A stretch of DNA of 64,000 bases, taken from contig WGND01000004.1 in assembly GCA_016124805.1 (NCBI GenBank), positions 1-64,000 of the forward strand. Reading direction: 5' to 3'. Both the position numbers and the translations under genes were made by a program. The stretch comes from Hyphomicrobiales bacterium. GTDB taxonomy: Bacteria; Pseudomonadota; Alphaproteobacteria; Parvibaculales; Parvibaculaceae. Position 1 is the first letter of the stretch, and every line of letters begins with the position of its first letter. This document shows, in pieces, positions 1 through 64,000 of the stretch. The notes beneath the pieces were generated by a model. It made no database searches. It saw nothing but the letters and a program-made list of their open reading frames with translations, and was not told the origin of the DNA.

Positions 1-30
1 ATTTTGTCGGTGATGAAAGGCGGACCTGCA

Positions 31-174
31 TCAGCCCGCGTTTTTGCGGCAGCGATCAGAGCAATAAAGAACATTCTCCCAATCGCGCGCCCATTTTTTG
101 CGCCAGGCGAAGGGACGACCACAACAGGCACAGAGTTTTGTCGGCAAATCCGCTTTGCGGCGCATTTTGGGCAT
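31..174 (-). CDS. DUF2256 small zinc-ribbon-like protein (47 aa)
   Basis: This 47-residue frame was found by translating the reverse strand. It has two CxxC-type pairs (CACCG at residues 15-19, and C38 and C42 in YCSDRC) and a Trp/Arg/Lys-rich middle ([14 protein letters not shown]), the signature of DUF2256 proteins. The pattern suggests a small metal-binding protein of unknown function. It starts 6 nt after the stop of the upstream SDR gene, so the two are probably co-translated. DUF2256 genes are often found beside photolyase/cryptochrome-related genes. Its stop overlaps another ATG (TGATG) that runs off the left edge, so a further gene of this operon may continue outside the window. Family assignment is fairly sure; function is unknown. 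Confidence 0.85.
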
Positions 175-180
175 GGGGCG

Positions 181-930
181 TTACCACGGCACGGGCTGGC
201 CGCGCCAGTCGAAGAAGCCGCCATTCGCATCTGCCGGCAGATTGTTGACGACAGATATGAGATGGGTGGCTGCCTGTTCGGGCGAATGAACCTCGAGACC
301 GCTCGCAGCAAATGGCGATGACAGTGATGTTGCCACGGTGCCGGGGTGGAGCGCGATACAAAATGCCTCGGGCGCACGGCGCGCCAATTCGATGGCGGCG
401 GTCCGTGTCAACTGGTTCAGCGCTGCCTTTGACGCGCGATAGCCATACCATCCGCCCAGCCTGTTATCGCCGATGCTGCCGACCCGGGCGGACAAGGTTG
501 CGAAAACGGATTTTCCGCTTCGTGGCAAGGCGGGGAGTACATGTTTCATGATCAGCGCCGGCCCGATGGCATTCAAGGCGAAAGACCGCGCCAGTGCGGC
601 GGGATCAATCTGCCGCCAGCTCTTTTCGGGCGCCTGTTTATCATCATGGAGAAAGCCAGTCGCGTCGAAGACAAGGCGGATTTCGCCCTCGGTTGCGGCA
701 AAGGAGACAGCTTCCTTCAAACTCGCCTCATCGAGCAGATCAATCGAAGGCTTTGAGCGGCGGCTGAAGCTGAACACTTTCTTGAAATGGCCTGTCGAGT
801 TCAAGCGGTTGACCAGCCCGTGACCGATGCCGCCCGTCCCGCCAAAAACAATCGCAATCCCGCCCTCGGGAAAGGACCCAAGTGGCTCTCGCGCCGTTGC
901 GCTTTCTGCGGCTGACACGGGTGGGGTCAA
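181..930 (-). CDS. SDR family NAD(P)-dependent oxidoreductase (CsgA-like)
   Basis: A 249-residue short-chain dehydrogenase/reductase. The glycine-rich cofactor motif GGTGGIG lies at about residues 30-36, a catalytic Ser near 147 and the YxxxK pair at Y164/K168. Substrate is not predictable. The start appears to be TTG at 930, overlapping the TGA of the upstream DCC gene (TTGA), which implies translational coupling; no ATG is available before residue 100. It is followed after 6 nt by the DUF2256 gene. SDR, DCC and DUF2256 genes commonly travel with photolyase/cryptochrome genes in proteobacteria, so a light or DNA-repair link is possible but is only inferred. Confidence 0.88.
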   Translation of the reverse strand: MTPPVSAAESATAREPLGSFPEGGIAIVFGGTGGIGHGLVNRLNSTGHFKKVFSFSRRSKPSIDLLDEASLKEAVSFAATEGEIRLVFDATGFLHDDKQAPEKSWRQIDPAALARSFALNAIGPALIMKHVLPALPRSGKSVFATLSARVGSIGDNRLGGWYGYRASKAALNQLTRTAAIELARRAPEAFCIALHPGTVATSLSSPFAASGLEVHSPEQAATHLISVVNNLPADANGGFFDWRGQPVPW

Positions 931-1322
931 AGGCGGGGCTCCGGATCGACAGTCCCGCGCAAGCGCTGCAACCGGCCAAACAGGCGCGAGAAAAAGGGGC
1001 GAAGGGGGAGAAAGGCGCGATAGCTATATTCGAGCAACATCATCACGCCTGGAAGCGAGGCAAACTGCGCGGCCCGGCGCCATCGCGGCAATCGACGCCA
1101 GACTTCGACAAATGCCGCTGCACCGGAGAGCAGTGTGCCATCAGCCGCAAGGACATGAAAACGCTGCATGGCCTGCGGGCGGCTCAGCCCGTCTGGCAGA
1201 TTTTCCCCATCGGCCGAAACATCGATAAAACAAAGGGCGCCGTCAGCGTCCGTCGCGCGATAATGCCCGATCTCGGCCCGGCACAAAGGGCAGGCGCCAT
1301 CAAAAAAGACTGTCGATTTCAT
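927..1322 (-). CDS. DCC family thiol-disulfide oxidoreductase-like protein (DUF393)
   Basis: 131 residues starting MKSTVFFDGACPLC. The CPLC pair (C11, C14) right after a beta strand and DG is the hallmark of the DCC/DUF393 family, which has a thioredoxin-like fold and a presumed redox role. The C-terminal half holds a hydrophobic stretch and many Arg residues. I chose the ATG at 1322 because the family begins directly with the K-x-x-V-F-F-D-G strand; the frame stays open further upstream but that part looks non-coding. It is first in a tight operon with the SDR and DUF2256 genes. Confidence 0.85.
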   Translation of the reverse strand: MKSTVFFDGACPLCRAEIGHYRATDADGALCFIDVSADGENLPDGLSRPQAMQRFHVLAADGTLLSGAAAFVEVWRRLPRWRRAAQFASLPGVMMLLEYSYRAFLPLRPFFSRLFGRLQRLRGTVDPEPRL

Positions 1323-1537
1323 CGGCTCATTTGGCACGAGTGGTCTCCGGGATTTTGTAGGCGGGCCGGTGCCCATCAAACAACTGCCCTTCATGAAATA
1401 GTCCGGGCCTGAATTGCGGCAACCAGACGCTGATTGGGCCCCGAAACCGCCCGAACAGGGGTAGGTGCCTGAGCGATTGTGCGCGATAGCCACGGGGTGC
1501 TAGACAAGGGGCATTCTTCCGTGGAACAGGCTTTTTC

Positions 1538-2647
1538 ATGTCAAACTCCCCGTCCAGTTCTGAAGTCGACCGGATTTCGGATGCACAAGGCACAAAACGG
1601 CTTTTGATCCGTCAGCCCGATGACTGGCATGTGCATCTTCGCGATGGCGCCATGCTTGCCTCGACCGTTGATTACACAGCGCGCCAGTTTGCCCGCGCCA
1701 TCGTCATGCCCAATCTCGCGCCGCCTGTGACGACCGTGGAGCAGGCCGTCGCCTATCGCGAACGCATTGCCGCCGCCCTCCCGTCAGGGCGCAAATTCAC
1801 GCCCCTCATGACCGCCTATCTCACAGACGGCATTGAGCCCGCTGAAGTGGAACGGGGATTTAGTGAAAAGGTCTTCACGGCCTGCAAGCTCTATCCCGCC
1901 CATGCCACGACCAACTCCGCCTTTGGCGTCACGGATGTAAAAAAGATCCACGCTGTGCTGGAAACGATGGAACGCATCGGCATGCCATTGCTTGTGCATG
2001 GCGAAGTCACGCACCGCCACATCGACATATTTGATCGGGAAGCCGTCTTTATAGAACAGGTTCTCTCAAAGGTCGTGGCTGATTTCCCGGCGCTGAAAAT
2101 CGTATTCGAACATATTACAACCGCCGATGCCGTGCAGTTCGTTGAAGCGTCCAGTCCCAATATTGGCGCAACGATCACGCCGCATCATTTGATGATCAAT
2201 CGCAATGCGCTGTTTGAGGGCGGTATCAGGCCGCATCTTTATTGCCTGCCCGTGGCCAAGCGAGAGGTGCATCGTCTGGCGCTGCGCAAGGCGGCGACCT
2301 CAGGCAATCCGAGATTTTTCCTCGGGACCGATTCCGCACCCCACGCCGTGAGCGACAAGGAATCGGCTTGCGGTTGTGCGGGCATTTTCAATGCCCCGGT
2401 GGCGCTGGAATGCTACGCGACAGTTTTTGACGAAGAGGGTGCTCTCGACAAGCTGGAGGCCTTTGCGTCAGAAAACGGCCCCAACTTCTATGGGCTGCCG
2501 CTGAACGGGGGCACGGTTGCACTGGAACGGACGGCGTGGCGCGTCGAGGATCAGTTGGCCGCCGCCGACACGGCCATCGTGCCCTTCCTCGCGGGCAGTA
2601 CCGTGCCCTGGACATTTCTCGGGCGCGAAACGGCATCTGTGACGTAA
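1538..2647 (+). CDS. pyrC: Dihydroorotase (PyrC, homodimeric type)
   Basis: 369 residues. Dihydroorotase catalyses the reversible cyclisation of N-carbamoyl-aspartate to dihydroorotate in cytosolic pyrimidine biosynthesis. The zinc ligands H31 and H33 (DWHVHLRDG), the lysine expected to be carboxylated (K117 in ACKLYP), further metal-site histidines (VHGEVTH, FEHITT) and the late LGTDSAPH motif are all present. About 20 N-terminal residues precede the usual start of the family, but ATG 1538 is the first good codon. It stands alone between a minus-strand cluster and a convergent SDR gene, as is usual for pyrC. Confidence 0.97.
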
Positions 2648-2649
2648 GG

Positions 2650-2703
2650 ATCAGCGTCCTGTCACGCGCTGATATCGTCTGCCCGCGCGCAAGCTAGCGC
2701 GGG
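2650..2703. terminator. Hairpins between pyrC and a convergent SDR gene
   Basis: Two inverted repeats lie between the convergent stops: ATCAGCG/CGCTGAT (2650-2673) and CCCGCGC/GCGCGGG (2682-2703). The second overlaps the end of the minus-strand SDR gene. Neither is followed by a clear T tract, so termination is plausible but not certain. Confidence 0.4.
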
Positions 2704-3479
2704 GGCATGCGGATGCCGCCATCAAGCCTGAGGGCCTGGCCGTTGAAATAGCTGTTCCGGACGAGCTCCAGAACCAGACTGCCAAATTCTTCCGGCTTGC
2801 CAAGGCGCTTGGGGAAGGGAACGGATGCCGCCAGATTTTGCAGCACCTTTTCAGGCGCGCCGAGCATGGGGGGCGTTGCGAAAATACCCGGCATGATCGA
2901 GTTCACACGGATGCCGAGATCCATCAGGTCGCGCGCCATCGGCAAGACAAGCCCATTCACACCGGCCTTGCCGGAGCCATAGCCGATCTGGCCAACCTGC
3001 GCATCTTGGGCGGCCGCCGACGAGGTCAGCGTGATCACACCCCGCTCGCCATCTTCCAGCGGTTCGAGCGAGGCCATGCCCAGCGCACAAAGCGAGGCCA
3101 TGCGGTAGCTCGCCACCAGAATGCCGTTGATGGAGAAGGCATAGTCTTCGGTCGGATAGCGCTTGAAGCCGCCATTCTCCTTGTCGCGGCCCACTGTCTT
3201 CATGCGCCCGCGTGATGTCTGCGCGCAATGAACGAGAATGCGCTCTTGGCCATGTGCCGTGCGTGCGGTCTCGAGCCCGGCAAGAACACTGTCTTCATTG
3301 GTGATGTCGACCTTGCAGAAAAGCGCACCAATATCCTTGGCGACGGTCTCGCCCTTTTCCTCATTGAGATCAAAAATCGTGACCTGGACTCCGGCCCCGG
3401 CGAGCGCTGTTGCGCTGGCTTTGCCAAGTCCCGATGCGCCACCGGTGACGATGGCGGCTGTGCTGCCGTCAATCTTCAT
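2694..3479 (-). CDS. SDR oxidoreductase, 3-hydroxyacyl-CoA dehydrogenase (HSD10)-like
   Basis: 261 residues with the cofactor motif TGGASGLG at 12-19, the D of VTIFDLNE selecting NAD, catalytic Ser near 153, and Y167/K171 in GYGSGK. The C-terminal NGQALRLDGGIRM matches classical SDRs. The length and the pattern KxxxxVDITNEDSV resemble type II 3-hydroxyacyl-CoA dehydrogenases, suggesting a role in fatty or branched acyl-CoA oxidation. The usual NNAG is replaced by HCAQ. It lies back to back with an MFS transporter gene. Confidence 0.88.
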   Translation of the reverse strand: MKIDGSTAAIVTGGASGLGKASATALAGAGVQVTIFDLNEEKGETVAKDIGALFCKVDITNEDSVLAGLETARTAHGQERILVHCAQTSRGRMKTVGRDKENGGFKRYPTEDYAFSINGILVASYRMASLCALGMASLEPLEDGERGVITLTSSAAAQDAQVGQIGYGSGKAGVNGLVLPMARDLMDLGIRVNSIMPGIFATPPMLGAPEKVLQNLAASVPFPKRLGKPEEFGSLVLELVRNSYFNGQALRLDGGIRMPPR

Positions 3480-3731
3480 GATTGATCTCCCTATGATGTA
3501 TCAGATCTTTGCGACCTCTGATTTCTTGGGGAAATCATGACGTACGGCGCGTGCCTTGAACAGAACCCCAGGCCCGCCCTTGCCCCAGCGTTGGGCTGCC
3601 TTTCAGACAATCGGTGCAAATTTTTTTGTCTGAAGGAGATCGGAAGCGGGAAGGCATGTTCTCGCCAGCTCATCCCTTGTATATGCGGTGACGTGCTTCT
3701 ACATAATGCGCATGACGGGGGAGCGCAGATT

Positions 3732-5108
3732 TTGACGACGACAAAGGAAGAACCTGCGCCCAAGGCGACGCCCAACGACCGGATGGTGCTTTACGTATCA
3801 TTGATCGGGATGTTGGCGACAGGTTTCTCCTTCACCATCCTCACCGTTGCCGTTGGCATGATCGGCACCGAATTCGGTGTCAGCAAGGGTGTGGCAACCT
3901 GGGCCGTTTCGGCGCCCATGCTGATCAGTGCCGTCAGCCTGCCCATGCTGGGCAAACTGGGGGATGTTTTCGGGCATCGGCGCATTTTTCTGATCGGCAT
4001 TATCGGCTCGACCATTTTTGCCGGTGCGAGCTTTCTGGCCTGGGACATCTGGTCCCTCATCATTTTCCGTGTTCTCTCCATGTTTTTTGCCGGCGCCACG
4101 GGCCCGTCGTCTCTTGCGCTTATTTTCCATGTCTATGATCTGGAAGACCGCACTAGGGCGGTGAGCTGGTGGTCCATGGGCGGACCGGCCTCTGCCGCCA
4201 TTGGCCTCATTCTGGGCGGCCCGCTTGTTGATTTGTGGGGCTGGCGCTCGGTCTTCATGTTCCAGCTTGTCACCGGAATCATTTCCTGGGCCTTTGCCTA
4301 TTTCTATCTGCCGGAAACGACACGCCGCCGAGCGATTTTTGATCACATCGGCAATCTGATTCTGGTGGTTGCGCTTGTCATGTTGCTGCTGTCAGCAGGT
4401 TCACTATCCGATGATGCGATCCCTGACTGGGTAAAACTCGTCGGCGCCATCGCTGGCTTGTTCGGCGTGGGGCTCTTTCTTCTCTATGAGACGCAGGCAG
4501 CCCATCCCATTCTGCCGCCGAGCCTGCTGCGGGCCAAAAATTTCTCCGCACCGGTGATCACGTCCTTCTTCATTCAGGTCGCTTATCTCGGCGGGCTCGT
4601 GGCAACGCCCATGGTGCTGATTGATCATTTCAAATACAGCGTTTCCATTGCCGCCGGTCTTATGCTTGTCAGAACGGCCTTTCTTACTGTTGCCTCCCCG
4701 GCAAGTGGCTATCTCTCCACGCGATATGGCGAGCGATTCACGACATTTCTGGGGATATATCTGCAGGCAGCGGGTCTGTTTCTGGTGGCGACCGGCGTCT
4801 ATGAAACCAGCATCTTCATATTGCTGGTTGGTTTGATGCTTCAGGGCACGGGATCGGGTTTTGTCCTGCCGCCGACAACCTCCGTCATTTCGTCTGCCGT
4901 GCCGCCCAGCCTGTTTGGCACCGCGTCAGGCGTCAGCCGCCTGGTCATGCAAACCGGCGCCTCGCTTGGCCTCAGTCTTTTCGGGGCCTTGCTTTCCTAT
5001 CCGCGAGAGATCATGAGCCTGCCGCTCATCTTTGCGATCGGGTCGGCAGTGACGCTCATGGCGCTGCCCTCCGCCATGGTCATGACCTCCATTTCGGAAC
5101 GCCGCTGA
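3732..5108 (+). CDS. MFS transporter (drug/metabolite exporter-like)
   Basis: A polytopic inner-membrane protein of the major facilitator superfamily, about 458 residues. After a short charged N-terminus there are about 14 hydrophobic segments. The loop motif GKLGDVFGHRR between TM2 and TM3 matches MFS motif A (G-x-L-x-D-x-x-G-R-R). The frame is open back to 3537, but the first 65 codons are Cys-rich and soluble-looking. A TTG at 3732 preceded by GGGGGAGCG, or ATG 3783, is a better start. The closest type is the DHA2-like drug exporters; substrate unknown. Confidence 0.85.
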   Translation: MTTTKEEPAPKATPNDRMVLYVSLIGMLATGFSFTILTVAVGMIGTEFGVSKGVATWAVSAPMLISAVSLPMLGKLGDVFGHRRIFLIGIIGSTIFAGASFLAWDIWSLIIFRVLSMFFAGATGPSSLALIFHVYDLEDRTRAVSWWSMGGPASAAIGLILGGPLVDLWGWRSVFMFQLVTGIISWAFAYFYLPETTRRRAIFDHIGNLILVVALVMLLLSAGSLSDDAIPDWVKLVGAIAGLFGVGLFLLYETQAAHPILPPSLLRAKNFSAPVITSFFIQVAYLGGLVATPMVLIDHFKYSVSIAAGLMLVRTAFLTVASPASGYLSTRYGERFTTFLGIYLQAAGLFLVATGVYETSIFILLVGLMLQGTGSGFVLPPTTSVISSAVPPSLFGTASGVSRLVMQTGASLGLSLFGALLSYPREIMSLPLIFAIGSAVTLMALPSAMVMTSISERR

Positions 5109-5109
5109 C

Positions 5110-5144
5110 AAAAAAGGCTGCAGCTTCTTGAGGAAGCAGCAGCC
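5110..5144 (-). terminator. Rho-independent terminator of the yghU-like gene
   Basis: The inverted repeat GGCTGCAGCTTC / GAAGCAGCAGCC with a TTGA-type loop is followed on the minus strand by TTTTTT. It lies 20 bases past the stop of the glutathione transferase gene and also faces the end of the MFS gene. Confidence 0.85.
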
Positions 5145-5164
5145 TTGATGCATTGGCAGGCGGA

Positions 5165-6040
5165 CTAGCTTGCGTTTTTCACCTTGTCCTGCGTCTTCGT
5201 CTCGAAGTCGCTGGCATCATGGCGTTCAATCAGCTGCGAGCTCGGTTCACCCCAGGCACGATTGACCATGCGACCGCGTTTCACGGCGGGCCGCTCGGCA
5301 ATCTGGTTGGTCCAGCGCTGAACATTCTTGTAGGAAGCAACATCCAGAAATTCGGCTGCTTCATAAAGAACGCCTGCGACCAGCGAGCCATACCAGGCCC
5401 AGATGGCCATGTCGGCAATCGTATATTCATCGCCGCACATATATTCATTCTCGGCCAGATGCCGATCGAGCACGTCCAGCTGGCGCTTCACCTCCATCGC
5501 GAAGCGATCAATGGCATATTCGATCTTCATCGGCGCATAGGCGTAGAAATGGCCAAAGCCGCCACCGAGATAGGGAGCGCTGGCCATTTGCCAGAAAAGC
5601 CAGTTCATGCATTCGGCGCGCTTGGCTGTATCTGTCGGCAGGAAGGCGCCAAATTTTTCGGCGAGATAAAACATCATTGAGCCGGATTCAAACAGGCGCG
5701 TGGGTGGCGTGGTGGAATGATCCATCATCGCGGGAATTTTGGAGTTGGGATTGATCTCCACAAAGCCGCTGCCGAATTGATCGCCTTCGCTAATATTTAT
5801 GAAATAGGCATCATATTCAGCACCCTTGTGACCAAGCTCCAGCAGCTCTTCGAGCATCACCGTTACCTTCACACCATTGGGCGTGGCGAGCGAATAGAGC
5901 TGGATGGGATGCTTACCGACAGGCAGGATGTTTTCATGTGTCGGGCCGGCGATGGGACGGTTGATATTGGCAAAGCGTCCGCCGCTGCCTTGCTGCCATT
6001 TCCAGACTTTGGGGGGTGTATAGGTGTCTTGCTCGCTCAT
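5165..6040 (-). CDS. yghU: Glutathione S-transferase / disulfide-bond oxidoreductase, YghU-type
   Basis: 291 residues. It begins TPPKVWKW and carries FANINRPIAGPTHE, the extended N-terminus typical of YghU/YfcG-type glutathione transferases. The thioredoxin-like domain (about 45-130) contains YSLATPNGVKVTVMLEEL, the cis-Pro of NSKIPAM and the glutathione-contact FESGSMMFYLAEK. The helical domain follows, with a YTIADMAIWAWYG N-capping motif. These cytosolic enzymes use glutathione to reduce disulfides or organic peroxides. Family match is strong; physiological substrate unknown. Confidence 0.93.
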   Translation of the reverse strand: MSEQDTYTPPKVWKWQQGSGGRFANINRPIAGPTHENILPVGKHPIQLYSLATPNGVKVTVMLEELLELGHKGAEYDAYFINISEGDQFGSGFVEINPNSKIPAMMDHSTTPPTRLFESGSMMFYLAEKFGAFLPTDTAKRAECMNWLFWQMASAPYLGGGFGHFYAYAPMKIEYAIDRFAMEVKRQLDVLDRHLAENEYMCGDEYTIADMAIWAWYGSLVAGVLYEAAEFLDVASYKNVQRWTNQIAERPAVKRGRMVNRAWGEPSSQLIERHDASDFETKTQDKVKNAS

Positions 6041-6135
6041 TTATATCTCCTTCGGAGTCGGGAAAGCGTTTGGCAAATGATGGTATCCATTAAACCTATC
6101 ATAGCTCACCGCCACCTGACATGCGAATAGAGCGA

Positions 6136-6170
6136 AAGGGGCCCCTCACTTCACGGTGAGCAGGCCCCTT
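6136..6170 (-). terminator. Terminator downstream of pstB
   Basis: A strong stem AAGGGGCC...GGCCCCTT with an inner CTCAC/GTGAG pair sits 24 bases beyond the pstB stop. A short T run (TTTCGCTCT) follows on the minus strand. It closes the pst operon. Confidence 0.8.
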
Positions 6171-6193
6171 AATTCTGCAAGACAGGACTGTAA

Positions 6194-7021
6194 TTAGCCA
6201 AAGCGACCGGTGACATAGTCCCGCGTCCGCTCATTGGCAGGTGTTGTGAATATCTGCTCTGACGGGCCGAATTCCACCAGCTCGCCCAGATACATGAAGG
6301 CCGTGAAATCGGCTGCACGTGCGGCCTGCTGCATATTATGCGTTACGATCACAATGCAGTAATCCTCGCGCAGTTCTTCCATCAGTTCTTCCAGCTTGGC
6401 GGTTGAAATCGGATCAAGCGCCGAAGCCGGTTCATCCATGAGCAGGATTTCCGGCTTTACAGCCACCGCCCTCGCCACGCAAAGACGCTGCTGCTGTCCA
6501 CCGGAAAGACCCGTGCCGGGCTGCTGCAGCTTGTCCTTGACCTCGTTCCACAGCGCCACGCGCTTGAGTGCCCAGACAACGCGTTCCTCAAGCTCTGTCT
6601 TGCCAAGCTTTTCATAGAGCCGGATGCCGAACGCGACATTCTCATAGATCGACATGGGGAAGGGCGTCGGCTTCTGAAAAACCATGCCGATTTTGGAGCG
6701 CAGATCCGTGAGGTCGCGCTGCGCCAGAATATTTTCGCCATCGACCATGATCGCGCCTTCGGCACGCTGTCCGGGATACATGTTGTAGATGCGGTTCATT
6801 GTGCGCAGCAGAGTGGATTTGCCACAACCCGACGGGCCGATGAAGGCGGTGACGCGCCGGTCGGGTATGGAGATATTGATGTCTTTCAGCGCCTGATACT
6901 CGCCATAGAAAAAATTGAGATCCCTGACGCCGATTTTTTCAGGATGCTGAGGATCAGGCGCAATGCCTCCGTTGGATGCGGACGGCTTGGCAGTCTCTGT
7001 AAGGTCATGGATGTTGTTCAT
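6194..7021 (-). CDS. pstB: Phosphate ABC transporter ATP-binding protein PstB
   Basis: 275 residues. The ATPase subunit of the high-affinity phosphate importer, acting on the cytoplasmic face with PstC/PstA. Walker [10 protein letters not shown], the PstB-typical [17 protein letters not shown]-loop [11 protein letters not shown], signature [14 protein letters not shown], Walker [14 protein letters not shown] and switch His ([13 protein letters not shown]) are all visible. It is last in pstS-pstC-pstA-pstB; no phoU or phoB follows within the window. Confidence 0.98.
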
Positions 7022-7023
7022 GA

Positions 7024-7863
7024 TCAGGCCTTTTTACTGGTCGTCAGACGGGCGGCAATGTTGAGAACAAGAACGGCTGTGGTGATGAGAAGGGCACCAC
7101 CCCAGGCTAGACTGCGCCAGTCGTCATAGGGGCTCATCGCAAACTGGAAAATGACAACCGGCAGATTGGCCAGCGGGGCATTCAGATTGGTGCTCCAGAA
7201 CTGGTTGTTGAGGGCGGTGAAAAGCAATGGCGCGGTTTCTCCGCTCACCCGGGCCACAGCCAGAAGAATGCCTGTGAGCATGCCCTGAAAGGCCGCGCGA
7301 TAGCTGATGCGCGTGATCACCATCCAGCGTGGCGTGCCGAGTGCAGCACCGGCCTCGCGCAAGGCATCCGGCACAAGGGAGAGCATGTCTTCGGTCGTAC
7401 GGATGATGATGGGGACGGCGATCACGGCCAGCGCGATGACACCGGCCCAACCGGAAAAATGCCCCATGCCGATGACAACAATGCCATAGACGAAGAGGCC
7501 GATGATGATGGAGGGCGGGCTCAGCAGGATGTCGTTGACGAAGCGTACAATCTCCGCAAGCCGGTTGTGGCGGCCATATTCGGCCAGAAACGTGCCGGTG
7601 AAAATGCCGACAGGGGTCGCGATCAGAATGCCGAGGCCTGTCATCATCAGGCTGCCAACAATGGCATTGGCAAGCCCGCCTTCGCTACCGGGTGGCGGGG
7701 TGCTTTCCAGAAAGAGGGAAGGGCGGATCGCCTGCAGGCCGTTCCATATGAGCGTGAACAGAATGGAACCAAGCGTGAAGAGGACGATGCCCGTCATGAC
7801 CAGCGAGAGTGCTGTCATGAAGCTGTCGCGCCGGTGGCGGCGTTTGACGACTTGCCGGTTCAT
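7024..7863 (-). CDS. pstA: Phosphate ABC transporter permease PstA
   Basis: 279 residues with about six membrane segments. The ABC permease coupling loop is clear ([19 protein letters not shown]), followed by [20 protein letters not shown], the usual PstA motif. It forms the membrane channel with PstC. Its ATG overlaps the pstC stop by 4 bases, and pstB follows after 2 bases, so the three are translationally coupled. Confidence 0.97.
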
Positions 7864-8807
7864 GCCAGACCTCCCTTGGCGGATCCAAGCAACATGCGCT
7901 TGCCGATGGCGAGCACAAAAAAGGTCAGCACAAAGAGCACCAAACCCAGACCAACCAGCGAGGCGGTATAGATCACGCCATCTGCTTCGGTAAATTCATT
8001 GGCAAGTGCCGCCGAGATGGTCGTGCCCGGTGCCAGCAGCGAGGTGCTGAGATGATGCGCATTGCCGATTACGAAAGTGACGGCCATGGTTTCGCCCAAT
8101 GCGCGCCCGAGACCGAGCATCACGCCCCCCACAACGCCTTTGCGGCAATAGGGCAGCACCACGCGCCAGACGACTTCCCAGCGCGTCGCGCCCAGCCCGT
8201 AGGCGGATTCGCGTAGCACCGCTGGCACACTCACAAAGACCTCCCGCATGACTGCCGTGATGAAGGGCAAAACCATAAGCCCGAGAATGATCCCGGCGAG
8301 CAGCATCCCGATGCCGATCGGGGGGCCCTGAAAGAACATCCCGATCACGGGCACATTGCCAAGCGTGGCAATGAGGAAGGGCTCAACATCATGCTGGAAC
8401 AGGGGCGCCAGAACGAAGAGGCCCCATATGCCATAGATGATGCTCGGCACAGCGGCCAGCAGCTCGATGGCGATGGCGATGGGCTGGCGCAGGGGATGGG
8501 GGCAGATTTCAGTGAGGAAAAAGGCAAGGCCGAAGCTGAAGGGGACACCGATCAACATGGCGATGAACGAGGTGATGAGCGTGCCGACCAGCGGTACAAA
8601 AGCGCCGAAATGCTCGGTGACGGGGTTCCAGCCCGACGTCCAGACGAAGGCCGGACCAAAGATGCGCAGTGCCGGCCATGATCCCTCGATGAGAACATAT
8701 ACAAGCGCGCCCATCATCATCAGAACAAGCAGGGTGAAGGCGAGCGTCAGCGAACGAAACGCCGGATCGCCAAAACGCATCAGGAAACGCTGTCGGTCTT
8801 TTTGCAT
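7860..8807 (-). CDS. pstC: Phosphate ABC transporter permease PstC
   Basis: 315 residues with six or so membrane segments. The motif [25 protein letters not shown] is the permease/ATPase coupling loop, and [19 protein letters not shown] is the conserved PstC segment. It partners PstA in phosphate import. About 96 bases separate it from pstS upstream, and these hold a hairpin. Confidence 0.97.
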
Positions 8808-8841
8808 CGGTTTATCTCAAACTTGTCTTCAAAGCACGAAA

Positions 8842-8867
8842 GGTGGAGAGCGACATCGCCCTCCACC
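8842..8867 (-). promoter_or_regulatory. Intercistronic hairpin between pstS and pstC
   Basis: The arms GGTGGAG and CTCCACC enclose a second pair GCGA/TCGC. No T tract follows. Hairpins in this position usually protect the upstream pstS transcript or attenuate read-through, so that the binding protein is made in excess over the permeases. Confidence 0.65.
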
Positions 8868-8903
8868 CGCATCGTGAACAGCTTTTGGAAAGCCGGTTCA
8901 ATC

Positions 8904-9947
8904 TCAGAGAATGGGCTTGCCATTCGTGTCCTTGATTTCGCTCCAGCTCTTCTTGACCATGTCGACAACGCTGTCAGGCATCGGCACATAGACGAGGTCT
9001 TCGGCCATCTTGTCACCCTTGTCATAGGCCCAGCCAAAGAAGTTCAGCACTTCCTTGCCCACTTCCGGCTTGTCCTGCGTTTTGTAGAACAGGATGAAAG
9101 TGGCAGCTGTCATCGGCCAGCTCTTGGCACCGGGCTGATCGGCAAGGATCAGGTAGTAGCCGGGTGCATTGGCCCAGTCGGCGTTGGAAGCCGCAGCTTG
9201 GATGCTTTCAAGGCTCGGGGCGACGACCTCACCATCCTTGTTGATCATGTCGGAATAGGTGAGCTTGTTCTGCAGCGCATAGGCATATTCCACATAGCCG
9301 ATGGAATTTTCGGTCTGACCCACAAGGGCAGACACGCCTTCATTGCCTTTGCCGCCGAGACCTGTCGGCCATTCAACGGCTGAATCAACACCAACTTTGG
9401 ACCAGTCGCTGTCCACGGCATTGAGGTAATAGGTGAAGTTGAAGGTTGTGCCTGAACCATCCGAACGGTGAACCACGGCAATGGCGCTGTCGGGCAGCTT
9501 CAGGTCCTTGTTCAGCGCGGCGATCTGGGGATCGTTCCACTTCTTGATGTCGCCCAGATAGATTTCGGCAAGCACTTTGCCTGTGAGCTTCATCTGACCG
9601 GGCTCAATGCCAGGCAGATTGACGACCGGCACAATCGCACCCATGACCATGGGGAACTGCATCAGGCCGGCCTCGTTCAGCTCATCGGCTGTGAGGGGCT
9701 TGTCGGATGCACCGAAATCAACCGTTTTGGCTTTGATCTGCTTGATGCCGCCGCCGGAACCGATGGACTGGTAGTTCATGCCGACGCCGGTCTCGGCCTT
9801 ATAGGCTTCGGCCCATTTGGCATAAACGGGATAGGGAAATGTGGCGCCAGCGCCGGAAATGTCGCCGGCCTGTGCGGCGGTTGAAAGGACAAGGGCGGTT
9901 GCTGCAAAAAGCCCTGCACGGCCCAGCTTACCGAGTGATTTAAACAT
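8904..9947 (-). CDS. pstS: Phosphate-binding periplasmic protein PstS
   Basis: 347 residues. The signal peptide has a basic start (MFKSLGKLGR), a hydrophobic core (AGLFAATALVLS) and a TAAQA cleavage site before GDISGAGATFPYPVYAKWAEAY, the classic PstS start of the mature protein. Phosphate-binding motifs FGASDKPLT and HRSDGSGTTFNFTYYL are present. I chose ATG 9947 because GGAG lies 9 bases upstream and the signal peptide begins there; the frame stays open to 9989. It captures phosphate in the periplasm for PstCAB. I saw no convincing Pho box upstream. Confidence 0.97.
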   Translation of the reverse strand: MFKSLGKLGRAGLFAATALVLSTAAQAGDISGAGATFPYPVYAKWAEAYKAETGVGMNYQSIGSGGGIKQIKAKTVDFGASDKPLTADELNEAGLMQFPMVMGAIVPVVNLPGIEPGQMKLTGKVLAEIYLGDIKKWNDPQIAALNKDLKLPDSAIAVVHRSDGSGTTFNFTYYLNAVDSDWSKVGVDSAVEWPTGLGGKGNEGVSALVGQTENSIGYVEYAYALQNKLTYSDMINKDGEVVAPSLESIQAAASNADWANAPGYYLILADQPGAKSWPMTAATFILFYKTQDKPEVGKEVLNFFGWAYDKGDKMAEDLVYVPMPDSVVDMVKKSWSEIKDTNGKPIL

Positions 9948-10115
9948 GTTGTTGCGCTCCATGATCGCGCAGATACGCCCATAGGCCATTCTGCAACGAC
10001 TGCTAATGATAATTTGCGAGGTAGGGTTGGAAGTAGTGGTGGTTCTGCGTTGTCGAATGAACGACTGTCAGCCCGCTAGACGCCAGGCGTCAGCCGCACG
10101 GTTTCGCCAACCTGG

Positions 10116-10511
10116 TTAGGCCGCCTGCGGGGGGCCAATGCTGAAGGGCAGCACATAGGCCTTTGCTTCCCGCAGACTGGAGATCCAGAGAGCAGAGGCG
10201 TTTGTGACGCCCGCCCGGCGGTGTGCGGCGCCTGAGACCGAAACCACCGCGGAAGTAGGGGAGTTGCTGACTGTGCCTTCCGCTGTCTTCTTGTGCTTGT
10301 CCGTTTCGAGAACAGCGCTTTTGATAGCGTCTTCTGTTTCGACATCGGTCAACACGAAGCGCGGGCGACGACCATTTTCGTCGCCATGCACGGCCATAAA
10401 GAAGATTGTCGCGTAGCAAAGCGCAAAGACAAGACGGGCCCACCAGGCCAGACGGGTTTCAGTCTGGCGGCATTCTGCGTCGGTCAGAGACTTGCGCTCA
10501 TATACGATCAT
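10116..10511 (-). CDS. Hypothetical protein with one membrane segment
   Basis: About 131 residues from the ATG at 10511 (a TTG at 10547 would add 12). A charged N-terminus is followed by a hydrophobic stretch (ARLVFALCYATIFFMAV) and then a soluble tail rich in Thr, Ser and Val. I do not recognise a family. It stands alone between pstS and the TetR gene. Composition is natural for a protein and it is longer than competing frames, but real expression is unproven. Confidence 0.5.
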   Translation of the reverse strand: MIVYERKSLTDAECRQTETRLAWWARLVFALCYATIFFMAVHGDENGRRPRFVLTDVETEDAIKSAVLETDKHKKTAEGTVSNSPTSAVVSVSGAAHRRAGVTNASALWISSLREAKAYVLPFSIGPPQAA

Positions 10512-10639
10512 CAGGCGCAAGATTGCCGTGGATTCTCGTCGCTTCAAGTCACGGTTTTGTAACAGTGACGGGTGAGGTCATTTGAGGCGAGAAAGCCTAT
10601 AAGCGACAGGAGTTTATGGGGATGGTGGCAATTGCGTGC

Positions 10640-11257
10640 CTAGCCGGTGCGGGCAATTTTCATCGCTTTGGCGGGGCTCAGGCCCAGGAGACGCAGAACG
10701 CTGTCGCAGGCCTGTCTTGTAATCTCTGGCTCAGCGCCATTGGTCAGCTGGTGGCGGACGGCGGCAATGATCAGGCTGACGATCTGTTCAATCAGAAAGG
10801 GCGTCACGTCGACATCGAATTTGCACTGGGCAATGCCCAGATCAATATCCTTGCGCAGATAGGTGAAAACATCGTCGCGCAGCTGAGGCAGATAGCTGGT
10901 GCTGTCGATCATGATTGCCGCCCAGTCAGGTTGCACGACAACGAGATCAATGAAGGCGGCCGTGGCTGTCACCACACGCGTCGGACCGTCCGTGATTTCT
11001 TCCATTTGCGCATCAAGCAAACGACTGACCTCAAGCGCGATGCCATAGGCGGCTTCACGCAGGATCTCGTTCTTGTCGGAAAAATGATTATAGAAGGTGC
11101 CATTGGCAAGATCGGCAGCTGTCGTGATGTCGCTGATCTTCAGGGCTTCCATGCCCTTTTCCGCAATCACCCGGATGGCGGCGTCCAGCAGCGCTGAACG
11201 CGTGCGTTCCCGCTTGTTCGCGCCGAGCGCCTGATCGCGAAAATATCTCTCTTTCAA
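10640..11257 (-). CDS. TetR/AcrR family transcriptional regulator
   Basis: 205 residues from a TTG at 11257 preceded by AAGGAG with 8-base spacing. The frame is open back to 11353, but that codon lies inside the operator-like repeat, so it cannot be the start. The N-terminal HTH reads RSALLDAAIRVIAEKGMEAL then ISDITTAADLANGTFYNHFSDKNEIL, the standard TetR DNA-binding pattern. The C-terminal ligand domain is divergent. It lies opposite the monooxygenase operon and most likely represses that operon and itself through the repeats at 11319-11352. Confidence 0.93.
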   Translation of the reverse strand: MKERYFRDQALGANKRERTRSALLDAAIRVIAEKGMEALKISDITTAADLANGTFYNHFSDKNEILREAAYGIALEVSRLLDAQMEEITDGPTRVVTATAAFIDLVVVQPDWAAIMIDSTSYLPQLRDDVFTYLRKDIDLGIAQCKFDVDVTPFLIEQIVSLIIAAVRHQLTNGAEPEITRQACDSVLRLLGLSPAKAMKIARTG

Positions 11258-11303
11258 TGCCGCACTCCTTACCGATGCATTCAAGTCTATCGCAGACACA
11301 GGC

Positions 11304-11353
11304 TTGACAAAAGAAAAAAATGAGGCAAATCTCAAAAATGAGAATACTCTCAT
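11304..11353. promoter_or_regulatory. Tandem TetR-type operators with a promoter -35
   Basis: Two direct copies of AATGAG-N6-CTCA lie at 11319-11334 and 11337-11352, exactly 18 bases apart. Each is an inverted repeat, the second with longer arms (ATGAGA/TCTCAT). TTGACA at 11304 could be the -35 of the monooxygenase operon. The site sits between the divergent starts at 11257 and 11379. Confidence 0.7.
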
Positions 11354-11378
11354 TTATTTTTTCCGGGCGACGGTGGCA

Positions 11379-13052
11379 ATGTCAAAGGCGCAGATCTTGA
11401 TCGTGGGGGCAGGGCCCGTGGGGCAATTGGCAGCCCTGTTGCTGGCACGGCAGGGCATCGCCTCTCGCTTGATTGATCGACGTCGTCACTTGCCGACGGC
11501 GCCAAAGGCCCATGCCGTCAATCCACGCACGCTGGAAATTTGCGAAAGTGTTGGCGTCTCGGCCGAAGCGATCCGGGCCGAAGGCGCAAGTGCCAATGAT
11601 GCAGGCTGGGTCAGGTTCATGGGCACGCTGGCCGGGCCGGAATTCGGTGCGCTGCCCTATGAGCGTCAGGATGAGGCCGCGCTCTCGGATACACCCTATC
11701 CGCTGACCAATATTCCGCAGCCGAAATTTGAAGCGGCTCTCGAAAAAGCCATCAACGCAGAGCCCCTTATCGAGCTTCAGCGCGGTGTTGCCTGCATCGA
11801 CACGCGCGAAGAGGCAAATGGCGTCATGGCGACGCTGGAAGAAACAGAAACGGGCGTGCGCAGCGAGAGCCATTATGACTATCTGATTGCCGCTGATGGC
11901 GCGGGCTCGCAGATACGCGAGAGGCTGGGTATTGCCATGGAAGGGCCGGAGGCGCTTCAGCACAATATCATGATCCATTTCGAGGCCGACCTGACATCCC
12001 TCACGGATGCGCGGCCTGGCGTCCTCTATTTTGTCTTTGATCCCTCCATTCAGGGCGTGCTGATTGCTTATGACCGGGCCAGCACATGGGTGCTGATGCA
12101 TCCCTATGATCCGGGGAAAGAAACGCTTGAGGACTACACCGACGCGCGATGCCTGGCGCTTGTGACGCACGCCATCGGCACATCGGCCCCGTCCATAAAA
12201 ATCTGCAACAAGAGCAATTGGGTGATGTCGGCGCAAGTCGCACAGACCTATCGCAAGGGGCGCATATTTCTTGCAGGCGATGCGGCCCACCGCTTTCCCC
12301 CCACCGGCGGGCTCGGGCTGAATACGGGTGCGGTCGATGCCCAGAATCTTGCCTGGAAACTTGCCGCCGTTCTGAAAGGTGAGGCGGGTGATGGCCTGCT
12401 CGAAAGTTATGAAACAGAGCGTCGCCCCGTCGCCATTGTGAACAGCGAGCAGAGCTTGACCAACGCGGCAAAGATCTTTGATCTTGTTGCCGTCATTCAG
12501 GGGTTTGAACCGGACAAGGCGCAGGCGCAATATGAAGCGCTAGCGGCCAATATCGGTGCTTCCGAAACATTGGCCTGCGCAGTGGAAGCGCAGCGCCCGC
12601 ATTTCGACAGCTTCAATCTGCAGCTTGGCTATCGCTATAACTCCGCCGCCATCAAGGGCGCGCCGGTGCTGCAGACCGGTGCCGAGACGGATATCAGCAA
12701 TTATCAGCCTTCATGGGAAGCCGGTGCCCATGTGCCGCATCGCTGGGTGACACATGCAGGCAATGAGAAATCACTTCTCGCACTGCTCCCTGTTCATAGC
12801 TTCACGCTGCTCGCGGGCCCCCAAGCGCATGGCTGGTGCGAGGCAGCGCACGAGAAGCAGTTGAACATTGTCAAATATGGCGAGGATTTTACCGACACGC
12901 TGTCGGACTGGTCGGACCTGACGGGCCTGATGCCGGAGGGTGCGCTGCTCGTGCGCCCCGATGGTCATATCGCCATGCGTCTGGCGCGACCATCCGCAGA
13001 TCACGCGACCGAGCTCAATGCGGGGCTCGCCTCACTTCTTTCACTTGCCTAG
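11379..13052 (+). CDS. FAD-dependent aromatic-ring monooxygenase
   Basis: 557 residues. The N-terminal FAD motif is ILIVGAGPVGQLAALLLARQG. The second FAD motif is IFLAGDAAHRFPPTGGLGLNTGAVDAQNLAWKLA, and an internal DYLIAADGAGSQIR supports the PheA/TfdB/MhpA class of flavoprotein hydroxylases. The C-terminal thioredoxin-like domain of this class follows (LLVRPDGHIAMR). Such enzymes hydroxylate phenolic or related aromatic substrates with NAD(P)H and oxygen in the cytosol. I chose ATG 11379 (MSKAQIL) because the 25 codons before it overlap the operator region. First gene of a four-gene operon. Confidence 0.93.
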   Translation: MSKAQILIVGAGPVGQLAALLLARQGIASRLIDRRRHLPTAPKAHAVNPRTLEICESVGVSAEAIRAEGASANDAGWVRFMGTLAGPEFGALPYERQDEAALSDTPYPLTNIPQPKFEAALEKAINAEPLIELQRGVACIDTREEANGVMATLEETETGVRSESHYDYLIAADGAGSQIRERLGIAMEGPEALQHNIMIHFEADLTSLTDARPGVLYFVFDPSIQGVLIAYDRASTWVLMHPYDPGKETLEDYTDARCLALVTHAIGTSAPSIKICNKSNWVMSAQVAQTYRKGRIFLAGDAAHRFPPTGGLGLNTGAVDAQNLAWKLAAVLKGEAGDGLLESYETERRPVAIVNSEQSLTNAAKIFDLVAVIQGFEPDKAQAQYEALAANIGASETLACAVEAQRPHFDSFNLQLGYRYNSAAIKGAPVLQTGAETDISNYQPSWEAGAHVPHRWVTHAGNEKSLLALLPVHSFTLLAGPQAHGWCEAAHEKQLNIVKYGEDFTDTLSDWSDLTGLMPEGALLVRPDGHIAMRLARPSADHATELNAGLASLLSLA

Positions 13053-13063
13053 GCGGAAATGAA

Positions 13064-13843
13064 ATGGATCTCGGTCTCACCGGAAAAAAAGCAATCATCT
13101 GCGCCTCCTCCCGTGGCCTTGGCAAAGCCTGCGCGATGGCACTGGCCCGCGAAGGTGCCAATGTTGTCATCAATGGTCGCAGCGAGGAAAATCTTGCCAG
13201 CGCCGTCAAGGAAATTGAGGCCGTGGCGAAGGGCAGCGTCATATCGGTGCTGGCCGACATCAATACAAGCGAGGGCCGCGCCGCATTGGTGGCGGCTTGT
13301 CCTGATGCCGACATTCTCGTGAACAATAATGACGGCCCGCCACCTGGCAATTTCCAGCAATGGGAAGAGGCAGACTGGCAGAAGGCACTTGAAGCCAATC
13401 TGCTCGCGCCTGTCTTCATGATCAAGGCATTGATTGAAGGCATGAAGGAACGTCGCTTCGGCCGCATCGTCAACATCACATCGGCCATGGTGAAAGCGCC
13501 GCGTTCCGTGATGGGTCTTTCCACAACTGCCCGTTCCGGCCTCACCGCCATGTGCAAGGGCCTTTCTGTGGATGTCGCTCCTTTTAATGTGACCATCAAT
13601 AATATGTTGCCGGAGCGTTTTGATACCGAACGCCAGAAGCAGATGGCAAAGCTTGCCATGGCGTTCAAGAAAATAACCTACGAAGAAGCGCGCGCCGAAA
13701 TAGCCGAAACAATTGCCGCCAAGCGCATGGGTGACCCGTCGGAATTCGGCGATGCCTGCGCCTTTCTCTGCAGCGCCCAGGCAGGCTTCATCTCGGGCCA
13801 GAACCTGCAGCTCGATGGCGGCTCCTATCCAGGTCTTATCTAG
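13064..13843 (+). CDS. SDR family protein lacking the YxxxK catalytic pair
   Basis: 259 residues. The cofactor motif CASSRGLGKACAMALAREG and the C-terminal SGQNLQLDGGSYPGLI are typical of FabG-like SDRs. Where YxxxK is expected after the Ser of NITSAMVKAP, the sequence reads GLSTTARSGLTAM, so both Tyr and Lys are missing. The NNAG motif is NNDGPPPG. An SDR subgroup with an NNAGGPPPG motif and an ARxGLTG segment is known and its chemistry is unclear. It sits 11 bases after the monooxygenase and probably acts in the same pathway. Start is ATG 13064 after an AGGCGG. Confidence 0.9.
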   Translation: MDLGLTGKKAIICASSRGLGKACAMALAREGANVVINGRSEENLASAVKEIEAVAKGSVISVLADINTSEGRAALVAACPDADILVNNNDGPPPGNFQQWEEADWQKALEANLLAPVFMIKALIEGMKERRFGRIVNITSAMVKAPRSVMGLSTTARSGLTAMCKGLSVDVAPFNVTINNMLPERFDTERQKQMAKLAMAFKKITYEEARAEIAETIAAKRMGDPSEFGDACAFLCSAQAGFISGQNLQLDGGSYPGLI

Positions 13844-13854
13844 GGAAAACGAAA

Positions 13855-14304
13855 ATGGAATCCTTTTACGATCAAACCCTCATCCCCCGGCTGCTCTTCA
13901 CACTGGTCGCCGTGGCCATCAGCGTCGGACCGATATTTGCCGACTTCAACAAGACCCACGCGACCAACCCGCTCTGGACGCCGCATGCACGTTTTCATGT
14001 TGTGTGGCAGGTCCTGTGTCAGACAGGTGTTTCGCTGATCATTCTTTATCTGCTCTGGAATGATGCAGCGGACTACAGCACACATATAACGCTTGCAGCC
14101 CTGTTGAACTTTGTCTGGGGTGCCAGCTTCTACGCCACACTTTCTACCATGCGTATTTTTGATGGCTCGCTTAAAGACGTGAACGGCATCAAACCTTTCC
14201 GCTTCAACATTCTTGGCAAGATCTATCTGGTGGATACCAATCTCTTTGGCGGCACCATTCTGATGACGATCAACGCCATCGGCTTTTACCTGATCATGAC
14301 GTGA
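13855..14304 (+). CDS. Small multi-pass membrane protein (possibly DUF6640)
   Basis: 149 residues with about four hydrophobic segments (LLFTLVAVAISVGPIF; VLCQTGVSLIILYLLW; LAALLNFVWGASFYA; a C-terminal ILMTINAIGFYLIM). A conserved-looking polar motif, TPHARFHVVWQV, follows the first segment. It resembles the family listed as DUF6640, but I cannot confirm that. It is 11 bases after the SDR and overlaps the next gene by 4 bases (GTGA), so it is part of the degradation operon. Confidence 0.82.
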   Translation: MESFYDQTLIPRLLFTLVAVAISVGPIFADFNKTHATNPLWTPHARFHVVWQVLCQTGVSLIILYLLWNDAADYSTHITLAALLNFVWGASFYATLSTMRIFDGSLKDVNGIKPFRFNILGKIYLVDTNLFGGTILMTINAIGFYLIMT

Positions 14305-15443
14305 GGCATTTGCTTGTGACTTTTATCCGCTGGACAGGAATTCTTCTGATGACCGTGATGCAGACAACGACGATGCAGGCAGCTGAAATGAAGGCCGTTG
14401 CGATTGCACCAGTAAGTCAGGCTCTGACATTTGCCCGGACCCTGGTGGACGGGCAGGCCTCTCTCTATCTCGTCTCTGGCTATCAGAACGGGACCGTCAC
14501 CGGCCTTAATCTGACAACTGAGTTGGGCCCTGACGTGGATGATCCCGTCACCGCCTATGGCAAATTTGGCTATGATGTGCTGGCGGCCATGGCGGGCAAA
14601 ACCCGTGTCGAAACCCTGCCTGTCAGTGATCTGGTGATGCCGGTCGGTTTGACCGCGTCCCATATCGCCGTCGGGACAAATTTTCCCGAACATGCAGAAG
14701 AATCGACCGTCACAGATGGCCCCTTTCTGTTTCCCAAGGAAGTGGTGCCGACGCCTTTCAATGCCCCGGTTTCGGCAGGCACGGCGCTTCTTGATTACGA
14801 AGTCGAGCTTTGTTTTGTCGCCCTTGATGATGTCAATCTGAACGAAGACGTGAGCCGTATGGGACTGGTGCTCTGCAATGACGTGACCGACCGCGCCGCA
14901 TTGCTGCGCAATGTCGATCCCTTTAATGTGACCTCCGGCAAGGGCTTCACCACCGGCAAGAGCGCACCGGGCTACATGCCCATCGGCAATCTTTTTGTGA
15001 TTCCAAAGGATGTGCGCAGCTTTGGCGAATCCATCGAGTTGCGCCTTTACCGCAATGGCGAGTTGAAGCAGGCCGCACGGCAATCCGAAGCCATCTGGGA
15101 TTTTGATGAGCTTCTGCGCCAGTCCAAAGCGCGCGCCGGCGCGACCTGGGACTATCGGGGGCAAAGCGTTGCCCTGCCGGTGGACAACGACATCATCCCC
15201 GCACGTACCGCCATTCTGGCGGGCACGCCTAACGGGACAATCGTTCAGGGCATCAACAAGTCAGCCTATGTCTGGGGCGTCATTGACTTTCTTCTGGGCG
15301 GTTGGGGCAAGCCCGTGACCTATTGGGTCGTGGAGCGCCACATTGCCCAGGAAGAAGCAAAGAAAAACTATCTCCAGCCGGGTGAAGAAGTGAGCGTAAA
15401 GGTCGATTATCTGGGTGAGATGATCACCCCGATTGTTGAATGA
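14301..15443 (+). CDS. Fumarylacetoacetate hydrolase family protein, possibly exported
   Basis: 380 residues if the GTG at 14301, overlapping the previous stop, is used. The FAH domain is clear: GTNFPEHAEE, PFLFPK, metal ligands in DYEVELCFV, then LCNDVTDRAALLRN and GFTTGKSAPGYMPIG. The family cleaves C-C bonds in acylpyruvates or hydrates/decarboxylates ring-cleavage products. The first 28 residues (basic, then TGILLMTVM, then MQAAEM) resemble a signal peptide, which is unusual for this cytosolic family. ATG 14349 or 14388 would remove it. As last gene of the operon it may handle the product of the monooxygenase pathway. Confidence 0.88.
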   Translation: MRHLLVTFIRWTGILLMTVMQTTTMQAAEMKAVAIAPVSQALTFARTLVDGQASLYLVSGYQNGTVTGLNLTTELGPDVDDPVTAYGKFGYDVLAAMAGKTRVETLPVSDLVMPVGLTASHIAVGTNFPEHAEESTVTDGPFLFPKEVVPTPFNAPVSAGTALLDYEVELCFVALDDVNLNEDVSRMGLVLCNDVTDRAALLRNVDPFNVTSGKGFTTGKSAPGYMPIGNLFVIPKDVRSFGESIELRLYRNGELKQAARQSEAIWDFDELLRQSKARAGATWDYRGQSVALPVDNDIIPARTAILAGTPNGTIVQGINKSAYVWGVIDFLLGGWGKPVTYWVVERHIAQEEAKKNYLQPGEEVSVKVDYLGEMITPIVE

Positions 15444-15455
15444 TCATCTGCAGGG

Positions 15456-15992
15456 TCAAGGCTGTTTGATAAAGGTGATCGTCAGGGTGCCGATTTCAAC
15501 GCCAAAGCGTGTCACGCTGGCACGATTCAGAAGCACGCCATCTTCCGAGAGATAGAACCAGTCGGTGAAATTCACCCGCCAGGTTTTGTGCTCTCCGACC
15601 TTCAGGTCAATATCATAGGTCCAGGTGAATCCGTTGCCATAGCCCGAGCCCTTGGCCGTGCCGATGATATCAGGTGACGTACCATTATAATGGTGCTCGT
15701 CAATTTTGCGGATCGTCCAGACGCGATGATCGGTTTCGCCGTCCTTGTAGCGGAAGCTCTCATCCAGTGTCAGCGTATCGCCTTCCACGGTGCCGACTAC
15801 ATCGACAACAAACTCACGGCGAAGATTGCCGAAGCGGTCTTCGAAAATGCCATAGGCCTTTGACTTGCCCTGAAAATACTCGTCGAGTCGAAGTTCAGGT
15901 GTCTTGCCCTTGAAGTCTTCCGGCGTCATGGAGCTGCAGCTCGCAAGTACCAACGCGGAAGCGGCAAGGCAGAAGGCAGCAATTTTGCGCAT
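15456..15992 (-). CDS. DUF3833 family lipoprotein
   Basis: 178 residues from ATG 15992. A lipoprotein signal peptide is clear: MRKIAAFCLAASALVLASC with lipobox LASC. The mature part (EDFKGKTPELRLDEYFQGKSKAYGIFEDRFGN, given here as the start of the domain around residues 23-55) and the later DESFRYKDGETDHRVW and IGTAKGSGYGN fit DUF3833. It is probably anchored to the inner or outer membrane facing the periplasm; function unknown. The frame extends to 16115 but only the 15992 start gives the lipoprotein signal. It is divergent from btaA. Confidence 0.88.
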   Translation of the reverse strand: MRKIAAFCLAASALVLASCSSMTPEDFKGKTPELRLDEYFQGKSKAYGIFEDRFGNLRREFVVDVVGTVEGDTLTLDESFRYKDGETDHRVWTIRKIDEHHYNGTSPDIIGTAKGSGYGNGFTWTYDIDLKVGEHKTWRVNFTDWFYLSEDGVLLNRASVTRFGVEIGTLTITFIKQP

Positions 15993-16071
15993 GTTTGATT
16001 CCCTTGTTTCGTTCTGATTTTTACGAAACCAGGACTCTTTCGGATCATCCGCCGGAAAACACGCGGGCTCG

Positions 16072-16159
16072 CCGTCATAAATTTGGCGGATATCTGTCAC
16101 TTTGTGAAAATTCAAAGCGCCGCCAAATAGTCGTCACCATAGTGTCATCAGATTTTCAT
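16072..16159 (+). promoter_or_regulatory. Pho-box-like direct repeats upstream of btaA
   Basis: Three heptamers with an exact 11-base period lie at 16131 (TCGTCAC), 16142 (GTGTCAT) and 16153 (TTTTCAT), matching the PhoB half-site CTGTCAT at 4, 6 and 5 of 7 positions. Farther up are CCGTCAT (16072) and CTGTCAC (16094), 22 bases apart. PhoB control of btaAB is known in Sinorhizobium, which supports the reading. The box is imperfect and unproven. Confidence 0.55.
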
Positions 16160-16229
16160 GTGATGTCTGTAGCTGCATGTAGACACGGTGCCTTTTTCAA
16201 GCGCCAGCCACGACAGAAAGACATCACCC

Positions 16230-17471
16230 GTGAGCGATCCGGCCATCATCACTGAGTACCAGAATGCCAGCGAGCGCCTGAAGCATGCCGTGCATCGGCA
16301 CAAGGCCGTCTCGAAAGAGGGACTGACAGAACGCCTGTTCACGCTGCTGTTCACCGGTCTCGTCTATCCCCAGATATGGGAAGACCCGGAAGTCGATATG
16401 GAGGCCATGCAGATCAATGAGGATAGCCACGTCGTGGCCATCGCATCCGGCGGCTGCAATGTCATGTCCTATCTCACGGCCAATCCCGCCAGAATCACAG
16501 CCGTTGATCTCAACCGGGCCCATATCGCCTTGAACAGGCTGAAACTTGCCGGTGCGGCACATATGCCAAGCTATGAGCATTTTTACAGCTTCTTCGGCAA
16601 TGCCAATGATCCGCAGAACCCTGATCGCTACCGCCGCTTCATGCGCGACTATATTGACGACGAAACATTTGAATATTGGGAGCGTTGCTCCATCTCCGGG
16701 CGCAAGCGCATCACGCTTTTTGCCCGCAATTTTTACAAGCATGGCCTGCTGGGCATTTATATCGGCCTGTCGCATCTTTTTGCGCGGCTTTATGGCGTGA
16801 CCTTCAAGGAACTTATGGCCTGCAAGACTCTTGAAGAACAGCGCGACTTCTATGAGCGCAAGATCGCGCCGCTTTTCGACAAGCGCCTGGTGAGCTGGGT
16901 CACCTCCAAGCCGGCTTCGCTCTACGGCCTTGGCATTCCGCCCTCGCAATATGAGGCGCTTGCTGGTGATCGCGAAATGCGTTTTGTGTTGCGTGAGCGC
17001 CTTGAAACGCTGATCTGCAACTTCCCGATCCGTGAAAATTATTTCGCTGCCCAGGCTTTTGCCCGCCGCTACGTCGAAGGCGGCGAAGGCGCGCTGCCAC
17101 CTTATCTCAAGCGCGAAAGCTTCGCTTCGCTTCAGGCCAATGCCAGTCGCGTGCAGGTGCTCAACAAGAATTTCACCGAGTTCCTGCGTGCCGAACCCGA
17201 TGCCAGTGCGGACCGCTATGTGCTGTTGGATGCACAGGACTGGATGACGGATGAGCAGCTGAACGACCTCTGGGACCAGATCACCCGCACAGCCAAACCC
17301 GGTGCCCGTGTCATCTTCCGCACAGCCGCCGAGCCGAGCCTGCTGCCAGGTCGCGTGCGTGACGAAACGCTTGCCCGTTGGGACTATCGTGCCGAGGAGT
17401 CACTTGCCTTCACCAAGGCCGACCGTTCATCAATTTATGGCGGCTTCCATCTTTATGTCTTGAGGGGCTGA
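16230..17471 (+). CDS. btaA: BtaA, S-adenosylmethionine:diacylglycerol 3-amino-3-carboxypropyl transferase
   Basis: About 413 residues. BtaA moves the aminocarboxypropyl group of SAM to diacylglycerol, the first step to the betaine lipid DGTS. Family-typical segments are FTGLVYPQIWEDPEVDMEAM, VVAIASGGCNVMSYL (SAM site), ITAVDLNRAHIALNRLKL, and the C-terminal DRYVLLDAQDWM. The start is either GTG 16230 with an AGAAAG upstream or GTG 16188; I prefer 16230. btaB follows after 5 bases. The membrane-associated product makes phosphorus-free lipid that can replace phospholipid when phosphate is scarce. Confidence 0.94.
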   Translation: MSDPAIITEYQNASERLKHAVHRHKAVSKEGLTERLFTLLFTGLVYPQIWEDPEVDMEAMQINEDSHVVAIASGGCNVMSYLTANPARITAVDLNRAHIALNRLKLAGAAHMPSYEHFYSFFGNANDPQNPDRYRRFMRDYIDDETFEYWERCSISGRKRITLFARNFYKHGLLGIYIGLSHLFARLYGVTFKELMACKTLEEQRDFYERKIAPLFDKRLVSWVTSKPASLYGLGIPPSQYEALAGDREMRFVLRERLETLICNFPIRENYFAAQAFARRYVEGGEGALPPYLKRESFASLQANASRVQVLNKNFTEFLRAEPDASADRYVLLDAQDWMTDEQLNDLWDQITRTAKPGARVIFRTAAEPSLLPGRVRDETLARWDYRAEESLAFTKADRSSIYGGFHLYVLRG

Positions 17472-17476
17472 ACCGC

Positions 17477-18154
17477 TTGTCCGCCAGCAACATGGAGGCC
17501 GCCCCGCATAGCGCTCTGATGGACAGCATCTATCGGAACCAGCGCCATATCTATGATCTGACGCGTCGCTACTATCTGCTCGGGCGGGACCACTTGATTG
17601 CGGAACTGTCCCCACCGGCAAAGGGCACCGTGCTCGAAATTGGCTGCGGCACGGGCCGCAATCTCATCGCAGCGCTACGCCATCACAGCGCGGCAGATTA
17701 TTTCGGCATGGATATCTCCAATGAGATGCTTGAAACGGCTGCTGCTTCTGCCGCCCGTGCGGGTGTGGCAGACCGCATCCGCTTTGCGCAGGGCGATGCC
17801 ACCTGTTTTGATCCCCAATCAGCCTTCGGTATCGAGACTTTCGACCGCGTTTTCATGTCCTATACCATTTCCATGATCCCGGTCTGGAAAGACGCGATTG
17901 CCGACGCCATGCGCCACGTCAAACCCGGCGGCTCGCTGCATCTGGTGGATTTCGGCCAGCAGGAAAGGCTTCCTGGCTGGTTCCGGGGCCTGCTTTTCAA
18001 ATGGCTTGATCTCTTCCATGTCACGCCGCGTGCCGATATGCGCGACGTGCTGGCCGCCGAAGCCGAACGGTCAGGCGCAACGCTGCAGTTCCAGTCGCTC
18101 TATCGCGGCTATGCCTGGTATGGCGTTATCACCATGCCGGGGGCCGAGGCCTAA
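17477..18154 (+). CDS. btaB: BtaB, SAM-dependent N-methyltransferase of betaine lipid synthesis
   Basis: About 225 residues from a TTG at 17477, which has GAGGGG 9 bases upstream; ATG 17492 is the alternative. It is a class I methyltransferase: motif I VLEIGCGTGRN near residues 52-62, the acidic loop YFGMDIS, and a post-motif HVKPGGSLHLVDFGQQ. BtaB adds three methyl groups to the homoserine head group made by BtaA. It is directly behind btaA, and its end overlaps the convergent CoA transferase gene by 4 bases. Confidence 0.93.
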   Translation: MSASNMEAAPHSALMDSIYRNQRHIYDLTRRYYLLGRDHLIAELSPPAKGTVLEIGCGTGRNLIAALRHHSAADYFGMDISNEMLETAAASAARAGVADRIRFAQGDATCFDPQSAFGIETFDRVFMSYTISMIPVWKDAIADAMRHVKPGGSLHLVDFGQQERLPGWFRGLLFKWLDLFHVTPRADMRDVLAAEAERSGATLQFQSLYRGYAWYGVITMPGAEA

Positions 18155-19542
18155 GCACCCGGCCAACGCAGGTCGTGCGACCCCGATGGCATCGACGGCC
18201 TTGCATAGAAGCAGGGTGTTTCTGACAGCTTGGCCGCATGTGAGACGGCAGACAGCGTGCCGAATCCGGAGGGCAGTGTCTCCAGAAAATCAGTGATGTC
18301 TTCTCGCTTGGGGTCCATGGCGGCAAAACCGTTTTCAACCCGACCCATATCCCAGAGCCAACGACCTGTCTGTGCCAGCGAAACCTCCACATGCCAGCTG
18401 CCACCCTCGGCTGCCTGGCGCAACCGTGCCATCATGGCGCTAAAGGCCATAAGGTGGCCTGAGGCGTGATCAAGTGCCTGCGCGGGCAGCTCCTTGGGGA
18501 GATGGGTGCCAGCAGCAAGTCCCTCGGCATGATTAAAACCTGTTGCCGTCTGAACAAGGGAGTCAAAGCCGCGTCGCATGGCCCACGGCCCGACACTGCC
18601 ATAGGCCGAAAGAGACACATAGATGATGCCCGGTCGAAGTTTGGCCACCTGCTCGGGCGAAAAGCCGCGGCGCGTCATGCCGCCCGGTCGATAACCCTGC
18701 ATGAAGATATCGGTATCCCGCATCAGCTCCCGCAGGGCCTCGCGGCCATCTTCCGTGTCGAGATCGGCATGTGCGGTGAGCTTGCCACGCCCGTTGTCAC
18801 GTATCAGCCAGTCAATATCCGGCAGATGAGGCGATGTGATCCGCAATACATCGGCGCCATGCGCAGCCAGTGTGCGTCCACCCACCGGCCCCGCGACAAT
18901 GCGTGTCAAATCCAGTACGCGCCAGTGCGACAGGGGGCGAGGACCCTCTGGCAGGGGGCGGGGGCACGCCTCGCCAATTTTTGTGAAGCGGATAACAGGC
19001 TGCGCGGCGATCGCCGCTGATTGCGCATGATCCATCCACTGTGCATGGGAACGATAGGCTGACACCACGCAACCGGCTTCATTCGCCGCTGTCTCAAAGG
19101 CTTCACTCTGCCACGTCAACAGGGCTGCCTGCACGGCATCGCGCGTGGTGGCGCATTTCAACAGGTCGAGGATATGGTCCCGATGATGTGGAAAATTTGT
19201 ATGCAGACGAACATGGCCATCACCTGACTGATAGAGCCCGGCAATCGGATCCCATAGTGACCCAGGTGCTTGCGCGTCGATCTGCAAATAGCGTTCGGAA
19301 CGGAATTCAGCAGCAGCATGATGCATATCGACATGAACGCGCTGGGTCTTGCCCGTTTTCATCCGCCAGGCCGTGGCAGCCGCCAGACCGGCCGCTGCAA
19401 TGGATGCCTGGGCGGCAGAACCGATCCAAAAAGAGGAGGGCAGCACAGGGTCAACGCCTGCAAGGTCCAGATGCGACAGGTCCTCCGGCGCGCCACCCGC
19501 CAGAGACCAAAGCCCGGATATGATTTCAAAGGTTGTTTTCAA
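18151..19542 (-). CDS. CaiB/BaiF family (type III) CoA transferase with a partial N-terminal repeat
   Basis: 463 residues. The usual N-terminal motif of the family (RVLDLTRIVAGPVGGRTLAAHGADVLRI) appears only at about residue 208. The segment around ALDHASGHLMAFSAMMARL carries the Asp expected to form the acyl-enzyme. The first 200 residues hold a second, catalytic-Asp-less copy of the later segment (SAAQASIAAAGLAAATAWRMKTGKTQRVHVDM). Type III enzymes move CoA between organic acids. Start is TTG 19542 with GGAGGG 5 bases upstream, in a leader hairpin. It lies after glutaryl-CoA dehydrogenase in the same direction, so glutarate or another dicarboxylate is a likely substrate. Confidence 0.88.
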   Translation of the reverse strand: MKTTFEIISGLWSLAGGAPEDLSHLDLAGVDPVLPSSFWIGSAAQASIAAAGLAAATAWRMKTGKTQRVHVDMHHAAAEFRSERYLQIDAQAPGSLWDPIAGLYQSGDGHVRLHTNFPHHRDHILDLLKCATTRDAVQAALLTWQSEAFETAANEAGCVVSAYRSHAQWMDHAQSAAIAAQPVIRFTKIGEACPRPLPEGPRPLSHWRVLDLTRIVAGPVGGRTLAAHGADVLRITSPHLPDIDWLIRDNGRGKLTAHADLDTEDGREALRELMRDTDIFMQGYRPGGMTRRGFSPEQVAKLRPGIIYVSLSAYGSVGPWAMRRGFDSLVQTATGFNHAEGLAAGTHLPKELPAQALDHASGHLMAFSAMMARLRQAAEGGSWHVEVSLAQTGRWLWDMGRVENGFAAMDPKREDITDFLETLPSGFGTLSAVSHAAKLSETPCFYARPSMPSGSHDLRWPGA

Positions 19543-19551
19543 AATGACCCT

Positions 19552-19615
19552 CCAGAAGATGCATGAGGTTCACGCATCGTCTGGAAAGAGGTCAATCTTG
19601 ATTCAGACAATCAAG
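19552..19615 (-). promoter_or_regulatory. Leader hairpins between gcdH and the CoA transferase gene
   Basis: Two inverted repeats lie in the 85-base gap: CTTGATT/AATCAAG (about 19597-19615), and an 11-base pair of arms at 19552-19562 and 19574-19584 (CCAGAcGATGC against GCATCtTCTGG on the minus strand, one mismatch). The inner end of the latter includes the GG of the Shine-Dalgarno GGAGGG of the CoA transferase, so pairing could mask its TTG start. Confidence 0.5.
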
Positions 19616-19627
19616 TCTGCGGCCACA

Positions 19628-20854
19628 TCAGGAAAACGCCTGAATGCCGGTCATCTCGCGGCCCAGGATCAGCGCATGAATGTCATGCGTCCCTTCATAG
19701 GTGTTGACCGCTTCCAGATTCATGACGTGACGAATGACGTGATACTCATCCGATACGCCATTGCCGCCATGCATGTCGCGGGCAACACGCGCAATGTCGA
19801 GAGCCTTGCCGCAATTGTTGCGCTTCATCAGCGAAATGGCGGCAGGGGCCGCCGTGTGATCGTCAAACATGCGACCGAGCTGCAAGCAGCCCTGAAGGCC
19901 GAGGGTGATTTCCGTCATCATGTCGGCAAGCTTCTTCTGAACCAGCTGGTTGGCCGCAAGCGGGCGACCGAACTGTTTGCGGTCCATCGTATAGTCGCGC
20001 GCCGCCGTCCAGCAGAATTCCGCAGCTCCCATGGCGCCCCAGGCAATGCCGTAGCGTGCGCGGTTGAGGCAGCCAAAGGGACCGGCGAGCCCGCGCACAT
20101 TGGGCAGCAGGTTTTCATCAGGCACAAACACATCCTGCAGCGATATTTCGCCGGTGATGGAGGCGCGCAGGCTGAACTTGCCTTCGATCTTGGGCGTAGT
20201 GAAACCCTTAAAACCGCGTTCCACGACAAAACCACGGATCACATCATCATCGGTCTTGGCCCAGACAACGGCGAGGTCAGCGATAGGCGCATTGGTGATC
20301 CACATTTTCGCACCATTGAGGATATAGCCGCCATCGACTTTCTTGGCGCGTGTGCGCATCGACCCCGGATCAGAGCCATGATCGGGTTCGGTCAGGCCGA
20401 AGCAGCCAACCCATTCACCCGTCGCAAGCTTTGGCAGATATTTTTCGCGCTGGGCCTCCGAGCCATAGGCATGGATCGGATGCATGACGAGCGAGGACTG
20501 CACACTCATGGCGGAACGATAGCCGCTATCAACGCGTTCGACTTCGCGTGCGGTCAGGCCGTAGCAGACATAGTTGAGGCCGGCGCAGCCATATTTTTCT
20601 GGCAGGGTCGAACCAAGCAGGCCCTGTGCGCCCATCTCGTTCATGATCTCGCGATGGAAAACTTCGTGACGATTGGCTTCCTTCACGCGTGGCATCAGCT
20701 TTTCCTGGGCATAAGCGCGGGCGGAGTCGCGCACCATACGCTCTTCCTCGGTCAGCTGGCTGTCGAGCAGCAACGGATCCTGCCAGTTGAAAGAGGCCAG
20801 CGGTGGGTTGGCCTTGGCGGGGGCGGTACCGGAAGTGGCGGCGGCTTGCGACAT
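19628..20854 (-). CDS. gcdH: Glutaryl-CoA dehydrogenase (acyl-CoA dehydrogenase family)
   Basis: 408 residues. It oxidises and decarboxylates glutaryl-CoA to crotonyl-CoA using FAD and electron-transfer flavoprotein, in lysine and aromatic-acid breakdown. The catalytic Glu is E387 in [16 protein letters not shown]. The substrate-contact [18 protein letters not shown], the signature [17 protein letters not shown] and the FAD contact [11 protein letters not shown] are all glutaryl-CoA dehydrogenase-like. A LysR gene lies just upstream in the same direction and a CoA transferase downstream, a sensible glutarate-activation pair. Confidence 0.94.
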
Positions 20855-20919
20855 GATCGGTCCTCTCAGAAATCAATTTGAGCATGATATAGCATCGGAA
20901 CCGTGCAGAGGCGAATAGC

Positions 20920-21810
20920 TCAGGGTTCCTTGACGTAAAGGGAAAGCGCTTCCGCCAGAAAATCGAACATCAGGCGCATTCGGCGGCTGGTTTTCAGGTC
21001 TTCATGCATGGCCACCCATACATCCAGATCGACGCCGAGCTCACCTTCCAGCAGGGGCGTGAGGCCATCCCGCCTGCCGAGCGTGCGCTGGCAGAAGCCC
21101 AGACCAAATCCGGCCCTGAGGGCGGCATATTGCGCCGCATCGCTGTCGGTGCGATAGGCGAAGAGATCACGGTTCAGCTCAATGCCAAAATTTTCCAGGC
21201 GCCGGATCGAGGGGACGCGGTCAAAGCCGATCAGAGGATGCGCCATAACCTCCTCAATTGTCTTTGGCGCGCCGTATTTTTTCAGATAGTCGGGATGGGC
21301 ATGCAATCCCAGTTTCACCACGCCAACCTTGCGCGCCACCAGAGCCGACTGGGTCGGGCGGATCATGCGAATGGCGATATCTGCCTCACGCCGCAGCAGG
21401 TCTTCGGTGCGATTGGAAATCAGGACTTCGATCCTGATGCGCGGATGGAGCTCTCGAAATTCGGCCAATAGGGCGGGCAGAACTTCAACGCCGACCATTT
21501 CACTGGCGGTAATCCGCACCGTGCCGCTGTCATCCTCCGCCTCGCCCGTGGCAGCACGCTGCAGCGCCTCGGCAGCGCTCGCCATAGCCTCGGCAAACGG
21601 CATCAGCCCCAAGGCACCCTCGGTCGCGATGAGTCCGGTCTGGGAGCGGGTAAAGAGCGTCACCCCCAAAGCCTCTTCCAGCGCATCGATATGCCTGCCG
21701 ATGGTCGGCTGGGTCAGGGCTAGGCTACGGGCAGCCGCAGAAAGACTGCCTTCCCGCATGACGGCAAGGAAGGAGCGGTAAAGTTCCCATCCGGGTTGCA
21801 TATAGCTCAT
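20920..21810 (-). CDS. LysR family transcriptional regulator
   Basis: 296 residues. The N-terminal winged HTH reads FLAVMREGSLSAAARSLALTQPTIGRHIDALEEALG. The effector domain (from about 90) begins GTVRITASEMVGVEVLPALLAEF. It lies 65 bases upstream of gcdH, in the same direction, and is divergent from an epimerase-like gene. It could regulate either. A perfect palindrome at 21845-21864 lies in the divergent gap. Effector unknown. Confidence 0.93.
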   Translation of the reverse strand: MSYMQPGWELYRSFLAVMREGSLSAAARSLALTQPTIGRHIDALEEALGVTLFTRSQTGLIATEGALGLMPFAEAMASAAEALQRAATGEAEDDSGTVRITASEMVGVEVLPALLAEFRELHPRIRIEVLISNRTEDLLRREADIAIRMIRPTQSALVARKVGVVKLGLHAHPDYLKKYGAPKTIEEVMAHPLIGFDRVPSIRRLENFGIELNRDLFAYRTDSDAAQYAALRAGFGLGFCQRTLGRRDGLTPLLEGELGVDLDVWVAMHEDLKTSRRMRLMFDFLAEALSLYVKEP

Positions 21811-21844
21811 AAATTTACGTATAGCAGATAGGCGGATTTAGGCA

Positions 21845-21864
21845 ATTCATATTCAGATATGAAT
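21845..21864. promoter_or_regulatory. Perfect palindrome in the LysR/epimerase divergent gap
   Basis: Arms ATTCATAT and ATATGAAT around TCAG. It contains the T-N11-A spacing of LysR binding sites and lies 35 bases above the LysR start and 48 above the epimerase gene. Confidence 0.6.
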
Positions 21865-21911
21865 AGACCATCTTCAGGGGACAGAAGACAGCAACCCTTG
21901 GAGATAAGCAT

Positions 21912-22931
21912 ATGACCCGCACAGCTCTCATCATCGGCGCAACAGGCGGCATTGGTGGCGAAACAGCCCGCGTCTTTCTGGCCAATGGCTGGAAGGTGCG
22001 CGCAGTCAACCGCCATCCCGCCAAAGCAGCCCAGGATTTTGCCTCACTTGGTCCCATTGAATGGGTCAAGGGCGATGCCATGAAAACAGAAGACATCGTC
22101 GCTGCGGCCAACGGCGTCAGCATCATCATTCATGCCGCCAACCCGCCCGGTTACAAGAACTGGCAGGGCACGGCTCTGCCCATGCTCGAAAGCTCGATAG
22201 CCGCAGCACAGGCCTCCGGCGCGCGCCTTGTCTTCCCCGGCACAGTCTACAATTTCGGACCGGACGCCTTTCCGTTGCTCAGTGAAACAAGCCCGCAGCA
22301 TCCCAGAACACGCAAAGGGGCGATCCGTGTTGCCATGGAAGCACGGTTGCACCAGGCCACCTTGCAGGGTGCGCGTGTTCTCATTGTGCGTGCCGGTGAT
22401 TTTTTCGGACCTCATGGCACGATGAACAACTGGTTTGCCGCCGGCATGGTGAAGCCCGGCAAGCCACTCAAATCCGTGACCTATCCGGGCGACAAAAAAG
22501 CCGGTCACAACTGGGCCTATCTGCCTGACCTCGCCGAAACCATCATGCAGCTCGTCGCGCGTGAAAATGAACTCGCGGATTTCGAGGTCTTCCATTTCGG
22601 CGGCCACTGGTTTGAGCCCGGTGTGGACATGGCGCGCGCCACACGTGATGCCGCCTGCAAGCCCGCCATCAGCATCAAATCGTTTCCGTGGTTTGCCATC
22701 TATCTCCTGGCTCCCGTCATGGAGACATTCCGGGAAATGATCGAGATGCGGTATCTCTGGAAAAAGCCTGTTCGTCTCGACAATTCAAAGCTTGTCGCTT
22801 TTCTCGGGGCCGAACCACACACGCCCATCGATATCGCGCTGCTTCAGACCCTGATCGGTCTTGGCTGTCTTGATCACAAGACGGCGGACCTGCGCAACCC
22901 CCTCAACATCCCGCACAGGAGTGCCTCATGA
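21912..22931 (+). CDS. NAD-dependent epimerase/dehydratase-like extended SDR
   Basis: 339 residues. The N-terminal LIIGATGGIGGETARVFLANGW is an extended-SDR/atypical SDR cofactor motif, followed by VKGDAMKTEDIVAAANGVSIIIHAANPPGY and a PGTVYNFGPDAFP segment, which place it with NAD(P)-binding epimerase-like reductases. The classical YxxxK is not obvious. A C-terminal segment (YLLAPVMETFREMIEMRYLW) is conserved in related proteins. It is divergent from a LysR gene and overlaps a tiny downstream frame by 4 bases. Substrate unknown. Confidence 0.85.
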   Translation: MTRTALIIGATGGIGGETARVFLANGWKVRAVNRHPAKAAQDFASLGPIEWVKGDAMKTEDIVAAANGVSIIIHAANPPGYKNWQGTALPMLESSIAAAQASGARLVFPGTVYNFGPDAFPLLSETSPQHPRTRKGAIRVAMEARLHQATLQGARVLIVRAGDFFGPHGTMNNWFAAGMVKPGKPLKSVTYPGDKKAGHNWAYLPDLAETIMQLVARENELADFEVFHFGGHWFEPGVDMARATRDAACKPAISIKSFPWFAIYLLAPVMETFREMIEMRYLWKKPVRLDNSKLVAFLGAEPHTPIDIALLQTLIGLGCLDHKTADLRNPLNIPHRSAS

Positions 22932-23050
22932 TCTGTCCAGCAATTCTCAGAAAACGGCTTGAGAGGATTTGTCTCTCCCTCGTTGTTGCCGTGATCGGCA
23001 GCTATCTTCTCTCCTTGTCTATGGTCAGTGCAGATCGTTTCTTCTCATGA
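22928..23050 (+). CDS. Small predicted membrane peptide (40 aa)
   Basis: A 40-residue frame found by hand. ATG 22928 overlaps the stop of the epimerase-like gene (ATGA), the usual layout for coupled translation. A basic N-terminus (LRKRLER) precedes a hydrophobic stretch (ICLSLVVAVIGSYLLSLSM), predicting a single membrane span. A terminator follows 10 bases after the stop. No family is recognised; existence as a protein is inferred from layout and composition. Confidence 0.5.
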   Translation: MICPAILRKRLERICLSLVVAVIGSYLLSLSMVSADRFFS

Positions 23051-23060
23051 CCCCGAAATG

Positions 23061-23091
23061 AAAAAGACCGGACGCAGGGCGCCCGGTCTTT
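23061..23091. terminator. Bidirectional terminator
   Basis: Arms AAAGACCGG and CCGGTCTTT with a GC-rich loop and A-rich/T-rich flanks. It separates the epimerase/40-aa unit from the convergent nitronate monooxygenase-like gene. Confidence 0.88.
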
Positions 23092-23112
23092 GCTGTCTGA
23101 ACCACGGATGGC

Positions 23113-24114
23113 TTATTCGGCGGCGGCCGATTTGGCCGCGCCAGCGGGCAGGCGGGAGATGAAGCTTTGGGCGGCATCAAGATATTCACCCTTGAGGCGC
23201 GCCACGAGGTCGGCCACGGATGGTGAGTCATGGATCGAGCCAAGGCCCTGACCGGCACCCCAGATATCCTTCCAGGCTTTCTGCTTCATGTTGCCGCCGG
23301 AGCCGAAATTCATTTTCGACTTGTCTGCCTCGGGCAGATTATGCGGATCCATGCCGGCAGCGGCAATGGACGGTGCGAGATAGTTGCCATGCACACCGGT
23401 AAAGAGATTTGAATAGACAATGTCTTCGGCGGCAAAATCGATGAGCGCCTTCTTGTAGCCCTCATCGGCGTTGGCTTCCTGTGTTGCGATAAAGCGCGTG
23501 CCCATATAGGCAAGGTCTGCACCCATGGCCAAAGCGCCTGCGATGGCAGACCCGTCGGCGATGGAGCCCGACAGCAGAATGGTGCCCTTGAACCAGCTGC
23601 GCACCTCATGCACCAGCGCGAAAGGCGAGAGCGTGCCCGCATGGCCACCGGCACCGGCGCAGACCAGGATGAGACCATCCACACCTTGCTCGGCGGCCTT
23701 CTTGGCGTGCTTCACATTGATGACGTCATGGAAGACCACGCCGCCATAGCTATGGGCTGCTTCCACAATTTCAGCCGGCGGGCGCAAACTTGTAATGATG
23801 ATCGGCACTTCCAGGCGCGTGCAGACTTCCATGTCATGCATCAGGCGGTCATTGGAGGCATGGCAAATCTGGTTGACCGCGAAGGGCGCGACTTTCTTGT
23901 CCGGATTGGCGGCCTGATATTCGGCCAGTTCCGTCTTGATACGGACAATCCATTCTTCCAGCACATGGGCCGGACGCGCATTGAGTGCCGGGAAGGAACC
24001 GACAATGCCTGCCTTGCACTGGGCGATGACAAGTTCCGGACCGGAAACGATGAACAGCGGTGAGCCAATCACCGGTAGTTCCAGACTGTTCTGCAGTACT
24101 TTCGGCAAACCCAT
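23113..24114 (-). CDS. Nitronate monooxygenase-like flavoprotein (NMO/2-nitropropane dioxygenase family)
   Basis: 333 residues from ATG 24114 (GAGG 8 bases upstream). A TIM-barrel FMN enzyme: N-terminal PVIGSPLFIVSGPELVIAQCKAG, central GVDGLILVCAGAGGHAGTLSPFALV (phosphate/FMN loop), and LSGSIADGSAIAGALAMGADLAYMGTRFIAT. Family members oxidise alkyl nitronates, but many close homologues have other, unknown roles. A LysR gene lies upstream in the same direction and may control it. A second paralog is at 25330. Confidence 0.9.
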   Translation of the reverse strand: MGLPKVLQNSLELPVIGSPLFIVSGPELVIAQCKAGIVGSFPALNARPAHVLEEWIVRIKTELAEYQAANPDKKVAPFAVNQICHASNDRLMHDMEVCTRLEVPIIITSLRPPAEIVEAAHSYGGVVFHDVINVKHAKKAAEQGVDGLILVCAGAGGHAGTLSPFALVHEVRSWFKGTILLSGSIADGSAIAGALAMGADLAYMGTRFIATQEANADEGYKKALIDFAAEDIVYSNLFTGVHGNYLAPSIAAAGMDPHNLPEADKSKMNFGSGGNMKQKAWKDIWGAGQGLGSIHDSPSVADLVARLKGEYLDAAQSFISRLPAGAAKSAAAE

Positions 24115-24229
24115 GGTAACCCTCATTCTTTGTTTGTTGCTTATGGCTGTTCTGAAATATGGTCTGAATTGGTTGCTTTGACATGTCCGTCTCTGCGGAG
24201 GCGACTTGTCACAAGTGAACAGTGCTCAG

Positions 24230-25135
24230 TTAGCGCCCGGCCAGACGGTTGCGATCTGCCTTGGCCTTGGCGCTGATGAAATCGATGACGGCGCGCACAG
24301 GCGCCGTGTCGCGCAGGTCCGGATGCGCCAAAAGCCAAAGATCCGTGCCGTTTAGCAGCTTCTGCGGCGCAATATGCACCAGGTCGCCATAGCTCTCGGC
24401 AACGACGCAGACCAGAGATGAAATGCCAAGCCCCGCCCGCACCGCCTGTATCAGATCCCCTTCGGTGGAACAGCGCAGCACTTCACGGGCCCCATGTGTG
24501 ACATGGCGCATCCAGGTTGCGTGCTCGCTTTCCGACAGGATGCCGCCCTGGCTGACAACGGCATGTTCTTTCCACTCTTCGCGGCGGAGGGGCACACCAT
24601 GCTTGGCGACATAGTCTTTTGAGGCATAGAAGCCGACGCCGATACGCGCAATTTTGCGGCCGACGATATTTTCCTGTCCGGGGCCATAGGGCCGCAGTAA
24701 CACGTCAGCCTCGCGACGGCGTACCGAAACATTCATCTGAAGCGTGATGATCTCGATTTCAATATCTGGATGAAGTTCATTGAATTCGCCCAGGCTGGGT
24801 AACAGCCAATAGGCACTGATGCTGTGCGGCACGGCTATGCGCACCAGTCCCCGTGCCCCGCCCTCCGAGCCACCTGCCGCATGCAGCGCGCGTTCAGCAG
24901 CGACCGCCATGGGCTCAACTTCATTTTTCAACCTCTCGCCGGCCGCCGTCAGGGCATAGCCCGTGGGCTCGCGGACAAAAAGCTTGGTGCCCAGGCTGCG
25001 TTCAAGCGCGGCGATATGGCGACCGACCGTGGCATGGCTGAGCTTCAATCGACGCCCGGCGCCCGACAGACTCTGCGTTTCCGCAACGGCGAGAAAGATG
25101 CGATAGGCGTCCCAGCCGGTGTCACTGTTCATCAA
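24230..25135 (-). CDS. LysR family transcriptional regulator
   Basis: 301 residues with N-terminal winged HTH (FLAVAETQSLSGAGRRLKLSHATVGRHIAALERSLG) and a type II periplasmic-binding-like effector domain from about residue 95 (RGLVRIAVPHSISAYWLLPSLGEF). It is flanked by two nitronate monooxygenase-like genes, one downstream in the same direction, one divergent. It probably controls one or both. The divergent gap contains the palindrome at 25220-25234. Confidence 0.93.
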   Translation of the reverse strand: MMNSDTGWDAYRIFLAVAETQSLSGAGRRLKLSHATVGRHIAALERSLGTKLFVREPTGYALTAAGERLKNEVEPMAVAAERALHAAGGSEGGARGLVRIAVPHSISAYWLLPSLGEFNELHPDIEIEIITLQMNVSVRRREADVLLRPYGPGQENIVGRKIARIGVGFYASKDYVAKHGVPLRREEWKEHAVVSQGGILSESEHATWMRHVTHGAREVLRCSTEGDLIQAVRAGLGISSLVCVVAESYGDLVHIAPQKLLNGTDLWLLAHPDLRDTAPVRAVIDFISAKAKADRNRLAGR

Positions 25136-25219
25136 TGCACATCCTGTTGTCGATAAAGCGCACGGAGGTTGCGCTGCTTTTCCAGCGATTTCAAGGGTTT
25201 GTGTATTTTTTATGGTTCT

Positions 25220-25234
25220 CTTGACCTAAGGTCA
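25220..25234. promoter_or_regulatory. Palindrome TTGACCT-A-AGGTCAA
   Basis: A perfect 15-base inverted repeat in the LysR/NMO divergent region, about 96 bases above the start at 25330. TTGACC could also serve as a -35. The binding protein is not identified; LysR sites are usually of T-N11-A form, which TTGACCTAAGGTCAA partly fits. Confidence 0.5.
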
Positions 25235-25284
25235 ACATATCCAGCCAGATGTCGCTCTGATAAAATGAACAGGACAAGATATAA

Positions 25285-26328
<1,044 letters not shown>

Positions 26329-26350
26329 GTCAGCTTTACCAATCGAGATC

Positions 26351-26380
26351 AAAGCCCGCGCCGCAAGGTGCGGGCTTTTT
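26351..26380 (+). terminator. Rho-independent terminator
   Basis: Stem AAAGCCCGC / GCGGGCTTT with a GCCGCAAGGT-type loop, followed by TTTTT. It lies 23 bases after the NMO stop and before the convergent Crp/Fnr gene. Confidence 0.92.
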
Positions 26381-27090
26381 CATGTCTCGCTTTCATGACT
26401 GACAACTTGCAGAAGTGCCCTGGGGCGGCGGATCTCAATTTCGCGATAGCCAAGTGCAATGAGGCCCTGATGCTCCAGATCAATCAGTATTCGATTGACC
26501 GTCTTGCGCGACAGGCCTGTCATTTCGGCCAGTTCATCCTGACGGATCGGCAGCACGATCCGGTTGTCGCGGGGCGGCCAGGCATGGCTGTAGCCATGAA
26601 GTCGCGCCGCAATCAGTGCTTTGGGCTTGAGCCGTGTCTGCTCAGCAATCGTACGGGCGGCCCAGGTCAGTTGCTCCGTGGCAAGCTCGGCAAAGTGAAG
26701 CCATAGCGATGGCAGCTCATGGGCAATGGCTGCCAGTGCATGCTGCGGAATGAAAATGATTTCCGAATGTTCACGCGCGACGGTTGTTGTGACGCGATAG
26801 CCTCCCAGCACCTGTGCGGCATAGCCGAAGATCGCGCTGGGGCCGGAAATGCTGATGGGCACATCATCGCCGGTTTCGAGCGTGACATAAGATGTGATAG
26901 AGCCCGTGAGCACGCCATAAAGACCGCTGGCTTCATCGCCAATGTCATAGAGCCACCGGCCCGCCTCCACGACGGCGATCTGCGCATGCTCAATCAGTTT
27001 TTGCTGGAGCTCGGTCGGGCGCCGCGCGAACCAGCCATTTTTTGCAAGAACCGCATCAAGGCGGGCCCTCTTTTTTGTTGGTGACATCAT
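26380..27090 (-). CDS. Crp/Fnr family transcriptional regulator
   Basis: 236 residues from ATG 27090, with GGAG 6 bases upstream. The cyclic-nucleotide-binding-like fold (about 30-145: WLYDIGDEASGLYGVLTGSITSYV) is followed by a dimer helix and a C-terminal HTH (RQDELAEMTGLSRKTVNRILIDLEHQGLI). No Cys cluster of the oxygen-sensing FNR type is present, so it is nearer to Crp-like sensors. It is divergent from the first TauD gene, and a perfect palindrome lies between them. Confidence 0.92.
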   Translation of the reverse strand: MMSPTKKRARLDAVLAKNGWFARRPTELQQKLIEHAQIAVVEAGRWLYDIGDEASGLYGVLTGSITSYVTLETGDDVPISISGPSAIFGYAAQVLGGYRVTTTVAREHSEIIFIPQHALAAIAHELPSLWLHFAELATEQLTWAARTIAEQTRLKPKALIAARLHGYSHAWPPRDNRIVLPIRQDELAEMTGLSRKTVNRILIDLEHQGLIALGYREIEIRRPRALLQVVSHESET

Positions 27091-27100
27091 CAGGTGCTCC

Positions 27101-27122
27101 AATTGTAACTTTGGTTACAATT
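27101..27122. promoter_or_regulatory. Perfect 22-base Crp/Fnr-type palindrome
   Basis: Arms AATTGTAAC and GTTACAATT around TTTG. It lies 11 bases above the Crp/Fnr start and 53 above the TauD start, so it would control both. The arrangement (short arms, 4-base spacer) is that of Crp/Fnr-family sites. Confidence 0.85.
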
Positions 27123-27175
27123 AGGCCGCGTCCAATCCTTATTATCAAGCCAACAATTCCTGGGAGGAAACAAGA

Positions 27176-28009
27176 ATGAGCATTCAGGTCAGAAAATTCA
27201 GTGGCGGCTGTGGTGCGGAAGTATTGGGCGTCAATATCGCCAATCTCAGCAACTCCGACATGGACGCCGTGCGTCAGGCCTATGTCGATCATGGCGTGAT
27301 CTTCTTCCGCGACCAGAAGATAACCGAAGAAGAACACATCGCTTTCGCCCGCCGCTGGGGCCCGATCAACATCAATCGCTTCTTTCCCGCCGATCAGAAA
27401 TATCCCGAGATTGCGGAAGTGCGGAAAGAGAAGGCGCAGAAGACCAATATCGGCGGTGGTTGGCACACGGACCACTCTTACGATGTTGAACCGGCCATGG
27501 GCTCGATTCTTGTCGCCCGTCAGCTACCAGAGACAGGTGGCGATACACTCTTTGCCAATATGTATGCCGCCTATGACGCGCTCTCGCCGGGCCTGAAGGA
27601 AACACTTTCCCATATGCGCGCGATCCATTCGACAGCGCATGTTTTTGGCGCGGGTGGCTTTTACCAGCAGACCGACCCGAATAACGGCATGAAGACGGCG
27701 CACAGCGATATGCCCGAGGCGACGCACCCTGTTGTCATTACCCATCCCGAAAGTGGCCGCAAGGCGCTCTATGTCAATCCGGGGTTTACAGTCTGCTTTG
27801 AAGGTTGGACGCCGATGGAGTCAAAGCCCCTTCTTGACTATCTCTTTGCCCATGCTGCCCTGCCGGAATTTACCTGCCGCTTTCAGTGGCGTGATGGATC
27901 GGTTGCCTTCTGGGACAATCGCGCCACATGGCACTATGCCGCCAATGATTATCATGGCCAGCAGCGTTTGATGCACCGCATCACGATTGAAGGCTCCGCG
28001 CTCAGCTAA
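27176..28009 (+). CDS. TauD/TfdA-type 2-oxoglutarate- and Fe(II)-dependent dioxygenase
   Basis: 277 residues. The iron site is H-x-D in GGGWHTDHSYD plus the distal His in FWDNRATWHYAAND; the 2-oxoglutarate-binding Arg is in RLMHRITI. N-terminal GAEVLGVNIANLS and HGVIFFRDQKIT are usual for the class. Such enzymes hydroxylate sulfonates, phenoxy-acids or carbohydrates and release, for example, sulfite. GGGAGGAAAC precedes ATG 27176. It is divergent from the Crp/Fnr gene and followed by a second paralog, so the two likely form an operon. Confidence 0.94.
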   Translation: MSIQVRKFSGGCGAEVLGVNIANLSNSDMDAVRQAYVDHGVIFFRDQKITEEEHIAFARRWGPININRFFPADQKYPEIAEVRKEKAQKTNIGGGWHTDHSYDVEPAMGSILVARQLPETGGDTLFANMYAAYDALSPGLKETLSHMRAIHSTAHVFGAGGFYQQTDPNNGMKTAHSDMPEATHPVVITHPESGRKALYVNPGFTVCFEGWTPMESKPLLDYLFAHAALPEFTCRFQWRDGSVAFWDNRATWHYAANDYHGQQRLMHRITIEGSALS

Positions 28010-28026
28010 TCCCTGTTTGGTTGCGT

Positions 28027-28064
28027 GGCCGGATGTGCCAGACTTCCTGTCTGTTGATCCGGCC
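28027..28064 (+). promoter_or_regulatory. Hairpin between two TauD-type genes
   Basis: Arms GGCCGGAT and ATCCGGCC at the outside, with an inner CAGAC/GTCTG stem. There is no T tract, so an mRNA-stability or attenuation element is more likely than a terminator. Confidence 0.55.
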
Positions 28065-28093
28065 ATCGCAAAAGAGCCGGAGAGGGAGGAAGC

Positions 28094-28963
28094 ATGTCAC
28101 AAGCGATGCAGCAAAAGAGCCCGATTTCCGTTCGGCCCAATGCCAACGGCTTTGGCGCTGAGATCACGGGTGTGAACCTGCGCGCGCCGCAGGATGCCGA
28201 GACAACCGCCGCCATTCGCCGCGCCTGGCTGGATCATTCAGTCGTATGGTTTCCCGATCAGCCGCTCACCCTTGATGAGCTGGAGTGCTTCACCCTGACA
28301 ATGGGGGACTGGGGCAAGACCGATTTCATCAAGCCCGTGGATGGTCACCCCAATGTGCTGGAGTTGTTGCGCGAGGCCGATGAGCGCTCGTCAAATTTTG
28401 GCGCGGGTTGGCATTCGGACTATTCCTTTCAGGATGCCCCGCCGGCGGGCACGCTGCTGCTGTCCAAAATTGTGACGCCTGTGGGCGGCCGCACATTTTT
28501 CGCCGATGGCTATGCCGCTTATGCGGATTTGCCTGAGCAGATGAAAAAGCGCATTGCCGGGCTCAAGGCCATTCATTCCGCCGAGCGGCCCTATTCAAAA
28601 CAGGGCTTCTACGCCAATGAAAACGAAAAGCGGTCCCTGAAAATTGTGCCCTCGGATGACGCGTTGAAACGGCGCCTGCATCCGGTTGTGCGGACCCATC
28701 CCGAGACTGGCCGCAAGGCGCTTTTTGTCAATCCGGTTTATACAATTGGCATTGACGGGCTGCCGCAGGACGAGGGCGACGAATTGCTGCGCGAGCTTTG
28801 CGCGGCGACGCTGCAGCAGCAATATATCTATCGTCATGCCTGGAAGCCCGACATGCTGCTGATGTGGGACAATCGTTGCGTCCAGCATTTTGCCGAAGGC
28901 GGCTATGACGGTCACAAACGCCTGCTCTATCGCACGACGATTGCCGGCGACGTACCTTCCTGA
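28094..28963 (+). CDS. TauD/TfdA-type dioxygenase, second paralog
   Basis: 289 residues. Iron-site H-x-D in GAGWHSDYSFQ, distal His in MWDNRCVQHFAEGGYDG, and the Arg of RLLYRTTI. The N-terminus (GFGAEITGVNLRAP) is class-typical. AGAGGGAGGAAGC precedes ATG 28094. It follows the first paralog by 84 bases that hold a hairpin. It ends 2 bases from the convergent DMT transporter gene. Confidence 0.94.
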   Translation: MSQAMQQKSPISVRPNANGFGAEITGVNLRAPQDAETTAAIRRAWLDHSVVWFPDQPLTLDELECFTLTMGDWGKTDFIKPVDGHPNVLELLREADERSSNFGAGWHSDYSFQDAPPAGTLLLSKIVTPVGGRTFFADGYAAYADLPEQMKKRIAGLKAIHSAERPYSKQGFYANENEKRSLKIVPSDDALKRRLHPVVRTHPETGRKALFVNPVYTIGIDGLPQDEGDELLRELCAATLQQQYIYRHAWKPDMLLMWDNRCVQHFAEGGYDGHKRLLYRTTIAGDVPS

Positions 28964-28965
28964 GG

Positions 28966-29871
28966 TTAGTGCAGCAGCAGAAGCATCACGATCCCGCCAA
29001 TCACCAGCAAGATACCGATGAGCTCCATCCGGTTCGTCTTCTCGCGGAAAATGAAATGCGAGGAGATGAAGGTAAAGACGAGCTCGATCTGGCCGAGGGC
29101 GCGCACATAGGCCGCATTCTGAATGGTCATGGCCGTGAACCAGCCGACCGAGGCGAGCGCACCTACAAGACCCACCATTGAACTTGGCCGCCAGGTCCGC
29201 ATGGAAGCGCGCAGGTCATCTGGCGCCCGCCAGGCCAGCCAGATCGTCATGCAGACGGTCTGGATCAGCAGCACCACAAGCAGCGTGTAGGAGGCCGACA
29301 TCAGGAAGTCGGATGTGCCAAGCGAGAGCGATGCCGCCCGGTAGGAAACAGCGGCCACACCATAAAGGGCGCCGGACCCCAACCCCGTCAAAGTTGGTTT
29401 TTCACTCAGCGAACGGATGAAGTTTGCAGCCGTCAGATGGGACTTTGCCATGGAAATGGCAATGACACCGGCAAGCGAAATCAGGATGGCCGCCACCGCC
29501 CCAAAGGTCAGGTGATCACCGAGCACAATGACGCCGAAAACGGCTGTCTGAATGGTCTCAGTTTTGGAATAGGTCGTACCCACAGCGAAATTGCGATAGG
29601 CAAACAGCGCGACCAGCAGAACCGTCGCCCATATCTGAGCCAGACCGCCAATCACGCAATAGACCAGAAACCACGTATTGGGTGTTGGTGCGGCGTCACC
29701 CTTGAGCGCCATCAGCGCCGCGAAATAAATCGCGGCGATGGGCAGGCCATAGACAAAGCGCACATAGGTTGCCCCGAGCGCGCTCATCTCTCCCGTCAGC
29801 CGCTTCTGCAATGTCGAACGCGTGTTCTGCAGAAATGCGGCGACGAGTGTCAGGCCAATCCATAACGGCAT
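28966..29871 (-). CDS. DMT (EamA) family transporter
   Basis: 301 residues with about ten hydrophobic segments in two homologous halves. EamA-type landmarks are the first-half YRNFAVGTTYSKTETIQTAVFGVIVLGDHLTFG and the second-half AAYVRALGQIELVFTFISSHFIFREKTNRMELIG. It is an inner-membrane exporter or uptake carrier of small metabolites. It is 6 bases after the serine hydrolase gene in the same direction, so it may move a substrate or product of that hydrolase. Confidence 0.9.
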   Translation of the reverse strand: MPLWIGLTLVAAFLQNTRSTLQKRLTGEMSALGATYVRFVYGLPIAAIYFAALMALKGDAAPTPNTWFLVYCVIGGLAQIWATVLLVALFAYRNFAVGTTYSKTETIQTAVFGVIVLGDHLTFGAVAAILISLAGVIAISMAKSHLTAANFIRSLSEKPTLTGLGSGALYGVAAVSYRAASLSLGTSDFLMSASYTLLVVLLIQTVCMTIWLAWRAPDDLRASMRTWRPSSMVGLVGALASVGWFTAMTIQNAAYVRALGQIELVFTFISSHFIFREKTNRMELIGILLVIGGIVMLLLLH

Positions 29872-29877
29872 TTATCG

Positions 29878-31119
29878 TCAGTCCACCAAAGCGCCGTAAA
29901 CCAGCTGCTGCAATTGCGGCCGCAGGGGATAGGTGGAGGAAGGATAGAGCTGGGTCATGAGGATGGAGATCATGTTTTCTTCCGGATCAATCCAGAAATA
30001 GGTCGATGCCGCGCCACCCCATGAGAAATTGCCCGCAGAGCCCGTTGCCATGGCTTCTGCCGGATCAAGCGTGATGGCAAAGCCGAGGCCGAAGCCCGCG
30101 CCATCGGCGGCCAGCTCGCTGAAGGCAGAGGTCGTCATCTGCTTCATGTTCTTGCCACCCGGCAGGTGGTTCATGATCATGAACTCAATTGTCTTGCGCG
30201 AGACAAGGCGGGCACCGTTGAATTCGCCACCATTCAGCAGCATCTGGCAGAAGCGCCAGTAATCCATCATCGTTGAAACGAGGCCGCCACCGCCGGAGAG
30301 AAACTCCGGGGCCTTGGCATAGGTGCTGGTTTCATCGCCAACATCCATGATGCCCTGCTTGCCGCTCTTGGGGTCCTTGAAATAATTGGTGGCAAAGCGG
30401 TCGAGCTTGTTCTTGGGCACAAAGAAGCCGGTATCGACCATGCCGAGGGGCCCGAAGATGCGCGACTGCAGGAACTCATCCAGCGGACGGCCCGACAGGA
30501 CCTCCACCAGATAGCCACAGACATCGGTTGAAACCGAATAGTTCCAGTGCTCGCCGGGTGAGAAGAGAAGCGGGATATCGGCAAGCTTCGTCACCATATC
30601 TTTGAGTGTCATGCCGACCGTGGCCGCTCCACCAATGCCCGCCGAGCGGTAATGCGCGTCAATGGCATTGGCATACATGAAGCCATAGGTCAGACCCGAT
30701 GTATGGGTCATCAGATCGCGGATCGTCATTTCGCGATCACATTCTCTGGTTTCATAGGCGCCTTCTTCACCGCTCACCCAGACACGCAGCTTCTTGAATT
30801 CCGGGATATAGCGCGAGACCGGATGGTTGAGCTGAAAATGGCCTTCCTCGTAGAGCATCATCAGGGCGATGCTGGTGACCGGCTTGGTCATGGAATAGAT
30901 GCGGAAAATCGTATCGGCCTGAAGCGGCAGACCGCGCTCCCTGTCGCGCTGGCCGACACATTCAAAATGGGCAATCTCGCCATGGCGTGAAACCAGCGTG
31001 GAGAAGCCGGCGAGCTTTCCATTGTCCACATAAGACTGAAAATAGGGCGAGATGGCCGCCAGCCGGGCGCTGTCAAAACCAAGCTCTTCAGGCTTCACGA
31101 TATCGGCTTGCACATTCAT
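29878..31119 (-). CDS. Serine hydrolase, beta-lactamase/esterase class C family
   Basis: 413 residues. The SxxK motif is in IYSMTKPVTSIALMML, and the YxN-like motif in HWNYSVSTDVCGYLVEVL. The C-terminal G-rich SAGNFSWGGAASTYFWIDPE fits the third motif region. No signal peptide is visible, so it is likely cytosolic. This family mostly contains esterases rather than true beta-lactamases. It is second in a minus-strand unit with another serine hydrolase and a DMT transporter. Confidence 0.92.
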   Translation of the reverse strand: MNVQADIVKPEELGFDSARLAAISPYFQSYVDNGKLAGFSTLVSRHGEIAHFECVGQRDRERGLPLQADTIFRIYSMTKPVTSIALMMLYEEGHFQLNHPVSRYIPEFKKLRVWVSGEEGAYETRECDREMTIRDLMTHTSGLTYGFMYANAIDAHYRSAGIGGAATVGMTLKDMVTKLADIPLLFSPGEHWNYSVSTDVCGYLVEVLSGRPLDEFLQSRIFGPLGMVDTGFFVPKNKLDRFATNYFKDPKSGKQGIMDVGDETSTYAKAPEFLSGGGGLVSTMMDYWRFCQMLLNGGEFNGARLVSRKTIEFMIMNHLPGGKNMKQMTTSAFSELAADGAGFGLGFAITLDPAEAMATGSAGNFSWGGAASTYFWIDPEENMISILMTQLYPSSTYPLRPQLQQLVYGALVD

Positions 31120-31159
31120 CGGCGTAACTCCGTTTGCTCATTATTGTTGTTGTGACGGT

Positions 31160-32203
31160 TTATCGAAAGCAGTCTGCAATGGCGCGTATCCAGGCCTTGA
31201 TCGCCACCTTGTCGCCCGGCGTCTTGCCGCAGCGCACGATCACGGCGTCTATATCCGGAATGGCGACCGTGAACTGGCCCTCGTAGCCATTGGCTGAAAA
31301 CGTGCCGGGCCCGGCAATGCCAAGCCACCAATGCGCGCCATAGGGATCATCCGTGCAGTCCTCCTGTTGCCATGTCGGTGTACGCGAATAATCCACCCAG
31401 CCCTCGGGCAGCAGACGCTCACCCTCCCAGATGCCATCGCGCAGATAGAGAAGACCGAAGCGGGCAAAATCGCGCGCGGTGGCAAAGCAGAAAGACGAGC
31501 CGATAAAGGTGCCCGCGGCATCAAATTTCGGACGGACCGATGTCATCCCGAGCTTGTCAAAGAGTCGCTCATGCATGAAGGCTTCAAAATCAGCGCCGCT
31601 TTTGCCAATCGCCCGTGCAATGGCGCGGCTCACAATATTGCTGGTGCCGCTGGAATAGTTGAAAAAACTGTCGGGCTCATGCGCGAGCGGGAAAGAGGCA
31701 GCAAAATGGGCAACATCTTCCTTGCCCTTGCCCCACAGCATGTCGATCACGTCGGAGGGATTTTCCGGCGAATATTCCTCGCGAAATTTCAGGCCGCTCG
31801 ACATGCGCAGAAGCTGATCCAGCGTAATGGCATGACGCGGGTCTTTCGGGTCAGCCCATTCGGGCGCATCGGCCTTGGCATGGATGTCCATTTTTCCCTC
31901 GCCCACCATCATGCCGACAAGCGCCTGCGTGATGCTCTTGGCCTTGGACCAGGAGGGGCAGGTCACATCCGGTCCGAAGTCATTGCCATATTGCTCATGA
32001 ATGAGCTGGCCATGTTGCACCACAACAAGGGCATGCGTTTCGCCGAGCGCATCCTCGGGCGTGGCGGCAAAGCCTTCTTCCATCAGCCGGTCGAACGAGG
32101 CGCGGTCCATGGCGGCGGGCAGGGGGGCTTGCGGCCATGCATGTGTCGGCCAGGCAATATCGGGTGATTGTGTCGGCAAGGGAGGCAGGGACATGGAACT
32201 CAT
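31160..32203 (-). CDS. Serine hydrolase, beta-lactamase family
   Basis: About 347 residues from ATG 32203 (32194 is an alternative). The SxxK motif is in CPSWSKAKSITQALVGMMV and the tyrosine motif in FFNYSSGTSNIVSRAI; a late WWLGIAGPGTFSANGYEGQ fits the family. Like its neighbour it lacks a signal peptide and is probably an amide or ester hydrolase. It is first of the minus-strand unit and divergent from the GH5 gene. Confidence 0.92.
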   Translation of the reverse strand: MSSMSLPPLPTQSPDIAWPTHAWPQAPLPAAMDRASFDRLMEEGFAATPEDALGETHALVVVQHGQLIHEQYGNDFGPDVTCPSWSKAKSITQALVGMMVGEGKMDIHAKADAPEWADPKDPRHAITLDQLLRMSSGLKFREEYSPENPSDVIDMLWGKGKEDVAHFAASFPLAHEPDSFFNYSSGTSNIVSRAIARAIGKSGADFEAFMHERLFDKLGMTSVRPKFDAAGTFIGSSFCFATARDFARFGLLYLRDGIWEGERLLPEGWVDYSRTPTWQQEDCTDDPYGAHWWLGIAGPGTFSANGYEGQFTVAIPDIDAVIVRCGKTPGDKVAIKAWIRAIADCFR

Positions 32204-32326
32204 ATTGGCTGTTTTGGGACGATGGTTGATGGTGCCTTGCCAGAACCCGTCTGGCAATGAGCCCGCGCTATCAATCGGGCAAAGAGAACGCTATCCTTTT
32301 GAAAAAACAAGACCAGGGGGAAGAAA

Positions 32327-34297
32327 ATGCCACTGTCACGACTCCATATCGACGGCGAATGGTTTGTGGATGCAGAGGGGCACACCCACATATTGCGTGG
32401 CGTCAATCTGGGCGGCGACTGCAAAGTGCCCTTCACCCCGAATGGCCATACCAATATCCCGACCGATTTCAGCGATCATAAAACCGTTTCCTTCATTGGT
32501 CGTCCGTTCCCGCTGGCCGAAGCCGAAGAACATTTTGCTCGTCTTCGGGCATGGGGGTTCAACTGCCTGCGACTGCTCACGACATGGGAAGCTGTCGAGC
32601 ATGAGGGGCCCGGCAAATATGACGAGGCCTATCTCGATTATTTTGCGACGCTCTGCAAAATGGCCGGCGATCATGGCCTCTATGTCTTTGTCGATTTCCA
32701 TCAGGATGTCTGGAGCCGGATGACCGGCGGCGATGGTGCACCGGGCTGGACCTTCGAGGCTGTGGGACTGGATTTCACCAAGTTCCATGCGGCCGGTGCC
32801 ACCCATGTCATGCAGTATAAATATGATCCGGCCAAAGGCGGGCGTCAGGAAGACCGCTATCCGACAATGAGCTGGGCACAGAATTATGTCTATCCGGCCA
32901 ATGCAATCATGTGGACGCTGTTTTTTGCGGGCAAAACATTCTGCCCCGATTTCCTCGTCCACGGGCGCAATGTGCAGGACTATCTGCAAGGCCATTATAT
33001 CGGCGCGATGATGGCGATCGCCGAGCGGCTCAAGGATCTGCCAAACGTCATCGGCTTTGACTCGCTCAACGAGCCTGGCTCCGGTTATGTCGGGGTGCCG
33101 CTGAGCTATCGCCATCTGGGACGCAGCGACGTCAAGGCATTGCCCGCGCGTCCGGGTCTCGCCTGGTCGCCGCTTGATGGTCTGGCTGTGGCACAGGGCC
33201 TGCCACGCGCCATTCCCGATCTGCAGATTGATCCGGAAAAGCTGCGCGTCGATGTCGCTGACACACCGGTTATCAATCCCGATGGCGTTTCAATCTGGCG
33301 GGCGGGGGCCAAATGCCCGTTTGAAAAGGCAGGTGCCTATCGCCGCGCGGGCGGTGAGCTGGAAGTGCTGGACGAGAATTTCTTTTCATCCCGCGGCAAT
33401 CAGACTTTTGACATGGACCGCGATTTCATGGGGCCGTTCTTTGCCAATGTCGCCGCGCGCATTCGCGAGGTGAATGCTGACTGGCTGCTCTTTGCCGAGC
33501 TTGATCCCGGCGCGGGCTTTGCCCATGGCTTTCCCAAGGACACGCCGGAGCGCACGGTCAATGCCAGCCACTGGTATGACATCGTGACACTGGTCACCAA
33601 AAGCTTCGGCTTTCCGCAATGGTATAATCCCTTCACGGGCAAGACGCTGGAAGGTGCCGAAGCAATCGAGGAGGCCTATACGCGTCAGCTGGCGGGCATC
33701 AAGTCCGCTGCTGAAAGTCTCAACGCCGGCACGGGCGCGCCGACGCTTATCGGCGAATGCGGCATCCCCTATGATCTCGATCAGGCTGCGGCCTTCAAGG
33801 CCTGGGCTGCCGGATCGCGCGACCCGGCTATCTGGGAGAAGCATGTGATCGCCCTCGACCTCATGTATAACGCGCTCGACAAATTGCTGATTTCCTCGAC
33901 GCAGTGGAACTACACCGCCTCCAATCGCAATGACGAAGCTGTCGGCGATGGCTGGAATCAGGAAGACCTCTCCATCTACAGTATCGACCAGCGCGACAAT
34001 CCCGACGATATCAACAGCGGTGGTCGCGCCCTTGAGGGTTTTGTACGTCCCTATGCGCGCAAGGTCACAGGGCGGCCGCTCAAGATGAAATTCAAACGCG
34101 AAACAGGCGCCTTCCGTTTCATCTATGACGTGACAGGCGATGGGACGGCGGAGATTTTCGTGCCGCGCCTGCAATATCCAAATGGCTTTGAGATCGAGGT
34201 GGAAGGGGGCGTGGCAGAGCGCGACGATGCCAACCAGCTTATTCATTTGAAGCCAGTCAATTCGGACAAGGTCGCCCTTATTCTGACGCGCCTGTAG
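32327..34297 (+). CDS. GH5 family glycoside hydrolase, endoglycoceramidase/steryl-glucosidase-like
   Basis: 656 residues. A GH5 (alpha/beta)8 barrel: NCLRLLTTWEAVEHEGPGKYD, the acid/base Glu E249 in SLNEPGSG and the nucleophile Glu E477 in LIGECGIPYD. The long barrel with inserts and a C-terminal beta domain resembles endoglycoceramidases, especially fungal EGCrP-type cytosolic glucocerebrosidase/steryl-glucosidases. It has no signal peptide, so the substrate would be inside the cell (a glycolipid taken up or made). ATG 32327 follows AGGGGGAAGAAA. The last 20 bases overlap the convergent IclR gene. Confidence 0.9.
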   Translation: MPLSRLHIDGEWFVDAEGHTHILRGVNLGGDCKVPFTPNGHTNIPTDFSDHKTVSFIGRPFPLAEAEEHFARLRAWGFNCLRLLTTWEAVEHEGPGKYDEAYLDYFATLCKMAGDHGLYVFVDFHQDVWSRMTGGDGAPGWTFEAVGLDFTKFHAAGATHVMQYKYDPAKGGRQEDRYPTMSWAQNYVYPANAIMWTLFFAGKTFCPDFLVHGRNVQDYLQGHYIGAMMAIAERLKDLPNVIGFDSLNEPGSGYVGVPLSYRHLGRSDVKALPARPGLAWSPLDGLAVAQGLPRAIPDLQIDPEKLRVDVADTPVINPDGVSIWRAGAKCPFEKAGAYRRAGGELEVLDENFFSSRGNQTFDMDRDFMGPFFANVAARIREVNADWLLFAELDPGAGFAHGFPKDTPERTVNASHWYDIVTLVTKSFGFPQWYNPFTGKTLEGAEAIEEAYTRQLAGIKSAAESLNAGTGAPTLIGECGIPYDLDQAAAFKAWAAGSRDPAIWEKHVIALDLMYNALDKLLISSTQWNYTASNRNDEAVGDGWNQEDLSIYSIDQRDNPDDINSGGRALEGFVRPYARKVTGRPLKMKFKRETGAFRFIYDVTGDGTAEIFVPRLQYPNGFEIEVEGGVAERDDANQLIHLKPVNSDKVALILTRL

Positions 34298-35081
34298 CGG
34301 CCTCGCGCGTGAGCGAGGCGGCAATCGCCTTTGCCGTTTCCTGCATGGGCACGAGATAGCGCGTGACGGCTTCAGCCTCGTTCATGGCCGATCCGATATA
34401 GCGCATGGTGATGCAGGCAAGGACCTCATCACCACGGATCACGGGGACGGCGAGGCCCATGGCAGGGTCGCCCGGAACAGGGGCCGTGGAGGCATAGCCC
34501 AGCCGCCGAACGCGTTTGATAAGACTGTTCACGTGGCGCGTATCGCGGGCGGAACTGTTGGCCGCAAGATTTGAGGAACGCAGCATTGCCAGAATGGCGT
34601 CGCGCTCGGCATCGGGACAAAAGGCGATATAGGCCCGTCCCAGTGCCGCCACCAGCATGGGCAAACGCTTGTTTATCAGGGCAGGGTCGGTCACGAAGGG
34701 GCTTTCATGCCCGGTGCTCAGGCGGACCAGCATGGCATCGCGGTCGAGCGTTGCCATGGCCACGGGCCAGCGATAGCGCGCTGTCAGGGCGCTGAGGAAG
34801 GGCCGCCCGGCCTCCACCACCTGATCGCTGTGTTTGAAGCCGCCCGACAGGCGCAACACGCGTTCTGTCAGCGTATAGCCGCCCCGGCGAGGCAGGCGCG
34901 TGACATAGCCGCCGGCAATCAGCGTATCGAGCAGCCGCACCAAAGTCGGTTTGGGAAGGTCGGTTGCCTGATGCAACGCCGCCAGACTCGACGGCGCGTG
35001 CATGTTCAAGGCCTCCAGAAGCCGGAAAGAGCGCATCACCGGCTGCACAGGCGAGGTCGTATCGTCTTTGCTTTCTGCCAT
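34278..35081 (-). CDS. IclR family transcriptional regulator
   Basis: 267 residues. The N-terminal winged HTH reads RSFRLLEALNMHAPSSLAALHQATDLPKPTLVRLLDTLIAGGYV, and the C-terminal effector domain (from about 90) has the usual RLPMLVAALGRAYIAFCPDAERDAIL. It is divergent from the third TauD gene, with a perfect palindrome 23 bases above its start. It probably regulates the TauD/DUF1214/DUF1254 unit and itself. Confidence 0.93.
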   Translation of the reverse strand: MAESKDDTTSPVQPVMRSFRLLEALNMHAPSSLAALHQATDLPKPTLVRLLDTLIAGGYVTRLPRRGGYTLTERVLRLSGGFKHSDQVVEAGRPFLSALTARYRWPVAMATLDRDAMLVRLSTGHESPFVTDPALINKRLPMLVAALGRAYIAFCPDAERDAILAMLRSSNLAANSSARDTRHVNSLIKRVRRLGYASTAPVPGDPAMGLAVPVIRGDEVLACITMRYIGSAMNEAEAVTRYLVPMQETAKAIAASLTREAATGASE

Positions 35082-35103
35082 TTCTCACCCCCGGCGATCA
35101 CTC

Positions 35104-35124
35104 TAATTCCGCAACGCGGAATTA
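35104..35124. promoter_or_regulatory. Perfect 21-base palindrome, IclR operator candidate
   Basis: Arms TAATTCCGC and GCGGAATTA around AAC. It lies between the divergent IclR and TauD genes, matching the TTCC...GGAA type of IclR-family sites. Confidence 0.82.
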
Positions 35125-35239
35125 TCAAATTTAGACCTCACCTGAAATGCTTTTCCGGGCCTAGTCTCCGCTCAACGGTTTGGGAGAGCCGGTTGCCCGG
35201 TGCCTATGGCGGCGCGGACATATGAGAGGGAGAAACATC

Positions 35240-36106
35240 ATGAGTCTTGCCAGAGAAACAAAGGCGGCTGTCACGTCGCGCGAGTTTGAACTGACCCCGA
35301 TGACGCCGGGCATTGGTGCGGTCATCACGGGCATTGATCTGTCCAAGCCCGTGAGCGAGGAGACGCTCGCAGCCATTCGCGCAGACCTGTTGCACTACAA
35401 GGTCATTTTCTTCCGGGATCAGGACATTACGACGGAACAGCATCTGGCCTTTGCCCGCCGTTTCGGCGAACTCGAAGTGCATCCCTTCGCACCCCATAAG
35501 GAAGGCTATCCGGAAGTTCTGGCGATCACCCATGACAAGGACAGCAAGGGCCGCGAAAACAAGTGGCACAGCGATGTGACATGGCGCGAGGCGCCTTCTC
35601 TCGGATCGGTCCTGCGGGCCATCGAAGTGCCCGAGGTCGGGGGCGACACGCTTTTTTCGGACATGTATGCGGCCTATGACAATCTCGCTGACGATATCAA
35701 GGCACTGATCGACGACAAGAAGGCCGTGCATGACTTCGCGCATTTCCGCAAACTCATGATTGCCAAGGGCAAGAGCGCGGAAGAAATCGAAGAGATGAAC
35801 CGGAAATATCCCATGGTCGAGCATCCGGTTGTCCGCACCCATCCGGAGACGGGTCGCAAGGCGCTTTATGTCAATGTCGCTTTCACCCAGCACATTGTCG
35901 GCATGGACAAGGACAAGTCCGATGCCCTGCTGGCTTTCCTTTACGCTCAGGCAGCCATTCCGGAGTATCAGTGCCGCTTCAGCTGGCAGAAAAACTCGAT
36001 CGCTTTCTGGGACAATCGTTCCTGTCAGCATTACGCCGTGTCAGATTACTGGCCGGCCGTGCGTCGTATGGAACGCGTCACAATTGTTGGCGACAGGCCT
36101 TATTGA
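35240..36106 (+). CDS. TauD/TfdA-type dioxygenase, third paralog
   Basis: 288 residues from ATG 35240 (GAGGGAGAAAC upstream). Iron-site H-x-D in NKWHSDVTW, distal His in FWDNRSCQHYAVSD, Arg in RMERVTI. It has the fuller TauD-like length and a KYPMVEHPVVRTHPETGRKALYVN segment. Of the three it is closest to taurine or alkylsulfonate dioxygenases, but substrate is not fixed by the motifs. It leads an operon with DUF1214 and DUF1254 genes. Confidence 0.95.
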   Translation: MSLARETKAAVTSREFELTPMTPGIGAVITGIDLSKPVSEETLAAIRADLLHYKVIFFRDQDITTEQHLAFARRFGELEVHPFAPHKEGYPEVLAITHDKDSKGRENKWHSDVTWREAPSLGSVLRAIEVPEVGGDTLFSDMYAAYDNLADDIKALIDDKKAVHDFAHFRKLMIAKGKSAEEIEEMNRKYPMVEHPVVRTHPETGRKALYVNVAFTQHIVGMDKDKSDALLAFLYAQAAIPEYQCRFSWQKNSIAFWDNRSCQHYAVSDYWPAVRRMERVTIVGDRPY

Positions 36107-36125
36107 TTGCCTCAGCGGAGAAAAC

Positions 36126-36704
36126 ATGTTGAAGAAAATTCTGTTCGGGCTTTCAGCCTTTGTGGTCGCGCTGCTTCTCGGCGTCGGCTCGGCCTATTTC
36201 ATGCTGGCCAATGCCCAGAAAAGCGGTGGTATCCATTCAGGACCCTGGGCAACCAGTACGAGCTTTGGCAGTCCGGACGCCAGCATGTATGTGAGAGCCC
36301 GTGTTGCCTTGTTTGGCCTTCTTGCGCTCGACAAGAAGGAGACAATTTACTTCATCGCCAATGAAGACAGCGAGGGTGAAGCACTGAGTGGCAGCTGCAC
36401 CTACAAGCTTGTCGGCACACCCCTTGCCGCCCGCTGGTGGAGCATCACGGCCTATGCACCTGACAGCTATCTCATCCCCAATGAGGCCAAGATTTATTCT
36501 ATCGCTCAGACGACCGTGAAGCGCGAAGAGGATGGCAGCTTTATCGCCTATGTGTCACCGGAGCGACATGACGGCAACTGGCTGCCGGTCAGGGCGGGTG
36601 AGGCCTTTGACCTGACGGCCCGATTCTATAATCCGGATGCGTCAATCTATGACGATCCGTCCAAAGCCGTTCTGCCCACGATTACCAAGGAGAGCTGCAA
36701 ATGA
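36126..36704 (+). CDS. DUF1214 domain protein with an N-terminal membrane anchor
   Basis: 192 residues from ATG 36126. A single hydrophobic segment (ILFGLSAFVVALLLGVGSAYFML) is followed by a periplasm-facing domain. Segments such as MYVRARVALFGLLALDKKETIYFIA and ARWWSITAYAPDSYLIPNE match DUF1214, usually the C-terminal half of longer DUF1254/DUF1214 proteins. It overlaps the DUF1254 gene by 4 bases (ATGA). The two halves appear as separate genes here. Function unknown. Confidence 0.87.
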   Translation: MLKKILFGLSAFVVALLLGVGSAYFMLANAQKSGGIHSGPWATSTSFGSPDASMYVRARVALFGLLALDKKETIYFIANEDSEGEALSGSCTYKLVGTPLAARWWSITAYAPDSYLIPNEAKIYSIAQTTVKREEDGSFIAYVSPERHDGNWLPVRAGEAFDLTARFYNPDASIYDDPSKAVLPTITKESCK

Positions 36705-37264
36705 CAACGCAATCACCCGAAATGGCGAAAGTGAAGCGTCTCGTCATCTGGCTCATCGCGGTCATCATCATGGCCGATATCATCCACGTCGCGACGATCT
36801 GGGCAATCCCGCGGGTCATCATGTCCCGTGTCATGACAGTGGTGGCGGGCAATAGCGAAGCCAATGTCATGGCGCATATGCAGCGGCCCGATGAGACGTC
36901 CCGCACAGTGGTGCGCCCGAGCCCCGATCTTGCCTATTCCATCTGCTCACTTGATCTTTCCAAGGGGGCCGTCCACGTCGTGGTTCCCCTCAGCGCGCCC
37001 TATAGTTCGGTCGCGCTCTATTCGTCGGCGACGGATAATTATTTTGTGCGCAATGATCGTGACACAGATGGTGCCCCGGTCGATATCGTGGTCGTAGGCA
37101 AGAGGGAGCCGATCCCCAGCAATCTGCCTCCATCCACCACACTCATTGAATCACCGACAGACAAGGGTCTCGTCCTTGTGCGCCGTGTGATTGAAAATGA
37201 TGAGAGCTTTCCAGCGCTTGATGAAATGCGCCGGACAGCCAGCTGTTCCACCATTAAGGGCTGA
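36701..37264 (+). CDS. DUF1254 domain protein
   Basis: 187 residues. An N-terminal membrane segment (LVIWLIAVIIMADIIHVATIWAI) precedes a DUF1254 domain (SPDLAYSICSLDLSKGAVHVVVPLSAPYSSVALYS). It overlaps the DUF1214 gene. It completes the IclR-adjacent operon, suggesting an envelope role alongside the TauD enzyme. Confidence 0.85.
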   Translation: MTTQSPEMAKVKRLVIWLIAVIIMADIIHVATIWAIPRVIMSRVMTVVAGNSEANVMAHMQRPDETSRTVVRPSPDLAYSICSLDLSKGAVHVVVPLSAPYSSVALYSSATDNYFVRNDRDTDGAPVDIVVVGKREPIPSNLPPSTTLIESPTDKGLVLVRRVIENDESFPALDEMRRTASCSTIKG

Positions 37265-37270
37265 AGGTTG

Positions 37271-37304
37271 CACGCTGCCGGATCTGGGGAGACCCAGCAG
37301 CGTG
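37271..37304. terminator. Hairpin between DUF1254 and oligopeptidase B genes
   Basis: Outer arms CACGCTGC/GCAGCGTG with an inner CTGGG/CCCAG. There is no T tract, so its role as a terminator for the convergent genes is likely but not certain. Confidence 0.6.
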
Positions 37305-37309
37305 GCATG

Positions 37310-39403
37310 TCAGACCTTGTCGGCTATGGCGAGCGCGAATGAGAAGACGAGGGCTGTTTCCTTCAGCCGTTCAAATCGTCCCGACGCACCGCCATGGCCG
37401 GCATCCATATTGATCTTCAGCAATGTCAGGTGATCATCCGTCCTGGTCGCGCGTAGCTTCGCGATCCATTTGGCCGGCTCCCAATAGGTAACGCGCGGAT
37501 CAGTAAGGCCGCCCAGCGCGAAGAGATGCGGATAGGCCTGCGGCTTCACATTGTCATAGGGGCTGTAGCTCGCCATGTAGCGATAGGCATCCTCGCTCTC
37601 GATCGGATTTCCCCATTCGTTCCATTCAGGTGGCGTGAGCGGCAAGGTGGCGTCCAGCATGGTGGTCAGCACATCCACAAAAGGCACTTCGGCAATGATG
37701 CCGTTGAAGAGCTCAGGCGCCATATTCGCCACAGCACCCATCAGCATGCCGCCCGCGCTGCCGCCTTGCGCAATGATGCCGCCCTTATGTGTGAAACCTT
37801 CCGCAATGAGATGCTCGCCGGCGGTAATAAAATCCGTAAAGGTATTTTTCTTGTGATTGCGCTTGCCCTGCACATACCAGCCATAGCCCTTTTCCATGCC
37901 GCCACGAATATGCGCGATGGCATAGATGAAGCCGCGATCAACAAGTGACAATGCCCCGATGGAAAAATTGGAGGGGATGGTGATGCCATAGGAGCCATAG
38001 CCATAAAGCAGGCAGGGGGCCTTGCCATCCAGCGGCAGGTCCTTGCGATAGAGAAGCGAGATCGGCACCAGGGCCCCGTCATCGGCTCTGGCAAAAATAC
38101 GCCGCGTCACATAGTCAGCCGGATTATGGCCGGAAGGAATTTCCTGCCGCTTGCGCAATGTCCGTTCCCGCGTCTCAAGGTCATAATCATAGACCTCGGC
38201 AGGTGTCGTCATGGATGAATAGGAGAAACGCAGTTCCTGCGTGTCATATTCATAGCCTGATCCCATATGCAGCTCATAGGCTTCCTCATCAAAGCCGATC
38301 TCGTGTTCGGCGCCATCGGCCAGTCGGCGGATGATGATGCGGTTGAGCCCGTCACGTCTTTCGCTGCGGATATAATGACGGGCAAGCGCCACCTGTGAAA
38401 GAACCAGTGTGCCGGGACGATGCGGGATCATGTCGCGCCAGTTCTCCCGTCCCGGCTTGTCATGCGGGGTCTCCACAACCTTGAAGTCTTCCGCCCCGTC
38501 GGCATTCGTCAGAATGAGGAAGCGCTGATTGGCAGCATCATCCTCGACATCATATTCAACGCCGTTCACGCGGGCTGCCATCAGAATGGGCGTCGCATCC
38601 GGCTTGTCTGCGGGCAACAGCCGGATCTCGCTGGTTTCGTGGTCGTGACTGAGAATGATGATGAACCTGCCGCTTTGCGTCTTGCTGACGCTGACAAAAA
38701 AGCCTTCATCTGCCTCTTCATAAACCAGCCTGTCTTCGCTGCGCGCTGTGCCGATGACATGGCGCAGGACACGCAAGGGGCGGTGTTCCTGATCGACCTC
38801 GGTATAAAAAAAGCTTTCGGCCCTGGCATCCCAGGCCGTGCCGGGCGATGTCTCAGCCACCTCATCCTCAAGGTCCTGGCCCGTTGTCAGGTCGCGGATG
38901 CGGATGGTGAAGAATTCCGAGCCCTTGCGGTCGGCTGACCAGGCGGCATAGCGATGATCAGGTGAATGATCAACATCCCCGATCTTGAAATAGGCTTCAT
39001 CCGCCGCCTCGACATTGCCGTCAATCGTGACCTCTTCTACGCCGTCGCCCTGGCGACGACAGAAAATCGGATGCTGCGATCCCACGGCATAGCGTGTGTA
39101 ATAGTGATAGGGGCCATCCCTCAGGGGAACGGATGAATCATCCTCCTTGATGCGGCCCTTCATCTCGGCAAAAAGCGTTTCACGAAGCTCGGTGAGTGGT
39201 TTTAGCGTTTCCTCAGTGTAGCTGTTTTCCGCTTCGAGATAGTCTCGGATATCGGCATCAAGAACGCTCGGGTCACGCATGACCTCACGCCATTTTGCAT
39301 CACGTAACCAGGCATAGGGATCAACCCGCGTGATGCCGTGATATGTATCGCTGACAGGCCGCTTGTCAGCGAGCGGTGCCTTGCCGGGAGGAGTGAGTTT
39401 CAT
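37310..39403 (-). CDS. ptrB: Oligopeptidase B (S9A family peptidase)
   Basis: 697 residues from ATG 39403, with GAGG 6 bases upstream. The catalytic triad is in AQGGSAGGMLMGAVANMAPELF (Ser), ALGGLTDPRVTYWEPAKW (Asp) and MDAGHGGASGRF (His). The N-terminal beta-propeller starts with DPYAWLRDAKW. Oligopeptidase B cleaves after basic residues in short peptides, in the cytosol. It is preceded by a terminator and faces the DUF1254 gene. Confidence 0.95.
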   Translation of the reverse strand: MKLTPPGKAPLADKRPVSDTYHGITRVDPYAWLRDAKWREVMRDPSVLDADIRDYLEAENSYTEETLKPLTELRETLFAEMKGRIKEDDSSVPLRDGPYHYYTRYAVGSQHPIFCRRQGDGVEEVTIDGNVEAADEAYFKIGDVDHSPDHRYAAWSADRKGSEFFTIRIRDLTTGQDLEDEVAETSPGTAWDARAESFFYTEVDQEHRPLRVLRHVIGTARSEDRLVYEEADEGFFVSVSKTQSGRFIIILSHDHETSEIRLLPADKPDATPILMAARVNGVEYDVEDDAANQRFLILTNADGAEDFKVVETPHDKPGRENWRDMIPHRPGTLVLSQVALARHYIRSERRDGLNRIIIRRLADGAEHEIGFDEEAYELHMGSGYEYDTQELRFSYSSMTTPAEVYDYDLETRERTLRKRQEIPSGHNPADYVTRRIFARADDGALVPISLLYRKDLPLDGKAPCLLYGYGSYGITIPSNFSIGALSLVDRGFIYAIAHIRGGMEKGYGWYVQGKRNHKKNTFTDFITAGEHLIAEGFTHKGGIIAQGGSAGGMLMGAVANMAPELFNGIIAEVPFVDVLTTMLDATLPLTPPEWNEWGNPIESEDAYRYMASYSPYDNVKPQAYPHLFALGGLTDPRVTYWEPAKWIAKLRATRTDDHLTLLKINMDAGHGGASGRFERLKETALVFSFALAIADKV

Positions 39404-39438
39404 CATATGCCTCAAATCGCTGACAGAATTCGTACAAG

Positions 39439-39468
39439 AAAAAAGGCCCCGTGCATTTGCAGGGGGCC
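39439..39468 (-). terminator. Rho-independent terminator of the MaoC-like gene
   Basis: Stem GGCCCCGTGC / GCAGGGGGCC (one mismatch) with an ATTT loop and TTTTTT on the minus strand. It ends the MaoC gene ahead of ptrB. Confidence 0.9.
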
Positions 39469-39492
39469 CCTGATCCTAGCCGATAGCTGATC

Positions 39493-39945
<453 letters not shown>

Positions 39946-40110
39946 GTCGTCCTCCTTATGTATCCCGGCACGTCCGACCGGATTGAGTTCGCCTCGCGCG
40001 CCGTCATATTGTCGGTACGCTGGTCAATGGTCGCTAAACTAGCCGCCTGAAGACGGATCGCCAAGGGTCAATCGGGCCTCAGGTCGATCAGTCCTGTGCA
40101 GTGCCGGTTC

Positions 40111-40596
40111 TTACATGGACAGCCGAATGCGGACGCGGCGGTCTTCCTTGGCGTCCCAGGTCAAGGCATCGCGCATCCAGCCCCAGGCCTCGCCTTCAGA
40201 TTCAATGGCAATGCGCGAAGCCGGCCAGCCATAGGATTGAAAGATGGCTGCAACGCTGGCCGAGCGTTTGCGCGACAGGGCCTCATTCGCTGCGGCATTG
40301 CCCGATTTGCTGGCCTTGCCGAACAGGCAGATCTGCTGGGCATTCTGTCCCTTGGCGAATTTGGTGATGCGGGCAATCTCGTCGAGATATTTGCCGTCGA
40401 CATGGCTCGAGCTGGTCTCGAAGTAAATATAATAGTCCTTCTCGAACTTCTTGCTCGGATAGCGGTTATTGCAGCTCTTGCCTGTAGAATAGATCTCGCC
40501 GGCTCTGGCAGGTGGACTGTTCAGGTCCGTAGCGAAGACAAGCAGCAGCACGGCAAGGGCAGGCGCATATCGCAGCATGTATCTGAGATGGTTCAT
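40111..40596 (-). CDS. OmpA-like C-terminal domain protein
   Basis: 161 residues from ATG 40596. A signal peptide (MLRYAPALAVLLLVFATDL... with PPARAGE as a likely cleavage site) leads to a 130-residue periplasmic domain. FEKDYYIYFETSSSHVDGKYLDEIARITKFAKGQN then GNAAANEALSRKRSASVAAIFQSYG and DRRVRI follow the OmpA/Pal peptidoglycan-binding pattern, though weakly. Two Cys residues occur at the start and middle. Likely a peptidoglycan-associated protein. Confidence 0.8.
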   Translation of the reverse strand: MNHLRYMLRYAPALAVLLLVFATDLNSPPARAGEIYSTGKSCNNRYPSKKFEKDYYIYFETSSSHVDGKYLDEIARITKFAKGQNAQQICLFGKASKSGNAAANEALSRKRSASVAAIFQSYGWPASRIAIESEGEAWGWMRDALTWDAKEDRRVRIRLSM

Positions 40597-40678
40597 CTGT
40601 CGGACTCCGTATGATTCGTCCCCCTGCGCCCAGCATGCGACCACAGCGCGACCGCATCAAGAGCGCAGGGAAGGCGGA

Positions 40679-42226
40679 TCAAACGATCTTGGAGTCGTGA
40701 TTGCCCCAATAGCGGTCACGGATCAGCCGCTTGTAGAGCTTGCCAGTGGCATGGCGCGGCAATTCCTTGTCGAAATCGACGCTGCGCGGGCATTTGATGG
40801 CCGAGAGCTCTGTCTTGCAATAGGCGATGAGCTCCGCCTCAAGCTCGGGCCCGGCATCAGCCCAGCTCACAGGCTGCACAATGGCTTTGACTTCTTCGCC
40901 AAAGTCTTCGTTCGGGACGCCGATCACAGCGACATCGGCCACCTTGGGATGCATGACGAGAAGGTTCTCGGCTTCCTGCGGATAGATATTCACGCCGCCT
41001 GAGATGATCATGAAGGCCTTGCGATCCGTCAGATAGAGATAGCCTTCCTCGTCGACGCGACCGACATCGCCCAGCGTCGTCCAGCCTTTGGGATGACGGG
41101 AGTCCTGTGTCTTGCCGGGATCATTGTGATATTCGAACTGAACATCGCTCTCAAAAAAGATCGTGCCAGCTTCACCGACGGGCAGTTCGACACCATCATC
41201 ATCGCAGATATGGATGGTACCCAGCAGTGGCTTGCCGACCGAGCCCTTGTGCGAAAGCCATTCATTTGAGTCCAGCGCACAGAAGCCATTGCCTTCAGAA
41301 CCCGCATAATATTCAAAAATCACCGGCCCCCACCAGTCGATCATCTGTTCCTTCACAGGAACGGGGCAGGGGGCGGCGGCGTGGATGGCAACCTTCAGGC
41401 TCGACACATCATATTTCTCGCGCACGTCTTTGGGGATCTTCAGCATGCGCACAAACATGGTGGGCACCCATTGACTATGCGTGACCTTGTAGTCCCCGAT
41501 CAGACGCAGGGCCTCCTCCGCATCGAAATGCTCCATCACGATAATGGTGCCACCAATGCGATTGACGGCCATGCAGTAGCGCAGCGGCGCGGCATGATAG
41601 AGCGGTGCAGGCGAGAGATAGGTGGTGTTTTCGTCAAAGCCGTAAAGCAGCTGGATAAGACCGATCAGACCCGGCATCTCGTCGATCTTGGCCCCGGTCA
41701 ACGGATGCCGGATACCCTTGGGGCGTCCCGTCGTGCCGGAGGAATAGAGCATGTCGGTGCCGGCGGTTTCGTCGGCAATGGGTGTGGTCGGCATCTTGTC
41801 GCGCTCTGTCTCGTAGGACTCATAGCCAGCAATCTGGCCCCCCACTGAGAACAGGCGTTCGACACCGGGAACATGATTACCGGTCACGAGTTCAGCGGCC
41901 GTTTTCTCCAGCGACTTTGAGGTGAAAAGCATGCGCGCGCCACAGTCTTTGACGATATAGGCGATTTCCCCGGCGGTGAGGCGGGAGGAGACGGCGGTAA
42001 AGTAAAGGCCAGCGCGTTGCGCCGCCCAGCAGATTTCAAAAAAGGCGGAATTGTTTTCCATGAAGATGGCAATCGCATCACCCACCTTCAGGCCGCTTTT
42101 GCGGAAGAGCTGCGCCATCTGGTTGGAGCGCTCATTGAGCTGGCGATAGGTGACCGTTTCGCCTGTGCCCGCCATGATATAGGCAGGCTTTTCAGGCGTA
42201 TTCTGCGCGTGAATATATGGATGCAT
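40679..42226 (-). CDS. Acyl-CoA synthetase (AMP-dependent ligase)
   Basis: 515 residues. The phosphate loop is MLYSSGTTGRPKGIRHP; later motifs are FEYYAGSEGNGF, TLGDVGRVDEEGYLYLTDRKAFMIISGGVNIYPQEAENLL and the C-terminal PRHATGKLYKR with the adenylation Lys. It activates a carboxylic acid to an acyl-CoA; substrate is likely a fatty, aromatic or bile-acid-like acid (this subgroup is diverse). It is divergent from an enoyl-CoA hydratase gene. Confidence 0.94.
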   Translation of the reverse strand: MHPYIHAQNTPEKPAYIMAGTGETVTYRQLNERSNQMAQLFRKSGLKVGDAIAIFMENNSAFFEICWAAQRAGLYFTAVSSRLTAGEIAYIVKDCGARMLFTSKSLEKTAAELVTGNHVPGVERLFSVGGQIAGYESYETERDKMPTTPIADETAGTDMLYSSGTTGRPKGIRHPLTGAKIDEMPGLIGLIQLLYGFDENTTYLSPAPLYHAAPLRYCMAVNRIGGTIIVMEHFDAEEALRLIGDYKVTHSQWVPTMFVRMLKIPKDVREKYDVSSLKVAIHAAAPCPVPVKEQMIDWWGPVIFEYYAGSEGNGFCALDSNEWLSHKGSVGKPLLGTIHICDDDGVELPVGEAGTIFFESDVQFEYHNDPGKTQDSRHPKGWTTLGDVGRVDEEGYLYLTDRKAFMIISGGVNIYPQEAENLLVMHPKVADVAVIGVPNEDFGEEVKAIVQPVSWADAGPELEAELIAYCKTELSAIKCPRSVDFDKELPRHATGKLYKRLIRDRYWGNHDSKIV

Positions 42227-42451
42227 AACTCGGATTCCCCTTTTCCATCCCCGCGATTGCCCCGGGGTCAGATGTCCGGGCTTCGCGTTTCATCGTGCCC
42301 GTTGTTATTTCTTGGTCAGGGAAATAAGGTTCCCGCCTGATACGAAGACACAACAAGTTTTGAGCGCCGTCAATAAGGCGCAGCTTGACGCAGCGGCAAT
42401 AGGACTGCGTCGGTCAAGATAAAATCAAAAATGCGCCACAGGGAGAATTAC

Positions 42452-43357
42452 ATGGCCTTCGAAACAATCAAATATGACGTCGCCGACAACATTCTGACCA
42501 TCACCTTGAACCGGCCTGAGAAGTTGAACGCCTTCACCGGCAAGATGGCGCTGGAGCTGATTGAAGCTTTTGACATGGCTGATGCCGATGACGATGTGCG
42601 GGCAATCATCGTGACGGGTGAAGGCCGTGCCTTCTGCGCCGGTGCCGACCTTTCCGCCGGTGCCAAGACCTTCGACTATGACAAGCTCGACAACCGCCCC
42701 GACAAGAAGGGCAGCCCCGTGCAGGCGGATGGGTCGATCGACTGGAGCCATGACGCCGTGCGCGACGGCGGTGGCCGCGTGACGCTGCGCATCTATGAGT
42801 GCCTCAAGCCCGTCATTGCCGCCGTCAATGGACCAGCCGTCGGTATCGGTGTCACGATGCAGCTGGCGATGGATATTCGTCTGGCATCTGAAGAGGCCCG
42901 CTTCGGGTTTGTTTTCGCCCGCCGTGGCATCGTGCCGGAAGCCTGCTCGAGCTGGTTCCTGCCGCGCATTGTCGGCGTCAGTCAGGCGTTGGAATGGATC
43001 TACACAGGTCGTGTGTTCCCGGCACAGGAAGCGCTGGAAGGGGGGCTGGTGAAGAAGGTCTACAAGGCCAATGAATTGCTGCCCGCCGCCCGTGCGCTTG
43101 CCCGCGAAATTGCCGACAATACCGCACCCGTTTCCGTCGCCCTGTCACGCCAGCTGATCTGGCGCATGGCCGGTGCCGATCATCCGATGGAAGCCCACAA
43201 GATGGACAGCCGCTCGATCTATGCGCGCGGCGCCTCGGACGATGCCAAGGAAGGCGTGATGTCCTTCCTGGAGAAGCGCCCGGCGGTCTATCCCAACAAG
43301 GTCTCCAAGGACATGCCGTCCTTCTTCCCCTGGTGGGACGAACGTAAATACAAGTAA
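42452..43357 (+). CDS. Crotonase/enoyl-CoA hydratase family protein
   Basis: 301 residues from ATG 42452 (AGGGAGAATTAC upstream). A crotonase fold with ILTITLNRPEKLNAFTG, RAIIVTGEGRAFCAGADLSAG (oxyanion hole) and PVIAAVNGPAVGIGVTMQLAMDIRLASEEARFGFVFARRGIVPEACSSWFLPRIVG (second oxyanion Gly and catalytic Glu region). Hydrates trans-2-enoyl-CoA in beta-oxidation. It lies opposite the acyl-CoA synthetase, forming a sensible pathway pair. It ends 1 base before a convergent MFS gene. Confidence 0.94.
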   Translation: MAFETIKYDVADNILTITLNRPEKLNAFTGKMALELIEAFDMADADDDVRAIIVTGEGRAFCAGADLSAGAKTFDYDKLDNRPDKKGSPVQADGSIDWSHDAVRDGGGRVTLRIYECLKPVIAAVNGPAVGIGVTMQLAMDIRLASEEARFGFVFARRGIVPEACSSWFLPRIVGVSQALEWIYTGRVFPAQEALEGGLVKKVYKANELLPAARALAREIADNTAPVSVALSRQLIWRMAGADHPMEAHKMDSRSIYARGASDDAKEGVMSFLEKRPAVYPNKVSKDMPSFFPWWDERKYK

Positions 43358-43358
43358 G

Positions 43359-44615
43359 TCAGTCGTGAGGGCCCTCCGGCACATGCCGGGGGGCTTCCAT
43401 GCGCCAGAGCGGCGTGAAGAAAAAGATCGACAGCCACAGCACCACCATCAGTCCGCAGGGCAGCAGCACCGCATCAAGCGGTCCAAGCCAGTGAATGGCA
43501 TAGCCGGTGAGAAAGGACCCGATGGGTCCGCCGCCCATGGTGCCGAGTGTGAAACCCGCCAGCATCCGCGCCCGCATGGCATCCGTCGCTGTTTCCTGCA
43601 CGATGGAACGCGAGATTGTCATGGCGATGCCGCCGCCCAGACCCCAAACCGCGGCCAGCAGGCACAGCGCCCAGATGGGCGGCTGAAGATGAATCAGCAG
43701 CATCACGGAGACGCTGATGCCTGAGGTCATCATGATCGTGCGGCCCTGATGCCGGATGGCCCGAAACCGGCTGACGGCAAAAGACGAAATGCCGATCCCG
43801 GTGAAGAAACTCATCAGCAACAGGCCGATTTGAAATGAGTCGCCTTGATAGATGTCGCGAATGAGGATCGGGAAAAGCACCATGAAGACGCCCATGAAGA
43901 GGACGCCGCCAAAAAACTGGAAAATCAGCACGGGCCGGATGCGATCACTCTCCCATATGGCCAGCAGTCCGGCCTTCACATCCCGCAAGGGCGACCGGCG
44001 CACATCGGCCACATGTATCGGCGGGGCCGGATCGAGACGCGAGGTTGTGAAGGCAGCAAAGGCGAGCAGGGCGCTTTGCGCCACCAGCAGCAAATGCGCG
44101 CCGAAATATTCCGCCGTGCCACCCAGCATGAAACCGCCGACCTGACCGAGAAACTGGCCGGCCATGGCGAGTGCCACCGCTTTCTGGATATTGCCCCCCT
44201 GGCGCATCATCGCGACGCGTGAAAGCAGGCTGTCGCGGGCCGGCATGACGAAGCCTCCCAACGACGACATCATGATCGCATAGGCCAGAATGAAGCTGTA
44301 ACTCAGATTATCCGTGAGAATGACGATGGCCAGCATAAGCGGTGGCAGAACCGAAAGCAGCTGCAGACGCATCAGATGGTGGCGCAGTTCGGCGCGGTCA
44401 GCCGCCGCGCCGCCGAAAAGACCCAGCAGCAGCATCGGCAGCATGGAGAGCATCTGGGCAATGCCAAGCTGGTCCGAGGTGACATGCAGTTCAAAGGTCA
44501 GCAGTGACGGCAGCAGCACGGATTGAATGCCGGCCGATATGAAATAGGACCAGAGGCCCCGCATGTACCAGGCCAGCTTTTCAGGCGGCGCAGTGACGGG
44601 CGAAGGATCAGCCAT
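43359..44615 (-). CDS. MFS transporter (EntS-like), downstream copy of a tandem pair
   Basis: 418 residues from ATG 44615, two bases after the stop of the upstream paralog. Twelve or so membrane segments are visible; VMPARDSLLSRVAMMRQGGNIQKAVALAMAGQFLGQ and the loop GLFGGAAADRAELRHHLMRLQ fit the DHA3/EntS exporter type. The frame extends to 45050 through antisense sequence of the upstream gene, which I reject. It is probably co-transcribed with its paralog and could act with it. Confidence 0.9.
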   Translation of the reverse strand: MADPSPVTAPPEKLAWYMRGLWSYFISAGIQSVLLPSLLTFELHVTSDQLGIAQMLSMLPMLLLGLFGGAAADRAELRHHLMRLQLLSVLPPLMLAIVILTDNLSYSFILAYAIMMSSLGGFVMPARDSLLSRVAMMRQGGNIQKAVALAMAGQFLGQVGGFMLGGTAEYFGAHLLLVAQSALLAFAAFTTSRLDPAPPIHVADVRRSPLRDVKAGLLAIWESDRIRPVLIFQFFGGVLFMGVFMVLFPILIRDIYQGDSFQIGLLLMSFFTGIGISSFAVSRFRAIRHQGRTIMMTSGISVSVMLLIHLQPPIWALCLLAAVWGLGGGIAMTISRSIVQETATDAMRARMLAGFTLGTMGGGPIGSFLTGYAIHWLGPLDAVLLPCGLMVVLWLSIFFFTPLWRMEAPRHVPEGPHD

Positions 44616-44617
44616 CG

Positions 44618-45859
44618 TCAAGCGGCCTTTTCGTGATAGGCCCAGATCGGTGAAAACATCCGCAGGCTGATCAGAATGATGAGCATCAGCACGGTTGGCA
44701 CCCATAAGGCATGATAGATGCCGAGCTGGCCGACCAGCAGACCCATCATCAAGGCGCCGACGGGTGCCCCGCCGGAAAACCCGAGCTGATAGAGCGCAAG
44801 GACGCGGGCGCGATGCGTTTCGGGTGCCGCGATCTGAACAATCGTGCGGCCCATCGTCATGGTCGTGCCCGCGCCCAGACCCCAGACAAAGCAATAGAGG
44901 CACAGCACAACAAAAGGAATGGGGAAGGACATCAGAAACAGGATGATCAGGCCGCTTGTGAGCGAGCCCATCATCACGCGCCCGCGATGGTGGATATGGC
45001 CGACACGGATCAGCGCCATATTGGAAACAATGGTCCCACCCCAGAAGCAAATATTGATCAAGCTCAGTTCCCAGACGCTGCCGCCAAAAATATCGCGCGC
45101 CATGAGCGGCAGGATGACGAGGAAGCTGCCCACGTAAAAGAGACCCACAGCGAACATCATGCCGATCACCGTGAAGACCACAGGTGAGGCGCGCGCGATG
45201 GCGATGCCGTCGAGAATTTGTTTCAGGCGCGAATCCTTTGTCGCCAGATTGGTCGGCGGCAGGGGTGCGAGCTTCCAGGAAGCGTAGCCACCGCCCAGCA
45301 TCACGATCATCTGCACAATCAGCAGCGCGGGGGTGCCGGTGGTCGCGGCGAGTGCGGCCACAAGCATGCCCACGAGCTGGCTGCCCATTTGTGTTCCCAT
45401 CGCCATGGCAACGGTCTTCTGGATGTTGTTGCCTGCCACACGGGTAAGGGCGGAGTCGCGTGCCGGCATGGCGAAGGCGCCCAGCGTGCCCATCGCGAGA
45501 GCATAGATGATGAGCGCTGAATAGCTGAGGTCGCCGAAGATGAAGACGATGGCGAGCAGCAGGGGCGGAATGGCCGCCAGTATGTGGACGCGGATGAGAA
45601 TGCGCCGGACATCGGACTGATCGGCCGTTGCCCCGCCCAGCAGCATGAAGAGCAGCGAGGGCACCATGAGCGACATTTGGGCAATCCCGACCTTGGCCGC
45701 GGATTCTTCCAGAACATTGGCGACGAGATAGGGGAAGAGAACGAATTGAATGCCAAGGCTGACAAACCAGCTGGCCTGGCCGCCCAGATAAAGCGTCAGC
45801 CGCTTCCGAAGGGCGGCATTCTCAATATCCGGCAGGATCACATCTTCGACAGCGCTCAC
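44618..45859 (-). CDS. MFS transporter (EntS-like), upstream copy of a tandem pair
   Basis: 413 residues with about twelve hydrophobic segments. The motifs MLLGGATADQSDVRRILIRVH, AMPARDSALTRVAGNNIQKTVAMAMGTQMGSQLVGM and CFVWGLGAGTTMTMGRTIVQ align segment by segment with the downstream gene, so the two arose by duplication. The gene ends 2 bases before its paralog. A near-palindromic site lies 57 bases above the start. Confidence 0.9.
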   Translation of the reverse strand: MSAVEDVILPDIENAALRKRLTLYLGGQASWFVSLGIQFVLFPYLVANVLEESAAKVGIAQMSLMVPSLLFMLLGGATADQSDVRRILIRVHILAAIPPLLLAIVFIFGDLSYSALIIYALAMGTLGAFAMPARDSALTRVAGNNIQKTVAMAMGTQMGSQLVGMLVAALAATTGTPALLIVQMIVMLGGGYASWKLAPLPPTNLATKDSRLKQILDGIAIARASPVVFTVIGMMFAVGLFYVGSFLVILPLMARDIFGGSVWELSLINICFWGGTIVSNMALIRVGHIHHRGRVMMGSLTSGLIILFLMSFPIPFVVLCLYCFVWGLGAGTTMTMGRTIVQIAAPETHRARVLALYQLGFSGGAPVGALMMGLLVGQLGIYHALWVPTVLMLIILISLRMFSPIWAYHEKAA

Positions 45860-45915
45860 CGGGCAACCCCGCCGCTGATTGTTGCATTTACGGCCAAGAT
45901 CACCGCCTCCCCTAT

Positions 45916-45934
45916 TAGTTCCATAAGGAAACTA
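45916..45934. promoter_or_regulatory. Imperfect palindrome upstream of the MFS pair
   Basis: TAGTTCC-ATAA-GGAAACTA, an inverted repeat with one unmatched base in one arm, 57 bases above the MFS start at 45859. The shape recalls GTTTCC-type operators, but no matching regulator gene is in this window. Confidence 0.4.
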
Positions 45935-46008
45935 TATGAATTGCGGCTTATTGCCAGTCATGCGGTGCGGCGAGCGACATTTTTTTGGCCTGCCTGTGCG
46001 CGCTGATG

Positions 46009-47238
46009 CTAGCGAGGGGTGTCGCCCGTGTAGCGGGCCCGGGGGCGGATCATCAATCCGGTCCTATATTGTTCCATGGCATGGCCGATCCATCCAGCGG
46101 TCCGTCCGAGGACAAAAATGCTGAGCCCGGAGCCCCGCGGCATGCGCAGAACGGCACCCATCACACCCAGCGCAAAATCAATATTGGGTCGCAGGCCGCC
46201 AGCCTCGGCCATGACATTGGCGATGCGCTGGGTACGTTTGAACGCTGGGTCATCGCCGTAATATTTGGCAAGCATCTCCATAAGCGCAGGCGCGCGTGGA
46301 TCGCCGTCGGGATAGAGCGGATGGCCAAATCCGGGCACGGGATCATTGTCGCGCAGGCGCGCCAGCACGCCGTCTTCCACATCCTGCCGGTTCGCCATTT
46401 CCATCAGAAAGCCCTCCACCCGATGGGAAAGCCCGCCATGGCGCGGCCCCTGCGCCGCGCACATGCCCGCTTCCACGGCTGCATAAAGGGTGGCGCCGGT
46501 GCCCGCGACACAGCGCACCGTAAAGGCGGAGGCATTGAGCTCATGGTCGGCACATAGAACCAGCGCCATGCGGATGAGATTGGCCGCACCGGCATCACCA
46601 AAGGTCAGCGCCTTGGCAAGCACGTCATGAGCGGGCGCCTCGCTGGGGCTGACGCCAGAAAGGGTGGCCGTGACAAAACGGAGGAGACGGGCGCCTGTCG
46701 TGGCAAGGCCTCTGTCCGTCATGTTGTAAACAGTGTTGTCTTCCAGTGCCGCCACGGGCAGCAGGGCTTGCGCACGGGCAAGCGCCGTGAGGCTTGCCAC
46801 CGACTCCGTGATGGCGTCCAGCCTTGCGCTGGAACGGGGCAGCGCCTCGCTTGTGAAGGGCTGGGCATCGCGACATCCCCAGAGCAGGGCTGCCACCTGC
46901 TCAAGTGTGGAGGTGCGGGCAAGTGCTGCTGAATCGGCACCCCGATAGTAGAGCTTGCCGTCGGCAATGAGTGTGATGGCGGAATCAAGGACCGGCTGGC
47001 CAAAGGACAGCGTGCCTGCGCGGCCATCGGTTGCGGGGGCATCAGCGGTTGCGCCTGTCCTGCGTGTCTTGAGATTGCGTACATCCTCGGCCCGATAGCG
47101 CTTGGCGCGCGAATCCGGCACAGGCTCGGAGCGGATCATGTCGCGGCTCACATAGGCGTAAAGAGTCGCGAGGCTGACCCCCAGTTCCGCGGCGGCTTCC
47201 TTGGCCGATAAATAGAGATTTTCCATCTTTTCCGCCAT
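46009..47238 (-). CDS. Citrate-synthase-family protein with an N-terminal helix-turn-helix
   Basis: 409 residues. Residues 6-55 form a MerR/excisionase-like HTH (YLSAKEAAAELGVSLATLYAYVSRDMIRSEPVPDSRAKRYRAEDV). The rest is a citrate synthase domain: DHELNASAFTVR and GPRHGGLSHRVE (first and second His regions), PGFGHPLYPDGDPRA (third), and NIDFALGV with the catalytic Asp. Thus the catalytic residues are kept while a DNA-binding domain is added. It may sense acyl-CoA or oxaloacetate and control the divergent citrate synthase. The gap between them contains a perfect palindrome. Confidence 0.93.
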   Translation of the reverse strand: MAEKMENLYLSAKEAAAELGVSLATLYAYVSRDMIRSEPVPDSRAKRYRAEDVRNLKTRRTGATADAPATDGRAGTLSFGQPVLDSAITLIADGKLYYRGADSAALARTSTLEQVAALLWGCRDAQPFTSEALPRSSARLDAITESVASLTALARAQALLPVAALEDNTVYNMTDRGLATTGARLLRFVTATLSGVSPSEAPAHDVLAKALTFGDAGAANLIRMALVLCADHELNASAFTVRCVAGTGATLYAAVEAGMCAAQGPRHGGLSHRVEGFLMEMANRQDVEDGVLARLRDNDPVPGFGHPLYPDGDPRAPALMEMLAKYYGDDPAFKRTQRIANVMAEAGGLRPNIDFALGVMGAVLRMPRGSGLSIFVLGRTAGWIGHAMEQYRTGLMIRPRARYTGDTPR

Positions 47239-47268
47239 TTTCCGGAGCTTGCTTCACAATTATATATA

Positions 47269-47285
47269 TTGATTATCTTAATCAA
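47269..47285. promoter_or_regulatory. Palindrome between the two citrate-synthase-like genes
   Basis: TTGATTA-TCT-TAATCAA, a perfect 7-base inverted repeat in an AT-rich stretch between divergent starts at 47238 and 47391. It is the natural operator candidate for the HTH-citrate synthase. Confidence 0.75.
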
Positions 47286-47390
47286 GATTGACCAGTTATC
47301 AGTCTAGCACCAGCTTCACTTCAACGCCAGGTCGAGCCCGCCTTCAACATGGCGGCGATCCGGCCCGTGATGAGTGAAAGGAGAAGTGCC

Positions 47391-48521
47391 ATGACGGATA
47401 TGCGTATGGTTCGAAAAGAGGCGGAAGCCACGTCCTCGGGTCTCGACAAGATTGTCGCCGCCGAAACACGGCTCAGCGATGTGGATGGTGAAGCAGGCCG
47501 TCTGGTCATTGCCGGTTTTGACGTAGCCGACCTCGTCACAGCACATGACTTTGAGGAAACGACTGCGCTCCTCTGGAAGGCAGCCGGCCTGCCGGATGCA
47601 GATAGGACCGATATGAAGGCTGCCATGGGCGCAGCGCGCGTCGAGGCATTCGCGCTGGCGCCTCGCCTGCCGGCCTCCGTTGACGGCCTCACCATGACAG
47701 AAGGCCTGCGAACGGGCCTCTCCCTGATTTCCGATGAAGGCACACGGCCCGTGCAGCAGCGCCTTGTGGGTGCCATGCCGGTCTTTGTGGCTGCGCTTGC
47801 CCGACGCGCCAAGGGTCAGGCGGCCATCGCCCCCGATCCGGCACTGGGGCAGGCGGCTGATTTCCTTCGCATGCTGAGGGGTGAACCCGCAACGGCAGCC
47901 GAGATCGAAGCCCTGGATGCCTATATGGTCACCGTGACGGATCACGGCATGAATGCATCGACCTTCACCGCGCGCGTCATCGCTTCAACGCGGGCCGGCA
48001 TGGTCTCTGCGGTTGTGGGTGCGCTTTGTGCACTCAAGGGCCCGCTGCATGGCGGTGCGCCGGGGCCCGTGCTCGACATGCTCGATGCCATCGGCACGCG
48101 AGAGAATATTGAACCCTGGCTCAAGGCCGAAATTGCCAAAGGCGAGCGCCTCATGGGCTTTGGCCATCGCGTCTATCGCGTGCGCGATCCGCGTGCCGAT
48201 GTGTTCAACAAGGCGGTGATGACCCTGACCAACGGGAATGAGCGCCTGCAGTTTGCCCGTGAGGTGGAGGCCGCTGCGCTTACCGCCCTGCGTGCGTCCA
48301 AGCCCGGCACCCGCATTGATACCAACATGGAATATTACACGGCGCTATTGCTGGAGGCGCTGAACATTCCCAATGAGGCCATCACCCCTGTCTTTGCCAT
48401 GGCGCGCGTGGCGGGATGGACGGCGCATGTCATGGAACAGGAGCGGGTCGGCCGGATCATCCGCCCGCAGTCTGTCTATGTCGGGCCGTTCCCGCATGAC
48501 AAGGACTCGGCAGCTGCCTGA
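47391..48521 (+). CDS. Citrate synthase/2-methylcitrate synthase-like protein
   Basis: 376 residues from ATG 47391 (GAAAGGAGAAG upstream). Motifs: DHGMNASTFTAR, GPLHGGAPGPVLDM and GFGHRVYRVRDPRADVF carry the substrate histidines and arginine. Where the catalytic Asp is expected (NVDFYS in canonical enzymes) the sequence reads NMEYYTA, a Glu. This Asp-to-Glu change occurs in some citrate-synthase-like proteins. It would condense an acyl-CoA with oxaloacetate; exact acyl group unknown. Divergent from the HTH-citrate synthase gene, and probably controlled by it. Confidence 0.92.
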   Translation: MTDMRMVRKEAEATSSGLDKIVAAETRLSDVDGEAGRLVIAGFDVADLVTAHDFEETTALLWKAAGLPDADRTDMKAAMGAARVEAFALAPRLPASVDGLTMTEGLRTGLSLISDEGTRPVQQRLVGAMPVFVAALARRAKGQAAIAPDPALGQAADFLRMLRGEPATAAEIEALDAYMVTVTDHGMNASTFTARVIASTRAGMVSAVVGALCALKGPLHGGAPGPVLDMLDAIGTRENIEPWLKAEIAKGERLMGFGHRVYRVRDPRADVFNKAVMTLTNGNERLQFAREVEAAALTALRASKPGTRIDTNMEYYTALLLEALNIPNEAITPVFAMARVAGWTAHVMEQERVGRIIRPQSVYVGPFPHDKDSAAA

Positions 48522-48522
48522 G

Positions 48523-48957
48523 TCAGCAGGGTGGATTGTCGCCGAAGGTTTTCTGGGCGAGTGCAAGCGCGGGCTCGTCCAGAAGCTGCGGGTTCCATTC
48601 ACCCGTGCGCACGATCTGTGTGGCAAGCTGGGCATAGCTTTGAGGTGAGCGGATATCGACACAGGCATAGGGATCCTGCACTTTGGACCCGAGCACGCGG
48701 CGGGCATCTTCCTCGTCATGCAGATATTTGAGCGTTGCGAAATAGCCGGCAATATATTTTCGGCAATAAAGCGCCTCGCGTGGTGTGGGGCTCTGGGGAT
48801 TGAGCGAATGCTCGCTCAGCACGCGACAGGCGGCGAGCAGGTCATTGCCGGTTTCGATGCGTGAACGTGCCTGGGCACCTGTTGGCACGCAAACGGTCGC
48901 GAGCACAAGAATGAGCAGGCACGCATTGATTGCGCGCGAAAAAACATAACCAGACAT
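48523..48957 (-). CDS. Rap1a/Tai-like secreted protein
   Basis: 144 residues. The signal peptide (FSRAINACLLILVLATVCVPTGAQA) is followed by a Cys-containing helical domain (TGNDLLAACRVLSEH ... ALYCRKYIAGYFATLKY ... DPYACVDI) similar to Rap1a/Tai immunity proteins, which neutralise T6SS effectors. No effector gene lies nearby, so a role as an orphan periplasmic protein is more likely than an immunity role. Convergent to citrate synthase by 1 base. Confidence 0.75.
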   Translation of the reverse strand: MSGYVFSRAINACLLILVLATVCVPTGAQARSRIETGNDLLAACRVLSEHSLNPQSPTPREALYCRKYIAGYFATLKYLHDEEDARRVLGSKVQDPYACVDIRSPQSYAQLATQIVRTGEWNPQLLDEPALALAQKTFGDNPPC

Positions 48958-49012
48958 GAAGTCCTCCCTCAGGCGAAGTCTGCACCATCGGCAGGCCGCC
49001 GGATAGGGGGCG

Positions 49013-49294
49013 TCAGGAGGCTTTTTCCTTGTTCAGGCCCAGCCAGTAGTCCTTGAGCTGGCTGATACATTCGCCCGTATCATACTGGCTGGTGACCATG
49101 CGCATGGAGCGCTCCACGGCGTCGGGCACGTCATTTTTGTCGGTGCCCAGGATTTCCGCCATGGGCTGATAGGCCTCTGCCGCCATTTCCTGCGAGAGCA
49201 TGCGGCAGGCATCCGTTGTGCCGTAATAGAAAACCGGTGTGACAACCAGCACCAGCGCGGCAACAACGATCAGTCCAAGGATAAATTTCATCAT
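49013..49294 (-). CDS. Small protein with an N-terminal membrane segment
   Basis: 93 residues. An N-terminal hydrophobic segment (ILGLIVVAALVLVVTPVFYY) anchors a small periplasmic domain with two Cys (ACRMLSQ and GECISQL), possibly a disulfide. I recognise no family. It is second of three minus-strand small envelope genes (48523-49639). Confidence 0.7.
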   Translation of the reverse strand: MMKFILGLIVVAALVLVVTPVFYYGTTDACRMLSQEMAAEAYQPMAEILGTDKNDVPDAVERSMRMVTSQYDTGECISQLKDYWLGLNKEKAS

Positions 49295-49318
49295 GGTCTT
49301 TCAAGGGAGGAAAAACGG

Positions 49319-49639
49319 TCAGTAGCCATTGGGTCCGGTGCCGCGGCCCGTGGAATCCGGCATGGCAACCGATCCGCCATTCTGGCGAACCTTGCAGGCG
49401 CCATAGCCCTTTTTCCAGCCGGCCCGATAGGCTTCGTCGCTGCCATAGGCAACATCGTCACGTGTGATCGTCGATTTGTCGCCCGGCACCATCGAGGTAC
49501 CTGTCCAGCAGCCATCGGAATAGCCGAGTTTGTAATTGGGCTCGCTCTCATAAGGGCTGGAACTCGCGCAGGCGCTCAGGACAAGGACCAGCGGCAGGGC
49601 AAGCAGCGGAAAACGCAGGGCGAGGAATATGTGCTTCAT
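49319..49639 (-). CDS. Small lipoprotein
   Basis: 106 residues from ATG 49639. The lipoprotein signal (LRFPLLALPLVLVLSAC) has an LSAC lipobox. The mature part has a Gly/Tyr-rich pattern (YKLGYSDGCWTGTSM and YRAGWKKGYGACKV) with two Cys. No family recognised. It sits 24 bases before the 93-aa membrane protein gene. Confidence 0.75.
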   Translation of the reverse strand: MKHIFLALRFPLLALPLVLVLSACASSSPYESEPNYKLGYSDGCWTGTSMVPGDKSTITRDDVAYGSDEAYRAGWKKGYGACKVRQNGGSVAMPDSTGRGTGPNGY

Positions 49640-49814
49640 TTTGGGACATCCATCCATCAATTGACCCCGATGATAGGCGATAAACGGCGATTTCGCCATT
49701 TCTCATCCCCAATTCCGGGCATGCTTTACGAGGTTTTAATGCGACGGATGCTCAAATGGCTCCTTGAGAGAAGCCCGGCATCAAATCAGACAGCCGGGAA
49801 ATCGGGAATGCGCC

Positions 49815-50939
49815 ATGTCTTTGGGCACGACAGCAGGCAGTAACGCGTACAACACGGAATCGGAATCTCAGGGTTCTGTGCGTGACGGATTGTTGCGCGC
49901 TCTTGCCGATCTGGCGCTGCTGCCGCCGAGCCTTGTCAGCCCGCAGGAACGCGGCCTCCTCGACAGCATGCTTGCACCCATCGTCTCGCGCTTTGACGAG
50001 GCAACACGCAAACGCCTGGTGGATCGGCTTGTCATGCAGGTGGACGGGCCACGTGAACTGGCGCTGGCCCTTGCGATGGAACCGATTGATGTCGCCCGCC
50101 CCCTGTTGCTGGATGGTGAAACACTCAAGGCCGGTGATCTGGTGACCATCATCCGCAATGGAACATTCGAGCATCGTCTCGCCATTGCCGAGCGAAAGGG
50201 TCTGGGCAGTGATGTCGCCGACACATTGATCGAATTTGGCGTGCCGGAAATAACCTGTCGCCTGCTGTCCAACAGTTCGGCGGAACTTTCCATGCATGGC
50301 ATTGAAACCGTCCTGCGCCAGAGTGCCGGTGAACAGGCTTATCAGCCGCTGCTGCTGGCGCGCCCTGAACTCAGTGTCCGTCTGGCGCATCTGATGTTCT
50401 GGTGGTCATCTGCACCCATCCGCCTCGACATTCTTAATCGCTTTACTGCCGAGCGTAAGGTAACGCACAAGGCACTCGCCGATATTCTTGAAGATGGTCT
50501 GGGCGCAAGCCTTGGTGATGACGTGATGCGGCTGGTTTTGACGCAGATCCGGCAGTCTGTCTCCATCCCCAAACAACGCTTCACACGTATCGTCAATCTG
50601 GGTGAGGCAGGCTCGCGTGACGACTTCTATCAGGAACTGGCAGATGCCGCGCGTATCCGTCTGGAGTCACTGCGCCGGATCATTGCCGATGCGGGTGGCG
50701 AACCGCTCGCAGTACTGGCGAAAGCGATTGGTCTGAACCGGCGTGAATTTGGCGAGCTCATTGTGGTCGCTGTTCAAAACCGCGACACCGATCTGCCGAC
50801 CAAAAATGATCTGGAACGCATGACAGCGGTTTTCGACATCATCTCCACCGATCGCGCGGATATGGCGCTTCACTGCTGGGATGTCACCATGGCCAGCGAT
50901 GAAGGCATCCGTGTGATGGATATGGATGACGAAGTCTGA
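49815..50939 (+). CDS. DUF2336 domain protein
   Basis: 374 residues from ATG 49815. A mainly helical protein with repeats of HEAT-like character: ERGLLDSMLAPIVSRFDEATRKRLVDRL, the VARPLLLDGETLKAGDLVTIIRNGTFEHRLAIAERKGL motif and LLARPELSVRLAHLMFWWSSAPIRLDIL. DUF2336 is common in Alphaproteobacteria and uncharacterised. It faces the toxin-antitoxin genes with adjacent stops. Confidence 0.88.
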   Translation: MSLGTTAGSNAYNTESESQGSVRDGLLRALADLALLPPSLVSPQERGLLDSMLAPIVSRFDEATRKRLVDRLVMQVDGPRELALALAMEPIDVARPLLLDGETLKAGDLVTIIRNGTFEHRLAIAERKGLGSDVADTLIEFGVPEITCRLLSNSSAELSMHGIETVLRQSAGEQAYQPLLLARPELSVRLAHLMFWWSSAPIRLDILNRFTAERKVTHKALADILEDGLGASLGDDVMRLVLTQIRQSVSIPKQRFTRIVNLGEAGSRDDFYQELADAARIRLESLRRIIADAGGEPLAVLAKAIGLNRREFGELIVVAVQNRDTDLPTKNDLERMTAVFDIISTDRADMALHCWDVTMASDEGIRVMDMDDEV

Positions 50940-51734
50940 CTACTCAGCCGCGTGAATGCGACTTCCGCCCGCAGGGATGGCGTCATTCTCTTCCGCATTG
51001 GCCTGATGCGTGACAAAGTCAGGCTGGGCCACGATCAGCTCCAGATCGCGGCGCGCCTGACGCGCGGTACCGATAATCTCACCTTCCGCATGATCAACCA
51101 GTTCAATGACAGATTTGGCGCGGTCCAGAACCGTGTCGAGCCATTCACTGAGCGCCGGGTTTTGATGGCGAAGAGCGGACGCATCGCCAATCAGGCGGGT
51201 GGCGGCCCGGCGAACGCCGCCAGTATTGAAATCCGTCGGGCCGGTGACCATCAGGACGAGGTCGCGGATCTGCGCCCGCACGCCGTCAGCCAGCGCCACA
51301 CATTCGCGTTCGCGTCGCGCCGCTTCGTCGCTCGGCGGCGCCAGGTCATCCAGTGACACGCCGAGCACTTTGGCAATGGCGGCCATGATGCGGAAGGTCC
51401 CGTCTTTCTTCGCGGTTTCGATTTCCGAGAGATAAGCCGGGCTGATGCCTGCCTCGCGCGCCAGTTCAATGCCTTTGAGCCCGCGACATTCGCGCCACAC
51501 GCGCACCGGATGTTCACCGGCGGCAATGCGATGGGCGACCTCGGCGGGAACACCTTCCAGTCGCGCCATGCCAAATGTGCTCGCCGTTAAAGCCGCACGC
51601 ACATCTTCAAGATCTTCCTGTGCGCGGGAGAGCTGATCAAATATGGCGGCAGGCACGAGGACATATTGCACCTCACCCTTGTCGTCACAAATCTGCTGAA
51701 AACGATCCCGACCGGTTGCCCCGTGTTTGGTCAT
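50940..51734 (-). CDS. XRE-family antitoxin with an N-terminal Phd-like segment
   Basis: 264 residues, long for an antitoxin. Residues 10-55 (DRFQQICDDKGEVQYVLVPAAIFDQLSRAQEDLEDVRAAL) resemble the short N-terminus of Phd/YefM-type antitoxins; 78-132 is an XRE HTH (VWRECRGLKGIELAREAGISPAYLSEIETAKKDGTFRIMAAIAKVLGV). A helical tail of about 120 residues follows, of unknown purpose. Its start overlaps the toxin stop by 4 bases. It should neutralise the toxin and repress the pair; toxin-before-antitoxin order is HigBA-like. Confidence 0.85.
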   Translation of the reverse strand: MTKHGATGRDRFQQICDDKGEVQYVLVPAAIFDQLSRAQEDLEDVRAALTASTFGMARLEGVPAEVAHRIAAGEHPVRVWRECRGLKGIELAREAGISPAYLSEIETAKKDGTFRIMAAIAKVLGVSLDDLAPPSDEAARRERECVALADGVRAQIRDLVLMVTGPTDFNTGGVRRAATRLIGDASALRHQNPALSEWLDTVLDRAKSVIELVDHAEGEIIGTARQARRDLELIVAQPDFVTHQANAEENDAIPAGGSRIHAAE

Positions 51735-52027
51735 GCGGCCACCTTCCTGTCGGCGTCGATGTCCTTAACGCCTGCACCTGTGAAGGCGAGAACCGTGAGA
51801 CAGTCTGCATCACCCGCCATGACCATGCGCACGCCCGGCAGCGCCTGCAGACTGATCATGCCGCGTGTCACTTCATGCCCCATACTGCCGGAGGCACAAC
51901 CGGCGAGCAGTTTGATGATGCGCGCCTGCTCATCCGCCCCAAACTGCAAAAAATGGCGATACGCCCCGCGTGCATAGACAACCTTGCGATTGGCTTTAGA
52001 CGCTGGTGAGCTGAATGGCTTTTGCAT
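51731..52027 (-). CDS. RelE/ParE-like toxin
   Basis: 98 residues. A small basic protein with a toxin-like plan: VVYARGAYRHFLQFGADEQARIIKLLAGCA, then LQALPGVRMVMAGDADCLTVLAFTGAG. It suits a RelE/ParE-like fold but typical catalytic residues are not clear, so the mechanism (mRNA cleavage or gyrase block) is open. It overlaps the XRE antitoxin by 4 bases, upstream of it. Confidence 0.75.
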   Translation of the reverse strand: MQKPFSSPASKANRKVVYARGAYRHFLQFGADEQARIIKLLAGCASGSMGHEVTRGMISLQALPGVRMVMAGDADCLTVLAFTGAGVKDIDADRKVAA

Positions 52028-52131
52028 TGGCGCCCTGACGGGTAGGGTGGGGTGAATAGCGGCAGTCGAGATAACGAATCATAATGCGCCGCGAGGCAAA
52101 CTTACAAGAACAAGGCTTGGGAGAGAAATTT

Positions 52132-53037
52132 ATGTCCACGTTGCAGCCAGATGCCGCACTTCAAAAGGTCAAGAGCCTGCTACGCGAGCGCGCAAAGCGC
52201 GCCGTCCTGCCGCTGGATGAACGTCGCACCATGATGGATCGAAATAGCGAGGTCTTTCCGCTGCCCGCCGGTGTTGAGGTGGAGTCCATTGATATCAACG
52301 GTTTGAAGGCGGACTGGAACAGGCCGATTGGTATGACGGACGGCCCTGTGCTGCTTTATTTCCATGGCGGCGGCTATGTGCAGGGTTCACCGCTCTCCCA
52401 CCGTCATATGACGGGCCGGCTGGCGCTGGAAGGAAATCTTCGTGTGCTGAGTGTCGACTATGCCATGGCGCCCGAGCAGCCTTTCCCGGCTGCCGTGAAT
52501 GATGGCCTCAAATCCTATCGCTGGCTTCTGGATCAGGGTGTGCCTGCGGGCCAGATCGCGCTGGCGGGCGACTCGGCAGGCGGCGGTCTGGTGGTTGCCA
52601 CGATGATGATGGCGCGCGACTCCGACTTGCCCATCCCTGCCTGTGGCGTTCTGCTTTGTCCGTGGACAGATTTGACCTGTACGACCGAGAGCTACAAGAC
52701 GCGCGCGGCTGCCGATCCCATGACAAGCGAGGAAGGTCTCAAGTCCATGGCCGCCATCTATCTCAATGGCGCCGACCCGCGCGATCCGCTTGCCTCGCCG
52801 AATTATGGCAATCTCAAGGGCTTGCCACCGCTTTATATTCAGGTCGGTCATGACGAGGTGCTGCTTGATGATGCCCGTCATCTCGCAATGCGGGCGGGCG
52901 AGCAGGGTGTTGGCGTGCGCCTCGATGTTGTGGAAGACATGTTTCATGTCTGGCAGGCTTTCTATCAAATGTTGCCGCAGGCAGAAGACGCGCTGATCAA
53001 GATCGGCAGCTATCTGCGACAGCATCTCGGCAATTAA
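52132..53037 (+). CDS. Alpha/beta hydrolase of the hormone-sensitive lipase type
   Basis: 301 residues from ATG 52132 (GGGAGAG upstream). HGGGYVQGSPLSHRHM forms the oxyanion hole, and the nucleophile Ser is in LAGDSAGGGLVVATMMMA. The Asp and His follow in QVGHDEVLLDDARH and MFHVWQAF. These are cytosolic esterases of short-chain esters. It lies opposite the toxin gene. Confidence 0.94.
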   Translation: MSTLQPDAALQKVKSLLRERAKRAVLPLDERRTMMDRNSEVFPLPAGVEVESIDINGLKADWNRPIGMTDGPVLLYFHGGGYVQGSPLSHRHMTGRLALEGNLRVLSVDYAMAPEQPFPAAVNDGLKSYRWLLDQGVPAGQIALAGDSAGGGLVVATMMMARDSDLPIPACGVLLCPWTDLTCTTESYKTRAAADPMTSEEGLKSMAAIYLNGADPRDPLASPNYGNLKGLPPLYIQVGHDEVLLDDARHLAMRAGEQGVGVRLDVVEDMFHVWQAFYQMLPQAEDALIKIGSYLRQHLGN

Positions 53038-53339
53038 TGCCAATCATTCAAAACCGTTTACCGGTCTTAATGAGCCGTTAAGAGCCGGCTTTTAACGTCA
53101 TGGACGGAGCACGCGCGGGGTTCGCTGCGTGCCCGGATGAAAATGGCAAACCGTCGGAAATGGCGGGACGCAAAGCTTTCGGCCCTCCTTGCCCGTTGTG
53201 GCAAAAGGGTAGCGGGGTTGCCGCCGGACCGGATCCCGGAATGAAGCCGAACAGGTCGCTGTTCGCCATCGGCTTCGCATTGGCAGCCCAAATTGGAAGC
53301 CCCTGCGCCCCACCTCCCGCATTTGCCGAGGAGGTTTTG
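53038..53339. other. 302-base gap before parA
   Basis: The first 60 bases hold a 22-base near-palindrome (53076-53097). The rest stays open in the parA frame from 53100, but it gives a Cys/Pro-rich non-protein-like sequence with no ribosome-binding site, whereas ATG 53340 follows GAGGAGG. I see no clear RNA gene or repeat in it. Confidence 0.5.
53076..53097. promoter_or_regulatory. 22-base near-palindrome
   Basis: Outer arms CGTTAAgAG and CTtTTAACG around CCGG, with one G-T mismatch. It could fold in RNA as the end of the hydrolase message, or be a protein-binding site above the parA unit. Confidence 0.5.
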
Positions 53340-54086
53340 ATGCCAACACCTATGCGTATTTTTGTCTTCGCCTCTCAAAAGGGCGGATCGGGTAAGACAA
53401 CCCTTGCAGGTCATGTCGCCGTACAGGCCTCTCTGGCCGGCCATGGCCGGGTCGCCATGATCGACATGGATCCGCAGGGCAGTCTCGAAAAATGGTGGGA
53501 AAGTCGGCATGCCGACGAGCCTGCTTATTATCGTGCCGATATGGCGAGCCTCAACGGCACGATCGCCAAGGCGCGGGGCGACGGCGTAAGACTGCTGGTG
53601 ATCGATACGCCGCCTGCCATTACCCGGGCCATTTCGGATGTTGTCGCCCATGCCGATCTCGTGCTGGTGCCCACGCGTCCCAGCCCCCACGATCTGCGCG
53701 CTGTCGGCCCCACGGTTGATATTGCCGAATGGCACAAGAAGCAGATGGTGTTTCTCGTCAATGCCGCCACACCGCGTGCGCGCATCACGGGCGATGCAGC
53801 TGTTGCCCTGTCGCAGCATGGTACCGTCGCCCCGGTGACCATTCATCACCGTGTTGAATTTGCGGCTTCCATGATTGATGGCCGCACGGTGATGGAGGCC
53901 AAGCCCGGCGGGAAGTCAGCAACCGAGATGACCGAACTCTGGTCATATCTCGCCGACCGCATTGCCCGCATGGACATGGCTGAGGCGGAGATGGCCGTGC
54001 CCATGCCGCCAAAAGGGGCCTATCGCACCAATCTGAATGCGCTTGGCCAGAGGGCACCCATATTTGGCCGCCGTGTTGTTTCCTGA
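53340..54086 (+). CDS. ParA/MinD family ATPase
   Basis: 248 residues from ATG 53340. The deviant Walker A KGGSGKTT starts at K14, Walker A' is AMIDMDPQGSLEKWW, and Walker B is LLVIDTPPA. It is a short ParA (no N-terminal HTH), as in plasmid type Ib and chromosomal orphan ParAs that move cytoplasmic cargo. ATPases of this kind use a DNA- or cargo-binding partner; the next gene, 38 bases on, is a good candidate. Confidence 0.92.
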   Translation: MPTPMRIFVFASQKGGSGKTTLAGHVAVQASLAGHGRVAMIDMDPQGSLEKWWESRHADEPAYYRADMASLNGTIAKARGDGVRLLVIDTPPAITRAISDVVAHADLVLVPTRPSPHDLRAVGPTVDIAEWHKKQMVFLVNAATPRARITGDAAVALSQHGTVAPVTIHHRVEFAASMIDGRTVMEAKPGGKSATEMTELWSYLADRIARMDMAEAEMAVPMPPKGAYRTNLNALGQRAPIFGRRVVS

Positions 54087-54124
54087 AGCTTTTGAAACAG
54101 ACATAGCGTGCAAGGAGAAATCAT

Positions 54125-54625
54125 ATGAGCCGTGATGGATTTGCTTCTCTGACTGCGGGCCTGCTGGTGCGCCGCCAGCCGATCAATGAAATGCCGGAAA
54201 TGCGCCGTGCCGAACCACAGCCAAGGCTGCAACCGGCGCCGGAAGTGCGCGCGGAAGCGACATTGCGCGATATCCGGCAGCCCGAGCCCCCTGCGCTCGA
54301 ACCCCATGCGCGCGAGCCCTATGCGCCCGAACCTGTATTGCGATCCACGCCGCAGCCATCCCCGGGACCAGTACCTGAGGAAGATCGTGTCTATTATCAG
54401 GGGCCGGAGCGGCGGGCACGCGATGTCAGCCCGCTGGTGGAACGGCGCCGCTCCGTACCGCCGCGCGTCAAAGTGTCCGTGCGTCTGGAGCAGCATCGCT
54501 ATGTAAGATTGCGCATGGCGTCGGAAGACAGTGGACGGACACATCAGGATCTGATGACGACAGCACTTGATCACTATCTCGATATGCTGCGTGTACCCCG
54601 GATGACGCCGCGCCGACGCGTTTGA
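54125..54625 (+). CDS. Pro-rich protein with a C-terminal ribbon-helix-helix-like domain
   Basis: 166 residues. Residues 20-90 are disordered and rich in Pro, Glu and Arg (with an imperfect EPHAREPYAPEP repeat). Residues 115-155 (VKVSVRLEQHRYVRLRMASEDSGRTHQDLMTTALDHYLDML) have the strand plus two helices of CopG/ParG-type DNA-binding domains. Directly after parA, it probably acts as its DNA- or cargo-adaptor partner. Partner role is inferred from position. Confidence 0.75.
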   Translation: MSRDGFASLTAGLLVRRQPINEMPEMRRAEPQPRLQPAPEVRAEATLRDIRQPEPPALEPHAREPYAPEPVLRSTPQPSPGPVPEEDRVYYQGPERRARDVSPLVERRRSVPPRVKVSVRLEQHRYVRLRMASEDSGRTHQDLMTTALDHYLDMLRVPRMTPRRRV

Positions 54626-54640
54626 GTTTTGTCTTCGCGT

Positions 54641-54751
54641 TATATTCAAATGGGGGCAGTTTCATCTGTATCAAAGCCCGAAGAGCGCTATTAACCTATT
54701 TATTATCTCTTGATTGATAATTGTCGAAAGGGATATAGGATCAATTCAAAT
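54641..54751. promoter_or_regulatory. mucR upstream region with two ATTCAAAT motifs
   Basis: ATTCAAAT occurs at 54644-54651 and 54744-54751 in an AT-rich 190-base gap. MucR/Ros proteins bind AT-rich DNA near their own genes. The same motif recurs in the island at 59.5-59.7 kb. Confidence 0.55.
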
Positions 54752-54812
54752 ATAAGGCTATTTGATATGCTTCCTTGTTAAAAATGCCGGTCTGTCGATC
54801 GGAGGTGATATT

Positions 54813-55235
54813 GTGGTGACCGAAAAATCAGACCTTATGGAAATGGCAGCAGCCATTGTCTCGGCTTATGTCGGGAACAATAGTCTTGCGCCTGACGATG
54901 TGCCTGGGCTCATTCAGGAGGTCTATCTGGCGCTTGTTGCAGCCGATAGCGGCGACATCTCGACCATGGCTGAACGTGGCGAACCTGCCGTACCGGTGCG
55001 CAAATCGATCACGCCCGATTATCTGATCTGCCTGGAAGACGGCAAGCAGTTCAAATCTCTCAAGCGTCACCTGCGGGCTCATTACGACATGAGCCCCGAC
55101 GAGTATCGCGCCAAATGGGATCTGCCGTCGGACTATCCGATGGTTGCGCCCAATTATGCGCAGGCCCGCTCCAAGCTTGCCAAGAAGATGGGGCTTGGGC
55201 AGCAGGGACGGAAAACACCGCGCAAGTCACGCTGA
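54813..55235 (+). CDS. mucR: MucR/Ros family zinc-finger transcriptional regulator
   Basis: 140 residues from GTG 54813 with GGAGG 7 bases upstream. The zinc-finger-like region is C73-x2-D76-x9-H86-x3-H90 (YLICLEDGKQFKSLKRHLRAH), the Cys/Asp variant common in rhizobial MucR. KWDLPSDYPMVAPNYAQARSKLAKKMGLG follows, the family's conserved tail. MucR acts as an H-NS-like repressor of surface polysaccharide, motility and symbiosis genes. It lies after parA and its partner. Confidence 0.95.
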   Translation: MVTEKSDLMEMAAAIVSAYVGNNSLAPDDVPGLIQEVYLALVAADSGDISTMAERGEPAVPVRKSITPDYLICLEDGKQFKSLKRHLRAHYDMSPDEYRAKWDLPSDYPMVAPNYAQARSKLAKKMGLGQQGRKTPRKSR

Positions 55236-55343
55236 GCGCGGAAGCGCACGTTTCCGGTCATCTCTTGCATTGACGATCTTCCCGACTCATCATGGTGAGC
55301 AGTGATTCGTGGGCGTTTTGCACCACGACGACAGCCGTGAAGG

Positions 55344-55862
55344 ATGGGGACCCTGACCGAAGCTGACGAAGCCATCAGAGCGCAGTTGATTGTGCCCGAA
55401 CAGCGGGAGCTGTTTGATTACTGGTGCGCCCGCTGCGTCGCTGACCGCTTTCCCCGGCGGGCCGATATTTCGCCCGCTGATCTGCGGAAAATCCTGCCAA
55501 ATCTCAGTCTCATGGATGTGCTTGAGGAAGAGCCGCTGCGTTTGCGCGTTCGCCTTGCCGGTACACGCCTGCGCGAATATTATGGCATTGAAACAACAGG
55601 CCGCCTGTTTGACGAGTTTGATCTTGGCGAACAGCGTGACTATTGGAACGAGGCTTATCGCGAGGTTGTGGAGGCAGGGCGTCCGGCACAGGGCGTGGTC
55701 CCACTGGTGCCCTGGAACCAGCCCCATGTCTATCAGTTCTGGCTGCGTCTGCCGCTCGTCGATGATGCCGGCCGCATCGTCATGGTGCTCGGGCATGATG
55801 CCTTCCTTCAGTCTGAAAAGGCACGCGCGCTGGCCGGTGCCGAAAAACTCCAGATCGCCTGA
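55344..55862 (+). CDS. PAS-domain protein (PAS_5 type)
   Basis: 172 residues. A single PAS_5-like domain: LFDYWCARCVADRFPRRADISPADLRKILPNLSLMDVLEEEPLRLRVRLAGTRLREYYGIETTGRLFDEFD, as found widely in Alphaproteobacteria. No output domain is attached. Ligand and partner unknown. Confidence 0.88.
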   Translation: MGTLTEADEAIRAQLIVPEQRELFDYWCARCVADRFPRRADISPADLRKILPNLSLMDVLEEEPLRLRVRLAGTRLREYYGIETTGRLFDEFDLGEQRDYWNEAYREVVEAGRPAQGVVPLVPWNQPHVYQFWLRLPLVDDAGRIVMVLGHDAFLQSEKARALAGAEKLQIA

Positions 55863-55930
55863 CGACATCACTTGAGACGGCATCTCCATCAGTGCCACAC
55901 TGCGTATCGGGGACGATGGAGGAGATGATG

Positions 55931-56422
55931 ATGCATTTTGCAAATCGGAAGGGGTGGCACTCTATGTCCCGCCTTGGTGCGACCATCGGGCTTGTGGCTG
56001 TCTTGGCAGCCATTCCGGCGATGGCGGAAACAGGCATCGCCCGGCTTCAGGGCGGCACACAGGTGATCGGGCTCAACGAGACAGCCAGCTTCCCCATCAC
56101 TTCGAGCACGGAAAGATCCACGGAATTTCAGGCAAGCTGCGACATCGTGAATGGTGGTGGCACGGCCTCGGTTGTTTTTGATGGCGACCATTATGTGCCG
56201 CTGTCCCAACCCGGCGTGGGTGCCGTCATCACGCTCGATCCTGGCGAGAGCAAGCATTACGATATGACCGGCACGATTTCGGCCAATCGGGGTGATGCCT
56301 TTATCGCTTTCTATCTCTCAGGTGCCCCGCAGGCGATGTGCTTTCCAGGCATGCAATGTTCGGGACCGGAGAAAGGCGCCACCAGCGTTACCGTCACCTG
56401 CACGGACGGCGCGGCCGGCTAG
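55931..56422 (+). CDS. Hypothetical secreted protein
   Basis: 163 residues from ATG 55931 after GGAGGAG. Signal peptide (MSRLGATIGLVAVLAAIPAMA, cleaved after AMA). The mature part has a strand-rich pattern and Cys residues (FQASCDIVNGGG; QAMCFPGMQCSG; TVTCTDG) that could form disulfides. No family recognised. The frame is open upstream to 55892. Confidence 0.7.
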   Translation: MHFANRKGWHSMSRLGATIGLVAVLAAIPAMAETGIARLQGGTQVIGLNETASFPITSSTERSTEFQASCDIVNGGGTASVVFDGDHYVPLSQPGVGAVITLDPGESKHYDMTGTISANRGDAFIAFYLSGAPQAMCFPGMQCSGPEKGATSVTVTCTDGAAG

Positions 56423-56434
56423 TCTCAGTCATCC

Positions 56435-57013
56435 CTAGAAATGCCGGATCAGCGTGACAATCGGCGCGGCCCATTCGAGGTCGGGCAAGGCAATCATCTG
56501 CGATCCTGATTCAGCCGGCATCAACCAGTAGTTTCCCTGGTCGCCCGGGGTCAGGCGCCCGCAATGGCACTGCTCACTGCCGACAGGCAGCACAATGCAA
56601 TCCCTGTTGAAAGCCAGGTAGATATTTTCCCGTGTCAGGCGATCACCAATCAGGATGTCGCCCGACCGATAGGCTCCCAGATTGTCGCCCACCTGCAAAG
56701 CCACCGGATCACGCGCCTGAATATCGGGGTTGAGGCCGCCGCGCAATTCCGGGGGCAGCGCCATCAGGCGTCCGCCGTGGCGCAACAGCCCGACCAGCTC
56801 AAGACGCCCGTTCGCGGGTTCGTCGATCAATTCGCTCACAGGCACATGGAAAATGGCCGAAAACCGGCTTAACCAATCCATCGAGACGGTCATGTCGGAG
56901 GTTTCCAGACGGGAAATTGTGGCCGCCGTCGTCCCCACCCGATCAGCCAGTTCGAGCTGAGTCAGGCCCTTTTGCTTGCGATATTGCCGAATCCGGGTCT
57001 TCACCGTCACCAC
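56435..57013 (-). CDS. XRE-family regulator with an S24-like C-terminal domain
   Basis: 192 residues. N-terminal HTH: IRQYRKQKGLTQLELADRVGTTAATISRLETSDMTVSMDWL. The C-terminal part (from about 95) has the strand pattern of LexA/CI-like S24 domains (SGDILIGDRLTRENIYLAFNRD), but I see no clear Ser-Lys pair, so cleavage is uncertain. It is divergent from the DnaA-domain-IV-like gene. Confidence 0.82.
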   Translation of the reverse strand: MVTVKTRIRQYRKQKGLTQLELADRVGTTAATISRLETSDMTVSMDWLSRFSAIFHVPVSELIDEPANGRLELVGLLRHGGRLMALPPELRGGLNPDIQARDPVALQVGDNLGAYRSGDILIGDRLTRENIYLAFNRDCIVLPVGSEQCHCGRLTPGDQGNYWLMPAESGSQMIALPDLEWAAPIVTLIRHF

Positions 57014-57048
57014 CTTGTTAAGCGTTTTATCAACTCATTAGACACGAC

Positions 57049-57057
57049 TTATCCCCA
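57049..57057 (+). promoter_or_regulatory. DnaA-box-like TTATCCCCA
   Basis: One base from the consensus TTATCCACA, lying in the 147-base divergent gap above the DnaA-related gene. A single match of this length can occur by chance. Confidence 0.35.
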
Positions 57058-57160
57058 CTATATACAGAATAGGTAATTTTAGTATGTGTAATTGGTAAGT
57101 TCTGACTTTGTTCTCTCGGAGAAAGTCGCAGCGAGCCATCAGTTGCTTATGGAGTAAAAA

Positions 57161-57574
57161 ATGCCGGGTATGGGGGAAGAGGGTCCAGAAGGGATCATGC
57201 GGCTGAGAGGTCGGCGGCATCTGCGGCAGCGGCCACGGCCTGCGCGGGCAGATGAGCAGGAGCGAGCGGCTAAGGTGGCGCTGATGCAGGAGGCAGTGGC
57301 GCGGGCCTGGAATGTGCCGGTGAAGGAGTTGCGGGCACGGACGCGCAAGAAGGCGCCCGTGGCGAGAGCCATACAGGTCGCCATGTATCTGACCCATGTG
57401 TCATTCGGGCTGAGCCTCTCGGCTGTGGGAAAGCATTTTGGTCGTGACCGCACGACGGCAGCCCATGCCTGCCGGCAGATTGAGGATCTGCGCGACAATC
57501 AGGATTTTGACCTGATGCTGGATCGCCTAGAATGCGCGGTCAGCTATCGCGGCTATGGGGAGGTGCGGCAATGA
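57161..57574 (+). CDS. DnaA domain IV-like protein (HdaB-like)
   Basis: 137 residues. Residues 40-115 align with the DNA-binding domain IV of DnaA: VARAWNVPVKELRARTRKKAPVARAIQVAMYLTHVSFGLSLSAVGKHFGRDRTTAAHACRQIEDL. The signature GRDRTTAAHACRQIE matches DnaA's GRDHTTVLHACRKI. The ATPase domain is absent. In Caulobacter a small protein of this type, HdaB, stimulates replication initiation by interfering with Hda. GGAGTAAAAA precedes the ATG. It overlaps the DUF6456 gene. Confidence 0.88.
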   Translation: MPGMGEEGPEGIMRLRGRRHLRQRPRPARADEQERAAKVALMQEAVARAWNVPVKELRARTRKKAPVARAIQVAMYLTHVSFGLSLSAVGKHFGRDRTTAAHACRQIEDLRDNQDFDLMLDRLECAVSYRGYGEVRQ

Positions 57575-58422
57575 CAAAGGCCATGCCCAATTCCAATCCG
57601 GATGCGAAAGCGGACGAGGCCACGCCGCGTCACAGACGGGCCGCCGTGCCCCACGCCTTTGACAGGGAAGTGCGCCGCATCTTCCGTCGCCTCTGCGAAC
57701 CGGGAAGCTATCTTGCCCGGGCTGACAAGAAGGACATTGGCCTTTTTGTCGAAAGCAATCGCTGGAAGAAGCCCGTTGCAACGCTTGAACCACGCATGTT
57801 GCAGGAACTGGAAAAGCTGGACCTTGTCGGCGCGGTTGAAAGCCACCAGAACGCGGAAATATGGCGACCAACGCCTGCGGGGCTGAGCTATTACCGCCGT
57901 CTCATGGCGCGCAGCCACCCCTTCCGCGCGCAGCATCAGCTCATCACGCAAAAGGATATTGCCCATGAGGGGCAGACCATGCGCCTGGATGTGAATGAGT
58001 CCGAAACACCGCTCGGCTGGTTGCGTCGGCGTCGCGGGGCCAATGGCCGCCCGTTAATCTCGGCGGCGCAGTTTGAGGCCGGTGAACGCCTGCGCCGCGA
58101 TTTCACCCTCGGCCATATGACGCAACGGGTGACGACCGACTGGTCCATGCAAACCGGCGGCGGTTCCGGCAGACGCGCCGCGCCGCGCGACCCGAGCGAA
58201 ATTTCCGATCGGGCGATCACGGCCCGGCAGCGTTTTGAAGCGGCCATGAAGGCGGTGGGACCGCAGCTTGATGAGGTGCTGCGCATGGTCTGTTGCGATC
58301 TGCAGGGGCTGGAAGATGCCGAACGGAAATTCGGCTGGCCGCAGCGCTCCGGCAAGGTGGTACTGACAATTGCGCTGGATCGCCTTGTGGCGCATTACGG
58401 TTTGCGGCGTCTGGCGGAATAG
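57571..58422 (+). CDS. DUF6456 domain protein
   Basis: 283 residues from ATG 57571, overlapping the previous stop by 4 bases. The C-terminal half, from RQRFEAAMKAVGPQLDEVLRMVCCDLQGLEDAERKFGWPQRSGKVVLTIALDRLVAHYG, is the DUF6456 domain; the N-terminal half resembles a winged-helix region (RRIFRRLCEPGSYLARADKKDIGLFVESNRWKKPVATLEPRMLQELEKLDLV). The C-terminal pattern also recalls phage-replication-protein-type DNA-binding domains. Its coupling to the DnaA-like gene suggests a replication- or cell-cycle-linked role. Confidence 0.85.
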   Translation: MTKAMPNSNPDAKADEATPRHRRAAVPHAFDREVRRIFRRLCEPGSYLARADKKDIGLFVESNRWKKPVATLEPRMLQELEKLDLVGAVESHQNAEIWRPTPAGLSYYRRLMARSHPFRAQHQLITQKDIAHEGQTMRLDVNESETPLGWLRRRRGANGRPLISAAQFEAGERLRRDFTLGHMTQRVTTDWSMQTGGGSGRRAAPRDPSEISDRAITARQRFEAAMKAVGPQLDEVLRMVCCDLQGLEDAERKFGWPQRSGKVVLTIALDRLVAHYGLRRLAE

Positions 58423-58424
58423 GC

Positions 58425-58856
58425 TTAGCTGGCGGCAGGCGACTGCAGCACCCGCGCATCATGCTGCACGCGCGCCACCATGGCGCTCAGGCCATTGGAG
58501 CGCTGCGGGCTCAGATGCTCGTTCAGGCCAATTTCGGCAAAGACGGCGCGGGCGTCAATCTTGAGAATATCATCTGGTGTCTGGCCGGAATAAAGTGCGA
58601 TCAGGATAGCGATCAGACCACGGACAATATGGGCATCGCTGTCACCACGAAATGTCAGCCGGCGCGTGCCGCTCTCATCCTTCTCCATTTCCGTGATCAG
58701 CCAGACCTGGCTCACGCAGCCTTCAACCTTGTTGGTGGCATTGTGTTCGGCGTCACTGAGAGGCTGCAATGTCTTGCCCAATTCAATGACATAGCGATAG
58801 CGGTCTTCCCAATCATCAAGGAAGGCAAAATCGTCTATCAGCTCTTGAATGCTCAT
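58425..58856 (-). CDS. sufE: SufE family cysteine desulfuration protein
   Basis: 143 residues from ATG 58856. SufE takes persulfide sulfur from SufS for iron-sulfur cluster assembly. The acceptor Cys is C47 in NKVEGCVSQVWL; the downstream FRGDSDAHIVRGLIAILIALYSGQTPDDIL is conserved. It stands alone (no sufS nearby), and convergently faces DUF6456. Confidence 0.95.
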   Translation of the reverse strand: MSIQELIDDFAFLDDWEDRYRYVIELGKTLQPLSDAEHNATNKVEGCVSQVWLITEMEKDESGTRRLTFRGDSDAHIVRGLIAILIALYSGQTPDDILKIDARAVFAEIGLNEHLSPQRSNGLSAMVARVQHDARVLQSPAAS

Positions 58857-58923
58857 TTCATCCCGTTTCATGTTTGGACCGGCAGGTCATACATAGGAAA
58901 TAGCGGGGACGGGTGCAAAGAAC

Positions 58924-58964
58924 AAGCGCCCCGCTCTGGTGGACGAGGCCAGAGCGAGGCGCTT
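58924..58964 (-). terminator. Terminator of the DUF5330 gene
   Basis: Arms AAGCGCCcCGCTCTGG and CCAGAGCGaGGCGCTT, one mismatch, with a TGGACGAGG-like loop. T-rich sequence (TTGTTCTTT) follows on the minus strand. It also separates sufE. Confidence 0.8.
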
Positions 58965-59031
58965 AGAGTATTTCAGTCACGACCGGTGGGAGTCGCGTTG
59001 ACTGAAATGATGCCGGACTGAGGGGTGGCTC

Positions 59032-59442
59032 TCAGGCCCCGGCGAGTTCGCGGGAGACAGGTGCAGATCTGGCTGAAGCTGGTGCTGCCGGCTGCGACGA
59101 GGAAGCCTGCTGCTGTTCCCGCGCCTTTTCTGACAGCCAGACAAATGCCTGACCGCCATAAAATAGCGATTGATCAATGACGTGAGACACAACGGCGTGT
59201 CCCCGGTCGCAGATGGAGCGGTTGCGCTCGCAAAAGCCCATCACATCCTGGGCCGAGCGGGCGGCCATGGTCAGCATTTCGTCGGCACCGATATCATCTT
59301 CCGGTTTCTGGGCGGCTGTTTCATAGGCCATGGTCTGAATGCCGCCGGCGGAAAGCTGCGCCGTGGCGGCGGGTTTTTCTGGCGAGGGCAGCAGGAAGGC
59401 CAGCACCGTCAACCAGAACGCACATCTGAACAAGAATGACAT
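59032..59442 (-). CDS. DUF5330-like secreted protein
   Basis: 136 residues from ATG 59442. Signal-like N-terminus (FLFRCAFWLTVLAFLLPSPEKPAATA). The domain with SAQDVMGFCERNRSICDRGHAVVSHV (paired Cys) is that of DUF5330, known from Rhizobiales-like Alphaproteobacteria; function unknown. A Pro/Ala/Ser-rich tail closes it. A 282-base AT-rich gap lies upstream, likely carrying its promoter. Confidence 0.82.
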   Translation of the reverse strand: MSFLFRCAFWLTVLAFLLPSPEKPAATAQLSAGGIQTMAYETAAQKPEDDIGADEMLTMAARSAQDVMGFCERNRSICDRGHAVVSHVIDQSLFYGGQAFVWLSEKAREQQQASSSQPAAPASARSAPVSRELAGA

Positions 59443-59724
59443 TTTTTCGTCCTCACACCTAGTCACTGAACTTATGTGAAAACCATATGGGCGGGAGACT
59501 TCTGACCGGTTAAGTAAATAGATAAAATGCAAAAATAATAGGAATAAACGTCGATTTGAATTTAGTATAGTAATTTATATATTCAAATAAATAGTCGTCT
59601 TTAATTTAAACTGTATTCAAATTTGCGCAAATTTATATTCAAATTCCGAAAAAATTTGACGCAATTTTTCGCCAGTTTTTCATAAAAACCGCACTGCATT
59701 CGATTCAAATTTTAGGCGTTGCGA
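59443..59724. promoter_or_regulatory. AT-rich gap with repeated ATTCAAAT motifs
   Basis: The gap is conspicuously AT-rich against its GC-rich surroundings. ATTCAAAT occurs on + at 59581, 59615, 59637 and 59703 and on - at 59554, five copies in about 160 bases. A perfect 16-base palindrome (AAATTTGC/GCAAATTT) is at 59619-59634. MucR and other H-NS-like proteins bind such DNA. It is upstream of the DUF5330 gene. Confidence 0.75.
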
Positions 59725-60765
59725 TTAAGGCGCGGATGTTACGGCGGATGCAGGCAGGGCCGAGGCAAAGCAGGACTGCACTTCGGCAACCGCATGTGTG
59801 CCGGCGCAATAGGCTTCTTCTGAGGGGAAGCGGGCCGCGGCCAGGCACTGGCTCAGATTGAGCCGCGCCCAGTTGAGGCAACGGGCGGTGCCGGTCCCGT
59901 CTTTTTCGTCGGCGGTTTCCTGGGCGTCGAGGACCTCACGGGCCCCCAGCACCAGAATGCGGCGCATGACGGTGGTCGAATAGGCATTGGCCGTCGAGAT
60001 GAAGGAAAAATCGGAGAGCGACAGGCCGGGCGTCTCGTCAATGGCGGCTGTCTTTGTCAGGCTCGTCAACGGCGTACTCATGCCCCATTTCTGCTTCTGG
60101 AACTTGTAAGCCGTCTGGATAAGACGGGCCGAAAGGTCGCCCATGCGTTTGTTGTCGATGGCAACCGCCGCAATGACATCGGCCGTTGCGGCACCGGCAC
60201 CGCGAATGCTGAAAGCGAAATTGTCATCGGATTCCATCACGGCCAGAAGCTGGTCCTTGCCCTGATCGCGGGCGGCCTGACGCACATTCTTGGCAAAAAC
60301 GGCGTTTTGGGCAGCGATATGCCCCTGTTTTTCGAGCCAGCCATCTGCCAAGTCTTCCGGCGCGAAGATCGCCAGTTGTTTCAGGATCTCGCGAATATCC
60401 TTTGGCGAGCGCATCTTGTTCTGCTCGGCCTTGGCCAGCGCCAGATTGAAATCAACATAGGGCGAGGTCTGGCCTTCAAGGGCTGCCACGGCGCCGACAC
60501 CGGCACGCGGGTCGATCGAGGCCACCTGAATGCCTTCCATATGTTTGGGCGATGGCAGCGGAATGGGGATACCGGCGCTTGCCAGTTCAGCAGGCGAGGG
60601 GGCGGCAGCGACAGGTGTGTTGGAAACCGGTGCAGCCGGGACGGCATTTGATTCCGCCTTCTGATCAGCGCAGGCGCTCAATGTCATCAAGATCAGCAAT
60701 GCCAGACCGACCGGTCCGAGTTTTGCGACCTTGCCGCGACGCTCCATGGTGTGAAGGGTCTGCAT
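59725..60765 (-). CDS. Hypothetical lipoprotein
   Basis: 346 residues from ATG 60765 (GGGGA upstream). Lipoprotein signal LGPVGLALLILMTLSAC, lipobox LSAC, followed by a low-complexity Ala/Pro linker (NAVPAAPVSNTPVAAAPSPAEL). A helical domain with SPYVDFNLALAKAEQNKMRSPKDIREILKQLAIFAPEDLADGWLEKQGHIAAQNAVFAKNVR follows, and a Cys-containing C-terminus. I recognise no family. Confidence 0.75.
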   Translation of the reverse strand: MQTLHTMERRGKVAKLGPVGLALLILMTLSACADQKAESNAVPAAPVSNTPVAAAPSPAELASAGIPIPLPSPKHMEGIQVASIDPRAGVGAVAALEGQTSPYVDFNLALAKAEQNKMRSPKDIREILKQLAIFAPEDLADGWLEKQGHIAAQNAVFAKNVRQAARDQGKDQLLAVMESDDNFAFSIRGAGAATADVIAAVAIDNKRMGDLSARLIQTAYKFQKQKWGMSTPLTSLTKTAAIDETPGLSLSDFSFISTANAYSTTVMRRILVLGAREVLDAQETADEKDGTGTARCLNWARLNLSQCLAAARFPSEEAYCAGTHAVAEVQSCFASALPASAVTSAP

Positions 60766-60919
60766 GATATTCCCCGCCTGCATCTGTTGCATGCACACCG
60801 ATTTTCGGTGTCCTTACACATTGATACTGTTAATAGATTGTTATCAGTCTAGTGCGCTTGGCGGGCGCGATGCAAATAGATCGATGGGTTATCGTAAACA
60901 GGCTCAGGAACGGCACCTT

Positions 60920-61261
60920 ATGGAGGCGGCACCGCGCTTAAAAGCTGAATTATGGGTGAAAGCCCTGATCCGGCGGGTCGAAATCAGCGGCGCCGGTGCC
61001 ATGGTGGTGCGCCGGGGGGATGCGAGCTCCGGCGTTGTTCTCGTCAAACTGAACCATCTGGACGGGCAGGCCGAGGTTTTCAGTCCGGCCCGCGATGGCG
61101 AGGGCAACCTGATCTGGATGCGCGCAACAGGCGCTGCGCCCGTGCCTGAAGCCCATGCCGATGCCTATATCGAGAGGCAGCGCAGCTTCGACCCCGATCT
61201 CTGGGTGGTCGAGATCGAGGATCGGCAGGGACGCCACTTCCTGCTGGAGCCGCTTGGCTGA
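60920..61261 (+). CDS. DUF1491 family protein
   Basis: 113 residues from ATG 60920. RLKAELWVKALIRRVEISGAGAMVVRRGDASSGVVLVKLNHLDGQAEVFSP matches DUF1491, a small alphaproteobacterial protein of unknown function; ERQRSFDPDLWVVEIEDRQGRHFLLE is its conserved tail. A start at 60884 would add 12 residues. The next gene faces it after 18 bases. Confidence 0.87.
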   Translation: MEAAPRLKAELWVKALIRRVEISGAGAMVVRRGDASSGVVLVKLNHLDGQAEVFSPARDGEGNLIWMRATGAAPVPEAHADAYIERQRSFDPDLWVVEIEDRQGRHFLLEPLG

Positions 61262-61279
61262 GACAGAAGCCGCCCCGCT

Positions 61280-61498
61280 TCAGGGCCGCATGAACATGAA
61301 GTCTTCATCGGGATCGAGATGATCGGCGGCGGCGAGAAGCTCCGCCTTGATGTCCTCCGGCGTGCGCTCGGCCCGCCATATCTGCAGGACCTTCTCAAAC
61401 ATGATGCGCGCCATGGCGTCGGTTGAAACGCCTTCGGCCCTGGCTGCTTCCAGCGCGGCCCCGACATGCTGGTTGATGATTTCTCTGGCGGTGGCCAT
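61280..61498 (-). CDS. Small hypothetical protein (72 aa)
   Basis: A 72-residue acidic helical protein (AREIINQHVGAALEAARAEGVSTDAMARIMFEKVLQIWRAERTPEDIKAELLAAADHL) with a purine-rich GGAGGGG upstream. Compact and natural in composition. No family recognised. Confidence 0.72.
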   Translation of the reverse strand: MATAREIINQHVGAALEAARAEGVSTDAMARIMFEKVLQIWRAERTPEDIKAELLAAADHLDPDEDFMFMRP

Positions 61499-61738
61499 GG
61501 GCCCCTCCTTTTCTTATATGCGTTGAATATCAATGCGCCATTATCCCCCATTCTGAATGTGGGTACATCACGCCATCTTGTCGCGCCCATCGCGGTTTTC
61601 GGACGTTTTTCCCGATTTCGGGGGCGGGTAGCAGTTTTCAGCCGCTTGGGTTAGGGTCCGGCCTTCGCAACGCCCTTTTTCGAATCCAGCTTGGCTTGAC
61701 AGGCGGCAGGCGCCGTCTTCAGGAGAGAACACGTAATT

Positions 61739-63361
61739 ATGACGCAAGCCGTCGCAGCCACAGGTGCCGCCACCGGCCCCGATTCCGAGATCGCCAATCG
61801 CCGTACCTTTGCGATCATTTCGCATCCGGACGCCGGCAAGACGACGCTGACCGAAAACCTGCTGCTCATGGGCGGTGCCATTCGCATGGCCGGGCAGGTG
61901 AAGGCGCGCGGCGACAACAGGCGTGCGCGCTCGGACTGGATGAAGATCGAACAGGATCGCGGCATCTCGGTGTCATCAGCCGTGATGACCTTCGAGTTTG
62001 AAGGCATCACCTGTAATCTGCTCGACACGCCGGGCCATGAAGATTTCAGTGAAGACACCTATCGCACGCTGACCGCCGCCGACAGCGCCATCATGGTGAT
62101 CGACGCGGCAAAGGGCATCGAGGCCCAGACGCTCAAACTTTTCGAGGTTTGCCGCCTGCGCGATGTGCCGATCATCACCTTCATCAACAAGATCGACCGC
62201 GATGGCGTCGACCCCTATCAGTTGATGGACGAGATTGCCTCCAAGCTGGCGCTTGATACAGCGCCCATGGTCTGGCCGGCCGGCATGGGCGGCCTGCTGC
62301 GGGGCATTTTTGATCCCGTGGCAGACCGGTTCATTCCCTATGAGAAGCCGGGCGGCGAAAAACACGAGGGCGAACCGCCAAGCCTCTCGGGTAACGCCAT
62401 CGCTGAATATATGAATGCCGATGAACTCAGTGCATTCCGCGACGAGATGGAACTGGCGCGCGAAGGGTCGCCGGCCTTTGATCTCGATAGCTATCGCGCG
62501 GGCCATCTGACACCGGTCTATTTCGGCAGCGCCCTGCGCCATCTCGGCGTGCGTGAATTGCTGCGTGCCGTCGTGAGCTTTGCGCCGCCGCCGCGCGCCC
62601 AGCCATCCTCGCTGCGTGTCGTCGAGCCGACAGAGCCCAAAGTGTCCGGTTTCGTTTTCAAGGTGCAGGCCAATATGGACGCCAATCACCGCGACCGTAT
62701 TGCCTTCATGCGCATCTGCTCGGGCAAGTTCAAACGCGGCATGCGCCTGCGGCTTTCCTCGAGTGGCAAGACCATCGGCGTCAACAATCCCATTCTTTTC
62801 TTTGCGCAGGATCGCGAGCTGGTGGAAGAAGCCTATCCTGGCGACATCATCGGCATCCCCAATCACGGCACGATCCGTGTGGGCGACACGCTGACTGAAG
62901 GCGAAGAGATGACTTTCACCGGCATTCCGAATTTCGCACCGGAAATCCTGCAGCGCATCCGTCTTGATGATCCGATGAAGATGAAGCATATGCGCCGCGC
63001 GCTCGAAAGCCTCGCTGAAGAAGGCGTGACGCAGGTCTTCCGGCCCGAAATTGGCGCCAACTGGATTGTGGGCGTTGTCGGACGACTTCAGCTGGAAGTG
63101 CTCATGGCCCGCATTGATGCCGAATATGGCATCAAGGTCAGTTTTGAGAATGCGCCCTTTGAAACGGCGCGCTGGGTGGAGGCCGACGACCCGGTCGAAT
63201 TGCGGCGCTTCACCGATGCCCATCGGGGCAATATGGCAACGGACCGCGATGATGCGCCGGTCTTTCTTGCCAAGAGCAATTGGGAACTCGGCTACACCGC
63301 CGAGAAGTGGCCGAAAATTCGCCTCACAGCGACACGTGAGCGCAAGGCTGCAGCAGCTTAA
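61739..63361 (+). CDS. prfC: Peptide chain release factor 3 (RF3)
   Basis: 540 residues. RF3 is a GTPase that recycles RF1/RF2 from the ribosome after termination. G-motifs: AIISHPDAGKTTLTENLL (P loop), DRGISVSSAV (switch I), NLLDTPGHEDFSEDTYRTL (DxxG), FINKIDRD (NKxD). Domain II (PSSLRVVEPTEPKVSGFVFKVQANMD) and the C-terminal domain (VGVVGRLQLEVLMARIDAEYG) are present. It has about 13 extra residues before the P loop region. An MscS-type channel gene follows after 17 bases. Confidence 0.97.
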   Translation: MTQAVAATGAATGPDSEIANRRTFAIISHPDAGKTTLTENLLLMGGAIRMAGQVKARGDNRRARSDWMKIEQDRGISVSSAVMTFEFEGITCNLLDTPGHEDFSEDTYRTLTAADSAIMVIDAAKGIEAQTLKLFEVCRLRDVPIITFINKIDRDGVDPYQLMDEIASKLALDTAPMVWPAGMGGLLRGIFDPVADRFIPYEKPGGEKHEGEPPSLSGNAIAEYMNADELSAFRDEMELAREGSPAFDLDSYRAGHLTPVYFGSALRHLGVRELLRAVVSFAPPPRAQPSSLRVVEPTEPKVSGFVFKVQANMDANHRDRIAFMRICSGKFKRGMRLRLSSSGKTIGVNNPILFFAQDRELVEEAYPGDIIGIPNHGTIRVGDTLTEGEEMTFTGIPNFAPEILQRIRLDDPMKMKHMRRALESLAEEGVTQVFRPEIGANWIVGVVGRLQLEVLMARIDAEYGIKVSFENAPFETARWVEADDPVELRRFTDAHRGNMATDRDDAPVFLAKSNWELGYTAEKWPKIRLTATRERKAAAA

Positions 63362-63378
63362 AGGAAGGACAGACAGAC

Positions 63379-64000
63379 ATGGAATCGACACTGACCGAAC
63401 TCGAAAAGTTTTGGGAGATGGCGATGAGCGTCTGGCACACAGGCGTCTTTGGCCGTGATCTCGGCGACATCATTGTCGCCTTTTTGATTTTCGGCGCCTT
63501 CTATGTCCTCCGGTCACTTTGCACGCGCTTCGTGCTCTATCTGGTTCATCGTGCCTCCAGGAAGCGCGATGTTGATCTGAATGGCGGTTTCAGCCAGGCC
63601 GTTGTCGAACCGCTGAAATTTCTGTTCTTCATTCTCGGCTTTTTCTTCGCCACCCATTATCTGGGCTTTGAAGGCGTCTCGGCTGTCATTGTTGAAAATA
63701 TCAGTCGCTCGCTGATCGCCTTTGCAATTTTCTGGACCCTTTACAACGCCGTCACCCCGATTGGCGCACTCTTCCATCATGTTGATTCAATCCTGACGCC
63801 CGAGATTGTCAGCTGGATCATCACGGGTGCGAAGGTTGCCGTCATTCTGGTCGGTGGCGCCACGGTGCTGCAGATCTGGGGCATTCAGGTCGCGCCCATC
63901 ATTGCCGGTCTCGGACTCTTTGGTGTCGCCGTTGCGCTGGGCGCGCAGGACCTTTTCAAGAATCTGATTGGTGGTCTCTCCGTACTGGTCGAGCGGCGCT
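63379..64000 (+). CDS. MscS-family mechanosensitive channel (partial at window edge)
   Basis: The first 207 residues, running off the window. Found by translating from ATG 63379 with AAGGAAGGACAG upstream. Several membrane segments (DIIVAFLIFGAFYVLRS; FLFFILGFFFATHYLGF; ISRSLIAFAIFWTLYN; AKVAVILVGGATVLQIW) precede the pore helix IIAGLGLFGVAVALGAQDLFKNLIGGLSVLVE, the MscS TM3 signature. It protects the cell against hypo-osmotic shock. The beta domain lies beyond the edge. Confidence 0.92.
   Translation, partial: MESTLTELEKFWEMAMSVWHTGVFGRDLGDIIVAFLIFGAFYVLRSLCTRFVLYLVHRASRKRDVDLNGGFSQAVVEPLKFLFFILGFFFATHYLGFEGVSAVIVENISRSLIAFAIFWTLYNAVTPIGALFHHVDSILTPEIVSWIITGAKVAVILVGGATVLQIWGIQVAPIIAGLGLFGVAVALGAQDLFKNLIGGLSVLVERR

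Follow-up and report, generated by a model that had tools for sequence, protein, structure and literature searches.

The window, the whole stretch of 64,000 nucleotides that we analysed, carries two divergently transcribed genes for citrate synthase-related proteins, with a short inverted repeat between their starts. One gene encodes a fusion of a helix-turn-helix (HTH) domain and a citrate synthase domain, denoted HTH-CS, and the other encodes a CitA-type citrate synthase, referred to here as the partner. An earlier note on this DNA had described the same arrangement. The coordinates it gave for the pair hold, with PF00285 and PRK12350 as the matching profiles, and the palindrome that it placed between the two starts was found there exactly (Table 1).

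Table 1 Features of the HTH-CS locus and of the second operator copy in the window.
Feature	Position	Strand	Basis or remark
HTH-CS (HTH-citrate synthase fusion), proposed transcription factor	46009..47238	-	409 aa ORF
Citrate synthase domain of HTH-CS, residues 80-400, catalytic His, His, Asp	46039..47001	-	PF00285, residue census, Foldseek
N-terminal MerR/HTH_17-like winged helix-turn-helix of HTH-CS, residues 9-58	47065..47214	-	Pfam below cut-off, AF2 model
Possible HTH-CS -10, TATAAT, beside the operator	47259..47264	-	candidate only, by eye
Operator palindrome TTGATTA-TCT-TAATCAA (TTGATTATCTTAATCAA)	47269..47285	.	conservation
Extended operator TCAATNTTGATN7ATCAA	47269..47291	-	TCAAT block holds the putative -35 of the partner on the opposite strand
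Putative partner -35, TTGACC	47288..47293	+	2 bp from palindrome; conserved TTGA[CT], 17-bp spacer
Putative weak partner -10, CAGCTT	47311..47316	+	spacer 17
Partner, CitA-type citrate synthase, PRK12350 subfamily, Glu for catalytic Asp	47391..48521	+	profile, alignment
Family III CoA-transferase gene, partner side of the second operator	18151..19542	-	PF02515, E 2.7e-49
Second extended operator copy TCAATCTTGATTCAGACAATCAA	19592..19614	+	only other exact one in the window's genome

We analyzed the domain composition of HTH-CS with Pfam and with an AF2 model. The profile Citrate_synt (PF00285) matches residues 80-400 of HTH-CS with an E value of 2e-63, and scores 215 bits on HTH-CS and 325 bits on the partner, both above the curated cut-off of 27. 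The N-terminus of the window protein matches HTH_17 (residues 9-54, E 2.5e-4) and MerR_1 (E 2e-3), both under the Pfam cut-off. HTH_17 passes this cut-off in one Caulobacter and one Paraburkholderia homologue of HTH-CS, and among the aligned members, at E<=0.01, it was found in 13 of 13 and MerR_1 in 10 of 13. The putative DNA-binding head that the earlier note had seen on the enzyme is supported, with the match in the window protein itself staying under the cut-off. No solved structure was matched by sequence to the N-terminal part of the window protein. The AF2 model (mean pLDDT 84) has a winged HTH at the N-terminus, consisting of helices 12-19 and 23-31, strands 37-39 and 46-49, which form a two-stranded wing, and helix 50-61. 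This is followed by a low-confidence linker (residues 62-83) and then by the citrate synthase fold. The top solved matches of the model in Foldseek were PrpC enzymes (TM 0.68, rmsd 8).

The active site was compared across 159 HTH-CS genes, chosen by HTH motif and length with duplicate loci set aside and with many close relatives included. Four HTH-CS loci fall outside this set: two in which the motif differs (L087, L120), one at a contig end (L171) and one broken Caulobacter copy (L201). Residue numbers and roles (catalytic or oxaloacetate-site) are those of E. coli GltA. The catalytic residues His264, His305 and Asp362 are kept in 157, 154 and 156 of the 159 genes, and His229, Arg314, Arg387 and Arg407 in 156, 159, 157 and 158. 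At the position of the oxaloacetate-site His226 the window protein has a Cys; its catalytic triad is intact, as are the remaining oxaloacetate ligands that were checked. The statement that HTH-CS retains its catalytic residues is thus correct for the triad and needs amending at His226. By the same count, with the catalytic residues kept in 154-157 of 159 genes, the description of HTH-CS as an enzyme turned regulator goes too far where it implies that catalysis was lost. Such a loss is unsupported, and we regard enzymatic activity of HTH-CS as possible.

The partner ORF extends back to an ATG at 47349, and the preferred start is the one given in Table 1, which has AGGAG immediately upstream. 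The protein scores 413.9 bits against PRK12350 (NCBIfam), above the cut-off of 332. Glu occupies the position of the catalytic Asp, as previously described. This substitution is the rule, found in 107 of 110 partner-type frames, with the position left unread in the remaining three. The closest solved relatives of the partner, the CitA-type chains 2c6x (B. subtilis) and 8gmf (listed alongside M. tuberculosis CitA chains), likewise have Glu in the alignment. Together with the reported function of Caulobacter citB (PMC7083601), this argues against the partner being an enzyme killed by the Glu, which is instead the mark of a subfamily with working members. One further citrate synthase gene is located elsewhere in the window's genome.

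HTH-CS and the partner are 31% identical. We constructed a tree of 72 rows selected by group, which tests clustering rather than all possible relatives. In this tree HTH-CS forms a single clade of 53 rows on a long stem (1.53), and the partner type forms a separate clade. The identity and the separate clades rule out a recent duplication. Judging by sequence, they are old and separate subfamilies. Since HTH-CS has diverged so far and yet kept its active site, its citrate synthase domain would be expected at least to bind its own substrates.

To determine how widely the pair occurs, we searched an evenly drawn sample of 387 alphaproteobacterial genomes, six of them from the window's own family. 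Matches to HTH-CS were obtained in 48 genomes (E<=1e-50), and 39 genomes had a match to the CitA-type gene (E<=1e-100). Both genes were present in 35 genomes, and in all 35 they were adjacent and divergent (one-sided Fisher p 2e-34 for co-occurrence, ignoring relatedness). The four CitA-type genes without HTH-CS scored 358-380 bits, versus at least 465 bits for the others. Opposite the other 13 HTH-CS genes we found a CoA-transferase gene in two cases, another citrate synthase gene in one, and none of the sought partner types in ten. Among these ten, the operator is present at seven, either exact or one mismatch away, and nothing resembling it was found at two (L173, L181); the tenth (L171) is truncated by the end of its contig. 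The near relatives of the window's genome carry the names Parvibaculum and Parvibaculaceae. HTH-CS was present in 34 of 36 other genomes of the window's genus and family, and the two without it are 88% (G021) and 70% (G034) complete. The gene pair was divergent at all 36 non-duplicate loci from the window, its genus, its family and one locus of another family. HTH-CS also occurs in Betaproteobacteria, Gammaproteobacteria and metagenome-assembled genomes (MAGs) of other phyla.

We then examined the palindrome between the two genes. In the window alone, two matches were found with up to three mismatches versus 0.97 expected, which is insignificant. A chance origin, possible on the window alone, is ruled out by conservation across genomes. 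The core TTGAT-N7-ATCAA (10 fixed bases) was found near the HTH-CS start exactly at 131 of the 159 loci, almost all proteobacterial, and with at most one mismatch at 142, leaving 17 without it. In control windows of 160 nt from the same loci, it occurred exactly in 1 of 9,460 and with at most one mismatch in 64 of 9,460. Alternative spacers of 5, 6, 8 and 9 were found exactly in 0, 4, 3 and 0 of the 159 loci. The conservation of both the pair and the repeat, which the earlier note had raised, was thus found in both respects. The 14-base palindrome is exact at 31 of the 36 non-duplicate loci described above. The sequence TTGATTANNNTAATCAA occurs in 28 of 36 genomes, as a single copy in 27 and as two copies in one, and the reversed control occurs in none. 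We looked at ten HTH-CS loci from MAGs labelled as non-proteobacterial (Chloroflexota, Acidobacteriota, Actinomycetota, Myxococcota and Eremiobacteraeota). Two of these have the exact site with spacer 7, six have TTGAT-N6-ATCAA, and two have neither.

An alignment of 80 dissimilar operator sites, taken as cluster representatives from sites within one mismatch, revealed an extra TCAAT block directly before the core (consensus TCAATnTTGATnnnnnnnATCAA). This block may be a third contact or merely the -35 of the partner promoter. The extended site was found in 35 of 39 genomes, with one copy in 33 and two copies in the window's genome and in one Paraburkholderia genome. It is missing from four genomes, whose HTH-CS sites deviate. 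Their coordinates place 32 of these 33 single sites beside the HTH-CS gene, the remaining one being in G614. A large HTH-CS regulon is unsupported, as exact sites are almost always single in a genome. Of the extra sites in a Paraburkholderia genome (L241, L242), one precedes a 2-hydroxyacid dehydrogenase gene and the other lies near a beta-lactamase-family gene.

The position of the operator was compared with putative promoter elements. On the partner strand, TTGA[CT] starts 2 bp past the palindrome at operator loci, and this putative -35 falls inside a near-invariant block (77-80 of 80 sites at positions -6 to -2). Of 89 cluster representatives, again drawn from sites within one mismatch, 55 carry a hexamer with A at position 2 and T at position 6 that is separated from the putative -35 by a spacer of exactly 17. 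The same hexamer was found at spacers 13-16 and 18-22 in 0-9 of 89 each. Sorted by partner, the spacer-17 hexamer is present at 12 of 15 CoA-transferase loci, 5 of 5 prp loci and 38 of the 69 remaining loci. A generic promoter scan called no sigma-70 promoter in 47100-47450, including neither the putative partner -35 nor the possible HTH-CS -10, so the assignment of the partner promoter rests on conservation. If this assignment is right, the palindrome would be centred at about -46 of the partner promoter. On the other side, the distance from the end of the operator to the HTH-CS start is 1-10 nt in many species and 5 nt in Caulobacter.

The gene opposite HTH-CS varied among lineages. In the best 80 of at least 556 named loci, a non-random set, the partner was of the CitA type in 55, a family III CoA-transferase in 16 and prpB in 8, and none was found in one. 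The CoA-transferase loci comprise 15 from Burkholderiales and one from Telmatospirillum. The prpB loci comprise seven from Xanthomonadales and one from a MAG labelled Eremiobacteraeota, and prpC follows prpB. The PrpB proteins are 64-71% identical to that of E. coli, and the PrpC proteins of seven loci 70-78%; in the eighth locus (L116), prpC extends past the contig end. The proposal that HTH-CS is tied to its paralog is therefore upheld through the conserved repeat, but not for the paralog alone, since prpB-prpC and CoA-transferase genes take the same place.

The second extended site of the window lies about 50 bases upstream of its CoA-transferase gene. The product of this gene is 37% identical to the HTH-CS partner of Herbaspirillum and belongs to the same family as the divergent partners in Burkholderiales. 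At E<=1e-60, a CoA-transferase of this type was found in no other Parvibaculaceae genome among the 39 genomes searched. These genomes contain five CoA-transferase genes away from HTH-CS; the site was found at the window's gene and at none of the other four, which speaks against the CoA-transferase as a general second target. By eye, the site before the window's gene is not accompanied by a conserved -10.

We searched 249 genomes of one family with a CtrA query and found that 37 genomes, all of one genus, match at 96-100%, six of them at 100%. This genus is taken to be Caulobacter, and the link drawn here relies on identifying genomes through CtrA rather than on the record of NA1000. We searched 12 of the 37 genomes, and each contains a GltA-type gene, a CitA-type gene and HTH-CS, the last two divergent. 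The sequence gtcaatcTTGATCAATATAATCAA precedes HTH-CS in all 12, and the palindrome is exact in all. One of these Caulobacter genomes (G623) has a split HTH-CS gene and a stop in the frame of the partner. In C. crescentus, three proteins named CitA, CitB and CitC have been described, with CitC and CitB corresponding to CCNA_03758 and CCNA_03757 (eLife 2020, PMC7083601). Matching these three to the GltA-type, CitA-type and HTH-CS genes suggests, by elimination, that citC is HTH-CS and that citB is of the partner type. In that study CitB and CitC are given as 37% and 32% identical to B. subtilis CitA (PMC7083601). Our values against B. subtilis 2c6x, 39-40% for the CitB counterpart and 30% for the CitC counterpart, roughly agree. 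Caulobacter CitB is reported to complement an E. coli gltA deletion and CitC is reported not to (PMC7083601). The study handles citC as a putative citrate synthase gene, and its main text contains no word starting with 'helix' or 'HTH' and no '2-methylcitrate' (PMC7083601).

Taken together, these features suggest that HTH-CS is very probably an autoregulated transcription factor that senses acyl-CoA or oxaloacetate through a citrate synthase sensor and controls its divergent partner. The domain composition and the conservation of the site, the gene pair and the active-site residues are shown directly, and DNA binding, the direction of control, the ligand and any turnover by HTH-CS are inferred. 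As a one-component transcription factor, HTH-CS would use an entire citrate synthase domain as its sensor. It would bind TTGAT-N7-ATCAA between itself and the partner, and this single site would control both genes. Repression of HTH-CS by its own product is likely, since in many species a few bases separate the site from the start of HTH-CS. For the partner we lean towards activation, with repression nearly as plausible, because the site abuts the putative -35, with its centre at about -46 if the promoter assignment is right, a usual place for activators, and the putative -10 is weak. HTH-CS would most likely respond to oxaloacetate plus an acyl-CoA, either acetyl-CoA or propionyl-CoA, or else to (methyl)citrate as the product. 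This proposal is based on the almost invariant active-site residues and on the partner loci, all of which encode an enzyme acting in acyl-CoA metabolism.

Two variants of this explanation differ in the direction of control and in the role of catalysis. HTH-CS could act purely as a repressor, of its own gene and of the partner, covering the -35 of the partner and the HTH-CS promoter until the ligand releases it. A single site shared by two divergently transcribed genes is a frequent arrangement for repressors and fits this variant, as do the partner -35 within the near-invariant block and the short distance from the site to the HTH-CS start. However, a palindrome upstream of the putative -35 is more usual for activators, and the weak putative -10 also speaks against pure repression, so that we consider this variant possible but short of probable. 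In the other variant, HTH-CS would be a trigger enzyme, a working (methyl)citrate synthase that also binds DNA and whose turnover sets expression. The seven active-site residues kept in 154-159 of 159 genes despite the stem of 1.53, and the PrpC enzymes as best solved fold matches, are consistent with such an enzyme. The failure of Caulobacter citC, which is HTH-CS by elimination, to complement the E. coli gltA deletion (PMC7083601) argues against it, and this variant appears unlikely.

It is also conceivable that HTH-CS is an ordinary citrate synthase whose HTH serves protein contacts, with the repeat being unrelated, for example the site of another regulator. The HTH of the window protein stays under the Pfam cut-off and its N-terminal part has no solved-structure match by sequence, as this reading would have it. 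However, the site tracks HTH-CS over three proteobacterial classes and three partner types and is located only beside HTH-CS in nearly every genome scanned, whereas further sites in other places would be expected for a foreign regulator. We therefore regard an ordinary citrate synthase as very improbable and retain the sensor-regulator reading.

Acetyl-CoA is committed to the TCA cycle by citrate synthase, and a regulator derived from this enzyme would couple gene control directly to the oxaloacetate and acyl-CoA state, which would be read through the very fold that consumes these metabolites. HTH-CS might, quite possibly though with somewhat less than even chances, represent a class of transcription factors with an intact and perhaps catalytic citrate synthase sensor, in which one dedicated operator is kept while the acyl-CoA partner gene is exchanged. 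If so, the operator would be nearly alike across Alpha-, Beta- and Gammaproteobacteria, with a TTGAT-N6-ATCAA form in MAGs of other phyla, and the partner gene would be swapped among CitA, PrpBC and CoA-transferase. The same reading would offer an explanation for the failure of Caulobacter citC to act as citrate synthase in E. coli and for the position of citB next to citC. The Caulobacter pair would provide a test system in a model organism, comprising a single operator and a pair of divergent promoters.

Among the titles and abstracts listed in searches of open-licence literature, none dealt with an HTH-citrate synthase regulator. A 2012 comparative genomics study of malonate and propionate catabolism in J. 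Bacteriol. reportedly described novel regulators, which might include the branch linked to prp. In E. coli, prpR is divergent from prpB, as HTH-CS is in the prp loci. PrpR is a sigma-54-dependent regulator of the Fis type and thus another kind of regulator than a citrate synthase fusion. By Pfam and AF2, the N-terminus of HTH-CS may be of the same winged-HTH type as the MerR family and BldC-like proteins, the window protein staying under the cut-offs of both HTH profiles. In the MerR family, a coiled-coil dimerisation helix is described as following the HTH (PMC5859096), whereas HTH-CS has a low-confidence linker and then citrate synthase. MerR operators are described as lying inside a long spacer between -35 and -10 (PMC5045206). 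In contrast, the 17-bp inverted repeat of HTH-CS is located upstream of the partner -35, outside the putative 17-bp spacer, so that the classical MerR promoter layout does not apply. An enzyme-derived sensor joined to an HTH is a known kind of regulator, exemplified by BzdR, which is described as an N-terminal DNA-binding domain with a shikimate kinase-derived domain and benzoyl-CoA as the effector (PMC3602430). HTH-CS resembles BzdR in carrying a putative DNA-binding head on an enzyme-derived domain, but the enzyme fold is another one, and where BzdR is reported to have lost the activity (PMC3602430), HTH-CS has kept the catalytic residues.

A TTGAT-N6-ATCAA version of the predicted operator was found upstream of the HTH-citrate synthase fusion gene (HTH-CS) in metagenome-assembled genomes labeled Chloroflexota, Acidobacteriota, and Myxococcota (loci L081, L087, L095, L100, L112, and L120). 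The spacing between the arms at these loci is one base shorter than in Proteobacteria.

Additional operator sites were also observed in other genomes. Paraburkholderia bryophila carries two extended operator sites distant from HTH-CS (L241 2760 and L242 2732), and a D-2-hydroxyacid dehydrogenase gene starts ~55 bp after one of them. A second exact copy of the operator-region sequence TTGATTANNNTAATCAA was present in one relative (L051, G015:C106:34856-34872).

In one Caulobacter genome (G623, C1:130222-132501), HTH-CS is broken into two frames and the divergent citrate synthase partner gene contains one internal stop. Both genes thus appear damaged in this single genome, as if they had decayed jointly.

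Genes near HTH-CS and near the second extended operator copy in the window.
Feature	Position	Strand	Location
Two tandem MFS transporter genes	43359-45859	-	3' of HTH-CS, same strand
Acyl-CoA dehydrogenase gene and LysR regulator	19628-21810	-	5' of the CoA-transferase gene that the second operator copy precedes
DUF3419 protein, then SAM methyltransferase	16188-18154	+	

The acyl-CoA dehydrogenase appears to be a glutaryl-CoA dehydrogenase, and the DUF3419 and SAM methyltransferase genes resemble a BtaA-BtaB betaine-lipid pair.
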